Origin: Candidatus Nitronereus thalassa
Lineage (GTDB): Bacteria; Nitrospirota; Nitrospiria; Nitrospirales; UBA8639
Reading direction: 5' to 3'
Length of the DNA: 64,000 nt
Assembly: GCF_032191465.1 (NCBI RefSeq)
Contig: NZ_JAQOUE010000001.1
Span: 1,798,001 to 1,862,000 of the forward strand
Both the position numbers and the translations under genes were made by a program. Below, one piece after another: positions 1-64,000 of the stretch (position 1 is the first letter of the stretch; every line of letters begins with the position of its first letter). The notes under the pieces are model-generated. The model was not told the DNA's origin. It did not search any database and was given only the letters and a program-made list of their open reading frames with translations.

Positions 1-163
1 TTTGACGATCATAGACACGGTGTCGCCCTTGGCTTTTTCGGGGTCTCAAGAAACTAAACTCAGACTCCCAAAATCGCAAAACCGAGGCAGGCAACTTGGT
101 AATGGCACTGACCTCGCCTATCTTAAAAAATGATTTTTCTCCGAAATCCAGCCCCATATTCAT
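1..163 (-). CDS. MerR-family transcriptional regulator, N-terminal part (cut by window edge)
   Basis: Translating the minus strand from an ATG at 163 gives an uninterrupted reading frame to the window edge. Its N-terminus contains FFKIGEVSAIT, LRFWE and a basic RxKSQGRHRVY segment, the typical MerR winged-helix start (helix-turn-helix followed by the wing). An ATG at 157 and a TTG at 169 are in the same frame; 163 is preferred because GGGAG lies 9 bases upstream. It begins 46 bases after the ihfA stop, so it is probably co-transcribed with ihfA, an arrangement I recall from other bacteria. The effector domain is outside the window, so the signal it senses cannot be inferred. Confidence 0.8.
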   Translation of the reverse strand, partial: MNMGLDFGEKSFFKIGEVSAITKLPASVLRFWESEFSFLRPRKSQGRHRVYDRQ

Positions 164-209
164 TCCCAAAGACTCCCACGTCAGTCCCTGACATTGGCCG
201 GGAGTGCCG

Positions 210-485
210 TTAGGAGTTTACGTATTTTTTGAAAATCTGGCTGGCGCGAAAGGTCACTACACGCCTAGGGGTTATGGCAATTTCCTCCCCAGTCCGCGGA
301 TTTCTCCCCTTTCGCTCACCCTTACTTCGAACCATGAAGTTTCCAAACCCAGCCACTTTCACAGGTTCACCGTTTTTCAACACCCCTTTAATCGAATCCA
401 GGACATATTCAACAAGATCCATGGCTTCGGTCTTTGACACTCCCACCTTTTCACAAATCTCGTTGGCGATATCCGCTTTTCGCAT
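210..485 (-). CDS. ihfA: Integration host factor alpha-type / HU-family DNA-bending protein
   Basis: A 91-residue protein of normal HU/IHF length. It has the N-terminal helical dimerisation half (MRKADIANEICEKVG), the GFGNF turn near residues 47-51, and the DNA-minor-groove arm signature GRNPRTGEEI followed by ITPRRVVTFR. PRRVVTF is closer to IHF-alpha than to HU. It bends DNA and would support nucleoid structure and sigma-54-dependent transcription; a sigma-54 activator is encoded at 60969. It is followed by a MerR regulator and preceded by its own good promoter (559-587). No partner IHF-beta gene is in the window, so a homodimer cannot be excluded. Confidence 0.9.
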   Translation of the reverse strand: MRKADIANEICEKVGVSKTEAMDLVEYVLDSIKGVLKNGEPVKVAGFGNFMVRSKGERKGRNPRTGEEIAITPRRVVTFRASQIFKKYVNS

Positions 486-529
486 CAGGGTTCCTCACAC
501 AATGCTGGTTTCCAGTCAAACACACGCCT

Positions 530-556
530 GGTAGAAAATTATCAAAAATTTCTACC
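530..556. repeat. Inverted repeat at the ihfA transcription start
   Basis: Perfect 8-bp arms GGTAGAAA (530-537) and TTTCTACC (549-556) flank an 11-bp AT-rich centre. The repeat begins immediately downstream of the predicted -10 box (559-564) of the ihfA promoter, so it covers the expected start site and early transcript. It could be an operator for a dimeric repressor or a 5' mRNA hairpin. It is not followed by a T-run in the ihfA direction, so it is not a terminator. Confidence 0.6.
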
Positions 557-558
557 GC

Positions 559-587
559 AAATTATCGATAGAAGCGCGGATTGTCAA
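559..587 (-). promoter_or_regulatory. Sigma-70-like promoter of ihfA
   Basis: On the minus strand a perfect -35 box TTGACA (582-587) is separated by exactly 17 bp from TAATTT (559-564). The predicted start lies near 552, giving an ihfA leader of about 65 bases. Confidence 0.7.
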
Positions 588-604
588 GGAAAATACGTTT
601 AAAA

Positions 605-2209
605 TCAACCATCATTGGGTTCTTTGGCCTCTTGATCACGGTTGAGGAGTTTGTATTCAATGCTGTCGGCCAAGGCCTGCCAGCTTGCTTCAATGATATT
701 TTCCGAGACTCCGACCGTACCCCATTTGGCCTTATGGTCCCCTGATTCAATCAGTACCCGCACTTTGGACTCGGTCCCGTGATTACCTGCAAGGACCCGC
801 ACTTTATAATCCAACAAGTCAACTTCTCGTAATTCCGGATAAAATTTTTCCAGGGCCTTTCTGAGCGCGTTATCGATGGCATTGACAGGACCATCCCCTA
901 CCGCGGCGGTATGCTCAATAACATCGCCAACTTGCACCTTAATGGTTGCTTCAGTTCGGGGAACCTCCTCGGCATCACGTTTTTCGACTATCACTCGCAA
1001 CCCAAGGAGAGAGAAGGCAGGCCGATGAGTTCCCAAGGCTTCTCGCACCATGATTTCGAATGAACCTTCCGCGCCCTCAAATTGGAATCCATCCCGCTCA
1101 CGATCCTTCAATTGAGCCAACAATTGCTGAACTCGCGGATGATCTCTGGGAAGTGTCACTCCATATTCTTCCAGCTTATGAGCCACGCCACTCCGGCCCG
1201 TATTGTCCGATACCAACACTCGTTGACGATTCCCTACGGATTCTGGGGGAACATGTTCATACGTCAACGGATTTTTCTGAACCGCGTGAATATGAACCCC
1301 ACCTTTATGCGCAAAGGCCGCATCTCCAATATAGGCCTGCCGCTTATTCGGCAACAGATTCGCAATCTCCGACACAAAGAGCGAGGCATTCCGAAGGTGC
1401 TGCAACCGCCCTTCACCCAAAACCGGGTGATTCATTTTCAATTCAAGATTGGCCAAAACCGAACACAGGTTGACATTCCCACATCGCTCTCCAATCCCAT
1501 TCATAGTCCCCTGAACCTGACGGGCTCCCAGTTGCACCGCAACAAGGGTGTTCGCCACAGCCAATTCTGCATCATTATGCGCATGAATACCCAACGGCAC
1601 CTGACAGATCGCTTGGACTTTTGGCCAAATAGCTTCAATCTCCCAGGGCATGGTTCCGCCATTCGTATCGCACAGAATGATGCGTTCGGCTCCGCCTTCA
1701 ACCGCCCGTCGCACGGTTTCCAAGGCATATTCAGAATCCGCTTTATATCCATCAAAGAAATGTTCTGCATCATAGAACACTGACTTTCCGCAGGAACGAA
1801 GATAGGCAATGGAGTCCTGGATTAATTCGAGATTATTTTCCAATGTCGTCCCCAAAGCTTCGGTCACATGCAACGGCCAACTTTTGCCAAAAATTGTAAT
1901 GATGCGGGTATCCGCTGCCAAAAGAGCTTGAAGCGTTGGATCGTTCTCTGCCACATTCCCGGCTTTTCGAGTCGAACCAAAGGCAACGATCTTGGCCTGT
2001 TGTAAGGGAATCGCTTTGATCATCTGGAAAAATTCGATATCACGCGGGTTGGCCCCCGGCCATCCTCCTTCGATAAAATGTATGCCAAGTTCATCCAACT
2101 TTTGAGCAATGCGAATCTTATCATCTACGGAAAAGCTCACATCCTCAGCCTGGGCACCATCCCGAAGGGTCGTATCGTAGATTTCTAGTTTCATTGATTC
2201 GCTATTCAC
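605..2209 (-). CDS. cimA: (R)-citramalate synthase
   Basis: A 534-residue enzyme of the isopropylmalate/citramalate synthase family that condenses pyruvate and acetyl-CoA to citramalate, the threonine-independent entry into isoleucine synthesis. The N-terminus has the HMGL-like catalytic motif YDTTLRDGAQAE. The TIM barrel is followed by a C-terminal LeuA-type allosteric domain from about residue 380. The sequence, with GGWPGANPRD in the barrel, resembles the CimA subfamily more than LeuA. GTG at 2209 is preferred over the in-frame ATG at 2194 because AGGA precedes it. It lies 237 bases downstream of lysC and may have its own promoter: a TATAAT box sits at 2320-2325 but lacks a good -35. Confidence 0.9.
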   Translation of the reverse strand: MNSESMKLEIYDTTLRDGAQAEDVSFSVDDKIRIAQKLDELGIHFIEGGWPGANPRDIEFFQMIKAIPLQQAKIVAFGSTRKAGNVAENDPTLQALLAADTRIITIFGKSWPLHVTEALGTTLENNLELIQDSIAYLRSCGKSVFYDAEHFFDGYKADSEYALETVRRAVEGGAERIILCDTNGGTMPWEIEAIWPKVQAICQVPLGIHAHNDAELAVANTLVAVQLGARQVQGTMNGIGERCGNVNLCSVLANLELKMNHPVLGEGRLQHLRNASLFVSEIANLLPNKRQAYIGDAAFAHKGGVHIHAVQKNPLTYEHVPPESVGNRQRVLVSDNTGRSGVAHKLEEYGVTLPRDHPRVQQLLAQLKDRERDGFQFEGAEGSFEIMVREALGTHRPAFSLLGLRVIVEKRDAEEVPRTEATIKVQVGDVIEHTAAVGDGPVNAIDNALRKALEKFYPELREVDLLDYKVRVLAGNHGTESKVRVLIESGDHKAKWGTVGVSENIIEASWQALADSIEYKLLNRDQEAKEPNDG

Positions 2210-2446
2210 GGTGCTATGTCCTGATTCTTAGCTGAAATTCTTGGTCTCATGGCCTGTTGGATTACCATGGGAAAATTTCGGCCTGCCTATTGTTTCTAAG
2301 TTTTAGGTAATTCGTCAACATTATAAGAAACGGCCCCAAGATCCCAGGCAAGGCCGAAAAACAGCAATAATGCAAGATCTTATGAGCGATTTAACCAAAT
2401 GGAGAGGAAGATGAAACCCTGCCACGAATAACCACAAGCATTTTAC

Positions 2447-3673
2447 TTACGCGTCAACCGGCTGCCCTAAACCAAACTCTTGATGCAATGCTCGAATGGC
2501 AGAATTCAAATCTTTTTCATGGAGCACACAACTTATTTTAATTTCTGAGGTACTAATCATCATGATGTTAATGCCTTCACGGGAGAGTGTCTGGAACATT
2601 CGCGAGGCCACACCCGAATGGGAGCGCATTCCCACCCCCACGATAGACACTTTGGCGATTTCATCTTTGACCTCAATTGTTTGAGCACCTAGTTCGTCTT
2701 TTGCCTTCTCCATTAAGGGCAACGCCCGTGCAATATCGCTTCGAGGCATGGTAAACGAAATATCGGCCAGCGATCCTTGGCTCACATTTTGAATAATCAT
2801 ATCCACGGATATTGAGGCCCCCGCCACAGCAGTAAAAAGATCCGCAGCAATCCCCGGTCGATCAGGGACACCAATGACGGTGACCTTGGCTTGATTGCGA
2901 TCACCAGTCACGCCCGACACCACCGCCCGTTCCATATCCGCATCTTCATGTGTCACGAGTGTGCCTTCTCCCTCTTGAAAGCTTGATTTCACTTCTACCG
3001 GAACGCCATATTTCGCGGCAAATTCTACCGAACGGGCTTGAAGTACTTTCGCCCCAAGACTCGCTAACTCTAACATTTCTTCATACGATAATTTGTGAAT
3101 CCTTCGAGCATCCGGCACAATATTGGGATCAGCCGTATAAACCCCATCCACATCGGTAAAAATAACGCACCGATCGGCCTTTAACGAGGCCGCCAGTGCC
3201 ACGGCAGTTAAATCAGATCCTCCACGACCGAGTGTCGTCACTTCAGATCGTTCATTCACCCCCTGGAATCCAGCCACCACAGGCACCACCCCTTCGGCAA
3301 GGGCTTGCTGAACCGGGGACGCCATGATTTTTTCAATTCGGGCTCGCGTATGCGAGCTATTGGTGACAATCCCTACCTGGCGACCCGTAAAGGAGCGCGC
3401 ATTAACGCCTCGGCCACGAAGCTCCATCGCTAATAGCGCAATGGTGACTCGTTCCCCCGAAGAGAGCAACACATCGAGTTCACGATCATCGGGTCGCGTG
3501 GTCACTTCATGAGCCAATCGCATTAATCGATCGGTCTCTCCGCTCATCGCCGACAACACTACCAATACCTGGTGGCCAGCTCGCACGGTTTCCTCTACCC
3601 GTTCGGCCACCCGATGAATCCGATCAAGGCTTCCGACAGACGTCCCTCCAAATTTTTGAACTAAGAGCGCCAT
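2447..3673 (-). CDS. lysC: Aspartate kinase
   Basis: A 408-residue monofunctional aspartokinase, the normal length for the class with a kinase domain plus two C-terminal ACT domains. It phosphorylates aspartate, the first step to lysine, threonine and methionine. The N-terminus shows KFGGTSVG, and the substrate-binding region LGRGGSDLTAVALAASL is intact. The ACT part (about residues 265-400) contains VIGVPDRPGIAADLF and a second regulatory repeat, so feedback inhibition by lysine and/or threonine is expected. Its start codon overlaps the stop of the preceding apgM-like gene by one base (TAATG), indicating translational coupling in the threonine operon. Confidence 0.96.
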   Translation of the reverse strand: MALLVQKFGGTSVGSLDRIHRVAERVEETVRAGHQVLVVLSAMSGETDRLMRLAHEVTTRPDDRELDVLLSSGERVTIALLAMELRGRGVNARSFTGRQVGIVTNSSHTRARIEKIMASPVQQALAEGVVPVVAGFQGVNERSEVTTLGRGGSDLTAVALAASLKADRCVIFTDVDGVYTADPNIVPDARRIHKLSYEEMLELASLGAKVLQARSVEFAAKYGVPVEVKSSFQEGEGTLVTHEDADMERAVVSGVTGDRNQAKVTVIGVPDRPGIAADLFTAVAGASISVDMIIQNVSQGSLADISFTMPRSDIARALPLMEKAKDELGAQTIEVKDEIAKVSIVGVGMRSHSGVASRMFQTLSREGINIMMISTSEIKISCVLHEKDLNSAIRALHQEFGLGQPVDA

Positions 3674-4908
3674 TACTTTGGAGACTTACCCAAGAACCCA
3701 TTCATGAATCGTGTGGCATCCTTGGCCCCAATCGGCGAATGTTGAGCCTCGACTTCATTGAAGTGAACGTCAGAATTTTTCCCATGAGACTTTTCACTTT
3801 CCAATAACGCAAAGGGAGTGGAGGGTGCTCCTTCCTGTTCTTTTTGGCTGCCGCCCCATCGATTACACACGACAAGAATGCGACAATCTCCGGATTCTTG
3901 CGCATATTTCACCAGGGGGCCAACTAATTCCTGATCAAATTGCTCCAGCCGACTGGCCTTTTCTTTGCGATATCCCTCGCGAAGATCAGGTTGTTCTTGC
4001 ACATGAAGATAGACCACAGGCACTTGGGCCGACAGCTTTATCGCACTTTCCGCATAATTCTTAAAAAGGCTAGAGGGTGAATCCCCGTCGCCATCAACAT
4101 TTAGACCTTTCATTCCCGCACAACGGCTGATACCGATATGTAAATCGGAATTGGAAAGCGTGACACCGATCACTCCAAACTTTTCTTTGAAAGAGGGCAA
4201 CTCAATGGGTTTACCAGGACCCCACAACCATAGACCATTTCCAGGTTTGAGCCCGGCATCTATCCGCTCTTGATTCACCGGGTGGTTTCGTAATACGACG
4301 CGTGAGGCCTCCATGAGTTCTTTGAGTACATCCGCCTTTTCCCCTTGAGGTAGAAAGGCACTCACCAGTTGCCCTATCACAAAATGTGGATCATTGCAGG
4401 TCATCCGCCCAACGCCACCAACCCATACCATCAAATGTCGGGAACCCGTGCCTGTATAAAATTGAATGGATTCTCCACCAAGCTGCTCATTGGCTGCCTC
4501 AACGAGTTCACGCGCCTCTTCCGTACTGATTCCACCGGCCGTATCATCCTCCAATATCACATGCGCATCCAGCTTGCTCCCCTCAACTTGTCCCGGCTCA
4601 GTGGCCAAGGTGACAATGTTACATATAAACGCGACATCCTGTTGATCCAACATGACCTCCAGGCCAGCACCAGCCAATGGACCAGGTCCTGAATAGTACT
4701 TGTGCGGATCATACCCCAGAAGAGCCAGGTGCGTGACGTCTCCCGTGAGGGGCAATCCTGCTCCCGACAACTTTAACGATCCAAATTCGCCGTGAGAAGC
4801 CAAGAAATCCAGTGAGGGTGTTGATGCGACTTGCAACGGAGTTCGCCCCCCAAGCTCTGGGCTTGGAAAATCAGCGATGCCATCGCCTTGAAGAATGATG
4901 GTTTTCAT
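3673..4908 (-). CDS. ApgM-like phosphoglycerate mutase family protein, probable homoserine kinase
   Basis: A 411-residue member of the alkaline-phosphatase superfamily related to archaeal-type cofactor-independent phosphoglycerate mutase. It shows QGDGIAD at residues 7-13, LGYDPHKYYSGPGPL around residues 64-78, a central GNGLWLWGPG segment, and HIGISRCAGMKGLNV-like text. It sits between thrC and lysC with no GHMP-type ThrB in the window. A subgroup of this family has been proposed as an alternative homoserine kinase, and position here fits that role: homoserine phosphorylation between Hom and ThrC. Where many ApgM proteins read SD before the conserved AHL/ANL segment, this one reads G56-D57, which argues against ordinary mutase chemistry. 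Function is inference from context. Confidence 0.75.
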   Translation of the reverse strand: MKTIILQGDGIADFPSPELGGRTPLQVASTPSLDFLASHGEFGSLKLSGAGLPLTGDVTHLALLGYDPHKYYSGPGPLAGAGLEVMLDQQDVAFICNIVTLATEPGQVEGSKLDAHVILEDDTAGGISTEEARELVEAANEQLGGESIQFYTGTGSRHLMVWVGGVGRMTCNDPHFVIGQLVSAFLPQGEKADVLKELMEASRVVLRNHPVNQERIDAGLKPGNGLWLWGPGKPIELPSFKEKFGVIGVTLSNSDLHIGISRCAGMKGLNVDGDGDSPSSLFKNYAESAIKLSAQVPVVYLHVQEQPDLREGYRKEKASRLEQFDQELVGPLVKYAQESGDCRILVVCNRWGGSQKEQEGAPSTPFALLESEKSHGKNSDVHFNEVEAQHSPIGAKDATRFMNGFLGKSPK

Positions 4909-4980
4909 GTTGAGCTTTCGGATAAAGGGCCGTAGGTACGAATGTGGTCTCTGAAGAAGTTAGTGAATCCTTGGTTGAAT

Positions 4981-6039
4981 TTATGCTCGTAACAAGGCTA
5001 GCACATCTTCACGTGTCGCTTTGACTGTCCTGGGGCGAGTCGAGGTTTCAACAGCAATATCCGGATCTTTTAACCCATGGCCGGTTAAAGTACACACGAC
5101 CGTGGCCCCTTCAGGCAACAGTCCGGCTTGACTACACTTTGTCACTCCAGCCACGGAAGCCGCAGAGGCTGGCTCACAAAATACGCCTTCCTCGGCTGCC
5201 AATGCTCGATAGGCGCTTAGAATTTCTTCATCCGTCACAATGGCAATTTTTCCCGAAGACTCGTCAACCGCTTGCAAGGCCAATTTCCAGCTCGCAGGGT
5301 TTCCAATACGGATCGCCGTAGCCACGGTTTGTGGATTTTCTATCACATGTCCGTGAACTATGGGCGCAGAACCCTCGGCCTGGAATCCCATCATTTTTGG
5401 CAAATAATGAATTTGTCCGGCGGTGTGGTATTCACGATAGCCTTTCCAATAGGCGGAAATATTTCCCGCATTCCCAACCGGGAGGAAATGAAAGGTTGGA
5501 GCTGTTCCTAATTGATCACAGACTTCCATGGCTGCGGTTTTTTGTCCTTCCAATCGGAATGGATTCAGAGAATTCACGAGTTCATATTCATCTTCAGCGC
5601 AAAGTTCACGGACGATCCTCAACGCTTGATCAAAGTTTCCTTCAATTTGAAACACAATAGCTCCATGTACCATAGCTTGGGCCAATTTCCCAAGCGCAAT
5701 CTTTCCAGCAGGAACTAGTACATATACCGGCAACCCAGCTTTCGCGCCGTAGGCAGCGGCAGCGGCAGAAGTATTTCCCGTCGAAGCACACATAATTGCC
5801 CGCACTTGCTTTTCCATGGCCTTGGACACGGCAAGTGTCATGCCTCGGTCTTTAAAGGACCCCGTCGGATTGGCCCCTTCGACTTTCAAATACAATTCGA
5901 CTTGGGGACATATTTTTTTGGCGAGCCGGTCGGCACGAATCAGCGGGGTATTACCTTCGGACAAACTGATCACGGGTGTCTGCTCCGAAACCGGAAGAAA
6001 TTTGCGAAATTCCTCAATTATCCCCCGCCATAGAATCAT
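4981..6039 (-). CDS. thrC: Threonine synthase
   Basis: A 352-residue PLP-dependent fold-type II enzyme that converts O-phosphohomoserine to threonine. The PLP lysine lies in NPTGSFKDRG, and the phosphate-binding loop reads PVGNAGNISAYW. The short length matches the compact bacterial/archaeal threonine synthase class. ATG at 6039 is chosen over the upstream in-frame start at 6063 because GGAG lies seven bases before it. It lies between hom (84-base spacer) and the apgM-like gene in one transcription unit, which supplies both its substrate and its upstream enzyme. Confidence 0.93.
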   Translation of the reverse strand: MILWRGIIEEFRKFLPVSEQTPVISLSEGNTPLIRADRLAKKICPQVELYLKVEGANPTGSFKDRGMTLAVSKAMEKQVRAIMCASTGNTSAAAAAYGAKAGLPVYVLVPAGKIALGKLAQAMVHGAIVFQIEGNFDQALRIVRELCAEDEYELVNSLNPFRLEGQKTAAMEVCDQLGTAPTFHFLPVGNAGNISAYWKGYREYHTAGQIHYLPKMMGFQAEGSAPIVHGHVIENPQTVATAIRIGNPASWKLALQAVDESSGKIAIVTDEEILSAYRALAAEEGVFCEPASAASVAGVTKCSQAGLLPEGATVVCTLTGHGLKDPDIAVETSTRPRTVKATREDVLALLRA

Positions 6040-6123
6040 CGCACCACTCCATGCCCAAACCAAGGCGACCAGACCGCAAAGAAACGTATTCTCATGTTTT
6101 GGTTACTCACGAAATTGGTAGTA

Positions 6124-7440
6124 TTATCGACCATCATCCTCCACTCGTATCAGAGTGGTGGGTTGAGAAACGACAGAAGACATTTGATTAATTTCTTGTA
6201 GCGCCGTTTGCACCGACCGCTCGGATGCCCGGTGGGTCATAATAATCAACGGAACGGTTTGCCCCTTTTGACGACCTTGCTGAATGACCGACATGATGCT
6301 GATGCCATGGTGGCCCAACACTCCGGCGATTTTGGAAAGCACGCCCGGCTGGTCCAAAACCATGCAGCGCAAATAATACCGCGTGGTTAATTCCTCCATG
6401 GGTCGAATACGAATAGGTGTTCGCTGATCCAAGGGAAATGAGGTCGGGGGCACACGTCCACTCGCCTGACGTTGAATATTACGGGCGATATCAATCACAT
6501 CACTGACCACAGCACTCCCGGTCGGTAATGCACCAGCTCCTTGCCCGTACAACATCACATCTCCGACGGCATCTCCCACCACATGAATCGCGTTATAGAC
6601 ACCATTGACTTGGGCTAAGGGGGAATGGTTATCAATCAAGGTAGGATGAACTCGAGCTTCGACTGCCCCCTCATGGAGTCTGGCAATCCCCAATAATTTC
6701 ACCACCATGCCGAACTCAGACGCATATTGAATATCCAAGGACGTAACCTTCTGAATACCCTCCGTAAACACATCCTTGACATTCACCGGTGTACCATACG
6801 CCAAACTCACCATGATGGCCAATTTGTGGAGAGAATCAATGCCTTGAATATCAAACGTGGGATCCGCTTCGGCATAACCCGCAGCCTGTGCTTGAGCCAG
6901 GGATTCTTCGAATTCCTGGTTTTCTTTGAGCATTTGCGTGAGGATATAATTCGCCGTGCCATTCATGATCCCGACTATGGACACACACCGATTGGCGGCC
7001 AACCCCTCCGTTAAGGAACGAATGATTGGAATGCCCCCGCCCACGCTAGCTTCAAACCCTACATCAACCCCTGCACGTGCCGCCGCGGCGAATACATCTT
7101 CGCCATGAACCGCGAGCAACGCTTTGTTGGCCGTCACGATATGCTTCCCTTGCGCCATGGCATCCAGCATGACGCGTTTGGCTGTATCATACCCGCCGAT
7201 GAGTTCAATGATGATGTCGATGCTGGGATCATTCAGAAGACCGGGAAGATCTGAACTCAGCACCCCAGAAGGCAGAGTCAGACCTCGATCCGTGGTCACA
7301 TCTAAATCCACGATCCGTTTGAGTTCAAGAGGCACGCCGACCCTACGAGCGATAACGTCGCGATTCTCAAGCAAAATCTTGGCTGTGCCTGTGCCCACAG
7401 TGCCAAGTCCGACTAATCCAATATTGATTTGGGATTTCAT
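6124..7440 (-). CDS. hom: Homoserine dehydrogenase
   Basis: A 438-residue enzyme that reduces aspartate semialdehyde to homoserine with NAD(P)H. The N-terminal Rossmann motif reads [13 protein letters not shown]. The central catalytic domain includes [10 protein letters not shown] and [15 protein letters not shown] with the conserved substrate-binding and dimerisation residues. A C-terminal ACT domain (about residues 355-430, [19 protein letters not shown]) suggests feedback control by threonine. The start overlaps the alaC stop by four bases (ATGA), so the two are translationally coupled. Confidence 0.96.
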
Positions 7441-8633
7441 AAAGATACTGGATTTTTCAGCGCGGCCTTGATCCCACTGACCGCTTGACGAATACGATGT
7501 TCATTTTCCACGAGGGCAAAGCGCACGTAATCATCCCCTCCATCCCCGAAGCCAATACCTGGCGACACGGCAACTTTTCCTTCGCGGAGTAAAAATTTGG
7601 AAAACTCTAAAGAGCCCATACCCGCGAAGGCCGGCGGGATGCGAGCCCACACGAACATCGTGGCTCGCGGATAATCGACTGCCCATCCCGCACGATTGAG
7701 ACCAGAGACCAAAACATTCCGCCGACGTTCATATCCACTGACGATGGTTTTCACGCAATCCTGCGGCCCATTCAACGCGATGATACTCGCAATTTGTACG
7801 GGCTGAAACATACCATAATCGAGGTAGCTTTTGATCTTGGTTAGAATGCCGATGATTTCTTTATTCCCGACACAAAAACCCACACGCCACCCTGGCATGT
7901 TGTAACTCTTGGACAAGGAATAAAACTCCACGCCAATTTCTTTGGCCTCTGGAATCTGTAACAAACTTGGCGCCCGATACCCATCAAAGGTCAGGTCCGC
8001 ATAGGCTAAATCATGAATGACATACACGTTATGTTCGCGAGCAAAATCCACCACCTTTTTGAAAAATTCAAGATCTACCACGCTAGTGGTCGGATTATGT
8101 GGAAAACTCATAATCAAAATCCGAGGGCGCGGTTGAGTCTGCATATACGCCCTCGTCAAGTTCTCGAAAAAATCCTCTTGAGGTCCCAGAGGAACACCAC
8201 GGACTTCTCCTCCTGCGATAATAACTCCATACATGTGAATCGGATAGGTAGGCGTTGGAGTGAGCACGACATCCCCAGGTCCTACCATGGCCAACAACAA
8301 GTGAGAAAGCCCCTCTTTCACCCCAAGCGTGACAATGGCTTCGGTTTCGGGATCTAAATCTACATCGTATTGCCGGCCATACCAGGCACATATCGCATGA
8401 CGTAATTTCGTAATTCCACGAGAGGCCGAATACCGATGATTTTTCCCCTTTCGGGCGGCTTCAATCAATTTATCGACAATGTGGGGCGGAGTGGCATGAT
8501 CGGGATTCCCCATTCCTAAATCAATGATATCCTCACCCTGTTGACGAGCGGCAATCTTCAGTGACTGAACCTGGCTAAACACGTAGGGTGGAAGCCGCTG
8601 AATTCGAAAGAAATTCTCCATAGGGATGCGCAC
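7437..8633 (-). CDS. alaC: Class I/II aminotransferase, AlaC-like
   Basis: A 398-residue fold-type I PLP aminotransferase. The Schiff-base lysine lies in [12 protein letters not shown], with FPHNPT and an N-terminal [14 protein letters not shown] that resembles the glutamate-pyruvate aminotransferase AlaC group. As first gene of the hom-thrC-lysC operon it could feed aspartate or serve alanine/methionine transamination; the substrate cannot be fixed from sequence. The frame opens with GTG at 8633; an ATG at 8621 (MENFFRI) is equally plausible because neither has a well-spaced ribosome site. Two promoter candidates lie upstream. Confidence 0.85.
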
Positions 8634-8695
8634 AACCTTTCTTAGGAATTTTGTGTCCTTGACCTACACACAGGCCATTTTCACGCAATCCGATT

Positions 8696-8724
8696 ATTGT
8701 AGTAGAGGGGGTAAAACCAGTCAA
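8696..8724 (-). promoter_or_regulatory. Promoter of the alaC-hom-thrC-apgM-lysC operon
   Basis: Minus-strand TTGACT (8719-8724), 17-bp spacer, TACAAT (8696-8701), both five of six to consensus. The start would fall near 8689, about 55 bases before alaC. A second, weaker promoter lies just upstream (TTGACA at 8761-8766, 17 bp, GATAAA at 8738-8743), so tandem start sites are possible. Confidence 0.65.
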
Positions 8725-8751
8725 TCAAAGTCTGTCGTTTATCCACGGGGT

Positions 8752-8766
8752 TTGACTTTCTGTCAA
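8752..8766. repeat. Short palindrome TTGAC-N5-GTCAA between divergent promoters
   Basis: Perfect 5-bp inverted arms separated by TTTCT, lying upstream of the main alaC promoter and overlapping the -35 of the alternative one. It may be an operator, or a chance product of a -35-like sequence. Confidence 0.35.
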
Positions 8767-8806
8767 TCCTTATCATATCGGCATTTTGGGTTACAGCAAG
8801 CCTTGA

Positions 8807-8835
8807 TTGCGACCCCCAGGGCAATTTGCCATAAT
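8807..8835 (+). promoter_or_regulatory. Promoter of pdxJ
   Basis: TTGCGA (8807-8812), 17-bp spacer, CATAAT (8830-8835). The start is predicted near 8842, giving a leader of about 45 bases. It faces away from the alaC promoters. Confidence 0.5.
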
Positions 8836-8886
8836 GACATTCTCATCGATTTCTAGGCGACCACGTACTTCCAATCATAGGATTTC

Positions 8887-9618
8887 ATGGCAAAATTAGG
8901 CGTCAACGTCGATCATGTAGCCACGTTGCGACAGGCACGGGGGGGTCGTGAACCCGATCCCATTGCCGCCGCGATTTTAGCCGACCTGGGCGGCGCAGAT
9001 GGCATTGTCGTCCATCTCCGGGAGGATCGTCGGCACATCCAAGAGCGCGACCTAAAACTTCTTCGAGACACCGTCCCCAACACCTTAAATTTGGAAATGG
9101 CGGTAGAAGAATCCGTGGCCAAAATTGCCATTCAGGTTCGTCCCGATAAGGTCACGCTGGTGCCGGAACGTCGCCAGGAACTCACCACAGAAGGCGGCCT
9201 AGCCGTCACCGAGCATCGCGAGAGGATAAAAGCCCTGATCCGGGCCATGCACAACGCGCAAATTCCAGTCAGTCTCTTCATTGACCCAGACCTCAGTCAA
9301 ATTCGCGCGGCGCAAAAGGTCGGAGCCGATGCCATCGAATTACACACGGGACGCTATGCCAATAGCCGAGAATCCGAAGAAATAGAAAAGGAATTTCAGG
9401 CCCTGCTTGAAGGTGCAAAATTAGCCCATAAACTCGGTCTGGAAGTGAATGCGGGACATGGACTCACGTACCACAACACTCAACCCCTCACGGAAATTCA
9501 CGAAATCGTAGAGTTTAATATTGGTCACAGCATCATCTCCCGAGCCGTGCTGGTCGGAATGGAGCGAGCCGTTCGAGAAATGAAAGCCCTCGTGTCGCCT
9601 CTGTCATCGAAAATATGA
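8887..9618 (+). CDS. pdxJ: Pyridoxine 5'-phosphate synthase
   Basis: A 243-residue TIM-barrel enzyme that joins 1-deoxyxylulose 5-phosphate and 3-amino-2-oxopropyl phosphate to make pyridoxine 5'-phosphate. It opens with the family signature [17 protein letters not shown], contains the VTLVPERR active-site segment and ends with AGHGLTYHN and [18 protein letters not shown] lies just before the ATG. It uses the DXP-dependent B6 route, and its product serves the PLP enzymes ThrC and AlaC encoded divergently. Confidence 0.97.
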
Positions 9619-9708
9619 TTCAAGGATTTCACAACCTACCAGTTAAATAAATTCGAATGTCGAGATTCGAAAAAGGTCAAAGCCTCCAAGTTTTCTTATT
9701 CCACATTG

Positions 9709-9753
9709 GGATTTCGGATTTGTTTCGAGATTCGAGATTCGAGATTCGGATTT
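9709..9753. repeat. 7-bp tandem repeat tract (GAGATTC / GGATTTC units)
   Basis: Three perfect copies of GAGATTC (9727-9747) are flanked by the related units GGATTTC and GGATTTG (9709-9722) and a final GGATTT. The tract lies in the pdxJ-nnr spacer directly before the nnr start. Its unit length matches the degenerate heptamer tracts at 35658, 38758 and 48307. Confidence 0.75.
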
Positions 9754-9762
9754 AACATCATC

Positions 9763-11319
9763 ATGACCATCGTCACTGCCAGCCAAATGCAAGAGCTCGA
9801 TGGTCGCACCATCCATGAGGCTGGTGTGCCAGGAACCATCTTGATGGAACGCGCGGGAACTGGGGTCGTTGAGGCTTTGGAAACGACCTTCGGCTCACTT
9901 CGGGATAAAACGTTCACGATCTTTTGCGGAAAAGGCAATAATGGAGGAGATGGTTTTGTCGTGGCTCGCTTGCTTCGACGCAAACGCGCCAAGGTTCATG
10001 TCTGCCTTCTGGCAAATCCCCGTGATCTTAAAGGGGACGCCAAGACCATGTATCAACGATTTGCCAAATTAACCGGTACCTCAAGACCTCTGACCAACCC
10101 CACCGAAGAAAAAATGCGTCAGTTATGCAACCGCAGCGATTTCCTGATTGATGCTCTACTAGGAACGGGCATTACATCTCCAATTCAAGGTCAGTATCAG
10201 ACCGCCGTGGATGTCATGAATGCCTCGGAACACCCCACGATTGCGGTTGATATCCCTTCTGGCATCCACACCGACACCGGGGCTATTTTAGGATCTGCCG
10301 TTCAGGCTTGCCTCACGGTTACATTTGGCTGCCCAAAACTCGGTTTGTACTTGGGGTCAGCCGTTGACAATGTCGGAATAATTCATTGCGTGGATATCGG
10401 CATTCCTCCAGAGTACATTACCAACCTAAATGTTTCTGCCACCCTCATGACCGTATCTTCCATTAAAGAGGTTCTTCCTGTGCGGAAGCCTTCTTCTCAC
10501 AAAGGTACCTTTGGCCATGTTGGAATCATTGCAGGATCCCCGGGGAAAACCGGGGCCGCAGCCCTTTCCGCTCTAGGCGCTCTACGGGTGGGAACCGGGC
10601 TGGTCACAGTTGCGACACCTCAGAGTGCGAATTCAGGGCTTGAAGCGAAAACTTTGGAAGCCATGACCATACCCATGCCTGAAACTCCTGAGCATACCCT
10701 GGCACGAGCATCCATGCCGGCCCTCCAAGAATTTGCCCACATACGCGATGCCATAGGCATTGGGCCTGGACTCACCACTCAATCCGAAACAGTGCAATTG
10801 ATTCGGGAATTACTGCCTGAAATAGATCGTCCTTGCGTCATTGATGCCGATGCGCTAAACGCTCTTGCAGGGCAACCGCAGGCCCTGCAAGCCTGTCGAT
10901 CGACCCCGGTTCTTACTCCCCACCCTGGCGAGATGGCACGTCTCATGGGCCATACCAACACCTTGGATATCAATGCCAACCGTTTAATGGTTTCACAGAA
11001 TTTTTCTCAAACTCACGCATGCGTTCTCGTACTCAAAGGAGCTCGAACCATCGTGGCAGGACCAGACGGCCAGGCAGCAATCTGTCCCACGGGAAATCCC
11101 GGGATGGCCACGGCGGGAATGGGTGATGTATTGACAGGCATGATTTCAGGATTCTTAGCGCAAGGACTTACGCCCTGGCAGGCAGCAAGAGCTGGAGTTT
11201 TTCTCCACGGACTCGCTGGAGACCTAGCGGCGAAAAAACTGGGTGAAGCTGGCCTTATTGCCCGTGACCTATTGGATCAGATCCCCCAGGCTATCCAAAC
11301 GGTTCAACACGGGGAGTGA
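9763..11319 (+). CDS. nnr: Bifunctional NAD(P)H-hydrate epimerase / ADP-dependent dehydratase
   Basis: A 518-residue two-domain repair enzyme. The N-terminal YjeF-type epimerase (about residues 1-215) has GKGNNGGDGFVVARLL. The C-terminal ribokinase-like dehydratase (about residues 235-510) has GSPGKTGAAALSA and the nucleotide motif NPGMATAGMGDVLTG. It restores damaged NADH and NADPH hydrates. The start is placed at ATG 9763 (MTIVTASQMQELDG), because upstream in-frame codons only translate the heptamer repeat. It is followed by tsaE, a common pairing. Confidence 0.95.
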   Translation: MTIVTASQMQELDGRTIHEAGVPGTILMERAGTGVVEALETTFGSLRDKTFTIFCGKGNNGGDGFVVARLLRRKRAKVHVCLLANPRDLKGDAKTMYQRFAKLTGTSRPLTNPTEEKMRQLCNRSDFLIDALLGTGITSPIQGQYQTAVDVMNASEHPTIAVDIPSGIHTDTGAILGSAVQACLTVTFGCPKLGLYLGSAVDNVGIIHCVDIGIPPEYITNLNVSATLMTVSSIKEVLPVRKPSSHKGTFGHVGIIAGSPGKTGAAALSALGALRVGTGLVTVATPQSANSGLEAKTLEAMTIPMPETPEHTLARASMPALQEFAHIRDAIGIGPGLTTQSETVQLIRELLPEIDRPCVIDADALNALAGQPQALQACRSTPVLTPHPGEMARLMGHTNTLDINANRLMVSQNFSQTHACVLVLKGARTIVAGPDGQAAICPTGNPGMATAGMGDVLTGMISGFLAQGLTPWQAARAGVFLHGLAGDLAAKKLGEAGLIARDLLDQIPQAIQTVQHGE

Positions 11320-11395
11320 TCTGTACACGATTCCCTTAGCATCTCCATAAGATATCAACTTTATTTACGAGATTGATGAAACTTTAAAAATTTTC

Positions 11396-11938
11396 ATGGG
11401 TCAACAGACAACTAGCATGGACAATCTCAGACCGTTAAAATTGTCCTTTTCAGCTTCTGGAGCGGGGCAATGGACCACCGCGTTGCGGTCTGCTGTCGCC
11501 ACGCAAGAATTAGGAACGGCCATCGGGCATGAATTACGCGGAGGTGAAGTCATCACGTTAATCGGTGAATTAGGCGCTGGAAAAACCTGCTTGGTTCGTG
11601 GAATCGCCACAGGCATTGGACTATCCACTGAAGAAGTTACCAGTCCTACCTTTACGGTAATCCAAGAATACGAAAGCGCGCCTCCGATTGCCCATGTCGA
11701 TTTGTATCGGCTAGAACATTCTATGGCCATTGAAGACATTGGACTCTCCTCCTATTTCGACACTGACCATGTCGTAATTATCGAATGGGCCGATCGGATT
11801 TCATCTTCGCAAATTCCAGAGGATCGGTTAGCCCTTCATTTGAATCACAGGAGCCGAAATTCTCGACATTGTACGCTCCAAGCTTTTGGGAAAAAGAGCC
11901 AGGCATTGTTACAGGCCCTGATTAGCCAAGGAAGTTAA
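11396..11938 (+). CDS. tsaE: tRNA threonylcarbamoyladenosine biosynthesis ATPase TsaE
   Basis: A 180-residue P-loop ATPase with Walker A GELGAGKTCLVRG, followed by VTSPTFTVIQEY and HVDLYRLE, the standard TsaE landmarks. It drives turnover of the TsaBD complex that makes t6A37 on ANN-decoding tRNAs. The N-terminal 30 residues before the conserved core look extended; a later start is possible, as no ribosome-binding site is visible before ATG 11396. TsaB and TsaD are not in this window. Confidence 0.92.
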   Translation: MGQQTTSMDNLRPLKLSFSASGAGQWTTALRSAVATQELGTAIGHELRGGEVITLIGELGAGKTCLVRGIATGIGLSTEEVTSPTFTVIQEYESAPPIAHVDLYRLEHSMAIEDIGLSSYFDTDHVVIIEWADRISSSQIPEDRLALHLNHRSRNSRHCTLQAFGKKSQALLQALISQGS

Positions 11939-11993
11939 GACCCCATGTATTCAGGGTCCCCTGTTTTGCTTACAACAAGTACACCGCACCACA

Positions 11994-14627
11994 ATGAGCA
12001 CGTCTGATCTCACGCCCTTAATGCGGCAATACAAAGAGGTGAAGGAGGCCTACCGGGATGCTATTGTCTTCTTCCGGGTGGGAGATTTTTATGAAATGTT
12101 TTTTGAGGATGCGAAGGAGGCGTCCAGCATTCTCAATATTACCCTCACCTCCCGGGATAAAAACAGTCCAAACCCAGTGCCTTTGTGCGGGATTCCTCAT
12201 CACGCCTCTTCCAATTACGTTTCCAAACTTCTGAAGTCTGGAAAAACCGTCGCGCTCTGCGAGCAGGTGGAAGACCCGAAATTTGCCAAGGGATTGGTCA
12301 AACGTGAAGTCGTAAGGCTCTATACTCCGGGTACTCTATTCGACGCCGAACTACTTGACTCCAAAGAATCCAACTTTTTGTCGGCCGTGTCATGGACGAC
12401 CCAAATTAATAAAGAAGAATTTTTTCGATGTGGGATGGCTGCCGCGGATCTTTCCACGGGAGAATTTATCCTTGCTGAGTTTTTCGGACCTCATGCTCAG
12501 GACGATTTGCTTGACGAACTTCTTCGAACCGGACCCCAGGAATTGATACTTCCAGATAACTCCTCCCAAGGTCACCCCTCACTCCAAAGGTTGCTGGCAG
12601 CCATTTCCACCCTGCGAATTCCTTGCGTTCAAGACGACAACCCTGGCGATTCTCATATGGATGCCGCGCATCGGCTTCTCCTCGACCAGTTTGAGGTGGC
12701 AGGATTAGAGAATTTGAACCTTGATCCCTCGATGGTATCTGTTCAAGCAGCCGTCATGATTCTCAAATATCTGCATCGCACCCAACCCTTGTTACGCCAT
12801 GGGCACCTTCAACGTCCTCAGGTTCGGCATACTACCCAAGAAATGCATGTAGATGCCATGACCTTACGAAACTTAGAAATCCTTTTTCCCCTGAATCCCG
12901 AACAAAAAAACGCCACCTTGCTTTCGGTTTTGGATCACACGGTAACGGCTATGGGAAGCCGCTTGCTTCGACACTGGCTAGTTCGCCCCCTCCTCAATGT
13001 ACGCGCCATCAATGAGCGACTGGATGCCGTCGCTGAGATGGTCAAAGAAATCAAAGGTCGAATGGAACTTCGCGAAACCTTAAAAGGTATTCCCGACCTT
13101 GAGCGAATCAGCAGCCGGATCGCTCTGGAAACCGGGACACCTCGGGACCTTCTCAATTTACGGGAAGCGCTTTCCTCTATCCCAACAGTTCGGCAACGAC
13201 TAATTCCTTTTCAGAGTCCGTTAATCAAGGGGCTTCTTCAAGGCTGGGACGATCTTCAAGACCTTGCGATGTTTATTCAAAGGGCGATCTCACCCGAAGC
13301 ACCGATCAATGCCAAAGAGGGTGGGATCATTCAAGATGGCTATAACGAGGAAGTCGACGATCTTCGAAGAATTACACGCGAAGGAAGCCGATGGATTACT
13401 GATCTTGAACAGCAGGAACGCCATACCACTGGCATTGATTCCCTGAAAGTCAAGTATAACCAGGTTTTTGGATACTATTTCGAGGTCACCAAACCAAACC
13501 TTTCTCGTGTTCCGGGACACTTCATTCGGAAACAGACCATGGCCAATGCGGAACGGTTCACCTCCGATAAGTTGCGTAGCCTGGAAGAAAAGATCACCGG
13601 AGCCAGCCTTACCTTACGGGACTTAGAAAATGAGCTGTTTCAAGCCGTTCGCCAAAAAGTTGGGCAGGAAACCTTACGGGTTCAGGGCATGGCGAAACGC
13701 TTTGGCATTCTCGACCTCATTCTCACTTTTTCAGAAATCTCCGCCAAATATCGATACTCCCGTCCGGAACTTCATGAGGGAGGAGGGATTCATATTAAGG
13801 AAGGACGACACCCAGTCATTGAAAAGCTTTTGGCCTCCGAAGGATTTATCGCTAATGATACCTGTTTGGACCTTGACGAAAACCGTCTCCTGCTCATCAC
13901 CGGACCTAACATGGCCGGCAAAAGCACCTTTTTACGACAAACTGGTCTCATTGTTTTGCTCGCCCATATTGGGTGTTTTGTGCCTGCGTCTGAAGCAAAA
14001 ATCGGCCTGGTCGATAGAATATTTACAAGAGTGGGAGCTTCGGATAACCTCGCTGGAGGGCAAAGTACCTTCATGGTGGAAATGTCCGAGACAGCCAGAA
14101 TTCTTGGGGCTTCTACGTCAAAAAGTCTTATTCTTCTGGATGAAATAGGAAGGGGAACCAGTACTTATGATGGGTTAAGCCTGGCCTGGTCCATTGCGGA
14201 ATACATTCAGGACCGCAACCATTTGGGAGCCAGAACTCTTTTTGCGACCCATTACCATGAAATGACGGAATTGGAAAACCACCGAAGCGGGATAAAAAAT
14301 TACACCATTGCCGTGAAGGAATTGGAAGACAATATAGTTTTTTTAAGAAAAATTATTCCAGGAAAGGCCGACAGGAGTTACGGAATTCATGTCGCTCAAA
14401 TGGCCGGCATACCAAAACAAGTGATCAGCCGTGCAGAAGAAGTTCTCTCTCAACTCGAACAATCAGAAAGTTCCCAAAAAACAGACAGCGAACAAACCCC
14501 TAATGATAGAAACGACCTGCCTACACCCCATCCCATCCTTGAAGAAGTAAAACAAATGGATCTGTTTACCATGACACCATTAGAGGCAATGAATCGATTA
14601 GCTGAGTTAAAAAAACAAATCGGTTAA
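11994..14627 (+). CDS. mutS: DNA mismatch repair ATPase MutS
   Basis: An 877-residue, full-length MutS. The mismatch-recognition domain contains FFRVGDFYEMF, the Phe-X-Glu wedge motif. The lever/clamp domains occupy the middle, and the ATPase has Walker A GPNMAGKSTFLRQ, Walker B ILLDEIGRGTSTYDG and the ATHYHEM switch. The C-terminus carries the short tail seen in MutS1 with QMDLF-type residues (MDLFTM), possibly a clamp-binding element. mutL is not adjacent. It is the last gene before a strong hairpin terminator. Confidence 0.98.
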   Translation: MSTSDLTPLMRQYKEVKEAYRDAIVFFRVGDFYEMFFEDAKEASSILNITLTSRDKNSPNPVPLCGIPHHASSNYVSKLLKSGKTVALCEQVEDPKFAKGLVKREVVRLYTPGTLFDAELLDSKESNFLSAVSWTTQINKEEFFRCGMAAADLSTGEFILAEFFGPHAQDDLLDELLRTGPQELILPDNSSQGHPSLQRLLAAISTLRIPCVQDDNPGDSHMDAAHRLLLDQFEVAGLENLNLDPSMVSVQAAVMILKYLHRTQPLLRHGHLQRPQVRHTTQEMHVDAMTLRNLEILFPLNPEQKNATLLSVLDHTVTAMGSRLLRHWLVRPLLNVRAINERLDAVAEMVKEIKGRMELRETLKGIPDLERISSRIALETGTPRDLLNLREALSSIPTVRQRLIPFQSPLIKGLLQGWDDLQDLAMFIQRAISPEAPINAKEGGIIQDGYNEEVDDLRRITREGSRWITDLEQQERHTTGIDSLKVKYNQVFGYYFEVTKPNLSRVPGHFIRKQTMANAERFTSDKLRSLEEKITGASLTLRDLENELFQAVRQKVGQETLRVQGMAKRFGILDLILTFSEISAKYRYSRPELHEGGGIHIKEGRHPVIEKLLASEGFIANDTCLDLDENRLLLITGPNMAGKSTFLRQTGLIVLLAHIGCFVPASEAKIGLVDRIFTRVGASDNLAGGQSTFMVEMSETARILGASTSKSLILLDEIGRGTSTYDGLSLAWSIAEYIQDRNHLGARTLFATHYHEMTELENHRSGIKNYTIAVKELEDNIVFLRKIIPGKADRSYGIHVAQMAGIPKQVISRAEEVLSQLEQSESSQKTDSEQTPNDRNDLPTPHPILEEVKQMDLFTMTPLEAMNRLAELKKQIG

Positions 14628-14629
14628 AA

Positions 14630-14669
14630 AAGAAAAGGCGAAGTCTTCGAGAAGACTTCGCCTTTTCTT
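14630..14669. terminator. Bidirectional intrinsic terminator after mutS
   Basis: A near-perfect 18-bp stem (14630-14647 with 14652-14669) closes a four-base CGAG loop. A-rich sequence on the left and T-rich sequence on the right let it work in both directions, separating mutS from the convergent exported-protein gene. Confidence 0.9.
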
Positions 14670-14698
14670 AATTTACGCTAACGAACGGAAAAACTGGT

Positions 14699-15352
14699 TT
14701 ATTGGAGGGATGCTCCAAATTCACCCGTTGCCGTACCTTTTGATTTATTAGGATTTTGATTGGAGTTTGGGATCACTCCAACAATAGTTTCTCCACCTGG
14801 AATCATCACATCATAACGCATCTTGCGATTTTGTTGCCAGGAGTTATTGTCCATCGACTGAACAATACCGATGCTCCGAAGGCTATGAATGCTTCGTGGC
14901 TTGTCAGGTGATCCAGCAATTTCAGGGATTTCTTTAATCGCCGACACCACACGGTGATTTTGTTCTGTCTCTTGGACAGTCAATTCCACGAGGGTGTATT
15001 TCGAAGCCTGGGTTCCAGTCATGACGGCTTGACTGTGAGAATCTTTACCCAGAGATTGCAATTTTGACCACACGGCATCATTTCCCGCATACACCTTGAG
15101 GTTTTTTCCAGGGAAATACTTTTGCCAGTAATATCCGCTTTCGGCATTACCACCGAAGACAGCCACATTTACCCAGGCTGCTTTGTCGTAAGGATCGACG
15201 ACCGCCACTCGAGCATGAAGGGTCGTTGGCTTGCTGAGATCGCCCCATTCAAACCTTTCTTGGAATGCTTCAATGGCAAAAGCACTGGAGGCCATTCCGC
15301 CTACCAAGGCAATGGCAGCTAAGACTGCCAACCCGGTTGTACGAACTTTCAT
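14699..15352 (-). CDS. Exported protein of unknown function
   Basis: 217 residues. The N-terminus is a clear Sec signal peptide: basic MKVRTTG, a hydrophobic core (about 8-22) and an AFA-type cleavage site near residue 26. The mature part is soluble and mixed alpha/beta, with no cysteine, so no disulphide or haem motif. The start is supported by GGAGGATGGG upstream. The C-terminal 30 residues are Asn/Gly/Lys-rich and probably disordered. It follows another exported protein gene by 68 bases in the same direction and shares the terminator at 14630. I do not recognise the family. Confidence 0.75.
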   Translation of the reverse strand: MKVRTTGLAVLAAIALVGGMASSAFAIEAFQERFEWGDLSKPTTLHARVAVVDPYDKAAWVNVAVFGGNAESGYYWQKYFPGKNLKVYAGNDAVWSKLQSLGKDSHSQAVMTGTQASKYTLVELTVQETEQNHRVVSAIKEIPEIAGSPDKPRSIHSLRSIGIVQSMDNNSWQQNRKMRYDVMIPGGETIVGVIPNSNQNPNKSKGTATGEFGASLQ

Positions 15353-15420
15353 AATCCCATCCTCCTCTGTAAATGATAAAGACTTTTTGATTTCAAAAAA
15401 TAATTATTATTTTTCTAAAT

Positions 15421-15969
15421 TTAGTTTCCTAATACTTTAAAACCCGTGACGGTATTTCCACCAGAAAGTTGGACTTCCATGGCGACGAATTTTTGCGCAG
15501 CTTCGGTAAGTTGCTTCATTAATGAGGAATCTTTGACATGAAGTCTCACGGTCGTTTGAGGATTGTACCAGCCAGCGTAAGAGGCATTCTTTTCCTCACC
15601 GCCCTGGTAACCCCATGAGCAGCACACAAACAAAGGATCTGGAATTGCGACATTCCGATCGTCAGAAGCCCGGCCAAGAGGATCCCCAGCTTCGCCAGGT
15701 CCACTGGTGTTCCAGTACTGAATGCCAAAAAGAATTTCCCCATCGGGATTGTCCGCCCAATGAGCATACACGCGACCCTTTAAACTGCTGGCAACTTTCC
15801 CTTCGAGCTTCATCCCACCTAATGTGGCAATGTCATTGGGATCACCAGCACATTTTTTGTTTGAACTGCACGGCCCCTTTTGGGCTTCTGCAAAGCCTAC
15901 GAACCCAACGGTCATTAGGCCCACAGCGAAGAGAGCAACCAAAGCACCACGGAAAAATGACTTCTTCAT
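15421..15969 (-). CDS. Exported Cys-containing protein of unknown function
   Basis: 182 residues from ATG 15969, chosen because a strong GGAGGGGGA precedes it; an upstream in-frame ATG at 15996 lacks one. The signal peptide runs to an AEA cleavage site near residue 30. The mature protein starts with CSSNKKCAG and has a CC pair in FVCCSWGY, so disulphides are likely. YAHWADNPDG and AGWYNP give an aromatic-rich beta-type core. It is the first gene of a two-gene unit with the exported protein at 14699, behind a promoter about 215 bases upstream. No known family is recognised. Confidence 0.75.
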   Translation of the reverse strand: MKKSFFRGALVALFAVGLMTVGFVGFAEAQKGPCSSNKKCAGDPNDIATLGGMKLEGKVASSLKGRVYAHWADNPDGEILFGIQYWNTSGPGEAGDPLGRASDDRNVAIPDPLFVCCSWGYQGGEEKNASYAGWYNPQTTVRLHVKDSSLMKQLTEAAQKFVAMEVQLSGGNTVTGFKVLGN

Positions 15970-16055
15970 TTCCCCCTCCTTTACATAGGATGACATAATG
16001 AAAATGAAAAGACCAACAGTTAACTTTTAACGAACGACTTCTCTAATTGCAACAT

Positions 16056-16077
16056 TGATGTTCTTTTGATGTTCTTT
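16056..16077. repeat. Two direct 11-bp repeats in the leader of the exported-protein pair
   Basis: TGATGTTCTTT occurs twice without a gap, one DNA helical turn apart, about 90 bases upstream of the 15969 start and inside the predicted transcript. It may be a tandem regulator site or an RNA-binding element; chance slippage is also possible. Confidence 0.45.
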
Positions 16078-16183
16078 TTTGAGAATTTAGGGAGCCTACC
16101 TCCTTTCCGAACACAGCACCCTTCAATTTTCAATATCTTGGCAAACATTTCTCCTTATATTCCCATATAATTTCAAGGGGCAC

Positions 16184-16212
16184 ATGCTACTAATCTGGCT
16201 CCAGGAAGTCAA
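16184..16212 (-). promoter_or_regulatory. Promoter of the exported-protein pair
   Basis: Minus-strand TTGACT (16207-16212), 17-bp spacer, TAGCAT (16184-16189). It implies an unusually long leader of about 210 bases before the ATG at 15969. Confidence 0.5.
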
Positions 16213-16262
16213 GAGGCATTTTGTTAAAAAAAGGCCTAATAAATCTTTAAAAAACTGACAAT

Positions 16263-17513
16263 TTACTGAAGAAATGACGTTTTTGATATGGGCCCCAGGG
16301 CCGTGACAGTCATTTCTTCTTCCCTTAACAAATCCCTCGCCACACTTTGAATTTGTTTGATTGAAATTTTATCGATTTCCGAAAGCATTTCCCTAAGAGA
16401 GACATATCGGCCCTGAGAAATTTCATCCTTAGCTAATTTATTCATTCGCCCATAGGTCCCTTCCAGTCCCAGCATGAGGGTTCCTTTGAGCTGATTTTTT
16501 GTTCTGCTCACATCGGATGGGGCTGGACCTCGATTTCGAAGTTTCCGAACTTCCCGACGCACAACATCCACTAACTCCGGCGCGTCTTTTGCTCCCGTTG
16601 CGGCATAAATGGTCAGGGTGCCGACATCGGAAAAACAGGATAATTGCGAATAAATCGTATACGCTAATCCCCGCTTTTCCCTGACCTCTTGAAATAACCG
16701 TGAACTCACCCCCCCTCCAAATAAGGCATTCAAGGTATGCGCCGCATAACGGGTTGGGTGATTGGCGGGAATTCCCGGCAACCCAAAACAGACATGGGTT
16801 TGTTCCAATTGTTTAGGATGCACAAAGATCCCGGTGCGAAGGTCCGGGGGTTTGCGGAGTTGTACGGAATTGGATTTCCTTCGAGATGGCGTCCATTTTC
16901 CAAAAGCCCGGTCCAACATCGGCACCAACACCTTGGGTTGGAAATTTCCGGCCACCGAAATGATCAATTTTTCAGGACGATATTGCTCTTGAACATACTC
17001 CAAAATATCTTTTCGTCCAATTCGCCCCATGGTGGTTGGACTCCCCAAAATTGGCCGTCCCAAGGGATGACCTCGCATCACATGATGCGCATGCAGTTCT
17101 TGGACAAAATCTTCAGGGTCATCGCGAACCATTCGGATTTCCTCAAGCACCACCTGCTTTTCTCGAGCAATTTCTTTGGGTGGATAACGCGAATGATGGA
17201 ATAAGTCAGCTAATAAATCGACTGCTTGGCCAATCTGCTGGTCCAGGACCTTGACATAAAAGGCCGTGGACTCATGACTGGTAAATGCGTTCATTTCACC
17301 ACCAAGGCTATCAATCTCATTGGAAATTTGAGATGCCGATCGCCGCTTCGTGCCTTTAAACATCATATGTTCTAAAAAGTGGGACAGGCCTTCCTGCCCC
17401 TTGGCTTCATCCCGAGTCCCCACGTTGATCCAAAGCCCAATAGCAACAGACTTTAAGGCGGACATCCGTTCCATGACCACCCGAACGCCATTATTGAGGA
17501 CTACTTTACGCAC
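16263..17513 (-). CDS. M16-family zinc metallopeptidase (processing-peptidase-like)
   Basis: A 416-residue single-copy M16B peptidase. The inverted zinc motif HFLEHMMFKGT (HxxEH near residues 46-50) and the downstream glutamate region are present, as is the second-half R/Y motif region (RLFQEVREKRGLAYTIYS). Proteins of this size act as homodimers that degrade short peptides or process precursors. The start is GTG at 17513 with GGAA upstream. It lies after pnp in the same direction, a common bacterial pairing, separated by 247 bases in which I see no convincing gene. The substrate is unknown. Confidence 0.92.
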   Translation of the reverse strand: MRKVVLNNGVRVVMERMSALKSVAIGLWINVGTRDEAKGQEGLSHFLEHMMFKGTKRRSASQISNEIDSLGGEMNAFTSHESTAFYVKVLDQQIGQAVDLLADLFHHSRYPPKEIAREKQVVLEEIRMVRDDPEDFVQELHAHHVMRGHPLGRPILGSPTTMGRIGRKDILEYVQEQYRPEKLIISVAGNFQPKVLVPMLDRAFGKWTPSRRKSNSVQLRKPPDLRTGIFVHPKQLEQTHVCFGLPGIPANHPTRYAAHTLNALFGGGVSSRLFQEVREKRGLAYTIYSQLSCFSDVGTLTIYAATGAKDAPELVDVVRREVRKLRNRGPAPSDVSRTKNQLKGTLMLGLEGTYGRMNKLAKDEISQGRYVSLREMLSEIDKISIKQIQSVARDLLREEEMTVTALGPISKTSFLQ

Positions 17514-17760
17514 GTCGACAAGTTCCTTTATGAAAAGGTCAACAGATTTTTTCTATGAGGAGAAAATGGAAGTCTTCGCCCCCGAGGGCAAGAGAGGAAT
17601 TCTTGGACGAAATCATCGCAAAGCTGTTTCATGGGGAACCCCTTTGGCATTGCGATGGAAACCCGAAATCAAAAAAAGGTGACCGCATCTGACGCAGCAA
17701 CCTGAACATATCAATCTATGCACAGGAACCCCTGTGAGATTTTCCTTACCCTCACCACAA

Positions 17761-19863
17761 TTAGGTTTGGGTAGAAGGAGCTTCCGATTCGGCTAAGGCT
17801 TCTTTCCGGCTCAGGCGAATTTTTCCTTGGCGATCAATTTCCATTACCTTCACCATAATTTGCTCGCCTTCGGACACTTCATCGGATACGGAATTCACAC
17901 GGTGATGGGCCAATTGGGAAATATGCACAAGGCCATCGACATTGGGAATAATTTCTACAAAGGCACCGAAGTCTACGATTTTTCGAACGGTCCCTAGATA
18001 CAACTTCCCAACCTCGACCTCTTCCGTCAATTGCTCCACCATTTTAATGGCCTTTTCTGCAGAAGGTCCATCAACCGAGGCAATCGTCACCAGCCCGGAA
18101 TCATCGACGTTCATCTTCACTCCACATTCAGCAATGATTCCGCGAATGACCTTACCACCTGGCCCAATGATATCTCTGATTTTGTCCTGCTTGATTTGAA
18201 TAGTGAAAATTCTTGGAGCATAGGTGGCAAGGTCAGGACGGGGAGCCGCCAGGGAAGATTCCATTCGTTCTAAAATATGCAAGCGACCAGCACGTGCTTG
18301 TTCTAGAGCCTGACGCATTAACTCGGTAGTAATGCCGCCAATCTTGATGTCCATTTGCAGCGCGGTCACGCCATTTTTGGTACCCGTCACTTTGAAATCC
18401 ATATCCCCAAGATGATCTTCTAACCCCAAAATGTCGGAAAGGATCACCACCCGATCGCCTTCTTTAATGAGTCCCATGGCAATTCCGGCAACCGGCTCCT
18501 TAATAGGCACTCCCGCATCCATCAAGGCCAAAGCCCCACCACAAACCGTGGCCATCGACGAAGATCCGTTCGATTCCAAAATATCCGAGACCAGTCGAAT
18601 GGTATATGGAAAGGCTTCTTTGGTGGGCATCACGGATAGCAATGCACGCCAGGCAAGCTTTCCATGACCAATTTCCCGACGACCAGGAGATCGCATGGGT
18701 CTCGCCTCTCCCACACTGAAAGGCGGGAAATTATAATGAAGCATGAATGTTCGAAAATGTTCGCCTTCCAATGCATCGATGCGCTGCTCATCATCGGACG
18801 TACCCAGAGTCACCACTGCCAGCGCCTGGGTTTCCCCTCGCGTAAACAATGCCGATCCATGAGTCCGAGGCAACAATCCAGTCTCACAGGTAATTGGGCG
18901 AATATCCGCAGGCCCTCGACCATCGGCTCGGACTTTTTTCTCCAAAATCATATCCCTAACTTCATCGTACTCTAGGTCGTGATAGATTTCCTTAATTTGC
19001 CGATGCCGGGCCGCATCTTCCCCGCCCAGCTTTTCGATGGCCTCTCTCAAAATCTCATCCAATCGTTCCTGACGGGCCGTTTTATTGGGAATAAATACCG
19101 CTTCTCGAATGGGTGCAGAGGCCATTTCCTTAACTTGAGCACGGAGGTCTTCACTCACCGGTTCGACCTGCAGCACTCGTTTTGGACGACCCGCCTTTTC
19201 TCTCAGCTCGTTGACCTTCGCCACAATTTTTTTGATTTCCGCATGTGCGAGTTCCAAAGACTCTAGCATCACGGCCTCGGACAATCCTTCAGCGCCAGCC
19301 TCGACCATCATAATGGCATCGGCAGTCCCGGCGACGACTAAGTCTAAATCGCTCTTCCCTAATAGGTGCATGTCGGGATTGACTACCAGAGTTCCATCGA
19401 CTCGGCCAATGCGGATACCAGCCAGCGGCCCATCAAAGGGAATATCGGAAATCGCCAAGGCTGCCGAACCAGCTGTAATGCCAATGGTATCCGAGGACAT
19501 AGTTTGATCCACGGATAAGACCGACACCACTACCTGCGTTTCGTAATAATACCCTTTGGGAAACAAGGGGCGAATCGGGCGATCAATGAGTCGGCTCGTC
19601 AGAGTTTCTTTTTCCGATGGAGCCCCTTCCCGCTTAAAAAACCCTCCAGGAATCTTCCCAGCGGCATAGGCTTTTTCCTGATAATTAACGGTCAAGGGGA
19701 GAAAATCCGTGTCAGGTTTTAACGTCTTTGAAGCCACCGCTGTCGCTAACACCACCGTATCACCATAAGTGGCAAGGATGGATCCATCTGCTTGCTTGGC
19801 CATATGGCCAGTTTCCAGCCTTAACGTACGTCCGGCGACTTCTAATTCAACTGAATGCACCAT
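17761..19863 (-). CDS. pnp: Polyribonucleotide nucleotidyltransferase (PNPase)
   Basis: A 700-residue phosphorolytic 3'-5' exoribonuclease and RNA-degradation partner. It has two RNase PH-like domains (GDTVVLATAV early; GERSPGRREIGHG-like catalytic text in the second half), a KH domain with IRDIIGPGGKVIRGI near residues 560-575, and a C-terminal S1 domain from about residue 622. Length is standard. GGAGAG precedes the ATG. It follows rpsO by 45 bases, the classical rpsO-pnp arrangement, where processing of the junction and PNPase autoregulation are known in other bacteria. Confidence 0.98.
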   Translation of the reverse strand: MVHSVELEVAGRTLRLETGHMAKQADGSILATYGDTVVLATAVASKTLKPDTDFLPLTVNYQEKAYAAGKIPGGFFKREGAPSEKETLTSRLIDRPIRPLFPKGYYYETQVVVSVLSVDQTMSSDTIGITAGSAALAISDIPFDGPLAGIRIGRVDGTLVVNPDMHLLGKSDLDLVVAGTADAIMMVEAGAEGLSEAVMLESLELAHAEIKKIVAKVNELREKAGRPKRVLQVEPVSEDLRAQVKEMASAPIREAVFIPNKTARQERLDEILREAIEKLGGEDAARHRQIKEIYHDLEYDEVRDMILEKKVRADGRGPADIRPITCETGLLPRTHGSALFTRGETQALAVVTLGTSDDEQRIDALEGEHFRTFMLHYNFPPFSVGEARPMRSPGRREIGHGKLAWRALLSVMPTKEAFPYTIRLVSDILESNGSSSMATVCGGALALMDAGVPIKEPVAGIAMGLIKEGDRVVILSDILGLEDHLGDMDFKVTGTKNGVTALQMDIKIGGITTELMRQALEQARAGRLHILERMESSLAAPRPDLATYAPRIFTIQIKQDKIRDIIGPGGKVIRGIIAECGVKMNVDDSGLVTIASVDGPSAEKAIKMVEQLTEEVEVGKLYLGTVRKIVDFGAFVEIIPNVDGLVHISQLAHHRVNSVSDEVSEGEQIMVKVMEIDRQGKIRLSRKEALAESEAPSTQT

Positions 19864-19908
19864 GAAATTCTCTCCTTCCTGACCCCTTCAACTTTTCCAT
19901 TCCATCAT

Positions 19909-20178
19909 TTATTTTCTTAAGCTTAATTTGCCTAACAGAGACCGATAGCCTTCGGCATTCACTCGGTGAAGATAATCCAACAAGCGTCGACGCCGACTAA
20001 CCATTCTCAACAATCCATGTCGAGAATGGTGGTCCTTCTTATGAGTCCGAAAATGTTCGGTCAATTCGTTGATACGTTGAGTCAACAAGGCAATTTGCAC
20101 CTCAGAAGATCCTGTATCACGATCATGATGTTGATGCTGTCTCACGATATCCGTTTTCGATGAACCGGCAAGTGCCAT
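19909..20178 (-). CDS. rpsO: Small ribosomal subunit protein uS15
   Basis: 89 residues, the exact family length. Conserved segments include [35 protein letters not shown] and RRRLLDYL. It binds the 16S rRNA three-way junction and organises the platform. Start context GGAGGAGCGAGGC before ATG is strong. It lies between truB and pnp. Confidence 0.99.
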
Positions 20179-20242
20179 GCCTCGCTCCTCCTTACCTAAA
20201 ATTATTGGAATTCCAAAATATTCGATTCCCTATTTGGTGTGT

Positions 20243-21214
20243 TTATCCGAACACTTTCACTAATACTAATGAGGGATCCCATCCTGACAAATGTGTAGCG
20301 CTCTGCTCAAACTTTCCCAACCCAAGCAACTGTCCATCAGAGTCCTTGACCCGGACAATCCCCTCAGTCGATCCAGGGCCTTGGGAGAATAGAGATTCAC
20401 TGGAAACTGATGATGGAGGAATCGGCGCTCCATTTAAGGCTCGAACCCTCATGGAAAAATCAATTTTGACCTCAGGTAAATGACCTAAGACTGCGTCGAG
20501 CCCCCAAAAAACCCTGTCATCTTCTTGCAACAAATATTCAGGATTAACATCCAACGGAGATACGGAGTCTTCAAAATGGATAGGCCCAACTCGCGTACGG
20601 CATAATTGCCGTAAATGGGCGCCTACACCCAAGGCTTCCCCAATATCGGCACACAATGTCCGCACATATGTGCCTTTTGAACATGCCACACGAAACGACA
20701 CTTCTGGAATATCCACGGACAACACGTCCAATTGATGAATGGTCACAGGCCGAGGTTGCCGATCTACGGTTTTTCCAGCTCTGGCCATTTTGTACAAAGG
20801 CTGGCCCTCCACCTTCAAAGCGGAATACATGGGCGGTACCTGTTGGAGATTGCCGACAAATTTTGCCGCGGCTTCACGGATGGCTTCTTCAGTGATCCCA
20901 GCCACCGGCCGTTCTTGAATCACCACACCTGTTGCATCCTGCGTATCCGTATCCTGTCCTAACCGGAGGATCGCTTCATATTCTTTATCCCATTCCATTA
21001 AATATTCTGAAACCCGCGTCGCCTTTCCCAATAAAATTGGTAGCACTCCCGTGGCCATTGGATCTAAAGTCCCGGCATGTCCCACCTTGCGAATTCCGAG
21101 TGATCGTCGCAATTTTCCAACCACATCATGGGAGGTCCATTCGGCTGGCTTGGAAATATTCAATACCCCGTCAATCGCTGAAGTCGCCACCATCGCCCCA
21201 AGTCCTTTGACCAC
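20243..21214 (-). CDS. truB: tRNA pseudouridine-55 synthase
   Basis: A 323-residue TruB enzyme with motif I KPAEWTSHDVVGKLRR and the catalytic aspartate in GHAGTLDPMATGVL. It isomerises U55 of the T-loop in tRNA. The C-terminal extension (about residues 245-323) matches the PUA-like domain of longer TruB forms. The frame opens at GTG 21214, four bases after the rbfA stop, with GGAGGG ten bases upstream; ATG 21193 with AGGA is an alternative. Confidence 0.96.
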   Translation of the reverse strand: MVKGLGAMVATSAIDGVLNISKPAEWTSHDVVGKLRRSLGIRKVGHAGTLDPMATGVLPILLGKATRVSEYLMEWDKEYEAILRLGQDTDTQDATGVVIQERPVAGITEEAIREAAAKFVGNLQQVPPMYSALKVEGQPLYKMARAGKTVDRQPRPVTIHQLDVLSVDIPEVSFRVACSKGTYVRTLCADIGEALGVGAHLRQLCRTRVGPIHFEDSVSPLDVNPEYLLQEDDRVFWGLDAVLGHLPEVKIDFSMRVRALNGAPIPPSSVSSESLFSQGPGSTEGIVRVKDSDGQLLGLGKFEQSATHLSGWDPSLVLVKVFG

Positions 21215-21217
21215 AGC

Positions 21218-21652
21218 CTACTGACCCTCCGACACATTGGGAGAAAGTTCATGAACCGAATCCATGTCCTCCTTAGTTGGGGAAGGCAAGGTGTCAAGAA
21301 TTTTCAGGATTCGCTCGGCGCGGGGCCCACTCGAATCTCGCCAAAATTTGATTTCCGGCGTGTAACGCAATTCCAAACGACGGCCAATTTCTGAACGAAC
21401 AAATCCTGCCGCGCTTTTTAAGGCCTTCATGATACCTGGCTCATCATCCTGTGGCCCTAATAACGTGACATACACCCGCGCCAACCGAAGATCACTGGTG
21501 ACTTCCACATTGGTGACAGTCACGCATTGAAGCCGAGGATCCTTTGATTTTTTGGCAAGGATATCCGCCACCTCAATACGAAGTTGATCCGCCACCCGAT
21601 CAGCTCGTTTATATGCCGATTTAGACATTTCAAGCACATCCACTGGAATCAT
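21218..21652 (-). CDS. rbfA: 30S ribosome-binding factor A
   Basis: A 144-residue KH-like cold-shock maturation factor for 16S rRNA 5' end processing. Recognisable segments are YKRADRVADQLR, DPRLQCVTVTNVEVTSDLRLARVYV and RLELRYTPEIKFWRD. An internal ATG at 21628 (MSKSAYKR) is closer to typical starts. The C-terminal tail after residue 125 is acidic and variable. It is located between DUF503 and truB in the infB operon. Confidence 0.95.
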   Translation of the reverse strand: MIPVDVLEMSKSAYKRADRVADQLRIEVADILAKKSKDPRLQCVTVTNVEVTSDLRLARVYVTLLGPQDDEPGIMKALKSAAGFVRSEIGRRLELRYTPEIKFWRDSSGPRAERILKILDTLPSPTKEDMDSVHELSPNVSEGQ

Positions 21653-21662
21653 GGTGATATCA

Positions 21663-21944
21663 TTACAACAACTCTATGCGAGACTCTAACAATTCCAAAT
21701 TGGGATTCGAGCGGATGGCATTCAATGCCTGATCTAAAACCCGATTCACATGACGGGTTTCGTTCGCCACGCAAGCCATCCCTAATATGGCTCGCTGCCA
21801 AAGATCATGGTCTCCCACTTCCGCCACCGACAAATTGAAGTCTCGGCCCAATTTTGACTTAAGGCTTGAGAGGATCTGGCGCTTCGCCTTAAGTGAATGT
21901 CCCTCAGGGAAATGCAACTCAACCTGACAGACTCCAATTACCAT
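21663..21944 (-). CDS. DUF503 / YlxP-like small protein
   Basis: 93 residues starting MVIGVCQVELHFPEGHSLKAKRQILSSL, the hallmark of the YlxP/DUF503 family that is usually encoded between infB and rbfA. A ferredoxin-like fold is expected. The role is not established; context suggests ribosome biogenesis or translation initiation. It is 39 bases downstream of infB and 10 bases upstream of rbfA. Confidence 0.9.
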   Translation of the reverse strand: MVIGVCQVELHFPEGHSLKAKRQILSSLKSKLGRDFNLSVAEVGDHDLWQRAILGMACVANETRHVNRVLDQALNAIRSNPNLELLESRIELL

Positions 21945-21983
21945 ACCGGCGACTCAGAAATTTTTGGACACGAGTCCTGCCCG

Positions 21984-24491
21984 TTATAACTTCGCCGCTT
22001 CTTTATCAAACACATAGGCTTCAATGATATCGCCGACCTTGATATCATTAAAGTTTTCAACGGCAATACCGCACTCATAGCCTTGCTGCACTTCCCGGAC
22101 ATCGTCTTTAAACCGTCGCAAGGACCCAAGCTTGCCATCGTACACCACGACGTGATCTCGGAGGACACGAACTCCCTCACTTGCTCTCGCCATATGCCCG
22201 TCGTTCACATAGCAACCGGCAATGGTCCCAATTTTGGGAATCGTGAAGACCTCTCGTACTTCGGCACGTCCAAGCACACGCTCGACCAGGGTAGGCTCCA
22301 GCATCCCCTCGGCAGCGGCCCTGACATCGGCTATGGCATTATAGATAATGGTGTGCAATCGGATTTCCACGCCTTCGCGTTCGGCTAAGGCAGAGGCCTT
22401 TGGTTCAGGCCTCACATGGAACCCAACAATCATGGCTTTTGATGCCGAGGCTAAAAGGACATCCGACTCCGTGATGCCCCCAACCCCACTATGAAGGACT
22501 TGAAGGTTCACCAAATCGGACTGAATTTTTTGGATAGATTCGCATAACGCACCGAGTGAACCCTGCGCATCGGCTTTGACCAATACCGACAAATCCTTTT
22601 TTCCCAAATCAGCGCCTTTCGAATACAAATCATCCAAGGTCATCCGCGTGGTTCCGGTTCCTAATTCAGCTGTCCGTTGCTTGTGCTTCCGATCTTCCGC
22701 CACCTCCCTGGCCATCCGCTCATCTTTTACCACGACAAATTGATCACCGGCGGCAGGTAAAGCTAACAAACCAATCACTTCCACAGGCGTCGAAGGTCGG
22801 GCTTCTTTGAGTTTTTTTCCATCGTGGGAAAGCATGGCTCGGACGCGGCCACTGGTAGTCCCCACCACATAGGGAGCTCCAACTTTCAAAATTCCACTCT
22901 GGACCAACACGGTCGCAACCGGGCCCCGACCACGATCCAATTTGGCTTCGAGCACCACGCCCTTTGGAAATTGGGCAATATCAGCCTTTAACTCCATCAC
23001 TTCCGCTTGTAATAAGATCATCTCGAGTAAGGTATCGAGACCTTGTTTTTCTTTGGCCGACACTTCGACGAAAATCGTCTGTCCACCCCAGGCTTCAGGA
23101 ATTAACCCTTGATCCGAAAGCCCCTGCTTGACGCGATCAGGATTCGCCCCTGGTTTATCTATTTTATTTACGGCCACAATAATTGGCACATTCGCAGCCT
23201 GGGCATGGTGGGCCGCTTCAAGGGTTTGGGGCATGACCCCGTCATCAGCGGCCACAACCAATACCACAATATCAGTGGCTTGAGCCCCTCGGGCCCTCAT
23301 GGCGGTAAAGGCTTCATGACCTGGAGTATCAAGGAAGGTGACCTTCTTCTCACCGACCGACACTGAATAGGCGCCAATATGCTGAGTGATGCCTCCGGAT
23401 TCCTGGTCCGTCACATTGCTTTGGCGGATGGCATCCAGAAGCGAGGTTTTTCCGTGATCAACATGCCCCATGATCGTCACCACAGGTGCACGCGGGACCA
23501 GCTCTACATCGCCTGTGGATTCCAGCACCTCCTCCAGAAGAGCTTCGCCCTCTTTTTCCACTGAGACTTCTACGTGGATACCAAAACCCTCGGCAATCAA
23601 TACGCCGGCATCAAGATCCATGGGTTGATTTAAATTCAAGACTACCCCCATTTCCATCAACTTTTTAATGATGTCTCCTGAACGTTGGCCAAGCTGTTCC
23701 GCATACTCTTTGACCGTAATACCAGAGTGAAGTTTGATGGTTTTTTTTCTGGGCTTGGTGATCTCGGCCGTTGTCGAGGATGGTACATGCCGGGAACGCT
23801 CTTCTCGTCTTAGCGTGGGAAGAGGACGTAAATCTTGCCACCGGGCGGCATCTTCATATTTGGCGGCAAACAAGGCTTCATCTCGAACCTTCCCAGATTT
23901 TTTTGATTTCTTGGGCTTTTCATCTTCACTCAACTTCTCTTCGGTTGATGCTTCGTGTTTTTTTGATGCAACACTTGATTCCTGATCCGGACTGGCTGCC
24001 GGAATTTGAACATCCTGGAGGGAATCTTCTGGGGTTGGATGCGGCGAGTCTAAAGCCTCAGTGACTGCAGCAAGTTCTGGGGGAAGCGGAGTCTCTATAC
24101 TACTGTCAGTTTCGCCAACGGGGGCAAGGGTATCTCGCTCCTCTTCTTCCGGAGTCTCGGGTTCAGGTGTTTCATCCTCATCACGTTTTCGCTTAATGAG
24201 AATATGCTTTCGCTCAGGCTTAGCCGGCGCCTCTTCCTCTACCGATTCTTGGCGACTTTTTCCGGTACGTGAAGATGACTTTTTGACTCGTTTCGTCGCC
24301 CTCTCAGATTTGCCACTCGAAGGGATCACACTGCTGACTTGGGTGCTGCCAAAAGCAGTCAAGGCCTTCTGCACATCTTCGTCGCTCAGCGTATTACTAT
24401 GGGAACTCGCTGCAATATCGAGCCGGTTAAGTTCTGGAATCAGAACTTTGCTCTCAATTCCCAATTGTTTGGCTAATTCATAGACTCTCAT
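21984..24491 (-). CDS. infB: Translation initiation factor IF-2
   Basis: 835 residues from ATG 24491 ([11 protein letters not shown]); an in-frame GTG lies nine bases upstream. The N-terminal IF2_N helix bundle is followed by a long charged, low-complexity linker (about residues 60-270) and a second IF2_N-like segment ([15 protein letters not shown]). The G domain has [22 protein letters not shown] and NKID; domains II-IV end with the initiator-tRNA-binding region. It delivers fMet-tRNA to the 30S subunit. It follows nusA by 15 bases. Confidence 0.98.
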
Positions 24492-24506
24492 AGCACCCAC
24501 ATTGCG

Positions 24507-25739
24507 TTAGGAGGAAGTTGGTGGCGACTCTGATGGCTCTTCACCAGCGCCTTGAACCGAGACGGCCTCCGCTTCCCCGGTGTCCGTCGGAGCTGGATCC
24601 GCATCCTCTGGAGGAGTTGAAGGTTCTCCGCCTACTAATTCCCGTTGGGCGTCGGCCTCTTCAGCCAATGCCGCTTTAATCTCTTTTTCTCGTTCGAGCT
24701 TTTCCTTTTCATACTCACTGGCACTGATAATATCAATTTTCCACCCGGTAAGTTTGGCGGCTAGACGGACGTTTTGTCCATTTTTTCCTATGGCCAACGA
24801 TAATTGAGAATCAGCCACCACAACCAATGCGGCTTTTTTCTGCTCATCAATCCCGACTTTTTCAATCGATGCCGGATTCAAGGCTTCGCCAATAAACACT
24901 CGAGGGTCAGTCGTCCAAGGAACAATATCGATCTTCTCTCCTTTGAGCTCTCGGACGATGGCCTGAACTCGCGACCCTTTAATCCCGACACAGGCACCAA
25001 CCGGGTCAACAGCCTTATCACGGGATGCCACGGCAATCTTGGTCCGATCACCCGGCTCACGCACCACACCTTTGATCTCGACGATCTTTTCCATCACCTC
25101 AGGCACTTCTAATTGGAATAACTTCACAACAAACTGAGGATGGGCTCGAGTTAAGATCACCTGAACATCTTTTGGGGTCCGTCGAACTTCTAACAACATG
25201 GCTCGTAAACGATCCCCTCGGCGATGGGCTTCACGAGGGATTTGTTCATGAACGGGGAGTAGGGCCTCGGTTTTGCCAATTTCCACCAAATAGTTCCGAC
25301 GCTCCTGCCCTAAAATCACCCCATGTACGAGATCACCTTCCTTTTTGGAATATTCTCGCTCCACAGCCTCCCATTCAGCTTCACGCACCTTCTGACAAAT
25401 CACTTGCTTGGCCGCTTGCGCCGCGATACGACCAAATTCCTCCATTTCCAAGAGTGATCCCATTTCGTCACCCACCTCGGCCTCAGCATCAATTTCCCTG
25501 GCTTCTTTTAAAGAAATTTGAGTTTTGGCATCCGTGACGGGATCCGCAATCGTTTTTAAGGAGACTATTGAAATATCACCGGTTTCAGAATCCACTTGGA
25601 CCTGAATATTTTCGTTATTGCCGAATCGCTTTTTGGCCGCAGTCAGAAGGGCTGATTCCACAGCAGCAAGGACTCGATCCTTATCAATTCCCTTTTCACG
25701 GCCAACCTGCTCAATCACGGCCATAATTTCACGCTTCAT
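24507..25739 (-). CDS. nusA: Transcription termination/antitermination factor NusA
   Basis: 410 residues. The N-terminal RNA-polymerase-binding domain begins MKREIMAVIEQVGREKGID. S1 (about 135-200), KH1 and KH2 (KGSRVQAIVRELKGEKIDIV, IGKNGQNVRLAAKLTGWKIDI) follow. It is shorter than the E. coli protein because the C-terminal acidic repeats are replaced by a 60-residue Glu/Pro/Ser-rich tail. It acts on pausing, hairpin termination and antitermination. The terminator in its own operon leader (26329) is a plausible autoregulatory target. Confidence 0.97.
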   Translation of the reverse strand: MKREIMAVIEQVGREKGIDKDRVLAAVESALLTAAKKRFGNNENIQVQVDSETGDISIVSLKTIADPVTDAKTQISLKEAREIDAEAEVGDEMGSLLEMEEFGRIAAQAAKQVICQKVREAEWEAVEREYSKKEGDLVHGVILGQERRNYLVEIGKTEALLPVHEQIPREAHRRGDRLRAMLLEVRRTPKDVQVILTRAHPQFVVKLFQLEVPEVMEKIVEIKGVVREPGDRTKIAVASRDKAVDPVGACVGIKGSRVQAIVRELKGEKIDIVPWTTDPRVFIGEALNPASIEKVGIDEQKKAALVVVADSQLSLAIGKNGQNVRLAAKLTGWKIDIISASEYEKEKLEREKEIKAALAEEADAQRELVGGEPSTPPEDADPAPTDTGEAEAVSVQGAGEEPSESPPTSS

Positions 25740-25805
25740 AACGATTCCCCTTCTTTCACTCCCTGCCTATTTTTCTGGGCGGGCCCCCATGAAAATCCTT
25801 GCAAC

Positions 25806-26285
25806 CTAAAACTCGACTTGTTGTTTTCCTTCTAGAATAGAATTCCAAAAGATTTCCACTTCTTGTGATTGTCGTTGCTTTCCAGTCTGCACAGTCAATG
25901 TTAAACCAGTCTCTGTAATGGCAACCAAACGCCCTATCACCTGTTGGGGCTCAGCGCCCGGATCTTGGAATTTCACCTTCAATAGCTTTCCCATGACCCG
26001 TTGAAAATCTTGTGGATTCTTTAGCGGACGATCCACCCCGGGCGATGAGACTTCAAGCCCAAAATCAAACGGAATCGGATCTGCAACAGCCAGAGCTCGG
26101 CTTAGAGACTGATGAAATTGCTCGCAGTCCCGAATACCAACGCCCCCTTCTTTATCAAGAGTAATTCGAATGGCCGAACCGGCTCCCCTGCCGTGGCATA
26201 TTACTTCCAGCACTTCCAGATCCAAGGCCCGTGCAATAGGTTCAGCAATAAGCTGCACCTGTTTCCCCAAATCTTTGGTTCCCAA
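25806..26285 (-). CDS. rimP: Ribosome maturation factor RimP
   Basis: 159 residues from TTG 26285. Conserved parts are IAEPIARALDLEVLEV, GVGIRDCEQFHQSLSRAL and GLEVSSPGVDRPLKNPQDF, followed by the SH3-like C-terminal domain. It aids 30S assembly. The frame stays open to 26450, but the extra 55 codons contain a perfect intrinsic terminator (26329-26354) and no family similarity. A start after it, with AGGT six bases before TTG 26285, gives the normal family length. The start remains uncertain. Confidence 0.88.
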   Translation of the reverse strand: MGTKDLGKQVQLIAEPIARALDLEVLEVICHGRGAGSAIRITLDKEGGVGIRDCEQFHQSLSRALAVADPIPFDFGLEVSSPGVDRPLKNPQDFQRVMGKLLKVKFQDPGAEPQQVIGRLVAITETGLTLTVQTGKQRQSQEVEIFWNSILEGKQQVEF

Positions 26286-26328
26286 TTCCAGACCTAATAA
26301 AGTGGAGCCACGGGGGTGACGACAAAGC

Positions 26329-26354
26329 AAAAAAAAGTGGGCTCTCGCCCACTT
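26329..26354 (-). terminator. Intrinsic terminator in the rimP-nusA-infB leader (putative attenuator)
   Basis: On the minus strand an 8-bp stem AAGTGGGC/GCCCACTT with a GAGA loop is followed at once by a run of eight T. It lies about 45 bases before the likely rimP start and about 110 bases after the predicted promoter start, so it ends transcripts unless bypassed. A CCCAC in the early leader (near 26425-26430) could pair with the GTGGG of the terminator arm and act as antiterminator. Confidence 0.8.
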
Positions 26355-26468
26355 CCCTGAATCGGGACAGTACCATTTCCCCCGTTCAAAGGCAAGGGCC
26401 CCGATCGAAGCCGGCATTTCCCTCAGGTGGGAGGAAACACAAAATACCACCCGCCAGCCACACCCAAA

Positions 26469-26497
26469 ATTCTAGGCATCTCACTTTTGGAAAACAA
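26469..26497 (-). promoter_or_regulatory. Promoter of the rimP-nusA-infB operon
   Basis: Minus-strand TTGTTT (26492-26497), 17-bp spacer, TAGAAT (26469-26474; five of six). The start near 26462 would place a leader of about 175 bases, including the attenuator hairpin, before rimP. Confidence 0.5.
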
Positions 26498-26647
26498 GAC
26501 CTCTTGCATTTGGTTAAAAAAGTAAACTTTCCCAAAATAATTTCGCTTCCTCTCAAATTATCCATAGGCCCTTCCCGGGGGATATGCTACAGTTAGCAGG
26601 TTGTTAATCTATGTTTTGGTCACATCCCTCACAATCTCAAAATTCAT

Positions 26648-26719
26648 ATGAACCAGGATATCATAAAGTCTTTGCTTCCCTTTGAGTTGAAAGATTGCCC
26701 GGTCATTCCATGGCAGTAA
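26648..26719 (+). CDS. Possible 23-residue leader peptide overlapping the MinD-like gene
   Basis: An ATG frame of 23 codons ends in TAA ten bases inside the MinD-like gene (26710). The downstream gene has no visible ribosome-binding site, so translation of this frame could couple into it. No Shine-Dalgarno is seen for the small frame either, and the sequence resembles nothing I know. It may be chance. Confidence 0.2.
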   Translation: MNQDIIKSLLPFELKDCPVIPWQ

Positions 26720-27615
26720 TTTTATCGATAGCTTCCGGTAAGGGCGGCGCTGGGAAAAGCATGGTTTCCAGTAATTTAGGCCTGTTACTGGCTAAACGTG
26801 GCTACCGGGTCACTTTGGTGGACTTAGATACCGGTGGGGCCAATCTTCATGTTTTATTTGGACATTTTCATCCCAAAGCGACTCTCACGGATTTCTTAAA
26901 CCGCAAAGCCAAAACACTGCAAGGAGTAGCAGAGCCTTTACCCGTACACCAAAACCTTTCCTTAATTTCGGGAACTGGAGAGACCCTTCTCACTTCGAAT
27001 CTGCCCCACCCCAAGAAAAAACGGCTGCTCAATCATTTACGAAAATTGGATAGTGATCTCGTCTTGGTGGACGTGGGAGCCGGAACACATTTCCATACCT
27101 TGGATTTCTTTTTATTCGCGAATGGATATCTCACCGTGGCCACGCCGGACCCGACCTCGGTCCTAGATTTGTATCGCTTTATTAAACTTGCGGCAATTCG
27201 CCGAGTACTCTCTGCCTTTTTAGCTCGCGACCCTGTGGCCACCGCATTATCCAACCAAGAATTTCAAAGCATCCAGGATGTATTGAATGCAGTGGGACAA
27301 ACCAACGAAGCTGGAACGGCCATCGCTCGAACAGCCTTGGAATCTTTTCACCCCTGCCTAATCTTAAATCGCATGGGAATGGCCTCAAAAGTCAATACAC
27401 TCCACCTTCAGCAGATGGTCCAACAGTATATTGGCACAGAGCTCCATGTATTAGGCCAAATTCCTCAGGATGAAGCAGTAGAACGGTCAATCCGAAAATA
27501 CCTTCCGGTGGTAGACCATAACCCCACGTCCCCAGCGGCCAGAGCCTTTGAATCAATCACTGATAGTCTTGAAGTATGGATGGAGTCGAATTTATCCGTG
27601 GTGGAGGAATGGTAA
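26710..27615 (+). CDS. Orphan MinD/FlhG-like P-loop ATPase
   Basis: 301 residues from ATG 26710; an in-frame TTG at 26695 is an alternative. The deviant Walker A SGKGGAGKSMVSSNL at the N-terminus, switch-I-like VDLDTGGANLHVLFG and switch-II LVDVGAGTH place it in the MinD/ParA SIMIBI class. Two features are close to FlhG/MotR: the GGANLH segment and the late NRMGM. No flagellar, min or chromosome-partition partner is nearby. There is no obvious C-terminal amphipathic membrane-targeting helix. It may position a surface structure or regulate a c-di-GMP or pilus process; the role is unknown. Confidence 0.85.
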   Translation: MAVILSIASGKGGAGKSMVSSNLGLLLAKRGYRVTLVDLDTGGANLHVLFGHFHPKATLTDFLNRKAKTLQGVAEPLPVHQNLSLISGTGETLLTSNLPHPKKKRLLNHLRKLDSDLVLVDVGAGTHFHTLDFFLFANGYLTVATPDPTSVLDLYRFIKLAAIRRVLSAFLARDPVATALSNQEFQSIQDVLNAVGQTNEAGTAIARTALESFHPCLILNRMGMASKVNTLHLQQMVQQYIGTELHVLGQIPQDEAVERSIRKYLPVVDHNPTSPAARAFESITDSLEVWMESNLSVVEEW

Positions 27616-27731
27616 AGATATTATGTACAGTGTTTGACCACCGGAACTTCTTGAAGGAATCTGGGAGAGGGGACTAATGCTAGACCCTTTGAAAGTTGAA
27701 GACGCTTCACATACTTAGGAAGCTTTAGACC

Positions 27732-28622
27732 CTATCGCGGAGGGGGAGTGGCGGCTTGCAAAGCACTCGAAACCTTTTTAAGCGAGTCGGCCAAACTATC
27801 GAGTTCCGCTCCCTTTCTTAACAGTTCTCCTCGCAAACCATTCATCTGATCAGCAAATCGATCGCGCTCTTTCACAATAACGGCATGTTCTTCCAGCATT
27901 GCCTGACATTGGTCAAGTTCATTTCGAATTTCCGCATATTTCACTTTATAATCTTTGGCCTCACCAGTAGATTTTTCCAAATCTTGGGTCAGGGTCGCAA
28001 TATGGTTTTTGCAGTCGTGCAACTCTGATTGAAATTCCTTCCGTTCCTTTTCACTCGCCTGATACTGAAGGCGAAGATCCTGAATGGCTTCAGTCCAACT
28101 ACGAACAGCGCCTGGGGGCAAATCCGGCAGATTAGGAAGAGGCTTGTCCTTGGCTATAGCCTCCATGGCTCCTTGAATCCAATCAACGAAGGCACCGATT
28201 TCATGAAATTTGAAGTCAACGCTGCTGCTCGATGCAGCTTTGGATTCTTCCTCAGGAGCATGCTTGATGATTTCCTTGGCAGGTTCGGGCACAGGTTCCA
28301 CCACCACTTCCTCCGGAGCTCGGGATTGAAAGTTCTTCAGTAACACCGCCACACAATGCCGGCAAAAGGGTTGTTCGCTGGCAGGGCAGGAACATTTAGT
28401 GGTCAATGTGCCACTTTTTAATCGAATCGTCTGTGAATACACTCCATAAGTTCCATCAACCTCAGAATTGATTTGCCCCTCATGCGCATCGAGAATCCGT
28501 ACGCGGTTTTCGGTCATATACTGATGGCCCAGTTTAAACACATGACCACCAACCACGGACTCCACCATTTCCGGTTCAAGTTGACTTAATTTTTGGGCAG
28601 AGCACGAAATCCGGTTGCGCAT
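27732..28622 (-). CDS. SWIM zinc-finger protein with C-terminal coiled coil
   Basis: 296 residues. The N-terminal part (about 15-95) is a SWIM module: the region FKLGHQYMTENRV precedes C77-x-C79-x7-C87-x-H89, exactly the CxCx(n)CxH zinc ligand pattern. A Pro/Glu/Ser-rich linker (about 100-135) follows, then a small conserved-looking helical stretch around DLPPGAVRSWTEAI. A long heptad-rich coiled coil (about 170-285) ends at a Pro tail. SWIM domains bind DNA or protein, often next to Snf2 helicases; none is adjacent here. A structural or adaptor role is likely. Confidence 0.8.
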   Translation of the reverse strand: MRNRISCSAQKLSQLEPEMVESVVGGHVFKLGHQYMTENRVRILDAHEGQINSEVDGTYGVYSQTIRLKSGTLTTKCSCPASEQPFCRHCVAVLLKNFQSRAPEEVVVEPVPEPAKEIIKHAPEEESKAASSSSVDFKFHEIGAFVDWIQGAMEAIAKDKPLPNLPDLPPGAVRSWTEAIQDLRLQYQASEKERKEFQSELHDCKNHIATLTQDLEKSTGEAKDYKVKYAEIRNELDQCQAMLEEHAVIVKERDRFADQMNGLRGELLRKGAELDSLADSLKKVSSALQAATPPPR

Positions 28623-28925
28623 AAGTCCCTCTTAGGGAAAGAAGTGGGTAAGATCAAGATCTTCAGTGCATCTCTATCAAAGAATTACTCTGAAACCTTC
28701 CCAACCGTAGAACGGTCAAGAGCTTCCCTCTTCTCGGTGAGAATTCGTGTAAACTTGACCCTAAATAAGCCAAATATTTGATTGATTTCCACCAAAAAAG
28801 AACGTGAATTCCACAAAATATGCCCCGTGAATTTTATTTTTTGCCTGCCTCCCTTTATGCTACACTCCTCGACCTAATCTATGAGCATTCGGTAAAGTCT
28901 CCAAACCTTATCAACGGCATTACCC
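28623..28925. other. 303-base spacer between divergent genes
   Basis: AT-rich, with no supported gene. It holds the promoter described at 28838-28866. I see no convincing promoter for the SWIM gene, although GAGGG precedes its ATG. No RNA gene was recognised. Confidence 0.5.
28838..28866 (+). promoter_or_regulatory. Extended -10 promoter of the nuclease-like gene
   Basis: TACACT (28861-28866) preceded by TG one base upstream (TGCTACACT), with a T-rich weak -35 (TTTTTG at 28838). The start is near 28873, about 50 bases before the ATG. Confidence 0.45.
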
Positions 28926-29363
28926 ATGAAACTCTATCGTCTTCTTTTTTTTCTTGGCTTTTTTTTGGCAACGGCCCTACCTGCCATAGCCACCGATCTC
29001 CATTTTCACAATGTGACATTTCACCGGTGCTATCATGCTCATTCTTGCTTCGTTTCCATTCCGAATCTTCCCAAGATTTTTGGCGATGTGATTTTAATTA
29101 GGATTGCCGGAATCGAAACCCCTGAAATTCTGGGGAAATGTGACAAAGAAAAAGAGCTGGCAAACAAAGCCAGAAATTTTGTGAATACCGTGTTGGAAAA
29201 TGCGAGGGAAATCGAGCTGTACGATTTAGAGCGGGGAGAGCACTTCAACCTCATTGCACGAATTATGGCCAATGGGGAAAATGTTTCAAAACTGCTTATC
29301 GACAAAAAATTTGCCTTGCCAGCAAATGAGAAAACAGGAAAGCCTAATTGGTGTTCCTCCTAG
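28926..29363 (+). CDS. Exported staphylococcal-nuclease-fold protein, possibly inactive
   Basis: 145 residues with a Sec signal peptide (hydrophobic residues 5-20, AIA cleavage near 22). The mature part is an SNase-like OB-fold: RIAGIETPE (59-67) aligns with the nuclease RLLLVDTPE, so catalytic Arg35 and Glu43 are kept as R59 and E67. The third catalytic residue, Arg87 of the YGRGLA motif, aligns with N108 in HFNLIA. The calcium-ligand Asp40 is Glu. Four cysteines (35, 41, 72 and one near the end) may form disulphides. It may be a weak nuclease or a nucleic-acid or cell-wall-binding protein. Confidence 0.75.
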   Translation: MKLYRLLFFLGFFLATALPAIATDLHFHNVTFHRCYHAHSCFVSIPNLPKIFGDVILIRIAGIETPEILGKCDKEKELANKARNFVNTVLENAREIELYDLERGEHFNLIARIMANGENVSKLLIDKKFALPANEKTGKPNWCSS

Positions 29364-29472
29364 TCCCTTCACGAATTCTCTTCACAAAAAGAGATCCCTC
29401 TAAACTTTGTGCAAGAAGGCCCCCCGGTAATTTCTTTTGTGATGGTTTTTAGAAAAACGGCAGGAAACACAA

Positions 29473-29548
29473 TGGTGAGCCGCGTGCGGCTCGAACGCAC
29501 GACCCTCGCCTTAAAAGGGCGATGCTCTACCAACTGAGCTAGCGGCTC
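29473..29548 (-). tRNA. tRNA-Lys (UUU)
   Basis: 76 bases on the minus strand fold as a standard cloverleaf. The 7-bp acceptor is GAGCCGC/GCGGCTC, the D arm is GCTCAGTTGGTAGAGC, the anticodon stem TCGCC/GGCGA has loop CTTTTAA (anticodon TTT), and the T arm is GTGCG-TTCGAGC-CGCAC. The discriminator A and CCA are encoded. It lies just downstream of purA but has its own promoter. Confidence 0.97.
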
Positions 29549-29559
29549 ACCGAATCGCG

Positions 29560-29588
29560 ATGCTAACAACCAGCATACGCCTTGTCAA
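29560..29588 (-). promoter_or_regulatory. Promoter of tRNA-Lys
   Basis: Minus-strand TTGACA (29583-29588), 17-bp spacer, TAGCAT (29560-29565). Start near 29553, leaving a 5' leader of only about four or five bases before the mature tRNA. Confidence 0.7.
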
Positions 29589-29604
29589 ACAGCTATGGAA
29601 TTTT

Positions 29605-30933
29605 TCAAGCGCTGACTTTGGGAATTTTTGTCCGAGGACGGACATAGGTCATAGGGTTTTTCAGAATGATGGTATGCTCACGATGAGAACCCGTCGACAC
29701 AATATCAATGGGACAGCCAGTCAGTTCCTCAATTCGCCCTAAATAACGTTTGGCTTCCAAAGGAAGGGCCTTAAATGTCGTGACTCCTGAAGTAGAACCG
29801 GTCCAAGCCGGCATCACCTCATAGACTGGTTCGCATTTTGAGAGAATGTCAAGGTCAGCGGGCATATCTCGATATAATTTTCCCTGATACCGATAACCAA
29901 CAGCAATTTTTAATTGACGGGATCCATCCAAAACATCCAATTTAGTAACTGCCAAAGATGTACAACCATTCACACGGACGGCATAACGCAACACGACAAT
30001 ATCTAACCACCCGCACCGACGGGCGCGCCCTGTAGTCGCTCCAAATTCCTGACCGCGCTCCTGCAATCCGTCGCCTATTGCATCGGATAATTCAGTGGGG
30101 AAGGGACCACTTCCCACGCGCGTGGTATAGGCTTTGGTGACGCCAAGTACTGCATCAATTTTTGTTGGACCAACACCCGTTCCAATGCACGCGCCCCCAG
30201 CGCAAGAGCTCGAAGAGGTCACGAACGGATACGTCCCAAAATCAATGTCCAAATGCGTGCCTTGCGCCCCTTCAAACAACACACGCCTCCCATTTTCCAT
30301 GGCTTTGTGAAGTACCAGGGAATCATCGGCAACATGAGGACGTAATCTCTCAGCATAATGTTGGTATTCTTCAACTATGCGATCCGCCGAAAATCCCCGC
30401 ACTTTATACATATGGCGAAGAAAGCTATTAATTTCGACCAAGTTGTCTTCGACTTTACGTCGAAAAATTTCTGGTTTGAGCAGATCGCCGATCCGTATGC
30501 CGATACGGGCCATTTTATCGACATAGGCCGGACCAATACCCTTTCCCGTTGTCCCAATACGTCGTGCCCCTTTGGCTTTTTCAGCTGCTTTATCGATCGC
30601 CTTATGATAGGGCATAATGACGTGAGCCCGTTGGCTAATCATAAAATTTTTGCCGACTTTTATTCCGTGCTTTTGGAGCTGATCCAACTCTCCAATCAGG
30701 GCCCCTGGGTCGATCACGACTCCGCTCCCCAGTACACATAATTTCCCTCTTGATAATATCCCGGAAGGAATCAAATGGAAAATATAGGTGCCCTTTCGGG
30801 TCACCACCGTATGGCCGGCATTGGATCCGCCTTGATATCGGACTACAAGGTCGGCGTCGCGGGAAAGGATATCAACAATCTTCCCCTTTCCTTCATCACC
30901 CCACTGCGACCCAATCACGACTAAATTTGCCAT
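29605..30933 (-). CDS. purA: Adenylosuccinate synthetase
   Basis: 442 residues from ATG 30933 (MANLVVIGSQWGDEGKGK); an in-frame GTG at 30939 is less likely. The GTP-binding GSQWGDEGKGKIVD, the IMP-binding NAGHTVV and GTTGKGIGPAY segments, and RRCGWLDIVVLR are all intact. It joins IMP and aspartate on the route to AMP. Length is normal. It is transcribed towards tRNA-Lys; upstream a terminator (31045) isolates it from panB. Confidence 0.98.
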   Translation of the reverse strand: MANLVVIGSQWGDEGKGKIVDILSRDADLVVRYQGGSNAGHTVVTRKGTYIFHLIPSGILSRGKLCVLGSGVVIDPGALIGELDQLQKHGIKVGKNFMISQRAHVIMPYHKAIDKAAEKAKGARRIGTTGKGIGPAYVDKMARIGIRIGDLLKPEIFRRKVEDNLVEINSFLRHMYKVRGFSADRIVEEYQHYAERLRPHVADDSLVLHKAMENGRRVLFEGAQGTHLDIDFGTYPFVTSSSSCAGGACIGTGVGPTKIDAVLGVTKAYTTRVGSGPFPTELSDAIGDGLQERGQEFGATTGRARRCGWLDIVVLRYAVRVNGCTSLAVTKLDVLDGSRQLKIAVGYRYQGKLYRDMPADLDILSKCEPVYEVMPAWTGSTSGVTTFKALPLEAKRYLGRIEELTGCPIDIVSTGSHREHTIILKNPMTYVRPRTKIPKVSA

Positions 30934-31044
30934 ATCCACACTTTAGCTTTCCGAATCAGCGCCAAAAAGTCCCTGTGTCGGATAAAAAGTCTCATCCTCG
31001 GTTTGTGCCCAGTGGGCCAGGAAACTTATAGCGAAAAAAGTCAC

Positions 31045-31077
31045 AAAAAAGGCCCCGACTCACACAAAGTCAGAGCC
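31045..31077 (-). terminator. Intrinsic terminator after panB
   Basis: Minus-strand stem GGCTCTGACT/AGTCGGGGCC (ten pairs, two of them G-U) with a seven-base loop, followed by six T. It ends the folD-MTHFR-panB unit before purA. Confidence 0.85.
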
Positions 31078-31192
31078 AACCGGGGACGGATGTTAGGCTG
31101 CGATCAAGGATTTGTCAATAGAAGGACACAATAAACTACTACCACCGAAAGCGCCGAGAACCACCAAATATACCCAATAGAGAATAATAATT

Positions 31193-31981
31193 TTAATGAT
31201 AGCTTTCAAGGTCTGAGGGAAATTTTTGGCATTCGACCTCTTCTTTGAAGCGGCGGAGTGCTTGAAGAGCATCGGCTTTGAGATGGGCATAGGGCTTCAC
31301 GAATTTTGGAGAAAACTCATCGAATAAACCAAGAAGGTCGTACAGCACTAACACCTGCCCATCACAATTTGGTCCAGCGCCGATGCCTATGGTCGGAATG
31401 GAAACCGCCTCCGTGATGGATTTCGCCAAATCAACGGGAATGGCTTCAAGGACCAACGAAAACGCTCCAGCGGATTCCAATGCCCGGGCATCAGCCAACA
31501 AGGCCTCGGCGTGCACGTCTTCCCGACCTTGCACCTTGTAGCCGCCATATTGATTAACCGATTGAGGCGTCATCCCAATATGCCCCATGACCGGAATGCC
31601 CACTTGAGTGAGGGCTTGCACACGATCAATCATGGAGATTCCGCCTTCCAACTTGACGGCCCCGGCCCCAGCTTGAATTAGCCTCCCGGCATTGCGTACC
31701 GCCTCTTCCACACTTACCTGGTAAGACATAAATGGCATGTCCGCAATCACCAGTGCATTTTCCCTCACACTGGCGACAAGCATCGTGTGGTAGATCATCT
31801 CATCCATGGTGACGGAGAGCGTGTTCGATTTTCCTTGAACAACAACACCCAGGGAATCACCCACCAAAATGGCTTCAATCCCAGCTTGTTCCAGGATTCG
31901 TGTAAACAAAGCATCGTAGGCGGTCACCACCACGAGTTTCCTGCCTTTAGATTTTTGTCGTTGGAATTCAGGAACCGTCAT
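31193..31981 (-). CDS. panB: 3-methyl-2-oxobutanoate hydroxymethyltransferase
   Basis: A 262-residue PanB, TIM-barrel, using 5,10-methylene-tetrahydrofolate to make ketopantoate for pantothenate/CoA. VVTAYDALFTRILEQAGIEAILVGDSLGVVVQG holds the metal and substrate residues; GHIGMTPQSVNQYGGYKVQG is the second hallmark. ATG 31981 overlaps the stop of the MTHFR gene (TGATG), so coupling is expected. Pairing with folD and MTHFR places three users of the same cofactor pool together. panC is not in the window. Confidence 0.97.
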   Translation of the reverse strand: MTVPEFQRQKSKGRKLVVVTAYDALFTRILEQAGIEAILVGDSLGVVVQGKSNTLSVTMDEMIYHTMLVASVRENALVIADMPFMSYQVSVEEAVRNAGRLIQAGAGAVKLEGGISMIDRVQALTQVGIPVMGHIGMTPQSVNQYGGYKVQGREDVHAEALLADARALESAGAFSLVLEAIPVDLAKSITEAVSIPTIGIGAGPNCDGQVLVLYDLLGLFDEFSPKFVKPYAHLKADALQALRRFKEEVECQKFPSDLESYH

Positions 31982-32871
31982 CAATTTAATTCCGCCTTTC
32001 GAATAATCTCCGCCACCCGATCACCGAGTCGCCCCGGCATGATATGGACACCATCACAATAGGGACGCACCGCCTTGATAGTTCGCACCGCGATTCCAAT
32101 GCCAACCTCAGCTTCATGGGCCTCTCCGGCTTCCTTCATTTCCGCAATAATGGCTTCGGAAACTTCAATGCCTGGAATATTGGCATTCAAATATTCTGCC
32201 ATTTTGGCCGACCGGAGCACCAGTATACCAGCCAGGACCTTACATGGGTAGCGACGCATGACCGACATGAAGGTCCGAAAGATATCTACACCATAGACGG
32301 CCTGTGTTTGAAAAAATCGTGCGCCCGCTTCTATTTTCGCATTCAGTTTCTGATGCATGATCTCATCGGAATCTGACCCCGGCGCCGCGGCAGCCCCAAT
32401 AAAAAAGTCGGTGGCTCCGTCCAACGATTTATCCGCAAGGTCGCGACCATGATTTAACAACCCAATCGTTCGCATCACCTGAACCGAATCCATATCGTAC
32501 ACCGGTTTCGCCTCTTTGTGATCTCCAACTTTTGGGCTATCCCCGGTCAGGCATAATACATTGCGAATTCCCAAAAGGTAGGCGCCCAAAAGGTCCGACT
32601 GAATCCCAATTCGATTCCGATCCCGACAGGTCACTTGCAAAATCGGGTCATGCCCCTGCTCGACCAACAATCTCGACACCGCCACCGAACTTGCCTGCAT
32701 CACGGCAGCGGTGTTATCCGTCACGTTGACCCCATGTACCTTCCCAATCAAGGCTTTGGTCACCTCGAGTAAGTTCGAGACATTCGTGCCTTTGGGAGGA
32801 TTCACTTCGACTGTCGTGGCAAATTCACCTTGCTCCAATGTTCGTTGCAATCTTTGCCGTTCGTCTTTCAT
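31981..32871 (-). CDS. 5,10-methylenetetrahydrofolate reductase family protein
   Basis: A 296-residue MetF-fold TIM barrel. TTVEVNPPKGTNV is the N-terminal motif, with VTDNTAAVMQASSVAVSRLL, LCLTGDSP and RFFQTQAVYGVDIF. It is the flavin/folate reductase fold without an N-terminal extension; no MetV zinc domain is fused. It probably makes methyl-tetrahydrofolate for methionine synthesis or the C1 branch of CO2 fixation. It sits between folD (39-base spacer) and panB (one-base overlap). The electron donor cannot be told from sequence. Confidence 0.9.
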   Translation of the reverse strand: MKDERQRLQRTLEQGEFATTVEVNPPKGTNVSNLLEVTKALIGKVHGVNVTDNTAAVMQASSVAVSRLLVEQGHDPILQVTCRDRNRIGIQSDLLGAYLLGIRNVLCLTGDSPKVGDHKEAKPVYDMDSVQVMRTIGLLNHGRDLADKSLDGATDFFIGAAAAPGSDSDEIMHQKLNAKIEAGARFFQTQAVYGVDIFRTFMSVMRRYPCKVLAGILVLRSAKMAEYLNANIPGIEVSEAIIAEMKEAGEAHEAEVGIGIAVRTIKAVRPYCDGVHIMPGRLGDRVAEIIRKAELN

Positions 32872-32910
32872 AATCGATTGAATTGACAGCCGTCTTTGGA
32901 AAATGTAGGG

Positions 32911-33768
32911 TTACCTTTGGGCGACACGTTGGGCAGCCTCAACCGTATTGGCCAGCAACATGGCAATGGTCATAGGACCTACGCCACCGGGAACAGGGGA
33001 CAGCCAACCCGCCCGCTCTTTAACCTGATCAAAATCCACATCCCCGACTAACCGGCCATCATCCAGGCGATTAATGCCAACATCAATGACAATGGCTCCA
33101 GACTTCACCATGTCGCCTTTGACAAATTGCGCCTTACCAATCGCGGCCACGAGGATATCGGCTTCTCGGCACATGCCAGGTAAATCTTTTGTGCGTGAAT
33201 GGCAAATGGTTACCGTCGCATGCCGATGCATTAACAACATCGCCACTGGCTTCCCGACAATATTACTTCGCCCCAACACCACCGCTCGTTTTCCCTCAAT
33301 GGCTTGCCCGGTGGACTCAATCATCCGGATGACCCCTTTGGGAGTACATGGGACAAACAACGGATTTCCCTCCACGAGTCTGCCGATATTATAAGGATGA
33401 AACCCGTCGGCATCCTTCTCTGGGGACACTGCATTCAACACTTCTTGGCTATCAATGTGTGAAGGAAGGGGAAGCTGAACCAAAATCCCATGTATTTTCG
33501 GATCGGTATTTAATTGGGTTATTAGGTGCAGAAGATCCTCTTGCTTGGTCGTGGAAGCTAAGGCATAGTCAGCGACGTGAAGCCCGGCCGTGTCACAGGC
33601 CTTCTTTTTATTTCGAACATAGACCGCAGAGGCCGGATCATCACCCACGAGCACCACAGCCAAGCCCGGGCGAACCCCAGTTTTTTCGACTAGTGCTTCA
33701 ACATCCTTGCCAATTCCATTACGAATCTCTTGCGCTAACGCTTTCCCATCTATGAGTTGAGCCGACAC
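32911..33768 (-). CDS. folD: Bifunctional methylene-THF dehydrogenase / methenyl-THF cyclohydrolase
   Basis: 285 residues. Signatures are AVVLVGDDPASAVYVRNKKKAC (active-site Tyr and Lys), GILVQLPLPSH, and the Rossmann segment VVLGRSNIVGKPVAMLL, ending PVPGGVGPMTIAMLL. It interconverts C1-folates. The start is GTG 33768 with a perfect AAGGAGG six bases before it. First gene of the folD-MTHFR-panB unit. Confidence 0.98.
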   Translation of the reverse strand: MSAQLIDGKALAQEIRNGIGKDVEALVEKTGVRPGLAVVLVGDDPASAVYVRNKKKACDTAGLHVADYALASTTKQEDLLHLITQLNTDPKIHGILVQLPLPSHIDSQEVLNAVSPEKDADGFHPYNIGRLVEGNPLFVPCTPKGVIRMIESTGQAIEGKRAVVLGRSNIVGKPVAMLLMHRHATVTICHSRTKDLPGMCREADILVAAIGKAQFVKGDMVKSGAIVIDVGINRLDDGRLVGDVDFDQVKERAGWLSPVPGGVGPMTIAMLLANTVEAAQRVAQR

Positions 33769-33894
33769 GGAAACCTCCTTAATAAGTTCCTAGTCGCTGG
33801 TTGCAAGAAAAAAAGCCAATCCAGTTGTTTCTTCACCCGCAACAAACACTAAATTTCGAGCGACGATAACAGGGGTGAGAAATTTAAGTCAATG

Positions 33895-33941
33895 CGAGAG
33901 CATTCCTCAGCATTTCCTTGACAGTGCTGAAAATGCTCTCG
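33895..33941. repeat. Long imperfect inverted repeat between folD and the propeller gene
   Basis: Outer arms CGAGAGCATT (33895-33904) and AATGCTCTCG (33932-33941) pair over 10 bp. After a 2/1-base bulge, inner arms TCAGCA and TGCTGA add 6 bp around a 12-base loop. It lies between divergent genes and has no T-run, so an operator, RNA hairpin or dispersed palindrome is likelier than a terminator. Confidence 0.7.
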
Positions 33942-34007
33942 TACGATGCATACGTGTTACACATCCTCAAGCTTCCCGATTTTCTCCTCAATGGACACAC
34001 CCATTCC

Positions 34008-35003
34008 GTGGTAAGAGACACCTGTATTTTCCTACGCAGGCCTGTCCAATTTTTGGGAATCCTCTTTCTTTCTTGCCTGTCCTTGTGCATACCCTATGTC
34101 CAAGGACATCCAATTGTGGATTTGCAAAGCCCACAATCTTTTATTGCCTCCCCTTCAGGGGAATTTTATTTCATTGCTAACGCCAATGGAGAACCAGGTA
34201 AACGGGATAATAATGGATTTATTTCGAAATTAAACATCGACGGAGAACCTATTGACCTCCACTTTATTCATGGAGGAAGCCGAGGCACCGAACTTCATTC
34301 CCCCAATGGCATGGCCATGGTAGGGAAAATGCTCTATGTTGCGGACCTTGATACCATTCGCGGATTCGACAGCGAGACCGGACAATCTATCCTGGCTTTA
34401 TCGTTGAGCCATTTTCATGTCACGGAATTGACCGACCTCATCGCGGACGGAGCCGGACAACTGTTCGCCTTGGACACCGAAGGCAATGCCATTTACCAAA
34501 TCGACACCACACAGGATCATGTGGTGTCCCTCTATTTACAGAGCGACAAACTCGGTTCCCCTCGTGGGTTAGCGATTCAACCAAAATCGGGACGTCTTGT
34601 CGTAGTTAGCCTTGATGAGGGCACGGTGTTGGACATTGCTCAAGACCATTCGATCAGCGAAATCATTTCTAATTCATTTTTTACCGGCAGGTTTCAACAT
34701 CTCAGTGGGGTAGACTTCGACCGATTTGGCAACATGTACCTCTCTGATTTAACCGCGGGAAAAATTTGGCGCGTGCAGCCCAATAAGAAAATGCAAGTGA
34801 TTGCCGAATTCCTCATCTCTCCCACTAGCGTAAGAATTGATCGAAAGAAACACATGATCCTCGTGCCCTATCTTTATGCCAATGGGGCAGAGATGAACGG
34901 ACTCGAACGCCCTAGCAATGCCGAAGGCGGCACGAAAAAGAAAAAGCGAACGCTGTCAGATTATGGCCTTGGCCTGTTGGGAGGAGATACCCCCAAAAAA
35001 TGA
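34008..35003 (+). CDS. Exported beta-propeller (NHL/SMP-30-like) protein
   Basis: 331 residues from GTG 34008. The open frame extends to TTG 33918, but those codons read through a hairpin and add an odd 30-residue leader. A hydrophobic export signal (FLGILFLSCLSLC) lies near the start. At least five blade-like repeats follow: SPNGMAMVGKMLYVAD, LTDLIADGAGQLFALD, SPRGLAIQPKSGRLVVV, LSGVDFDRFGNMYLSD and PTSVRIDRKKHMILV. The C-terminus is Lys-rich. Its stop overlaps the next gene by four bases (ATGA). A periplasmic binding or scaffold role is likely; the ligand is unknown. Confidence 0.75.
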   Translation: MVRDTCIFLRRPVQFLGILFLSCLSLCIPYVQGHPIVDLQSPQSFIASPSGEFYFIANANGEPGKRDNNGFISKLNIDGEPIDLHFIHGGSRGTELHSPNGMAMVGKMLYVADLDTIRGFDSETGQSILALSLSHFHVTELTDLIADGAGQLFALDTEGNAIYQIDTTQDHVVSLYLQSDKLGSPRGLAIQPKSGRLVVVSLDEGTVLDIAQDHSISEIISNSFFTGRFQHLSGVDFDRFGNMYLSDLTAGKIWRVQPNKKMQVIAEFLISPTSVRIDRKKHMILVPYLYANGAEMNGLERPSNAEGGTKKKKRTLSDYGLGLLGGDTPKK

Positions 35004-35656
35004 GCAAATGCATTTACTGTCATGAGCGGAAAGGGAAACGGCCCTGTCCCGCGCTGAACGGTTCGATTTGCAGCCAATGCTGTGGAACCCACCGAATGAG
35101 CAGTATCCAATGTCATACAGATTGCGTCTATCTGGATGCCAATGTCGAATATCAACAAAAACGGGTTGGAGATTTTTTCGATCAGGGCCGTCGGGCACTC
35201 TATCGGGAATTACTTGAGAAATGGGGTGATAAGGCTGCAGAAGTATTTTATTTTTTGGAGGCTGTCACCTTTAAACATTTTCATTCTCGACGCGATGGAC
35301 AGGACGGGGAAGTGATTGCTGCCATTCAATCTTTGCGACGCACCTTTAGCCCGATTCAAATTCCCGAAGGTATGGCTCCGGCATTCACGGAAGCCCTCAA
35401 GAAAGAATACGAGGCCTTTATGAAAGGTGAAAAAATCGATAATGACCTTGTTGGAGAAGTGTTGGACCGTGGGCTGATCTTTATTACCGAGTTTTCAGGC
35501 CCAGGCCTCCGGTCAAATCGATTCTTAAACGGATTGACCGGCTATCTCAAAAGTTACTATCCAGAAGTCGCGGAACAACTCATTAAACTCAGCGAAACCG
35601 GCGGCGGGATTATCATCCCCAGTGGCGCCAATATGGGGGATTTTTCCAAACAATGA
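35000..35656 (+). CDS. Cys-rich N-terminal zinc-binding protein of unknown function
   Basis: 218 residues with no signal peptide. The first 45 residues carry C4, C7, C16, C24, C27, C28, H31, C38 and C42, an arrangement (CxxC, then CxxCCG, then Cx3C) that could bind two zinc ions. The rest is predicted soluble and mostly helical, with an FDQGRRALYRELLEKWGDKAAEVFYFLEA-like amphipathic region beginning at about residue 59. It is translationally coupled to the exported propeller gene, which suggests a shared pathway although the two would sit in different compartments. I do not recognise the whole-protein family. Confidence 0.75.
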   Translation: MSKCIYCHERKGKRPCPALNGSICSQCCGTHRMSSIQCHTDCVYLDANVEYQQKRVGDFFDQGRRALYRELLEKWGDKAAEVFYFLEAVTFKHFHSRRDGQDGEVIAAIQSLRRTFSPIQIPEGMAPAFTEALKKEYEAFMKGEKIDNDLVGEVLDRGLIFITEFSGPGLRSNRFLNGLTGYLKSYYPEVAEQLIKLSETGGGIIIPSGANMGDFSKQ

Positions 35657-35657
35657 T

Positions 35658-35678
35658 GCGTAAGGCGTAATCCGTAAA
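35658..35678. repeat. Degenerate 7-bp repeat tract
   Basis: Three consecutive heptamers GCGTAAG, GCGTAAT, CCGTAAA immediately after the stop of the Cys-rich protein gene. Related tracts occur at 38758 and 48307. Confidence 0.55.
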
Positions 35679-35727
35679 ATAGGAGCTTCCACGGATCACA
35701 CCTTAACTCTCACACATCTCAAACCTT

Positions 35728-36339
35728 CTATTCCATCACTTCGACTGTAATTTCAATCCGCTCTAACGGCATATCGCGGCGATCCCGTGGCTGGCTGACG
35801 ATTTTATCCGCCACTTCAATCCCTTTGACCACTTCACCAAACACGGTGTACTGGCCATCTAAGTGAGGCGATTTGGCTACCATGATAAAAAATTGTGAAC
35901 CAGCGCTATTAGGATCAGCTGTCCGGGCTGCTGATAAAATCCCTCGCTCGTGCGGAATTTTATTAAACTCCGCAGGAACCGTGTATCCCGGCCCGCCAGT
36001 CCCATACTCATTTCGTCTACCAGGATCTTTGGTATTCGGATCGCCTCCCTGAATCATAAAACCTGGAATAACCCGATGAAATATCGTGCCATTATAAAAT
36101 CCTTTTTTTGCCAAGGTCAGAAAACTCTCCACATGTTTCGGAGCGAGTTCTGGGAAAAAGACGATTTCCATTTCACCAAATTTTGTTTTGAGCAGAACAC
36201 GAGGGGCCTTCCCTTTTTCTTCAGCGACAGGCAACACCTTTGGCCCGTTCGCCCATGCTTGTCCGCTCCCGAGAAGTACCAAAATTCCTAATACTAGGAT
36301 CGATAAAATCACTCGAACCACTGAACCAGACTTCCGCAT
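35728..36339 (-). CDS. Exported cyclophilin-type peptidyl-prolyl isomerase
   Basis: 203 residues from ATG 36339, where GGAGG stands upstream; an open frame continues to 36492 but lacks support. A signal peptide or membrane anchor spans about residues 7-30. The cyclophilin domain shows FHRVIPGFMIQGGDP, AGSQFFIMV and LDGQYTVFGEVVKG, with the catalytic Arg (FHR) and the active-site Gln/Phe residues retained. A periplasmic folding helper is likely. It is convergent with the Cys-rich gene and downstream of rnc. Confidence 0.94.
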   Translation of the reverse strand: MRKSGSVVRVILSILVLGILVLLGSGQAWANGPKVLPVAEEKGKAPRVLLKTKFGEMEIVFFPELAPKHVESFLTLAKKGFYNGTIFHRVIPGFMIQGGDPNTKDPGRRNEYGTGGPGYTVPAEFNKIPHERGILSAARTADPNSAGSQFFIMVAKSPHLDGQYTVFGEVVKGIEVADKIVSQPRDRRDMPLERIEITVEVME

Positions 36340-36391
36340 TCTTAACCCTCCTTGCCTATGTTTGCCAATTGGCGATGTTCCCAACAGTCGA

Positions 36392-37123
36392 TTATACCAT
36401 GAGAAAGGGCCCCTCTTCAGCGCCCCCCTGGTTCTTCTGAGCATAGGCAGACTTCGCTGCCTCTTGCTCTGCCACCTTCTTGCTATGCCCAATACCCCGC
36501 CCTTGTATCTTACCTTGAATGCTCACTTCAACTTCAAAGACCTTTTGATGATCAGGCCCCGATTCCCGAATAAGCCGATATTCAGGAATCACCGAAAATT
36601 TTCTTTGGCACCATTCTTGAAGCTGGCTTTTATAATCCTGTCGACTTGCGGAAAGATTGGTCACATCCAAGGCCTGCAGATGTTCCTCTAACGCCATCAG
36701 CACAAACCCACGAGCAGGATCCAAACCTCCATCCAAATAGATGGCAGCAAGCACGGCTTCAAACGCATTGGCTAACAGTGAACTTTTGGTACGACCTTGT
36801 GTTTGCTCCTCCCCTCGTCCCACACGAAGCAAGGAACCAAGTTGCAGACGACGCGCGGCTTGCGCCAATGAGGATTGACGAACCAAATGCGCCCGAGTCT
36901 GTGAAAGATCTCCTTCCGATAGTTCGGGATACGTTCGAGCCAAATATTCACTAATGATCAAGTCCAGCACGGCATCGCCAAGAAATTCCAGCCGTTCATT
37001 ATCCTTTAAAGATTCATTCGGTTTTCCCTGAATATGCGATTTATGAGTCAGCGCTTCTTCGAGCAATTCCGGTTGCGTAAAGAAATATTGAATAGTCTGT
37101 TGCGCCTCTTTAATCATGGACAT
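36392..37123 (-). CDS. rnc: Ribonuclease III
   Basis: 243 residues from ATG 37123; ATG 37117 is equally possible and upstream codons to 37180 lack family similarity. The endonuclease motif NERLEFLGDAVLDLIISEYL and the distal acidic site NAFEAVLAAIYLDGG carry the catalytic Glu/Asp residues. A C-terminal double-stranded RNA-binding domain (DYKSQLQEW to AKSAYAQ) follows. It processes rRNA and structured mRNA. Placement beside fabF and acpP is common in bacteria. Confidence 0.97.
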   Translation of the reverse strand: MSMIKEAQQTIQYFFTQPELLEEALTHKSHIQGKPNESLKDNERLEFLGDAVLDLIISEYLARTYPELSEGDLSQTRAHLVRQSSLAQAARRLQLGSLLRVGRGEEQTQGRTKSSLLANAFEAVLAAIYLDGGLDPARGFVLMALEEHLQALDVTNLSASRQDYKSQLQEWCQRKFSVIPEYRLIRESGPDHQKVFEVEVSIQGKIQGRGIGHSKKVAEQEAAKSAYAQKNQGGAEEGPFLMV

Positions 37124-37232
37124 GGCCGGAATGAACCTAAAGATTATCGACGAGGAAAGCCAACAGGCCGAATCGACCACCTGCGAGTATTACTGTGGAA
37201 GGTGACATAGGCACTGGGAAGAAGAGGGCGAA

Positions 37233-38477
37233 TTACAATTGTTTCATCACAAGACATGCATTGACGCCCCCAAAACCAAAGGCATTGGAAATGGCGGCCT
37301 TGATGGCGACAGGCCTGGGCTTGGCAGGAATATAATCGAGGTCGCATTCGGGATCGGAATGTTCTAAATTGATGGTCGGTGGGAGCATTCCATGGTGCAA
37401 GGCCAAGGTCGTAAACACCGCTTCAATCCCTCCGGCCGCGCCCAGTAAATGTCCAGTCATCGATTTCGTTGAACTCACTGGAACCTGGTATGCGTGCGTA
37501 CCAAACACGGTTTTAATGACCTGGGTTTCAATTTTATCGGCAAAGGTAGAAGTCGCATGGGCGTTAATATAGCCAATGTCCGACTTGTCCACCCCTGCAT
37601 CCACAATAGCTTTTTCCATACATTTTACGGCACCCGCACCATCATCTGGAGGGGCGGTGATATGATACGCATCGCTCGTCATGGCATATCCGGCCAACTC
37701 ACCATAAATTCGAACACCTCGACGCTGCGCATGTTCGAGTTCTTCAAGCACCAACACGCCAGCACCTTCACCGATGACGAATCCATCACGTTCACGATCA
37801 AATGGCCGACTCGCTCGTTGAGGATCATCATTGCGGCGAGACAATGCCTTTGCAGCGGCAAATCCTGCAAGCGCGAGCGGACTAATCGTCGATTCTGCGC
37901 CTCCGGCAAGCATCACATCCGCTTCACCTCGCTGGATAATTCGAAAGGCGTCCCCCAAACAATGATTGCCCGTCGCGCAAGCCGTCACCGCACAAGAGTT
38001 GGGACCCTGGGCCCCAAATCGAATAGCCACTTGCCCCGAAGCTAAATTAATAATGACCATCGGGATAAAAAAAGGAGACACCCGGCTGGGCCCCTTTTCT
38101 TTCAGGACTTCGTGATAATGCTCAATAGCTGGAAGGCCACCGATTCCGGCCCCGATATACACGCCCACTCGGTCAGCATTATCTGGCGTGATTTTCAATT
38201 CCGCATCATCCACCGCTTCCTGGCTGGCCGCCACGGCATAGTGGATGAAGGTATCCATTTTTTTGATTTCTTTTTTGTCGATATAGTCGCCAGGGTTAAA
38301 GTCTTTCACTTCCCCAGCGATTTGGCAGGCATAGTCCGAAGCGTCAAATCGCGTAATGTTTGTAATGCCCGATTTCCCAGCAACCAGGCTCTCCCAGGTT
38401 TTTTCCACACCAATCCCCAGTGGCGTCACCACGCCCACACCCGTGATCACCACTCGGCGTCGGTTTTGATCAACCAT
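37233..38477 (-). CDS. fabF: 3-oxoacyl-ACP synthase II
   Basis: A 414-residue KAS II. The thiolase-fold catalytic triad is intact: Cys in AVTACATGNH, His in NAHATST and His in KSMTGHLLGAAG. It elongates acyl-ACP by condensation with malonyl-ACP. It lies 16 bases after acpP, whose product carries its substrates, and is followed by rnc. Confidence 0.98.
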   Translation of the reverse strand: MVDQNRRRVVITGVGVVTPLGIGVEKTWESLVAGKSGITNITRFDASDYACQIAGEVKDFNPGDYIDKKEIKKMDTFIHYAVAASQEAVDDAELKITPDNADRVGVYIGAGIGGLPAIEHYHEVLKEKGPSRVSPFFIPMVIINLASGQVAIRFGAQGPNSCAVTACATGNHCLGDAFRIIQRGEADVMLAGGAESTISPLALAGFAAAKALSRRNDDPQRASRPFDRERDGFVIGEGAGVLVLEELEHAQRRGVRIYGELAGYAMTSDAYHITAPPDDGAGAVKCMEKAIVDAGVDKSDIGYINAHATSTFADKIETQVIKTVFGTHAYQVPVSSTKSMTGHLLGAAGGIEAVFTTLALHHGMLPPTINLEHSDPECDLDYIPAKPRPVAIKAAISNAFGFGGVNACLVMKQL

Positions 38478-38493
38478 GACTTACACTGCGCGT

Positions 38494-38724
38494 TTAAGTT
38501 TTTTCTTTGATATAGTCAATGGCTTGTGAAACTTTTTGGATTTTTTCCGCATCCTCATCCGGAATTTCCACATCAAATTCTTCTTCGAGCGCCATCACCA
38601 GCTCTACCGTATCTAACGAATCCGCGCCAAGATCTTCGACAAATGAGGCTTCAGGCACGACTTCATCTTCTTCCACGCCCAACTGTTCTGCAATGATTTT
38701 TTTTACCTTGTCTTCTACCGCCAT
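38494..38724 (-). CDS. acpP: Acyl carrier protein
   Basis: 76 residues from ATG 38724, selected by GGAGG nine to ten bases upstream; the frame continues to 38757 without support. The phosphopantetheine serine lies in [19 protein letters not shown], the canonical DSL motif. Very acidic, as expected. It carries growing fatty acyl chains in the type II synthase. Confidence 0.98.
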
Positions 38725-38757
38725 CGAAATTGATACCTCCTGTTTTAGTTTCATCAT

Positions 38758-38819
38758 CCGTAAGGCGTGAATACGTCTTTCAATTTTTCATGTCCCGAGT
38801 CACGGTTCACGGATTACGC
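38758..38819. repeat. Paired heptamer tracts in inverted orientation
   Basis: CCGTAAG GCGTGAA (38758-38771) at the left and GTCACGG TTCACGG ATTACGC (38799-38819) at the right are heptamer runs that read as the same family on opposite strands. They fill the fabG-acpP spacer. Confidence 0.55.
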
Positions 38820-39554
38820 CATATGCATCCCGCCATTGACATGCAACACTTGTCCCGTGATATACCCCGCCGCATCTGATGCCAAAAATTTCACGGCTTC
38901 GGCAATGTCACGGGCCTCTCCCAAACGACCCAAAGGAATTTGTTTAGACAACATCTCTCTGACATCTTGCCCCAAGGCTTGCGTCATTGCAGTATCAATA
39001 AACCCTGGAGCCACAGCATTCACGGTAATATTCCGACTCGCATACTCCCGGGCAATGGTCTTTGTCAACCCAATAACCGCAGCTTTTGAGGCCGCATAAT
39101 TGGCTTGCCCAGCATTTCCCATCACCCCAACGACTGAAGCCATGTTAATAATTCGACCATACCGCTGTTTGGACATGGGACCGAGAGCGGCTTTCGTACA
39201 ATAAAACGTCCCCGTCAAGTTGACTTGTATTACCGCGTTCCAATCCTCATCCTTCATGCGCACCACGAGTCCATCACGAGTGATACCGGCATTATTCACA
39301 AATATATCAATGCGGCCCCACTCCTTGACCACTTGATCCACCAACGCCTTCACATCATCCCATTGCCCGACATTGGTCGATACCGCCATGGCCTGTCGAT
39401 GATGCTTCTTTACCTGATCGACGGTTTCCTGACAACGCTCAGCATCGAGATCCGCCACCACCACATCAGCGCCCGCTTGAGCCAACAATTCTGCAATGGC
39501 CTGTCCAATGCCTTGAGCAGCTCCCGTCACCACGGCTTTTTTCCCTTCAAGCAC
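38814..39554 (-). CDS. fabG: 3-oxoacyl-ACP reductase
   Basis: A 246-residue short-chain dehydrogenase. NADPH motif TGAAQGIGQA, NNAG and the Ser-Tyr-Lys triad (MASVVGVMGNAGQANYAASKAAV) match FabG, ending YITGQVLHVNGGMHM. It reduces beta-ketoacyl-ACP. The start is GTG at 39554. It lies between fabD and acpP. Confidence 0.97.
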   Translation of the reverse strand: MLEGKKAVVTGAAQGIGQAIAELLAQAGADVVVADLDAERCQETVDQVKKHHRQAMAVSTNVGQWDDVKALVDQVVKEWGRIDIFVNNAGITRDGLVVRMKDEDWNAVIQVNLTGTFYCTKAALGPMSKQRYGRIINMASVVGVMGNAGQANYAASKAAVIGLTKTIAREYASRNITVNAVAPGFIDTAMTQALGQDVREMLSKQIPLGRLGEARDIAEAVKFLASDAAGYITGQVLHVNGGMHMA

Positions 39555-39607
39555 ATTCGCCTCGCATTGTTCTGTTCAAATTAAAAAAGATATCAACCTA
39601 ACGTGAG

Positions 39608-40549
39608 CTATGCGACTTTCTTAAGGATAGACAATGTCGTTTCTAGGGATTCGGGATCATGCACGTTACACAATGTGGCTTCCGGTAAAATCCTTTTCAC
39701 CAGACCGGTTAAAACCGTGCCTGGCCCAATCTCGACGAATATAGTAACGCCCATTTCCCCCATGACGCGAATGGATTGCTCCCAAAGCACGGACGAAGGC
39801 AACTGACGAATCAGCGACTCTCGAATTTCCCCGGCCGAAGTTAATGCCTTCGCATCGGCATTATTAATCAGTGGAACCTGTAAATCGGATATGGCCGCCG
39901 ATTCAACAAAGGAGGATAATCGATCAGCCGCAGGCTTCATCAATGCCGTATGCACCGGCACACTCACCGGCAGCGGCATAGCCCGGCGACATCCCTTTGC
40001 CTTGGCGATTTCGATGGCCCGCTCCACCGCGGCTTTTTCTCCCGCAATGACCACCTGACCTGGGGCATTAAAATTCGCAGCAGACACGACTCCTGCCGTT
40101 TGCGCCTCTCGACAGGCTTCCTTCACCACTTCGGGTGTAAGCCCCAACACCGCCGCCACAAGCCCACTGCCTGGAGACACGGCTTCCGCCATAAACGTCG
40201 CCCGCTTATGAACAAGTTGCACCGCTTCCTCAAATTCAAGGCCACCAGCCGCCACCACGGCCGAATATTCTCCTAAGCTATGACCGGCAACCGCCACTGG
40301 GGTGAGACTCATATCCAGCGCTCGTAGAGCCACGACACTGGTCACCAATAAAGCCGGTTGAGTGAATTCGGTTTTATTCAGCTGTTCTGCGGGGCCTTCA
40401 AAACACAAGCCCGCGAGATCAAAACCCAAAATCTTACTGGCGTCATCATACAGCTGTCGAAGATCAGGACGACCCTCAACCAACGCCTGCCCCATACCGA
40501 CCGATTGCGATCCCTGACCCGGAAAAATGAAACCAACGTTGTCAGACAT
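39608..40549 (-). CDS. fabD: Malonyl-CoA:ACP transacylase
   Basis: 313 residues. FIFPGQGSQSVGMG at the start, the nucleophile serine in GHSLGEYSAVVAAGGL, and the His in SVPVHTALM are all present. It loads malonyl units onto ACP. It lies 201 bases downstream of the FabL-like gene; the spacer holds a repeat fragment (40650). Confidence 0.97.
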   Translation of the reverse strand: MSDNVGFIFPGQGSQSVGMGQALVEGRPDLRQLYDDASKILGFDLAGLCFEGPAEQLNKTEFTQPALLVTSVVALRALDMSLTPVAVAGHSLGEYSAVVAAGGLEFEEAVQLVHKRATFMAEAVSPGSGLVAAVLGLTPEVVKEACREAQTAGVVSAANFNAPGQVVIAGEKAAVERAIEIAKAKGCRRAMPLPVSVPVHTALMKPAADRLSSFVESAAISDLQVPLINNADAKALTSAGEIRESLIRQLPSSVLWEQSIRVMGEMGVTIFVEIGPGTVLTGLVKRILPEATLCNVHDPESLETTLSILKKVA

Positions 40550-40649
40550 AGGGGCTAAGGTATGAGTGAATCTGTTGTCAAAGTCAACGGGAAATTAAAC
40601 AATGATCTGAAAAACTTTTTTATCTCAAACAGGTAGTCAAAATGGTTAT

Positions 40650-40727
40650 CCAGACCTGTCCTGAGTGAGCCGAAGGAAAGGCCGACCTGCCTGCGAGAAG
40701 CCCCTACGGCAGAGGTAGGGAACACTG
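40650..40727. repeat. Possible dispersed repeat fragment in the fabD / FabL-like gene spacer
   Basis: CCTGTCCTGAGTGAGCCGAAGG, given here as CCTGTCCTGAG then TGAGCCGAAGG, looks like a mobile palindromic repeat end I have seen in unrelated genomes. It is followed by ACCTGCC and GGCAGAGGT arms that could pair. Only one copy is present in the window. Confidence 0.3.
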
Positions 40728-40750
40728 CTGGCAAGTATTTTGCTCACCTG

Positions 40751-41563
40751 TTAATCAACGATAAATTCTCCACCATCCACACACAAGACATTTCCTGTCA
40801 CCCACTGCGCTTTGGGGTGACTCAGCAGCCCAATGGCTTCCGCCACATCTTTTGTGGTGGTTAAACGTCCTGCAGGATTCTTGCGCTGAGCCCAAGCCAA
40901 CATTTCATCCGACCCTGGGATTTTTCGTAATGCGGGCGTATCGGTCACACCAGCCATGATCGCATTGGCAGTAATCCCCAATGGCCCCAGTTCGAGTGTC
41001 AGTTGCCGGATATGAGATTCTAACGCAGCTTTGGCCGCAGATACCGCGCCATAGGTCTTCCACACTCTGGCGCCACCTGCACTCGTCATAGCAAAAATGC
41101 GTCCGCCTTGTCCCAAGAGACCGGCTGCCACAAGATCTTGCGTCCAATACACTAAACTATTGGCCATCACATCCAAGGTCATGTCAATCTGGGCCTTGTT
41201 CACCGCATTGGCACTCGCTTGGGCAATATAGGGCTTTAAGGTGCCAAACGCTAACGAATGGAGGAGCACTCGAACGGTTTTGATCTTCCCACTCTTGAGA
41301 TGAGCTTGAATGGCATCTACCACTTCTTTTCTTTTTTCAGCATCGGCGGCATTCACATTCCAGAAGATGGCCTCTCGACCGAGTTTCTTAATCTCCCCGG
41401 CAATTCGTTCTGCATTGGGAAGCGTGGTTTTTCGATCGAGGTGAACGCCAAAAATATTCATCCCCAACCCCGCCAACTCTAGGGCAACGGCCTCGCCAAA
41501 TCCGCTGGAGGCACCTAAGATGACGGCCCATTCACCCTCTAATGGTCGATCCTGTGTTCCCAT
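40751..41563 (-). CDS. fabL: Enoyl-ACP reductase, FabL-like
   Basis: A 270-residue SDR protein. The glycine motif GASSGFGEA (17-25) is a standard TGxxxGxG type, unlike the altered motif of FabI. The active site has Tyr171 and Lys178 spaced by six residues, the enoyl-reductase pattern (FabG has three). The late segment VTDTPALRKIPG and NPAGR resembles the Bacillus FabL enzyme. In the fab cluster without another enoyl reductase, it is most likely the final reductase of the cycle. FabL-type enzymes are generally less sensitive to triclosan; that is family knowledge, not tested here. Confidence 0.82.
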   Translation of the reverse strand: MGTQDRPLEGEWAVILGASSGFGEAVALELAGLGMNIFGVHLDRKTTLPNAERIAGEIKKLGREAIFWNVNAADAEKRKEVVDAIQAHLKSGKIKTVRVLLHSLAFGTLKPYIAQASANAVNKAQIDMTLDVMANSLVYWTQDLVAAGLLGQGGRIFAMTSAGGARVWKTYGAVSAAKAALESHIRQLTLELGPLGITANAIMAGVTDTPALRKIPGSDEMLAWAQRKNPAGRLTTTKDVAEAIGLLSHPKAQWVTGNVLCVDGGEFIVD

Positions 41564-41634
41564 CTTCTATCCTTTCTTCACTCTTTGAGGACGTTTGTGC
41601 GTGCTGTTTGCTGTGAGGTGGCCAGATTCAGAGC

Positions 41635-42612
41635 TTACCAGCGAATGACTCCGGAAGCCCATGTAAGTCCTGCTCCAAACGCGGCAAGAACTATTAAACA
41701 TCCGGGTCGTATTTGTCCAGCCCTGACCGCCTCATCTAATGCCAGTGGAATCGAAGCCGCTGAGGTATTGCCAAACCGATCCAAATTCAGAATGACCTGC
41801 TCCATAGATAAACCCAGCCGTTGAGCCACGGCTTTGAGAATGCGAATGTTGGCCTGGTGAGGTAGTAAGAAATCAACATCCGACACCTTCATATTTTGAG
41901 CATCTAAGGCCTCTCGCACCGCATCTTCCATGGTTTTCACGGCGATTTTAAATGTTTCATTGCCCCGCATTTTGACATATTGTAGTCGCTCAGCCAGCAT
42001 GGATTCCGAAACAGGATAGGTAGAGCCCCCGCCTGGCACACATATGAGATCGGATAACCGGCCATCGGCATGCAAGTGAACCGAGAGTAGGCCTCGATCC
42101 TCCTCCGTCGGGCCCAAGACTGCGGCTCCAGCGCCATCTCCAAACAGCACACAGGTATTTCGATCCGTCCAGTCCGTAATCGAGGACATCACCTCAGAAC
42201 CAATCACCAGGACATGGCGATACACACCTGACCGAATGTACGCATCGGCTACAGATAAGGCATACACAAACCCGCAACATGCAGCCGAAATATCCAAGGC
42301 AGCTGCGGAAGTGGCGCCTAGACGGTATTGGATCAAAGATGCAGTGGAAGGGAGAGGAGAATCTCCGGTACAGGTGGCAAGAACTATCAGGTCGAGATCG
42401 TCAGCTTGAAGATGGGCAGCCTGTAAGGCTAACTGGGCGGCTTGGATGCCTAGGTCTGAACAGGCTTCACCAGGTGCGGCTTTCCGACGCTCACGGATCC
42501 CTGTGCGTTCAACGATCCAGGAATCCGACGTTTCTACCAACCCCTCAAGATCAACATTCGTCAGGACCTGTTTCGGAACATAGGCACCTGTTCCTAGAAT
42601 GTGACTTCGCAT
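41635..42612 (-). CDS. fabH: 3-oxoacyl-ACP synthase III
   Basis: 325 residues from ATG 42612 (MRSHILGTGAYVP), two bases after the plsX stop; upstream codons to 42756 lie inside plsX and are discarded. Triad: Cys in ISAACCGFVYAL, His in LLPHQANIRI, Asn in FGNTSAASIP. It starts fatty acid synthesis from acetyl-CoA and malonyl-ACP. Gene order plsX-fabH is widely conserved. Confidence 0.98.
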   Translation of the reverse strand: MRSHILGTGAYVPKQVLTNVDLEGLVETSDSWIVERTGIRERRKAAPGEACSDLGIQAAQLALQAAHLQADDLDLIVLATCTGDSPLPSTASLIQYRLGATSAAALDISAACCGFVYALSVADAYIRSGVYRHVLVIGSEVMSSITDWTDRNTCVLFGDGAGAAVLGPTEEDRGLLSVHLHADGRLSDLICVPGGGSTYPVSESMLAERLQYVKMRGNETFKIAVKTMEDAVREALDAQNMKVSDVDFLLPHQANIRILKAVAQRLGLSMEQVILNLDRFGNTSAASIPLALDEAVRAGQIRPGCLIVLAAFGAGLTWASGVIRW

Positions 42613-42614
42613 TC

Positions 42615-43634
42615 TTAAGCCATCTGCGGGTCCGTAGGGGTCATTAAACTCTCCGCAATGTCTCGCTGAATGAGGTCGATCAGCCTTCCTTTGGCTAACG
42701 CCTCCGCACGAAGGATCGCATTCTTGATCGCCTTTGCCGATGATCGGCCATGGCAAATCATACTAATGCCATTCACCCCCAACAATGGTGCGCCACCGAA
42801 CTCCGCGTAATCGGTTCGACGACGCAACCGCATGAGGGGTCCAGTAATAAAGAGGAAGGACAGTCTTCCCAGGCGAGAAGCCATCACTTCACGCATAAGC
42901 ATTTTTTTCATGGCATCAGCGAGACCCTCAGATATTTTTAATGAGACATTGCCAAGAAACCCATCACAAACAATGACATCGGCATTTCCACTATACACTT
43001 CGCGTCCCTCAAGATTCCCGATAAAATTCAGGGGACTTTCTCGAAGCAGACGAAACGCTTCCTTTGTCATGTCATTGCCTTTGGTATCTTCTTCTCCAAT
43101 ACTTAGTAACCCAACACGAGGGTTGGCCTTCCCAAGCAGATGCTTGCCATATTCATGGCCCATGATTCCAAACTGATAGAGTTGCCTAGCGGTGCAATCC
43201 ACGGTTGCCCCCACATCCAACATGACAGCAGTACCTTGAAGAGTAGGTAACATGGCACAGATGGCTGGACGTTCTACGCCTTTGATCATGCCAAGTTGAA
43301 AAAAAGCCGAAACCATCGTGGCTCCGGTATTTCCCGCACTGACCACCCCATCGGCGGCCCCATCTTTGACCATTTTCGTGGCTACCCAAATCGAGGAATC
43401 CCGTTTTTTCCTTGCCACTTGAGCTGGCGATTCATGCATTTCCACCGTTTGAGAAGCGTGCTGGATGGTCAAACGCGAATCCGTCCACTTTAGGCGATCC
43501 AATTCTGCACGAATCGGATCTTCCTGCCCGACCAGGATCAACTCGGCATCGAGTTCTTTTAAGGCCTGCATGGAACCTTCGACGATGGGAGAAAGACCGT
43601 GATCTCCGCCCATCGCATCGATTGCAATTTTCAT
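42615..43634 (-). CDS. plsX: Phosphate acyltransferase PlsX
   Basis: A 339-residue soluble/peripheral enzyme that makes acyl-phosphate from acyl-ACP for phospholipid synthesis. AIDAMGGDHGLSPIVEG opens the protein, followed by AGNTGATM, YGGAPLLGV-like FGGAPLLGVNGI and CHGRSSAKAIKNAI. Length is standard. It follows rpmF by 42 bases, as in many bacteria. Confidence 0.97.
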   Translation of the reverse strand: MKIAIDAMGGDHGLSPIVEGSMQALKELDAELILVGQEDPIRAELDRLKWTDSRLTIQHASQTVEMHESPAQVARKKRDSSIWVATKMVKDGAADGVVSAGNTGATMVSAFFQLGMIKGVERPAICAMLPTLQGTAVMLDVGATVDCTARQLYQFGIMGHEYGKHLLGKANPRVGLLSIGEEDTKGNDMTKEAFRLLRESPLNFIGNLEGREVYSGNADVIVCDGFLGNVSLKISEGLADAMKKMLMREVMASRLGRLSFLFITGPLMRLRRRTDYAEFGGAPLLGVNGISMICHGRSSAKAIKNAILRAEALAKGRLIDLIQRDIAESLMTPTDPQMA

Positions 43635-43676
43635 GGATCTAACGTGGTGACCCTATGAGGGTTGAGGAAGGGGGTC

Positions 43677-43859
43677 TTAGCCCTCTTCAACGGCAATGAT
43701 GGCTACTTTTTTGTAGTAACCACAAGAGAGGCAGGTACGATGGGGCAACATACGTTCATGGCACTGGGCACAGATTGAAAAACTCGGTGGCACCAGTTTT
43801 TTATGAGTCCGCCGTTTATCCCGTCGCGCCTTGGAATGTTTGTGTTTCGGATTCGCCAT
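43677..43859 (-). CDS. rpmF: Large ribosomal subunit protein bL32
   Basis: 60 residues: MANPKHKHSKARRDKRR start and the zinc-ribbon CAQCHERM...CLSCGYY (two CxxC pairs), so it is the zinc-binding form. GAGGG precedes the ATG. The rpmF-plsX junction is a classical one. Confidence 0.98.
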   Translation of the reverse strand: MANPKHKHSKARRDKRRTHKKLVPPSFSICAQCHERMLPHRTCLSCGYYKKVAIIAVEEG

Positions 43860-43919
43860 AATATTCCCTCAAAGGTTCGTCTGCTAAGTACTGATGAAGG
43901 TTGCTAAGAAAGCACGAAA

Positions 43920-44489
43920 CTAATTTTGTATTTTTTTTGAAAACTCCAGTTTATCGCGCAATATGGCAAAGGGTGATGCAGGTTTCACATCTTCACATTC
44001 GCAAGGTTGCTGGTTACGATTCTGACCGCAAACCTGACAAAGCCCCAGACAGCTATCTTTACATAATGGCTGAATAGGAATCGATAAGATTACCTGCTCC
44101 CTCAGCATCTCGGCTAAATTGAAAGAATGATCCAGGATAGGGAAATAATCAGCCTCTTCCCCTTTGTCTTCTGAGTCTTCTTGCCTCGACCGTGAATGTT
44201 TATCCTTAGTCGAAGAAGCGTCTTTCCCACGATAATAGGCTGAGATGGGAATACGAAATTTCCGATCAAAAATCCCTAAACACCTGACGCATTCTAAAAT
44301 CAATACCCCCTTGAGATCACCTGTCACCCACGCTTCATGTTCCTCGGCGTGGATGTGGCCGGTAAATTCCAGATCCCCCTGAAACTTGGGATCTCCCTCT
44401 TCAAAGTCCAGATCTATGCGCGAGATATCTCGGACATAGTCAAGCCCTTCAGGGGGAATATCATGAAGACGAATATCAAGCGAGGTCAT
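43920..44489 (-). CDS. DUF177 / YceD family 23S rRNA accumulation protein
   Basis: 189 residues from ATG 44489, where GGAG stands nine bases upstream; the frame remains open to 44591. Features are LECVRCLG in the middle and a C-terminal Cys cluster (CKDSCLGLCQVCGQN, then CEC) typical of the longer zinc-binding YceD proteins. A Lys/Ser/Glu-rich insertion (about 115-135) is probably disordered. The family is linked to 23S rRNA levels and is nearly always just upstream of rpmF, as here. Confidence 0.88.
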   Translation of the reverse strand: MTSLDIRLHDIPPEGLDYVRDISRIDLDFEEGDPKFQGDLEFTGHIHAEEHEAWVTGDLKGVLILECVRCLGIFDRKFRIPISAYYRGKDASSTKDKHSRSRQEDSEDKGEEADYFPILDHSFNLAEMLREQVILSIPIQPLCKDSCLGLCQVCGQNRNQQPCECEDVKPASPFAILRDKLEFSKKIQN

Positions 44490-44605
44490 CGTCTCTTTCT
44501 CCTCGCTACCCGATACAGATTTCTTCACCCTAACGTGCCACTTGGTAAAGAAGAATCCCAGAAAGACCGAAGTCCCCAGGGGCCCCACCAAATTTCCTGA
44601 GAACG

Positions 44606-44854
44606 TTAACGCTCTTCAGCAAATGCTAAAAGGGCGATACTTCTGGCACGTTTAATGGCAATGGTCAGCTTCCGTTGATGGCGCATACAATTTCCTGATG
44701 TCCGTCTTGGAATGATTCGACCCCGCTCCGTCAGAAAATTTCTCAGTAACGGCACATCTTTAAAATCAAGAGGGGTTTTCTCAATACAAAATCGGCACAC
44801 ACGACGCCGTTGAAACAACCTCCCACCACGTTCTGCGTTTTGTTCTCCAACCAT
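44606..44854 (-). CDS. rpsR: Small ribosomal subunit protein bS18
   Basis: 82 residues. Landmarks are CRFC near residue 20, LLRNFLTERGRIIPRRTSGNC and HQRKLTIAIKRARSIALLAF. The CRFC pair with the later Cys/His may bind zinc. It pairs with bS6 on the 30S platform. It is the last gene of rpsF-ssb-rpsR. Confidence 0.98.
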   Translation of the reverse strand: MVGEQNAERGGRLFQRRRVCRFCIEKTPLDFKDVPLLRNFLTERGRIIPRRTSGNCMRHQRKLTIAIKRARSIALLAFAEER

Positions 44855-44880
44855 GTTAAAAAGATATCTCCTCAGGAAGG

Positions 44881-45288
44881 TTACGCATAATCTCCACCGT
44901 CATAGGAATGATCGGCGGTATAATCTTCTTCTGCTCCGCCCATATCAGCACTCGTTCCTGGTCGCTTGGGCAGAAAGGTCACTGACTGCGCCACGACTTC
45001 ATGCTTACTCCGTCGCTGCCCATCATCGGTTTCCCATCGGCGCTGCTGAAGCCGCCCATCGATAATCGCCCCATCTCCCTTACTCAAATATTGGCCGCAA
45101 TGTTCGGCTTGCTTTCCAAAGACGACAATATCGACGTAACAGACTTCTTCTTTTTGATCATCCGCCTGCTTGAAACGCCGATTGACGGCTAAACCGAAAT
45201 TCGCAACGGGAGTACCACTTGGTGTGTATCGGAGTTCAGGGTTTCGAGTTAGATTTCCAATCAGGATAACTTTGTTAAACCCCACCAC
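44881..45288 (-). CDS. ssb: Single-stranded DNA-binding protein
   Basis: 135 residues. The OB-fold has NKVILIGNLTRNPELRYTPSGTPVANFGLAVNR and ends near residue 105. The acidic tail ends DDGGDYA-like (SYDGGDYA) rather than DDDIPF, so the usual C-terminal partner-binding tip is altered. GTG start at 45288 overlaps the rpsF stop by 14 bases, so it is translationally coupled between two ribosomal genes. Confidence 0.96.
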   Translation of the reverse strand: MVGFNKVILIGNLTRNPELRYTPSGTPVANFGLAVNRRFKQADDQKEEVCYVDIVVFGKQAEHCGQYLSKGDGAIIDGRLQQRRWETDDGQRRSKHEVVAQSVTFLPKRPGTSADMGGAEEDYTADHSYDGGDYA

Positions 45289-45622
45289 TGTCAGACTCCA
45301 CGGTTTTTACCGCTTCTTCCTTGGGTTTCAGGTCTTCTTCCTCGACCCTCACGGTCAAAAATTTCATCACAGAATCTTCTAAGCGATACAGCCGTTCTAA
45401 TTCGCCCACGACATTTCCACTTGCCTCAAATTGAAAAAGGGAATAGGTACCTCGCCGGTCATGGCCAACTTCATAGGCTAATTTTTTCTTTCCCCAATTG
45501 TCTGCCTTGATAATTGAAGCCCCCAGCTTTTCCAAGGCCCCTTTCAATTTTTCCTGAATGGCCACCGCTTCGGCTTCCGCAAGCGACGATCTCAAAATGA
45601 AAATTGACTCATAAAACGCCAT
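45275..45622 (-). CDS. rpsF: Small ribosomal subunit protein bS6
   Basis: 115 residues with FYESIFILRSSL at the start, KLAYEVGHDRRGTYSLFQFEA in the middle and LYRLEDSVMKFLTVRVEE. The acidic C-terminal tail is typical. GAGGG lies seven bases before the ATG. First gene of rpsF-ssb-rpsR, with a leader hairpin (45658) that may bind the S6:S18 complex. Confidence 0.97.
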   Translation of the reverse strand: MAFYESIFILRSSLAEAEAVAIQEKLKGALEKLGASIIKADNWGKKKLAYEVGHDRRGTYSLFQFEASGNVVGELERLYRLEDSVMKFLTVRVEEEDLKPKEEAVKTVESDSGGV

Positions 45623-45657
45623 GTATCACCCTCATTTCCTAACAAAGACCTACAGTT

Positions 45658-45693
45658 GTCCCCTCACCGAATACGGTTTGTCCACAAGGGAAC
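45658..45693 (-). promoter_or_regulatory. Leader hairpin of rpsF (candidate S6:S18 autoregulatory element)
   Basis: Outer arms GTTCCC and GGGGAC pair, enclosing an inner ACCG-TATT-CGGT hairpin that contains a CCG. Known rpsF leaders in several phyla have a stem with a CCG-bearing bulge bound by S6:S18. It begins close to the predicted transcription start. Assignment is inference. Confidence 0.4.
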
Positions 45694-45695
45694 GG

Positions 45696-45725
45696 AAACT
45701 AGCATAGGCCAGAAAGGCCTGTCAA
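45696..45725 (-). promoter_or_regulatory. Promoter of rpsF-ssb-rpsR
   Basis: Minus-strand TTGACA (45720-45725), 18-bp spacer, TAGTTT (45696-45701) with an extended TG one base before. Start near 45689; leader about 65 bases. Confidence 0.65.
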
Positions 45726-45844
45726 ACAATAGAAAATTGCAAAATTGGCGTTGGTATTGGCTTCCCTGGGCCACCACAAGAACGTGAATAGGAAAGGGGT
45801 CCTTTCAAGCTCCACGTCACTTTCTTTGGATCCAAGGATTCGAA

Positions 45845-46414
45845 TTATTCCGGCTCTCGTTGATTAAATCGATTCATGGTTGCGGCTCCACCGTCCACCA
45901 CTAAACTGTGCAGAGCTTGAATGGACCGATTAATGAGGGTGTCCATAGTGGGCAACTCTGAATCCTTAAAAGGCGCGAGAACAAAATCGGCAGTCTCTTG
46001 CCCAGGTTCGGGACGACCGATTCCCACTTTTAAACGAAAAAAATTTTCAGTTTGTAAATGCATGATGATGGACTTTAGTCCCCTGTGGCCGCCTGTTCCA
46101 CCACCAAATTTTACACGCAATCGCCCGAATGGCAAATCTAAATCATCATGCACAACGATCAAATGGTCGCTATCGATTTCAAACGTTCTCACTAGCGGCT
46201 CAACAATTTCTCCGCTAAGATTCATCCAGGTCAAGGGCAAAGCGAGGACCACTGGCTGCCCCTCTAAACGACCTTGTCCGAGGTAGGCAGTAGATGAGGG
46301 AGAGAGGTCAAGAGACCATTGCGAAGCGGCCATGGCAACCACATTCCAACCGATATTATGCCTTGTATCGGCATAGGTGGAACCTTGGTTCCCAAGGCCA
46401 ACGATCACATGCAA
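45845..46414 (-). CDS. pth: Peptidyl-tRNA hydrolase
   Basis: A 189-residue Pth1 that frees tRNA from stalled peptidyl-tRNA. The N-terminal motif reads VGLGNQGSTYADTRHNIGW: the catalytic His and Asn of TRHNIG are kept, while the usual Pro of GLGNPG is Gln. FGRLRVKFGGGTGGHRGLKSI and VGIGRPEPGQE are also normal. Three bases separate it from rplY, a common pair. Confidence 0.97.
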   Translation of the reverse strand: MHVIVGLGNQGSTYADTRHNIGWNVVAMAASQWSLDLSPSSTAYLGQGRLEGQPVVLALPLTWMNLSGEIVEPLVRTFEIDSDHLIVVHDDLDLPFGRLRVKFGGGTGGHRGLKSIIMHLQTENFFRLKVGIGRPEPGQETADFVLAPFKDSELPTMDTLINRSIQALHSLVVDGGAATMNRFNQREPE

Positions 46415-46417
46415 GGG

Positions 46418-47122
46418 TTACTTTTTCGGTTCACCGGCCTTGGCTGCAGCCGGTGCAGCTTCAGCCTTGGCTTTATCTCCAGGAGCAGCCTCAGTTGGCG
46501 CAGCCGCAGGAGCTTCACTTGGCTCACCAGCCAACATCGCCGCCAATTTTTCATCGGAAATCTGAGCGGCCACGTTCACCACCATATCACCAGGATCATC
46601 GAGAATTTTTATCCCGGGTCCAGGCTGCACGTCCCGCACGTGAATCCCATCGCCGAGCCCCAATTCCGATGCGTCAATATCGATCTGGTCGGGAAGGGCA
46701 TTAGGCAAACATTCGATATGAAATTCGCGCATATGCTGGTGCAACACACCTTTGTCGACTTTGACTCCAACGGGCACACTTCCCGTGATATGAACTTGAA
46801 CTTTGACCCGCACGGTCTTCTTCATATCGACTTCAAACAAATCCACATGGAGCACCAAGCCGGTGATAGGATCGACCTGATGATCCTGAATTACAACGGT
46901 TTTCTCGGTCTCTCCTGTACCATCAGAGATGCGGAGCGAAACCAAGCCCGTACTACCTGCTTGGGCCATGAGAATTTTAGCCACGGCAGATGGGTCCATT
47001 TCCAGTAATTGTGATTTCCCTCGACCATATACGACGGCCGGGATTTTCCCGTTCCGCCGAATTTGACGGGCGACTCCCTTCCCAGATTCTTTTCGCGCGG
47101 TTGCTTCAGCAGAAAACTTCAT
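46418..47122 (-). CDS. rplY: Large ribosomal subunit protein bL25 (CTC form)
   Basis: 234 residues. The N-terminal 5S-rRNA-binding L25 domain (about 1-95) starts ATARKESGKGVARQIRRNGKIPAVVYG. A C-terminal TL5/CTC beta domain (to about 185) contains DIDASELGLGDGIHV. The last 45 residues are Ala/Pro/Lys/Glu low complexity. It lies between prs and pth, the order usual in bacteria. A palindrome overlaps its candidate promoter (47185-47213). Confidence 0.97.
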   Translation of the reverse strand: MKFSAEATARKESGKGVARQIRRNGKIPAVVYGRGKSQLLEMDPSAVAKILMAQAGSTGLVSLRISDGTGETEKTVVIQDHQVDPITGLVLHVDLFEVDMKKTVRVKVQVHITGSVPVGVKVDKGVLHQHMREFHIECLPNALPDQIDIDASELGLGDGIHVRDVQPGPGIKILDDPGDMVVNVAAQISDEKLAAMLAGEPSEAPAAAPTEAAPGDKAKAEAAPAAAKAGEPKK

Positions 47123-47184
47123 ACGATTCCCTCACCCTAAAATATGAATGCTTCAATCTTTGAGAGGCAGTACTCTCCACAATC

Positions 47185-47213
47185 ACTATTTGACCCTGTC
47201 TTTATAAAGACAA
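47185..47213 (-). promoter_or_regulatory. Candidate rplY promoter overlapped by a perfect 16-bp palindrome
   Basis: TGTCTTTATAAAGACA at 47197-47212 is a perfect palindrome. Its right half forms part of a minus-strand -35-like TTGTCT (47208-47213), followed after 17 bp by AATAGT (47185-47190). A dimeric regulator bound there would block RNA polymerase. The promoter itself is only four of six at each box. Confidence 0.45.
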
Positions 47214-47261
47214 CGAAGAACCGCTTACTTTACATGTCTCTGATCTGAAAGAAAAGGGGGG

Positions 47262-48203
47262 CTAGTCAAATAATGAGGTAACGGATTGTTCTTCGTGGAT
47301 TCGCTTAATGGCCTCCCCTAGAAGCGGAGCCACAGAAAGGACCTTGATTTTTGAACATAATTCGTCTTTGCCCTGCAAAGGAATAGAATTCGTGGCGACG
47401 ACTTGTGTTAAGCAGGACTTCTCGATTCGTTCGAGGGCGGGCCCGGATAGGACCGCATGAGTACAAACCGCCCACACTTTCGAGGCCCCATTGTCGGCAC
47501 AGGCCTTCGCTGTTTCAACTATAGTACCGGCCGTGTCAATCATGTCATCTAGAAGCAGGACATGACGACCCTTAACATCACCAATAATATTCATCACTTT
47601 CGCCTGGTTGGGACCTTCTCGCCGCTTATCGATAATCGCCAGATTGGCATCCAAACGTTTGGCGAATCCGCGAGCCCGCTCTACCCCGCCTGCATCGGGA
47701 GAGACCACAACTATGTCTCCAAAATCACATTTTTTGACATAATCCAACAACACCGGTCTTGCGTATAAATGATCCACAGGAATATTAAAAAATCCCTGAA
47801 TTGGACCTGCATGCAAATCCATGGTTAGGACACGATGGGCCCCGGCTGTGGTAATCAAATCCGCCATTAACTTGGCGCTGATGGGTACCCGTGGCTGATC
47901 TTTCCGATCCTGTCTGGCATAGCCGAAATACGGAATCACCGCCGTAATGCGATAAGCCGAGGACCGTTTTAGGGCATCTAAGATAATCAGCAACTCCATG
48001 ATGGAGTTGTTTACAGGCTGACAACACGACTGAATCACAAACAAGTCCCCACCTCGGACGTTTTCCTCAACTTTCACCCGGATTTCACCATCACTGAAGG
48101 TCGACACCACCGCACGGGACAGAGGGACTCCCAAAAACTTACTAATTTCTTCCACAAGGGCAGGATTCGAGTTTCCGGAAAACAGTTTCAGGTCGCCAGC
48201 CAT
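47262..48203 (-). CDS. prs: Ribose-phosphate pyrophosphokinase
   Basis: 313 residues from ATG 48203 ([16 protein letters not shown]), the normal bacterial length; the in-frame extension to 48284 is rejected. Motifs are [49 protein letters not shown], the PRPP region [14 protein letters not shown] and the pyrophosphate loop [13 protein letters not shown]. It makes PRPP for nucleotide, His and Trp synthesis. It lies downstream of ispE. Confidence 0.98.
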
Positions 48204-48268
48204 GAGAAATATTCCATTATATATATAAGGTGAAAAGAGAGGAGAAACACACAAGAAAACTGCAGAGC

Positions 48269-48297
48269 TTTTTATGCCATCCACATAAGGTTGTCAA
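48269..48297 (-). promoter_or_regulatory. Promoter of prs
   Basis: Minus-strand TTGACA (48292-48297), 17-bp spacer, TAAAAA (48269-48274). Start near 48262, about 60 bases before ATG 48203. Confidence 0.55.
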
Positions 48298-48306
48298 CAA
48301 TTGCTG

Positions 48307-48341
48307 ACGTGAAGCGAAGCTCGTCAAGCGGGAGGCGTAAG
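48307..48341. repeat. Degenerate 7-bp repeat tract
   Basis: Five successive heptamers ACGTGAA, GCGAAGC, TCGTCAA, GCGGGAG, GCGTAAG lie just upstream of the prs promoter. The GCGTAAG unit is identical to that at 35658. Confidence 0.55.
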
Positions 48342-48422
48342 AAAACTGGCGTTATGTATTCCCACTTATGGGCGCCACAATACGCATCACATTTTACGAA
48401 CAAACCATTATAAGAACTTCAT

Positions 48423-49331
48423 TCATTGCTGTTTTTCTCCCAGCAACCCCTGTTCCATTGTAGGCCCGAGCAGCACTCGATACCCTGAGCTCTTTACAAG
48501 GACCTCTTTGGCTTGTATGGCACGAGCCTCATCCTGAAACACACCAAACATCGTCGCGCCACTGCCGGAAAGCAAGGCGCTTTCCGCTCCCAACTCCACC
48601 AGATTTTTTTTGATGTCGGCGAGGACCGGATAGTCGCGAAATAGAACAGCTTCAAAATCGTTTTCTAACTGTGCTGACAGGTGCTCCCAGGAAAGAGACG
48701 AGGCCTGTTCGAACTCAATAAGATGATCCGATAACAATGGAACCTCCGACCTTCCCTCATCCAACCGTTTGTAGGCTTGCCCCGTATTGATAGGAAATCC
48801 GGGATTGACCAACAGTATCCACCGGGCATTATGAAAAGTCTTCGGGATAATTTGTTCGCCCCACCCGCGAATGATCGCCGTCGGCCCTTCGATAAAAAAT
48901 GGCACATCACTGCCCAATGTTTGCCCTAGTTTGGCCATATCGCTCCGTGACCAACCTAACGCCAAAAGATGATTGAGACCCATAATCGTCGCCGCTGCAT
49001 CGCTGCTCCCACCACCAAGTCCTGCCGCCACTGGAATGTGCTTCTTCAAAGTCATTGACACGCCCACCCTAGCGCTCGATTGCCGCAACACCACATCAGC
49101 AGCGCGATACACAAGATTATCCGTAATTTCCGAAACGGAACGATCAGAGCACTCCAATCGAATACCCACAAAAGAATCGTCAACGTGAATCGTCAACTCA
49201 TCCGTCACTCCAATTGTTTGCATCAAAGACCATAACCCGTGATACCCCTTAGGTAGCAGATCAAAGATTTTCAGGATAAGATTCACTTTGGCAGGTGGGT
49301 ACAACACCAGGCGACGAGAGAGATTCTTCAT
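48423..49331 (-). CDS. ispE: 4-diphosphocytidyl-2-C-methyl-D-erythritol kinase
   Basis: A 302-residue GHMP kinase of the MEP isoprenoid route. Conserved blocks are PAKVNLILKI near the N-terminus, the ATP loop KHIPVAAGLGGGSSDAA, GSDVPFFIEG and LSGSGATMFGVF. It fits use of DXP for both B6 (pdxJ) and isoprenoids. It lies between the pilus gene pilC and prs; the ispE-prs pairing is common. Confidence 0.97.
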   Translation of the reverse strand: MKNLSRRLVLYPPAKVNLILKIFDLLPKGYHGLWSLMQTIGVTDELTIHVDDSFVGIRLECSDRSVSEITDNLVYRAADVVLRQSSARVGVSMTLKKHIPVAAGLGGGSSDAAATIMGLNHLLALGWSRSDMAKLGQTLGSDVPFFIEGPTAIIRGWGEQIIPKTFHNARWILLVNPGFPINTGQAYKRLDEGRSEVPLLSDHLIEFEQASSLSWEHLSAQLENDFEAVLFRDYPVLADIKKNLVELGAESALLSGSGATMFGVFQDEARAIQAKEVLVKSSGYRVLLGPTMEQGLLGEKQQ

Positions 49332-49387
49332 GAAGGATTCCTACTCACACACATCATTAGGTATAAAAAGGACTGATCCCCAAGAAA

Positions 49388-50599
49388 CTAGCCAATGACC
49401 GAGGCCATATTAAAAATCGGAAGATACATCGCCATCACAATAAACCCAATGCCGATTCCTAACACGACGATAATGAGTGGTTCAATGAGTGCGGTTAGCG
49501 ACACAATATCCCGATTGACCTCTTGTTCATACAAATCCGCAACTTTTTCCAAAGTTGAGTCCAGGGATCCTGTCGACTCTCCAACACGCACCATTTCGGT
49601 GACAAACGGAGGAAATACCCCGCTCGCCAACAGAGGATCGGCCAAGGAATGTCCTTCGCCCACACTTCGTTGAGCTTCGCCTAGCGCATGCTCCAACCGA
49701 CGCAATCCAGAAGTTCGTCCGGCAAGGGTCAGACCTTCTAATATGGGCACGCCACTTTTCAACAGTCCGCTTAACGTGCGAGCGAAATGCACCACTGAGG
49801 TTTTTAACCACACCGTCCCCATCAACGGGATCTTCAACAACAGACGTTCTCGAAAAGTTTGGCCCCATTCTGAACGCAACAGTCTTTTCATCAAAAACCC
49901 CACGCCCACCCCCAATGAAAGGAGAAATAAAATATACGAATTCATAAATGCACTCACTTGAAGGACCCACTTGGTTGGCCAAGGCAACGCATCTCCCAAA
50001 TCCGTGAAAAGGGGGCCGAACATTGGGATGACCCACATTACCAAAACGGCGAGCACAGAAAGTGCCACCACCAACACGACGCAGGGATAAGCCAAGGCGG
50101 CTCGGACCTGATGGGTCAGCTTCAATCGTTTTTCTAAAGAGTCGGCCAATCGCTGCAGGGTCACATCGAGCATTCCACTGGCCTCCCCGGCCTCCACCAT
50201 GCCGACATACCAAGGAGAAAACACTTGAGGATGCGCTCGCAATGATGCCCCCAATGAATTGCCGGATTGTACTTGCTGCGCTACATGATTGAGAGTCTCT
50301 TGCAACGTCTGGTCAGTGCTATGCCGAGCCACGGTCTGCAACCCTTGCAAAAGGGGAACACCAGCTTTCACCATGGTCGCTAATTGCAAGGTCAACACCA
50401 CCAAGGCACGGGGCTTTACTCGCAGGCTCGTTAACGAAAAAAGGGACAACGAAATGGGTGCAGGTTTCTCGCGAATCGAAGTCGCGAGAATTTCCTGTTT
50501 TCGCAAGAGGCGAGAAGCCTCCCGCGAATCCTTTGCAGTAATTTCTCCACGGCGGCGGCGCCCTTGTCGAGATTGTCCATGATAGAGGAAGACAGGCAT
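49388..50599 (-). CDS. pilC: Type IV pilus / type II secretion inner-membrane platform protein (PilC/GspF)
   Basis: 403 residues from ATG 50599 (MPVFLYHG), with AGGAG only two to three bases before it. It has two T2SSF domains (about 70-195 and 270-400), each followed by membrane segments (about residues 170-195, 220-240 and the last 25). SGNSLGASLRAHPQVFSPWYVGMVEAGEASG is the family hallmark segment. It anchors the assembly ATPase. Order pilB-pilT-like-pilC supports a pilus role, but no pilin or secretin lies in the window. Confidence 0.93.
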   Translation of the reverse strand: MPVFLYHGQSRQGRRRRGEITAKDSREASRLLRKQEILATSIREKPAPISLSLFSLTSLRVKPRALVVLTLQLATMVKAGVPLLQGLQTVARHSTDQTLQETLNHVAQQVQSGNSLGASLRAHPQVFSPWYVGMVEAGEASGMLDVTLQRLADSLEKRLKLTHQVRAALAYPCVVLVVALSVLAVLVMWVIPMFGPLFTDLGDALPWPTKWVLQVSAFMNSYILFLLSLGVGVGFLMKRLLRSEWGQTFRERLLLKIPLMGTVWLKTSVVHFARTLSGLLKSGVPILEGLTLAGRTSGLRRLEHALGEAQRSVGEGHSLADPLLASGVFPPFVTEMVRVGESTGSLDSTLEKVADLYEQEVNRDIVSLTALIEPLIIVVLGIGIGFIVMAMYLPIFNMASVIG

Positions 50600-50714
50600 A
50601 GCTCCTAAAGAAAAAACGTTGTTCGTATCTGGTAAAGCGTATCTCGTAAAAAAACGAGATGCGAGAGGCAACCAACGAAATACAGGGTTTTTAGCACGAA
50701 ATACGAGCGACGCA

Positions 50715-51806
50715 TTATCCTCGCATTCTCTGATCCGTTCGATGAATCATCTGCCGCAATTCATCGGGCGTACCCGATTGCACCAGAGCAGAAGTGCCGG
50801 AAATCATCCGTCGCCGATACAGATCCGCCAAAGCCTGATTCATCGTTTGCATGCCATGCTTGGCCTGCCCGGTCTGCATAATGGAATAGATTTGTCGAAT
50901 CTTATCTTCGCGAATCATGCCTCGAATCGCGGGAGTCGGCATGAGCAATTCCAGCGCGAGGACACGCCCAGGTGCTTTCACCTTAGGAACAAGGGCCTGC
51001 GCCACCATTCCCTCGAGCACCAAAGCGAGTCGATGCCGAATAAGCGCCTGTTGCTCTGCAGGAAACGCCTGCACCAAACATTGCAACCCCAATAAGCATG
51101 ACGAAGTACACATGGATAGCAACACAAAAATCCCGGACTCCGCTAGACTGATGGCGGCCTCAATCGTTTCACGATTTCCCGCCTCGCCTACCAGGACGAC
51201 GTCGGGATCTTCCCGCGACACCCCATCAAGGGCCGAGGAAATATCCGGAACATCACCGCCGATGTCGCACTGCGAGACAAAACCCTTTTTATCGGAGTGA
51301 ACAAATTCGATGGGCTGCTCAAACGTCAGAATATGGGCTCGACGTTCATCATTGAGTTTGTCGATGAACGAAGCCAGGGTCGTTGTTTTTCCGCTTCCGG
51401 CAGGGCCCGCGACGATCACGAGACCTTGGCGTTTTTTTGTCAACTCGCCAAACACTGGAGGAAGCCCCAGAGCTTTTAACGAGGGGATGTGAAGTGGAAT
51501 CAATCGAATGGCGAACGCGGGCATTCCACCCTGCGAATAGGCATGGCAGCGAAATCGACCCATGCCTTCGAGAGAAACCGTAAAATCTCCAAGCGGTTGC
51601 TTGCCCCTGGATCGATCCACTAATAAACCTGATAGAAGTTCGTTCCGTAATTGCCCAAGATTCTCGACGGACAAGGGTGGGGCATCGAGTGGGACCAGCT
51701 GACCATCCACCCGAATTCGGGGAATGCGATTCGCGACCAGATGCAAATCCGATCCGCCACGTTCCACCAGGATGGAGAGAAAGTTTTGGAGATAACTCAA
51801 GACCAT
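50715..51806 (-). CDS. PilT-like ATPase with degenerate catalytic motifs
   Basis: 363 residues, PilT length and architecture. The PAS-like N-terminal domain opens GGSDLHLVANRIPRIRVDG, and Walker A is intact (GPAGSGKT, 134-141). Several retraction-ATPase motifs are changed: the Asp box EDP reads EQP (163-165), Walker-B-associated GEMRD reads GEAGN (207-211), and the His-box TLHT reads SMCT (231-234). The C-terminal AIRNLIRE region survives as AIRGMIRE. The catalytic Glu (208) remains. It may bind ATP but hydrolyse poorly, acting as a modifier of pilus retraction. It lies between pilB and pilC. Confidence 0.85.
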   Translation of the reverse strand: MVLSYLQNFLSILVERGGSDLHLVANRIPRIRVDGQLVPLDAPPLSVENLGQLRNELLSGLLVDRSRGKQPLGDFTVSLEGMGRFRCHAYSQGGMPAFAIRLIPLHIPSLKALGLPPVFGELTKKRQGLVIVAGPAGSGKTTTLASFIDKLNDERRAHILTFEQPIEFVHSDKKGFVSQCDIGGDVPDISSALDGVSREDPDVVLVGEAGNRETIEAAISLAESGIFVLLSMCTSSCLLGLQCLVQAFPAEQQALIRHRLALVLEGMVAQALVPKVKAPGRVLALELLMPTPAIRGMIREDKIRQIYSIMQTGQAKHGMQTMNQALADLYRRRMISGTSALVQSGTPDELRQMIHRTDQRMRG

Positions 51807-51842
51807 GATCGTTCCTTTAAAAAATTGAAGAACAGATTCGCC

Positions 51843-53657
51843 TTACCCCAATACCGTCGCACTCACCACTTCATCCATCGTCGTCAACCCAGCCTTGATT
51901 TTTCGCAATCCGCTTTGGCGCAACGACGTGGCGCCTTCCTCTTGAGCCTGCTGACGTAGACGGTCGGATGACGCGCGTTGTAAAATGAGTGATTGAAGAG
52001 CATCCGAAACTGGAAGCACTTCGTACAATCCGATCCGCCCCCGATATCCAGTCCCATGACAGACGGCACATCCCTGCCCACGGACCGGCCTCACATCCCG
52101 CGCGGCGTTTGCTGAAAATCCAATCTTCACCAATTGTTCAACAGGAATCACCTCTGGTTGCTGACACGAGGCACAGACTCGACGCACCAGTCGCTGCGCG
52201 ACAATCAATCGAAGCGACGCCGCCACCATAAACGGCTCGATCCCCATGTCCAATAAGCGAGTAACCGTCCGAACGGCATCGCCGGTATGCAGCGTGGATA
52301 AAACACGATGCCCGGTCAATGCGGCTTTTACTGCCATTTGTGCGGTTTCCCAATCTCGAATTTCCCCCACCATCATGATATCGGGATCTTGCCGCAGAAA
52401 GGCGCGAAGCACCGTGGCAAAGGTCAGCCCAATCTCTTCCTTTATCTGTACCTGAGTAATGCCGGTAAAATGGTATTCAATCGGGTCCTCCGCCGTGACG
52501 ATGTTCACGTCCGGAGTGTTGAGCACTTGCAAGGCCGAATACAGCGTCGTGGTTTTGCCACTACCCGTAGGCCCGGTCACAACGACCATCCCATCCGGTT
52601 GCTCCAACGCAGCCAGAAACTTGGCCAAGTCGGCATCATCCATTCCCAGGGAAGGAAGATCCAACGTCAATCCTGTTCGATTCAGCAATCGCAAGACGGC
52701 TGTCTCGCCATGCAAACTCGGTAAAATCGACAGCCGCACATCCACCGGCTTCCGATCATCCAAAGACACACTCAACCGTCCATCTTGGGGAAGCCGGCGT
52801 TCCGTAATATCCAACTTCGCCAAAATTTTTAATCGCGAAATCACGGCGTTTCGAAGACGAATCGGATATGTCATCTGTGTCTGCAACACGCCATCCAGAC
52901 GAAACCGCACGCGCACCGTCGTCTCAAGCGGTTCGAAATGAATGTCACTCGCACCCACTTGCGACGCGCTGCCAATCACCGTATGGACCAAATCCACAAT
53001 GGGCGAATCATCTTGAACACCAGCGTCGCCGAGTAAAGCCGGCTGGCCATCCAGCAAACTGGATGTGGCACGCTCTAGCAAGCCCATTATGTGTGATTGA
53101 TTCAATAAGGAATCCTGCCCCGACAGATCTTCGGAAGTGGATACCCCACCCGAAACGCTTTCTTGATGAAAGAATCCTTCTTCTCTGCCAACAGTGGAAA
53201 GCCCGCCTGGTGAGTCCTGTCCTTGGCTAGAGGGCCCATACAACGCGTGAAGGCATGCGCGCACATCAGCTTCACGCGCCACAATGGGAAGGATCGAACA
53301 GTCCGTACGAAATCGAAGATCATCCACCACACTGACCTGGCCTGGATTCACCATCGCGATCGTGAGACGATTCCCAATTTTTTTTAGAGGAACCAGGTCA
53401 TGTGCCTGAGCCCATTCGCAAGAAATCAATTGGGCCAAAGCAGGGTCAGGAGGCGGAGGAGGATCATGAAGCACGGGCAAGCCGTATTGTTGCCCGAGGA
53501 AGGTTAAGAGGGTGTCTTCAGAAATCGCCCCTTGCTGAACGAGAATGGTACCGAGTCGGGCTTGGGTGTTGCGTTGGACCTGAAGAGCAGCTTCCAACTG
53601 GGCATCGGAAATGCATCCGGCCTCCAATAGCAACCTGCCCATCCGTTCGCGAACCAT
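51843..53657 (-). CDS. pilB: Type IV pilus assembly / type II secretion ATPase (PilB/GspE)
   Basis: A 604-residue traffic ATPase. The N-terminal MshEN domain (about 1-140) has GRLLLEAGCI and RLGTILVQQGAISEDTLLTFL, the pattern that binds c-di-GMP in relatives. A Ser/Gly-rich linker (about 143-215) precedes the ATPase: SDIHFEP, Walker A GPTGSGKT (362-369), intact GEIRD and STLHTGD. A CASC...CAVC zinc site follows near residue 515-545. All motifs lost in the neighbouring PilT-like protein are intact here. Confidence 0.95.
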   Translation of the reverse strand: MVRERMGRLLLEAGCISDAQLEAALQVQRNTQARLGTILVQQGAISEDTLLTFLGQQYGLPVLHDPPPPPDPALAQLISCEWAQAHDLVPLKKIGNRLTIAMVNPGQVSVVDDLRFRTDCSILPIVAREADVRACLHALYGPSSQGQDSPGGLSTVGREEGFFHQESVSGGVSTSEDLSGQDSLLNQSHIMGLLERATSSLLDGQPALLGDAGVQDDSPIVDLVHTVIGSASQVGASDIHFEPLETTVRVRFRLDGVLQTQMTYPIRLRNAVISRLKILAKLDITERRLPQDGRLSVSLDDRKPVDVRLSILPSLHGETAVLRLLNRTGLTLDLPSLGMDDADLAKFLAALEQPDGMVVVTGPTGSGKTTTLYSALQVLNTPDVNIVTAEDPIEYHFTGITQVQIKEEIGLTFATVLRAFLRQDPDIMMVGEIRDWETAQMAVKAALTGHRVLSTLHTGDAVRTVTRLLDMGIEPFMVAASLRLIVAQRLVRRVCASCQQPEVIPVEQLVKIGFSANAARDVRPVRGQGCAVCHGTGYRGRIGLYEVLPVSDALQSLILQRASSDRLRQQAQEEGATSLRQSGLRKIKAGLTTMDEVVSATVLG

Positions 53658-53681
53658 ATCGTGACCATCGCGTCATTAGCA

Positions 53682-54296
53682 TTAGGCTCCCCCACTGGGA
53701 GCATTCATCGTATTGACACTACGTACAATATAATGAAGGCCAGAGCCCACGGTCAAAATACTCATGGTATACAACAGCGGATCTAATAGAGCCGGATTAA
53801 GCTGGCGAGAAAAGAACTCGAGGACCAAAATGATATAGGCCAATTGAAACAGGGTGGTCGCCTTCCCTAACACCGAGGGCGCATAATCGATCGCGGTATC
53901 CGTCAAGCGGGCAAGCAGAGTCCCCGTCAGCAAGATTGCATCGCGGCTCACGACCAGAATCACGCTCCAGGCTGGCAGCAGATCCAGCAAAGAAAACGTG
54001 ATAAACAGGGTCATGAGTAAGAGCTTATCGGCCAAGGGATCCAGATAGGCTCCAAATTCCGTTTTCTGATTCGCCAGGCGCGCAATGCTCCCATCCAGTG
54101 CATCGGTAATGGCCGCGAAGATCAACGTCCACAGCGCATAATCAACATGGCCGTACACTAAAAACCCAACAATTACCGGAATCAATAAAATCCGGAGAAT
54201 CGTCAGGCTGTTAGGAATATTGAGGATAATCGAGAGAGAATACTCCCGATTGCCCGCCGCCGAGTCCCACACTCTGGTGTTTTTAGGTGTTGTCAA
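53682..54296 (-). CDS. pgsA: CDP-diacylglycerol-glycerol-3-phosphate 3-phosphatidyltransferase
   Basis: A 204-residue integral membrane enzyme. The CDP-alcohol phosphotransferase motif is complete: DALDGSIAR followed by FGAYLDPLADK, with the spaced Asp residues. About five to six membrane helices follow NIPNSLTILRILLIP. It makes phosphatidylglycerophosphate. The TTG start at 54296 gives an N-terminal extension of about 25 residues; an atypical ATT start just before NIPNSL, preceded by GGGAG, is possible. The start is unresolved. Confidence 0.92.
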   Translation of the reverse strand: MTTPKNTRVWDSAAGNREYSLSIILNIPNSLTILRILLIPVIVGFLVYGHVDYALWTLIFAAITDALDGSIARLANQKTEFGAYLDPLADKLLLMTLFITFSLLDLLPAWSVILVVSRDAILLTGTLLARLTDTAIDYAPSVLGKATTLFQLAYIILVLEFFSRQLNPALLDPLLYTMSILTVGSGLHYIVRSVNTMNAPSGGA

Positions 54297-54407
54297 CGCC
54301 CGCCCCCAGGGAAGATATTTCCACAGTAAGTATCGGGTCGTGGTATGTCAACTGAAGGCGGAAAAGTTCACAATGGTTGGACCTTGCAGAAAGCGGAGGA
54401 AATTTTC

Positions 54408-55844
54408 TTAAAACTGGCTGGAGTTAATCCACATATGGACGAGGATGCTGGCAGCATAACCGAGGGCGATTGCGGGAGTCCATTTGAGGTGACTAAAGAA
54501 AGTGTATTTGCCTCGGGCTTGCCCCATGAGCGCGACGCCGGCTGCTGATCCGATCGAAAGCATGCTTCCGCCGACACCAGCGGTGAGCGTCACGAGCAGC
54601 CATTGCCCTTGAGACATGTCCGGATTCATCGTGAGCACGGCAAACATGACAGGAATATTATCGACAATGGCTGAAAGGATTCCTACCATCGTATTGGCAA
54701 AGGTCGGCCCCACCTCGATGTACATCACCTGGGCCACGACTGCGAGATAGCCAAGAAATCCCAGCCCGCCCACGCACAAGACCACACCATAAAAAAAGAG
54801 TAGGGTATCCCATTCGGCCCTCGCGACTTCGCGAAACACGTCAAAGGCCACAACATCACCGAGTACTTGACGGTATTTCTCCTCACTAAATGTCGATGGA
54901 TCCGCATAAAGATGATGGGTTTTTTGCAGGTAATACCCAAACATTTTGAGGTACCCTAATCCCGTCATCATTCCGAGCATGGGGGGAAGGTGCAAAAAAT
55001 TATGAAAACTGACAGCGGTACAAATGGTCAGAAAAAACAGGACCATGATAAAAAAAGCCCCGCGCTTCATTTCCACCACTTCGTCTGAAGGGGGCGGAGA
55101 GACCTGAGGAACGGCAAAGTGCATGATCCCTGCCGGAATGACATAATTGACCACCGAGGGAATAAACAACAGAAAAAATGTGAAGAAGTCCACGATCCCC
55201 TTTTGCCAGACCATCAACGTCGTGATATCTCCAAAAGGGCTAAAGGCCCCGCCTGCATTGGCGGCCACCACAATATTGATACAAGCTAAGCTCACGAATC
55301 GAGGGTTGTCTGCACCCACCGCAAGCACGACCGCGCACATGAGCAAGGCTGTGGTGAGGTTATCTGCCACCGGGGAAATAAAAAATGCCAAGGTTCCCGT
55401 TATCCAAAACAATTGTCGATAGGTAAAACCTTTTCGGATGAGCCAGGACCGCAAGCTTTCAAACACCAGCCGCTCTTCCATCGCGTTGATATAGGTCATG
55501 GCGGCAAGCAGGAACAACATCAGTTCGGCATATTCCAAAATATTGTGACGCACCGCTTGTTCAACCGCGTGAGGATCATCGCCGGGATATGCGGCCGCGA
55601 CCAACACCCAAATAATTCCCGCCGCTAAGATGACCGGTTTGGATTTGCGAAGGTGGGTAAATTCTTCGGCCATGACCAAGGCATAGGCCAAGACAAAAAT
55701 TCCCAGCGCCAAATAACCAACGGTGGAATTGGTAAGGTCCAGATGCGGGGCAGCACCTTCCGAGGCTAAGAGCAGGCTGGGCCATCCCAAGAAGACCGCC
55801 AATGCGGCCAGGGCCCATGTTGTGGGAAACGCAAAACGGTTCAC
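54408..55844 (-). CDS. nhaD: NhaD-type Na+/H+ antiporter
   Basis: 478 residues from GTG 55844, which GGAGG precedes by six bases; a TTG at 55895 is rejected. About 12 membrane segments. Landmarks are an N-terminal export-like helix, ILEYAELMLFLLAAMTYINAM, TGTLAFFISPVADNLTTALLM and ANAGGAFSPFGDITTLMVW, which are characteristic of NhaD in the ion-transporter superfamily. It expels Na+ and could supply the sodium gradient for the SulP proteins nearby. NhaD is typical of marine and alkaliphilic bacteria. Confidence 0.93.
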   Translation of the reverse strand: MNRFAFPTTWALAALAVFLGWPSLLLASEGAAPHLDLTNSTVGYLALGIFVLAYALVMAEEFTHLRKSKPVILAAGIIWVLVAAAYPGDDPHAVEQAVRHNILEYAELMLFLLAAMTYINAMEERLVFESLRSWLIRKGFTYRQLFWITGTLAFFISPVADNLTTALLMCAVVLAVGADNPRFVSLACINIVVAANAGGAFSPFGDITTLMVWQKGIVDFFTFFLLFIPSVVNYVIPAGIMHFAVPQVSPPPSDEVVEMKRGAFFIMVLFFLTICTAVSFHNFLHLPPMLGMMTGLGYLKMFGYYLQKTHHLYADPSTFSEEKYRQVLGDVVAFDVFREVARAEWDTLLFFYGVVLCVGGLGFLGYLAVVAQVMYIEVGPTFANTMVGILSAIVDNIPVMFAVLTMNPDMSQGQWLLVTLTAGVGGSMLSIGSAAGVALMGQARGKYTFFSHLKWTPAIALGYAASILVHMWINSSQF

Positions 55845-55997
55845 GACCGGCCTCCAAGATGAGCGATGCGGGGCAGACCATAACAAAGAGGCCAATACCC
55901 CCTCAACACCACGACAAGACTTTCCTTTGAGTTGACTCGTATCACATCAGGGGACAATGAGAGGAAAAGTTTCTATACGGCAGGGTTAGAGTTTGAG

Positions 55998-56573
55998 TTA
56001 CTCCAGCGGCACTTCTATAACTAAGCCGCCCATCACATCATTTAATTTGAAATCCCGCTTGGGAGAATCGGCATGCGTGTTGTGACACGACACGCAGGCT
56101 CGGCTGACAGCGCGATCGGGATAGATGGCCTGAAAGTAGCGCCTGTCGTTAATCGTCACTTCGCTTTCCACCACTTCGCCAAACTTCACGACTTGATCCA
56201 ACATCTGCCGTTCCTGGTTCGACACTGGTTTATTCCCCGCATTGAGTGGCCACGAACCGATGAGCCGGTAACGAATGGGGGCCTCCCGAAGGTCCAAGCT
56301 GCGGGAGGCCTCCCGAAGGAACTGCACGGGCAATGGGAGGGTTTTCTCCTGCACCCATTCCTCGGAAGCGGTGACGATAAGCATGGCCTCCATTCGCTCC
56401 ACGATATGTTGCGTGTAAAAGGTTCGATCGGCTTCAATGACGGCATGGAGGTAATCCGCAGCCGTCCTGGCTGGAATATGATTCTCTGGAGAATCTTGCA
56501 TACTGATTCCCCACCCAATCCCTATCCCTACTAAGAGGGCGAGAGCCGGAAGTACGGTTGTTTTCAGGTTCAT
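55998..56573 (-). CDS. Periplasmic c-type haem protein, DUF3365 (Tll0287-like)
   Basis: 191 residues from ATG 56573. One N-terminal membrane anchor or signal (about 5-25, ALALLVGIGIGWGIS) is followed by a helical sensor-like domain. A single CxxCH haem-attachment site (RACVSCHNTH) near residue 165 is preceded by YFQAIYPDRAVS. The form matches the DUF3365/Tll0287-like haem domain, often the sensor part of signalling proteins; here it is stand-alone. It lies 125 bases downstream of SulP and 154 bases upstream of nhaD. It could sense redox state or ligand for the adjacent two-component system; that link is inference. Confidence 0.82.
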   Translation of the reverse strand: MNLKTTVLPALALLVGIGIGWGISMQDSPENHIPARTAADYLHAVIEADRTFYTQHIVERMEAMLIVTASEEWVQEKTLPLPVQFLREASRSLDLREAPIRYRLIGSWPLNAGNKPVSNQERQMLDQVVKFGEVVESEVTINDRRYFQAIYPDRAVSRACVSCHNTHADSPKRDFKLNDVMGGLVIEVPLE

Positions 56574-56697
56574 TGTGGTTAGGCGCCCCTCCCAAAAAGA
56601 TACCCAACCTGACAATCCAAAGGATCAAACAGGAAGGGTCGTAAACTATCATACCCGAAAGAGGACCACCCTACCAGGGTTTCATTCATTAACTTAA

Positions 56698-58473
56698 TTA
56701 GCCTGCCTGGGCCGTTGAAATGGAACTATTCTGCACAATGGTGGATTGTACAATCTGCACCGCATGTTCCAGCGCTTCGGAAAACCGTTCATGCAAATGA
56801 TCGGGTTTTATCCGATCCAGCTCTTTCAACTCCTCAAGCAATTGCCGCGACCGAGGAGACATCCCAGCCATCAACACTTCAACTCCCCGGGTATTGGCCG
56901 CTTCGATCAAATCGCCCAAGGCATACGCACCAGAAAGATCAAGTTCATCCAACCATTGCGCCCGAATCAACAGTACATCTTTATCGGCTAAATGCTCGAC
57001 GGTTTCATTCAACCAGTCTATGGCTCCAAAAAAAAGTGGGCCATGAGGGCGAACAATTAAAATCCGTTCTCGCACCTGTTGCTCAATTCGCCCACTGGAT
57101 TCTCCTAATCCCACCCCTTCGATACGATGTTGCTTGGCATACTCTCTGGCCATTGCAAACAACAGATCATCTTCTTCAAATTGCACATCAGCCGTGCGGC
57201 GATCTAAATCCACCTTGTATCGATCGGCCATATCTTTGACAAACCGAAAAAAGGCCACGGCCAGCCCCACCACGACAGCCGATAACAAATTCCAGAAAAC
57301 GGTCATGACCACCACCAACGCGAATACAAGCAAATCGGACTTTGGAAGACGACGAACCACTGGCAACACGCGCATATCAAGAATGTCATACCCGGCTTTT
57401 AGAAGAATTCCTGCCAACGCCGCTAAGGGAATGGATTCCACCAGGGATCCTAACCCAAACACAAGAGACAGCATCACCAATCCCATCACGATGGCCGCCA
57501 ACCGACTTTTTGCCCCGCTATGAATGTTCACCACACAGGGCATGGTGTTGGTCGCACTGCCCATTCCTCCCATGAGACCCGCAAAAATATTGGCCGTCCC
57601 TTGTCCAACCAATTCTTGATCACTGTCATGATGCGTACCTGTCAAGTTGTCCACAATCAAACACGTTAACAGGCTATCAAACATACAGAGTCCCGCCAGC
57701 GTGGCTGCAGGAACAAAAGCTGCTTCAACCAACGACACATCGGGAACGGAGAAATGGAAAGACCCTGCTGGGATTTCCCCAATTTTGGGAATCTCCCAAC
57801 CAGACAGGTAAGCCGTCAGCGTGCCGACGAGCAGGCCCACTAAAGGCGCTGGCAACCATGTCACGAAGGACCATTTTTGCCAGGCAATCACGATTCCTAA
57901 TGTCAGACTCCCTACCATCACCGCAAGAGGATCGGCCCGAGCCAAGAGTGTAGGAAACTCCAGTAGCGCATCAGAGATACTGCTGGCGCCGGGTAACCCC
58001 AAAAAGGGGTTGAGCTGAAGGAGCATATAGAGGACTCCCAATCCCGTCATGAACCCTGAAATCACGGAATAGGGTGTAAATTTAATAAACTGCCCCATTT
58101 TCCCAATCCCAAACACCATCAAGATTACTCCTGAGAGGCAAACCGTCGTCAGGATAAACCCCACGTCGGGAGCCCCATTCTCTAACCGATGTGTTTGGGT
58201 AATGGAGAGAACTTGCAAGGTAATGGGACCTGTTGGTCCCCCAACCGACCAGATCGACCCACTTAAGGGTCCAGCGACCAGTCCTGCCGCCACCGCAGAC
58301 CAAATGCCCGCCAACGCACCCAACCCGGAGGCTACGCCAAAGGCAAGGGCCATTGGCAACACCACCATGGCCACGGTAATCCCTGCCAATACATCGCCTC
58401 GAACATTGATGGTCAATGATCGAAACCGATCTCCGGCTAGGCCGTTTTTAAACGGTAACTCCATCATGGACAT
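56698..58473 (-). CDS. SulP-family anion transporter with C-terminal STAS domain
   Basis: 591 residues. About 12 membrane segments start with DVLAGITVAMVVLPMALAFGVASG. GGPTGPITLQVLS lies in the substrate region, and GGMGSATNTMPCVVNIHSGAKSRLA is a SulP hallmark. The STAS domain (about 450-560, LLIRAQWLDELDLSGAYALGDLIEAA) is acidic. Family members carry sulphate, bicarbonate (BicA) or other anions; substrate cannot be read from sequence. Proximity to NhaD favours a Na+-coupled bicarbonate role. It is related to the second SulP at 62388. Confidence 0.93.
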   Translation of the reverse strand: MSMMELPFKNGLAGDRFRSLTINVRGDVLAGITVAMVVLPMALAFGVASGLGALAGIWSAVAAGLVAGPLSGSIWSVGGPTGPITLQVLSITQTHRLENGAPDVGFILTTVCLSGVILMVFGIGKMGQFIKFTPYSVISGFMTGLGVLYMLLQLNPFLGLPGASSISDALLEFPTLLARADPLAVMVGSLTLGIVIAWQKWSFVTWLPAPLVGLLVGTLTAYLSGWEIPKIGEIPAGSFHFSVPDVSLVEAAFVPAATLAGLCMFDSLLTCLIVDNLTGTHHDSDQELVGQGTANIFAGLMGGMGSATNTMPCVVNIHSGAKSRLAAIVMGLVMLSLVFGLGSLVESIPLAALAGILLKAGYDILDMRVLPVVRRLPKSDLLVFALVVVMTVFWNLLSAVVVGLAVAFFRFVKDMADRYKVDLDRRTADVQFEEDDLLFAMAREYAKQHRIEGVGLGESSGRIEQQVRERILIVRPHGPLFFGAIDWLNETVEHLADKDVLLIRAQWLDELDLSGAYALGDLIEAANTRGVEVLMAGMSPRSRQLLEELKELDRIKPDHLHERFSEALEHAVQIVQSTIVQNSSISTAQAG

Positions 58474-58661
58474 TTAGTGCTCTGCACAAGAATCACTCGG
58501 CTTTATCTTTTGGACGAAACAAATCCTTCCACGTCACACACGTGGCCTAGAAAACCTATGGTTCCTCAGCCTTAATACGGCTGTCATTCTAAAGGAGAAC
58601 TGCATGTAGGGAAGGATGGAGAGACGGGCGGGGCGAGTACAATGTACCGGAGCACGTCAAT

Positions 58662-58718
58662 TCAAATACGTGAGAACACAGCCCAAATTCCTAAGATGAG
58701 AAGAGTAAACACTTCCAT
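58662..58718 (-). CDS. Possible 18-residue membrane micropeptide upstream of SulP
   Basis: ATG 58718 opens a frame MEVFTLLILGIWAVFSRI, stop TGA, with GGAGG 11 bases upstream. The peptide is almost entirely hydrophobic with an acidic start and a basic end, the character of small transmembrane subunits that accompany transporters or oxidases. It is in the SulP orientation about 190 bases upstream. Short random frames like this can occur, so confidence is low. Confidence 0.3.
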   Translation of the reverse strand: MEVFTLLILGIWAVFSRI

Positions 58719-58992
58719 AATACTCAAAACCTCCGACCTCATTCCAATGCCTAATGCTACTCGAAATCATTCAGCAAATTCTGTGCCGACCTGCAGTAAA
58801 TACGAAAAGCCTCTAGGAACAGGCTATCGAGAAATTCTTGCCGGAAATCTATTGAGAAGTTGAGCGGTTTCACACCATCACCAAAGTTCAAAATCGCTCA
58901 CTTCTTTTCCTTTCTCCCTAAATCGCCATATCTAGGTTTTTCTTCTTTAGAACATGTATTTTCTAATTCATGACGCAAACCGCTCCTCCGGT

Positions 58993-59021
58993 TTGACACC
59001 CTTGTGATGCAGACTTAGGAT
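58993..59021 (+). promoter_or_regulatory. Promoter of the histidine kinase / response regulator operon
   Basis: Perfect TTGACA (58993-58998), 17-bp spacer, TAGGAT (59016-59021). Start near 59028, leaving a leader of about ten bases with AGG before the ATG at 59039. Confidence 0.65.
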
Positions 59022-59038
59022 ACGCGCAAGGTTGGATC

Positions 59039-60967
59039 ATGAAATTTTTTGGACGTTTCAATAATCTCCCCATTGAGAGAAAACTTCTTCTCGTATCGTG
59101 CATTCCCATTCTGGCTCTGGGTTTGCTCAGCGTAGTCACCTTCAATAGTGTGCAAACCTTTTCGCAAGATGAAGATCGCCTCAATAAGGTCTACCATGTG
59201 CAAACCACCGCGGCCGAATACATGCGGCTCATTGTCGATTTGGAAACGGGATTCCGCGGATTCGTCCTGACTCTCCAACCAAAATTTCTTAAGCCCTACA
59301 ATGCCGCCAAGCAGCGAGTCCTTCAAGTCGGCCAAACCCTCGCCCAAATGGTGAAACCGGATTTAGACCAGCATCAAGAAATTCTCAAGGTTCAATCTCT
59401 CGTCCTCGCGCTGATGGAAGATAAAGACCGATTAATTGAACGAGCCAAAAATGGCCATCCCAAGGAAGCCGTTCAATATATTGAAACCGGAACCGGACGA
59501 CAGGTCATGCTCGCCATTCGGGAAGAGATGGCCAACTTCGATCGTCGTGAAGTCGAGATACTTCGGGATACCCTGGAGAGGACCAGCAATGACCGCGCCT
59601 ATCTCCTGAGCGTCATTATCGGGGGAGGCTCGCTGGCTCTGATTCCCATGGTGCTCGTCTTACGTCTGTTGGCCCAGTCGATCGCCGGCCCCTTGGTCAC
59701 CCTAGCCAAAACCGTGGAAAACCGATCAGGTGGCACCATCCCCGAAGTTCAGGTATTGGACCGGGGTGATGAGATCGGCGATCTAACACGGGCCATGCAT
59801 GAAATGAGTCAACAAATTCGCGAATACATAGCCCAAGTGCAAAAATCGGAGGCCGAACTTCGCTCCTTAAATATTGACCTTTCGACCTCAGAATCCAAGT
59901 ATCGAGGTATTGTCGACCATGCTCCTTTTGGGATTTTTACCGCCAAGCAAGGGAAAATTATTTTTTCCAATCGCCACAATTGGGTATTAGCCGGTCGTCA
60001 GCCTGACGACACCCCCGATCCGGAGGAGATTTGGGACGCCATTCATCCCGAAGATCGAGAGCAGGTGTTTCAGAAGTTCTCTGAGGCGTCGGCCAACCAT
60101 GTGCCATTTGAAAGCGTGTATCGGTTTCTTCATCCGAACGGCACCATTCATAGAATTTTAAGTCGGGCAATTCCTATTCAGGATTCCGAAGGGCATGAAT
60201 TGCTTTACCAGGGCTTCAATGTAGACATCACCGCTTTGGAAAACATGCGAGAAAAACTCAATCGTTCAGAAAAGTTGGCCACCCTCGGGCAGGTCGCGGC
60301 TGGCATTGCGCATGAAATCCGGAATCCCCTGGTTGGCATTGGATCCACCACCTCGTTACTCATGGACGACTTCTCCCCGAAGGACCCCCAGTACGAAGAT
60401 CTTTCAACTATACTCAAAGAAACACGACGGCTTGATCGGATCGTGAACCAAATTGTTGAATATGCCAGGCCCCGCGAACTCAATCCCACGGCTTTTGACA
60501 TGCCAGCGTTGGTGAAAGAAACCATGGAATTGATCGACACTTCAATCGCACAAAAACAGATTCACACAACCTTTGCCTTTGGGGCAGAACTCCACGATCT
60601 TGAGGCAGATCGCGATCAAATCAAACAGATCTTGCTAAATGCCTTCCAAAATGCCATAGATGCGCTCCCTCTCGATGGTACACTCCATGTAGAGGTGAAG
60701 GAAAACACTCGGGGAGGCATGAAGGGAACGGTGACAAATATCCAAGATAATGGCAAAGGCATTCCTCCAGAGGATCTCATCAAAATTTTTGATCCTTTTT
60801 TTACCTCGGGAAAAGAACGCGGCACGGGCTTGGGCCTCGCCATCTGCCGAAATATTATTGAGGCCCATGGTGGACAGATCCGCGCCACCAGCGAACTCGG
60901 GGTAGGCACGGTCCTTTCCATATGGCTTCCCCTCACTATTCAACCCCAAACCCCCATGGTCTCCTAA
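59039..60967 (+). CDS. Membrane histidine kinase with CHASE3, HAMP and PAS domains
   Basis: 642 residues. TM1 (about 16-36) and TM2 (about 188-212) bound a CHASE3-type periplasmic helical sensor that contains ETGFRGFVLT. HAMP follows (about 212-265), then a PAS domain (about 285-400). HisKA has the phosphorylated His425 in AHEIRNPLVG, and HATPase_c shows the N box around N534, QDNGKGIP and GTGLGLA. An alanine/threonine-rich signature in the class matches NtrB-like kinases of sigma-54 systems. The gene directly precedes its response regulator. The signal is unknown. Confidence 0.95.
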   Translation: MKFFGRFNNLPIERKLLLVSCIPILALGLLSVVTFNSVQTFSQDEDRLNKVYHVQTTAAEYMRLIVDLETGFRGFVLTLQPKFLKPYNAAKQRVLQVGQTLAQMVKPDLDQHQEILKVQSLVLALMEDKDRLIERAKNGHPKEAVQYIETGTGRQVMLAIREEMANFDRREVEILRDTLERTSNDRAYLLSVIIGGGSLALIPMVLVLRLLAQSIAGPLVTLAKTVENRSGGTIPEVQVLDRGDEIGDLTRAMHEMSQQIREYIAQVQKSEAELRSLNIDLSTSESKYRGIVDHAPFGIFTAKQGKIIFSNRHNWVLAGRQPDDTPDPEEIWDAIHPEDREQVFQKFSEASANHVPFESVYRFLHPNGTIHRILSRAIPIQDSEGHELLYQGFNVDITALENMREKLNRSEKLATLGQVAAGIAHEIRNPLVGIGSTTSLLMDDFSPKDPQYEDLSTILKETRRLDRIVNQIVEYARPRELNPTAFDMPALVKETMELIDTSIAQKQIHTTFAFGAELHDLEADRDQIKQILLNAFQNAIDALPLDGTLHVEVKENTRGGMKGTVTNIQDNGKGIPPEDLIKIFDPFFTSGKERGTGLGLAICRNIIEAHGGQIRATSELGVGTVLSIWLPLTIQPQTPMVS

Positions 60968-60968
60968 C

Positions 60969-62366
60969 ATGCGCGCAACTATTTTTGTGACAGACGATGA
61001 TGATGTCGTCCGAGCATCGATCACTCGACGGTTATCCAGAAGTTCTCACGAAATTCGAGGATTTGATTCAGGGGAAAGCCTGCTGGAAGCCCTGGATCAT
61101 GATATTCCGGATATTATTCTCCTTGACTTGAAAATGACGGGAATGAGTGGACTCGAAACCCTCAAACATATTCGCCCTAAAGCGCCTGAGACCTTGGTGA
61201 TTCTTCTGACCGCCTTTGGCACCGTGGAAGATGCGGTGGAAGCCATCAAACTCGGAGCCTACGATTTTCTCATCAAAAGCGTCGATCTGTCCGGCGTCAT
61301 GCCGGTGATTCAACGCGCGGTGGACTATTTGACCTTGCGTCGCCGTGTCTCCTTTGAATCGCAAGACACCGCGAATCGCTTTGCACTGGACAACCTTATC
61401 GCCCACAGCACAAGCATGAAAGAATTGGTGGCCCAGATTCAGGAATTGGCATCCAACACGAAAACCACCGTCTTGCTTCAGGGAGAAACCGGAGCGGGGA
61501 AGGAATACATCGCCCGCATTCTGCATCACAATGGGCCCCGAAAGAATGCCCCTTTTGTGGGTGTCAATTGCACCGCCATTCCCCAGGAACTCTTTGAAAG
61601 CGAATTATTTGGATATGAGCGTGGCGCGTTTACCGGCGCAGCCCAACGCAAACCGGGCTTGTGTGAACAAGCCGAAGGCGGCACGTTGTTTCTCGATGAA
61701 ATTGGGGACTTAAACCCCACGATGCAGGCGAAGCTCCTTCGCGTCCTGCAAGAACGGTCCTTCAAACGACTCGGTGGACAGGAAGAAATCGAAGTGGATT
61801 TTCGTTTGGTGGCAGCGACCAATCGGGATTTGCGGAAAGAAGTCAAGCAGGGCAATTTCCGGGAAGATCTATTTTTTCGTTTAAACGTGGTCTCGCTGGA
61901 ACTGCCCCCTCTTCGCAATCGCGTCGAAGATATTTTCCCTTTAAGCCAACGCTTTTTATGTCAACACAGCACGGAAATCGGAAAAAACATCACGGACATT
62001 GACCAAGATGCCCGGCATCTTCTTGAACAGTATCAGTACCCAGGAAACATTCGAGAGTTAGAAAATATCATTGAACGGGCGGTCATTTTTTGTCATAGCA
62101 GCACCTTATCGATTGGAGATCTTCCAAGGGAACTTCATGAGGAACCAAAAAAAATCATATCCACCTCCACACAATCTGAAGAACAGGTCCTTAGACTCGA
62201 GATGGTACTAGGGAAGCAAACTCTGGCAGAGACGGAATATGCCATTATTGAAGAAGTCATGAAGCTATGCGGGCAAAACAAAAGTTTAGCCGCGCAAAAA
62301 CTCGGCTTGACTCGGTTTGCACTCGATCGTCGACTCAAAAAAATTATAGATGAGTCGGACGATTAA
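60969..62366 (+). CDS. Sigma-54-dependent response regulator (NtrC family)
   Basis: 465 residues. The receiver domain (about 1-120) has acidic pocket DDDD, phospho-acceptor D53, T81 and K103. The AAA+ domain (about 143-375) has Walker A GETGAGKE (172-179), GAFTGA (219-224), which contacts sigma-54, and FLDEIG. A short Fis-type helix-turn-helix ends the protein (KSLAAQKLGLTRFALDRRL). It starts one base after the kinase stop. Likely targets include the flanking SulP genes, though I did not find a clear -24/-12 promoter. Confidence 0.95.
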   Translation: MRATIFVTDDDDVVRASITRRLSRSSHEIRGFDSGESLLEALDHDIPDIILLDLKMTGMSGLETLKHIRPKAPETLVILLTAFGTVEDAVEAIKLGAYDFLIKSVDLSGVMPVIQRAVDYLTLRRRVSFESQDTANRFALDNLIAHSTSMKELVAQIQELASNTKTTVLLQGETGAGKEYIARILHHNGPRKNAPFVGVNCTAIPQELFESELFGYERGAFTGAAQRKPGLCEQAEGGTLFLDEIGDLNPTMQAKLLRVLQERSFKRLGGQEEIEVDFRLVAATNRDLRKEVKQGNFREDLFFRLNVVSLELPPLRNRVEDIFPLSQRFLCQHSTEIGKNITDIDQDARHLLEQYQYPGNIRELENIIERAVIFCHSSTLSIGDLPRELHEEPKKIISTSTQSEEQVLRLEMVLGKQTLAETEYAIIEEVMKLCGQNKSLAAQKLGLTRFALDRRLKKIIDESDD

Positions 62367-62387
62367 CAAAACGTTTCCTGCCCCGAA

Positions 62388-64000
62388 TTAATCCTGAGGC
62401 ATATCGTCGGGATGGGTGGACCCCGTCTCATGGGCCGCATGCTGCAAGGCATCAAGACGGAACGCATATCGATGGCCAGGCCGAATCAAGTTCAATACGC
62501 CCAACCCATCCAGTACCTCCGCAACCTTGGGGTGCATTCCGGAAAAAAATAAGTGTTGCTTATTGAATTGGATCATTCGCAACATGTCTTCAATAGCTAA
62601 CGCCGCTGTTCCGTCAATCATGGGGACATCGGAGAGATCCAACACCACGCTTTTAAACGTACGCAGTTCCGGAATGCGCTCCAACCGCCGCACCATATTT
62701 TTCGCCGATCCAAAACTCATTGGGCCATCGACATGAATCAACACGATCTTTCCCTTATTGCGATCGAGGACCGCCTGCTCTGCCCTGGAAAGTGGCGCTT
62801 CTTCCGACGTCCCGGTAATGACTCGGAGATTTGCTAATTCTAAGTCCGCCATTTCTTTGACGAACAGCACACTCGCCATCACGATTCCCACCCCCACCGC
62901 GGTAACCAGATCCACGAGCACCGTGACGAGAAACACCACGGCCATGATCAAGACATCCGCACGAGGCGCCTGAAACACATGACGCAAAAATCGCCAGTCA
63001 ATAATATCGAGGCCGACTTTGAACAACAGCCCTGCCAACACGGCGAGAGGGATTTGTTCGGCCATCGGACCCAGGCCTAATAACACCGCCAATAACACCA
63101 GAGCCATGGTCATTCCGGAAATCGGCGTCCGGCCTCCCGTTTGTATATTCGCGACGGTTCGCATGGTAGCACCAGCGCCGGGCAACCCGCCGAAGAGCCC
63201 ACAGACCATATTGCCAATTCCCTGTCCGATGAGTTCTCGATTCGAATCATGATGGGTCCGGGTCATGTTGTCAGCGACTAATGAAGTCAACAGACTATCG
63301 ATACTTCCCAGCAGCGCCAACACCATCGCACCTTCAATCACGAACACGAGACCATCCATATGCAGCGTCGGAATGATAGGAAACGGAAAACCGCCTGGCA
63401 CATGACCAATGAGGGGTGCGGAAGGAAAGAAATAAAAGGTCGCCAGCGACCCTGCCAGGAGGGCCAATAAGGTCGGAGGCACAATGTTTCCAATGAAAGA
63501 CGGAGTGAAGTACACGATGGCAAGCGTGATCAACCCAGCAAACAGGGCTTGAACATTGGGGTCACTCACAAATTCAGGAATCGCCATTAAATTCGGCAGG
63601 ACTCCACCCCTCATGGCGGCATGCCCCATGAGCGGACCCACCTGTAATATTAGAATGATTCCCCCGATCCCACTCATGAATCCTGAAATCACCGGATAAG
63701 GAACCAGCGCAATAAATCGTCCCACTCCGAAGAACCCCAACAGGATTTGAAGACCTCCGCCCAATATGATGATGGTAAATACCAAAGCCGGCTCTTCCCC
63801 CAATTGTGAGAAGAGGCCCGCCACAACCACAGTCATCGGTCCGGTGGGGCCTGAAGCTTGGGCAGGAGTTCCCCCAAACAACGCCGCAAAAAATCCCAAA
63901 AATATCGCCCCGTACAACCCCGCGATGGCGCCCACCCCGGAGGCCACCCCAAACGCCAAGGCCAGCGGCAATGCCACGACCGCGGCCACCACACCACCAT
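62388..64000 (-). CDS. Second SulP-family anion transporter with STAS domain (start outside window)
   Basis: At least 537 residues are visible. The reading frame continues past the right edge, since the first visible codons (GG, then VVAAVVALPLALAFGVASG) are the first SulP membrane helix and not a true start. SGPTGPMTVVVAGL and GGLPGAGATMRTVANIQTGGRTPIS are family hallmarks. The C-terminal STAS domain carries VVLDLSDVPMIDGTAALAI, with the conserved Ser/Asp loop region altered to DG. It is the closest relative of the SulP at 56698 within the window and shares its orientation. Only 21 bases separate it from the convergent response regulator. Confidence 0.93.
   Translation of the reverse strand, partial: GGVVAAVVALPLALAFGVASGVGAIAGLYGAIFLGFFAALFGGTPAQASGPTGPMTVVVAGLFSQLGEEPALVFTIIILGGGLQILLGFFGVGRFIALVPYPVISGFMSGIGGIILILQVGPLMGHAAMRGGVLPNLMAIPEFVSDPNVQALFAGLITLAIVYFTPSFIGNIVPPTLLALLAGSLATFYFFPSAPLIGHVPGGFPFPIIPTLHMDGLVFVIEGAMVLALLGSIDSLLTSLVADNMTRTHHDSNRELIGQGIGNMVCGLFGGLPGAGATMRTVANIQTGGRTPISGMTMALVLLAVLLGLGPMAEQIPLAVLAGLLFKVGLDIIDWRFLRHVFQAPRADVLIMAVVFLVTVLVDLVTAVGVGIVMASVLFVKEMADLELANLRVITGTSEEAPLSRAEQAVLDRNKGKIVLIHVDGPMSFGSAKNMVRRLERIPELRTFKSVVLDLSDVPMIDGTAALAIEDMLRMIQFNKQHLFFSGMHPKVAEVLDGLGVLNLIRPGHRYAFRLDALQHAAHETGSTHPDDMPQD

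Follow-up and report, generated by a model that had tools for sequence, protein, structure and literature searches.

PilT is the motor that retracts bacterial pili, and the usual gene order around it is pilB-pilT-pilC. The roles of several residues in this family are well described. In PilB, the glutamate of the Asp box holds magnesium and the histidine of the His box contacts the gamma-phosphate (PMC5424180). In Pseudomonas aeruginosa PilT, H229A and E204A each abolish twitching (PMC6858323). Natural inactivation of PilT by a single residue is already known: Vibrio cholerae MO10 carries PilT R206S, which causes a retraction defect, and PilU must cover for it (PMC6762196). ATPase-dead PilT made in the laboratory (K136A, E204A) still lets PilU drive retraction in V. 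cholerae, so a non-hydrolysing PilT can be a structural part or an adaptor (PMC6762196, PMC9815625). Single-ATPase pili, such as those of Caulobacter with its bifunctional Tad ATPase CpaF, have no dedicated retraction ATPase (PMC11300603, PMC12019362). In model bacteria, PilU or hyperpiliation obscures any role that PilT has besides ATP hydrolysis. Apart from MO10, the open-licence papers searched gave us no direct precedent for a PilT pseudoenzyme or for a natural loss of pilT. Graded, clade-wide erosion of PilT with the rest conserved and a final deletion was not found there either, Nitrospirota included.

We analysed a stretch of 64,000 nucleotides from Candidatus Nitronereus thalassa, referred to here as the window. 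Its operon has the order pilB-pilT-pilC, followed by ispE, prs, rplY and pth, and the sister species (G002) has the same order. The three pilus genes were as follows.

51843..53657, minus strand: PilB, the extension ATPase (MshEN + T2SSE), with intact motifs, lying 36 bp upstream of pilT
50715..51806, minus strand: PilT ortholog, eroded, 363 aa, the only PilT/PilU-family gene of the genome
49388..50599, minus strand: PilC platform protein, downstream of pilT; the mechanical ORF begins at 50671

The pilT reading frame is full length and has an ATG start with a Shine-Dalgarno-like AAAGGA just upstream. Judging from similarity, the start of pilC is likely the ATG at 50599. The window PilT passed the curated PilT/PilU cut-off of TIGR01420 (331.3 vs 319.1 bits), and among solved structures its best relatives, over the whole length, were those of Geobacter PilT4. 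An AlphaFold2 model built with 26 sequences had the PilT fold (pLDDT 81, pTM 0.79), and Foldseek matched it to ATP-bound G. metallireducens PilT4 (6OJX) with a TM of 0.83. The confidence of the model was lowest at about residues 160-190, near the eroded site.

Compared with canonical PilT (G. metallireducens PilT4, 6OJX; P. aeruginosa, 3JVV), the window protein is alike in its full-length homology, at about 46% identity. It also shares the Walker A motif, the Asp-box Glu, the catalytic Glu, the AIRNLIRE region and the position in the pilBTC operon. However, it lacks the His-box histidines, the equivalents of R206 and R239, the Asp-box Asp and the GELRD Asp. The motifs are listed below, with equivalents in P. 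aeruginosa/V. cholerae PilT numbering given before the window residue.

51381..51407, minus strand: Walker A, GPAGSGKTT, residues 134-142; Lys140 kept, T136 replaced by Ala and S141 by Thr
51312..51320, minus strand: Asp box, EQP, residues 163-165; Mg-binding Glu163 kept, Asp164 replaced by Gln, also in the sister species
51174..51188, minus strand: Walker B region, GEAGN, residues 207-211; catalytic Glu208 (E204 equivalent) kept, Arg (R206 equivalent) replaced by Gly210 and Asp by Asn211
51129..51131, minus strand: first His-box histidine (H222 equivalent) replaced by Ile226
51105..51116, minus strand: His box, SMCT for TLHT, residues 231-234; the gamma-phosphate-contacting His (H229 equivalent) replaced by Cys233
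51078..51080, minus strand: conserved Arg of INRIVD (R239 equivalent) replaced by Cys243, gone in all four eroded PilTs
50907..50930, minus strand: AIRNLIRE motif, kept as AIRGMIRE, residues 293-300

An initial annotation of this DNA had described three broken motifs in pilT beside an intact PilB. The three changes (EDP to EQP, GELRD/GEMRD to GEAGN, TLHT to SMCT) were exact, the neighbouring PilB does have intact motifs, and Walker A and the C-terminal AIR motif persist as was claimed. The losses extend beyond that list. Both His-box histidines (H222 and H229, now I226 and C233) and both members of the active-site arginine network (R206 and R239, now G210 and C243) are missing, and the Arg of an NQRE-like motif has become C180. 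Three residues of a functional retraction ATPase, K140, E163 and E208, are present, and so are the N-domain arginines R84, R86 and R101. By homology the window protein is PilT; by the residues compared, it does not belong among the functional retraction ATPases.

We asked whether the losses exceed chance. In an alignment with 25 intact relatives, 107 columns were at least 95% conserved, and residues 159-250 were taken as the ATPase segment. The window PilT kept 63 of 68 invariant residues outside this segment and 21 of 39 inside it. The losses are therefore concentrated in the Asp-box/Walker-B/His-box segment (18/39 vs 5/68 elsewhere; Fisher test, P = 5e-6), and 22 of 23 C-terminal invariant residues were kept. 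Of 80 relatives that a similarity search drew from GTDB genomes, 79 kept all of K136, E204, R206, H222, H229 and R239; the one that did not was the sister species. Sequencing error, which might have restored the motifs once corrected, was rejected as the source of the changes because the sister species, whose PilT is 67-68% identical, has D164Q, D211N and NSA to SSC in common with the window; there was also no frameshift.

These losses very probably impair catalysis. Normal motor activity is very unlikely because the window PilT combines several losses that cripple PilT elsewhere. A slowed or altered but active ATPase with weak pilus retraction would be consistent with the presence of Lys140, Glu163, Glu208 and the N-domain arginines. 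However, single changes of R206 or H229 abolish or cripple PilT in other bacteria (PMC6762196, PMC6858323), here they are combined with the H222 and R239 losses and D164Q, and the sister species is without the catalytic Glu itself. We regard this alternative as improbable.

Another explanation is a non-cycling subunit that mixes with a canonical PilT or with PilU, either within hetero-hexamers or as stacked rings; in its favor, ATPase-dead PilT lets PilU drive retraction in V. cholerae (PMC6762196, PMC9815625). We surveyed the window genome (G000), which is 4.01 Mb in 2 contigs and 98.7% complete. Six T2SSE-family genes were found: the window pilT, three of PilB/GspE type (the adjacent pilB, a T2SS-like gene near C1:356 kb and an MSHA-like gene near C1:1887 kb) and two of CpaF type. 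None of the other five is a PilT/PilU gene. The lack of a second PilT/PilU gene in the genome excludes mixed rings with an intact PilT, and we found no precedent for PilB as a mixing partner, which leaves this explanation extremely improbable. The initial annotation had called the gene a paralogue and proposed a search for a second intact pilT and mixing tests with canonical PilT. The search returned nothing in this genome, and the mixed hexamers have no partner gene. The window gene is an ortholog that was inherited vertically, the one pilT copy in the genome, and it belongs to the pilBTC operon of a type IV pilus. Of that interpretation, the loss of residues needed for retraction ATPase work agrees with the published mutants, and the paralogue and the mixed hexamers fall away.

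MO10 resembles the window lineage in that the Arg next to Walker B was lost in a natural genome and PilT is otherwise full length. In MO10, however, one strain acquired one change recently and PilU compensates for it, whereas here many changes are fixed across genera and there is no PilU. The role of ATPase-dead PilT in the laboratory needs hydrolysis by PilU, which is absent here, and the Walker A Lys, replaced in K136A, is kept here.

Eroded PilTs were found in four genomes of three genera: the window genome, the sister species, G022 (genus g8) and G019 (genus g5). The equivalents of R206 and R239 are missing in all four. G022 is at an early stage, with TLHT intact and the two arginines replaced. 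In G019 the His box is lost as well and EDP is kept. The sister species, the closest genome with pilT, has EQP, VEAHAN for VGELRD (Ala at the position of the catalytic Glu) and AVQT for TLHT. Its pilT (L008, C81:36101-37141) also has a single in-frame TAG before the C-terminal quarter, which may be a read error, a recent mutation or a real truncation. The region past the TAG is 78% identical to the window protein, as conserved as any part. In the PilT tree, the four eroded PilTs grouped inside the PilT clade of the family (support 94/88). On these sequences, an ortholog has eroded in one particular lineage; it is not an old, separate paralogue. Two further candidates were rejected. L009, in a third genome of the window's genus, is another PilB/GspE-type gene and not pilT, and what looked like a C-terminal PilT fragment in G021 belongs to an intact PilT interrupted by the end of a contig.

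Other relatives have no pilT. In all 14 g2 genomes, a low-threshold search returned PilB-sized matches only and no gene of the PilT family. Ten pilT-less genomes were examined at the sequence level, nine of genus g2 and one of genus g6 (G020), and in all of them pilB adjoins pilC with only tens of bases between. In a tree of PilB and PilC, the genomes with eroded or absent pilT formed one clade (92/89) with the intact relatives outside, and genus g2 was the sister of the window's genus (100/100). The PilB motifs are intact in nearly all genomes of this clade. A natural series from intact through partly eroded and eroded to deleted can be seen, in which the pilus-retraction motor was retired stepwise: the catalytic site and then the whole gene were removed in graded steps, and PilB and PilC were kept. 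The pilT-less g2 genomes would be similar to Caulobacter in managing pili without a dedicated retraction ATPase, but CpaF is a bifunctional Tad ATPase, and a reversal of PilB would be speculative.

Between the window genome and the sister species, the counting method gave dN/dS values of 0.133 for pilT, 0.103 for pilB and 0.105 for pilC, which are rough because dS (about 1.5-1.7) is near saturation. That pilT is close to pilB and pilC argues against a free pseudogene, despite the in-frame TAG of the sister species; a neutral pseudogene would be expected near 1 and to carry stops and frameshifts, and the frame of the window copy is intact. The two PilTs were identical at 94% of the invariant residues outside the ATPase segment and at 56% inside it, and at 62% of the ordinarily variable sites, which is above the value for invariant sites in the segment. 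Eighteen positions were lost in both proteins, and at 11 of these the same new residue was found, so much of the site damage predates their split. PilT was thus conserved as a whole after the damage to the catalytic site, and the site itself drifts.

The main rival to a maintained non-motor role is a slow relic: retraction became unneeded, the ATPase site was the first to go, and the protein would now be functionless with deletion ahead, as in g2. The in-frame TAG in the sister species and the deletion of pilT in g2 and g6 agree with this. So does the divergence of PilM/N/O/P between the window genome (C2, L187 7716-10530) and the sister species (L188 8316-11107), which show 41-50% identity and dN/dS of 0.21-0.27, vs 84-97% identity for the neighbouring rpoN, rapZ and aroC. 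This fast divergence suggests that the whole pilus system might be changing its role. On the other hand, a relic does not readily account for a dN/dS of 0.13 at a dS of about 1.7 in a gene whose site had been damaged beforehand, for a window copy without frameshift or stop that has kept its C-terminal invariant residues, or for the conservation downstream of the TAG. We consider a relic rather unlikely.

We somewhat favor the explanation that PilT is no longer a motor and that its ring is kept in a Nitrospirota pilBTC lineage giving up powered retraction. R206, R239, the His-box histidines and the Asp-box Asp were lost stepwise. Purifying selection continued to act on the fold, on Walker A and the Asp-box Glu, and on the N-domain arginines and AIRNLIRE region; the sister genus has lost pilT but not PilB and PilC. 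We infer that the window protein forms a PilT-like ring, binds ATP and can sit on PilC. ATP hydrolysis would be too slow or nil for pulling pilins out. Any action of the protein at the base of the pilus would therefore be that of a passive occupant, a brake or an adaptor, by which PilB is opposed or tuned. The pili would then be static or would retract without a motor. Against this explanation, residual hydrolysis is possible because Lys140, Glu163, Glu208 and the N-domain arginines are kept. The TAG of the sister species and the relatives living without pilT count against a useful role.

For a maintained non-motor role of the window PilT, we see about an even chance. The non-cycling subunit of the initial annotation would fit with purifying selection and with the persistence of the ATP-binding and AIRNLIRE parts. 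A more specific form, which we put forward only tentatively, is that selection has kept the ring across tens of percent of protein divergence since the catalytic site was lost. With equal caution, the selected ring might be bound to ATP without hydrolysing it and serve on PilC as a clamp or adaptor, either setting the number of pili or keeping them extended. The natural series offers a way to test an ATPase-independent contribution of PilT and to study pilus machines without a retraction motor.

Several other pilus loci were observed. A conserved rpoN-rapZ-pilMNOP-aroC-aroB locus lies at C2:127.7-130.5 kb of the window genome, with equivalents in the relatives. In every family member that we looked at, pilQ was absent next to pilMNOP. 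This absence is shared by eroded and intact members alike, and it is therefore not tied to PilT; loss of a dedicated secretin was rejected as a correlate of the erosion. The sister species (99% complete) had no secretin gene, and the g2 genomes checked had one MshL-like secretin, with mshM/mshN genes in the two loci read (G016, G015). An MSHA-like pilus cluster was found at C1:1871-1890 kb of the window genome, about 10-28 kb beyond the right edge of the window, with mshI-N-like genes, PilB- and PilC-type genes and several large pilin-like proteins.

We also noticed a dispersed heptamer repeat, (ACGARAT)n, in intergenic DNA, often as inverted pairs. There were 54 matches in the window genome, 41 in the sister species, 21 in G025 and 1 in G022, and none in G016, G019 or G028 or for the backward-read control. 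Sites include 50696-50712 of the window, C1:1882000-1885600 and elsewhere in the same genome, and C81:37207 and 37273 in the sister species. One copy stands in the pilT-pilC spacer, and other copies give false N-terminal extensions (SRNTRYEIRDT...) of pilin-like ORFs.
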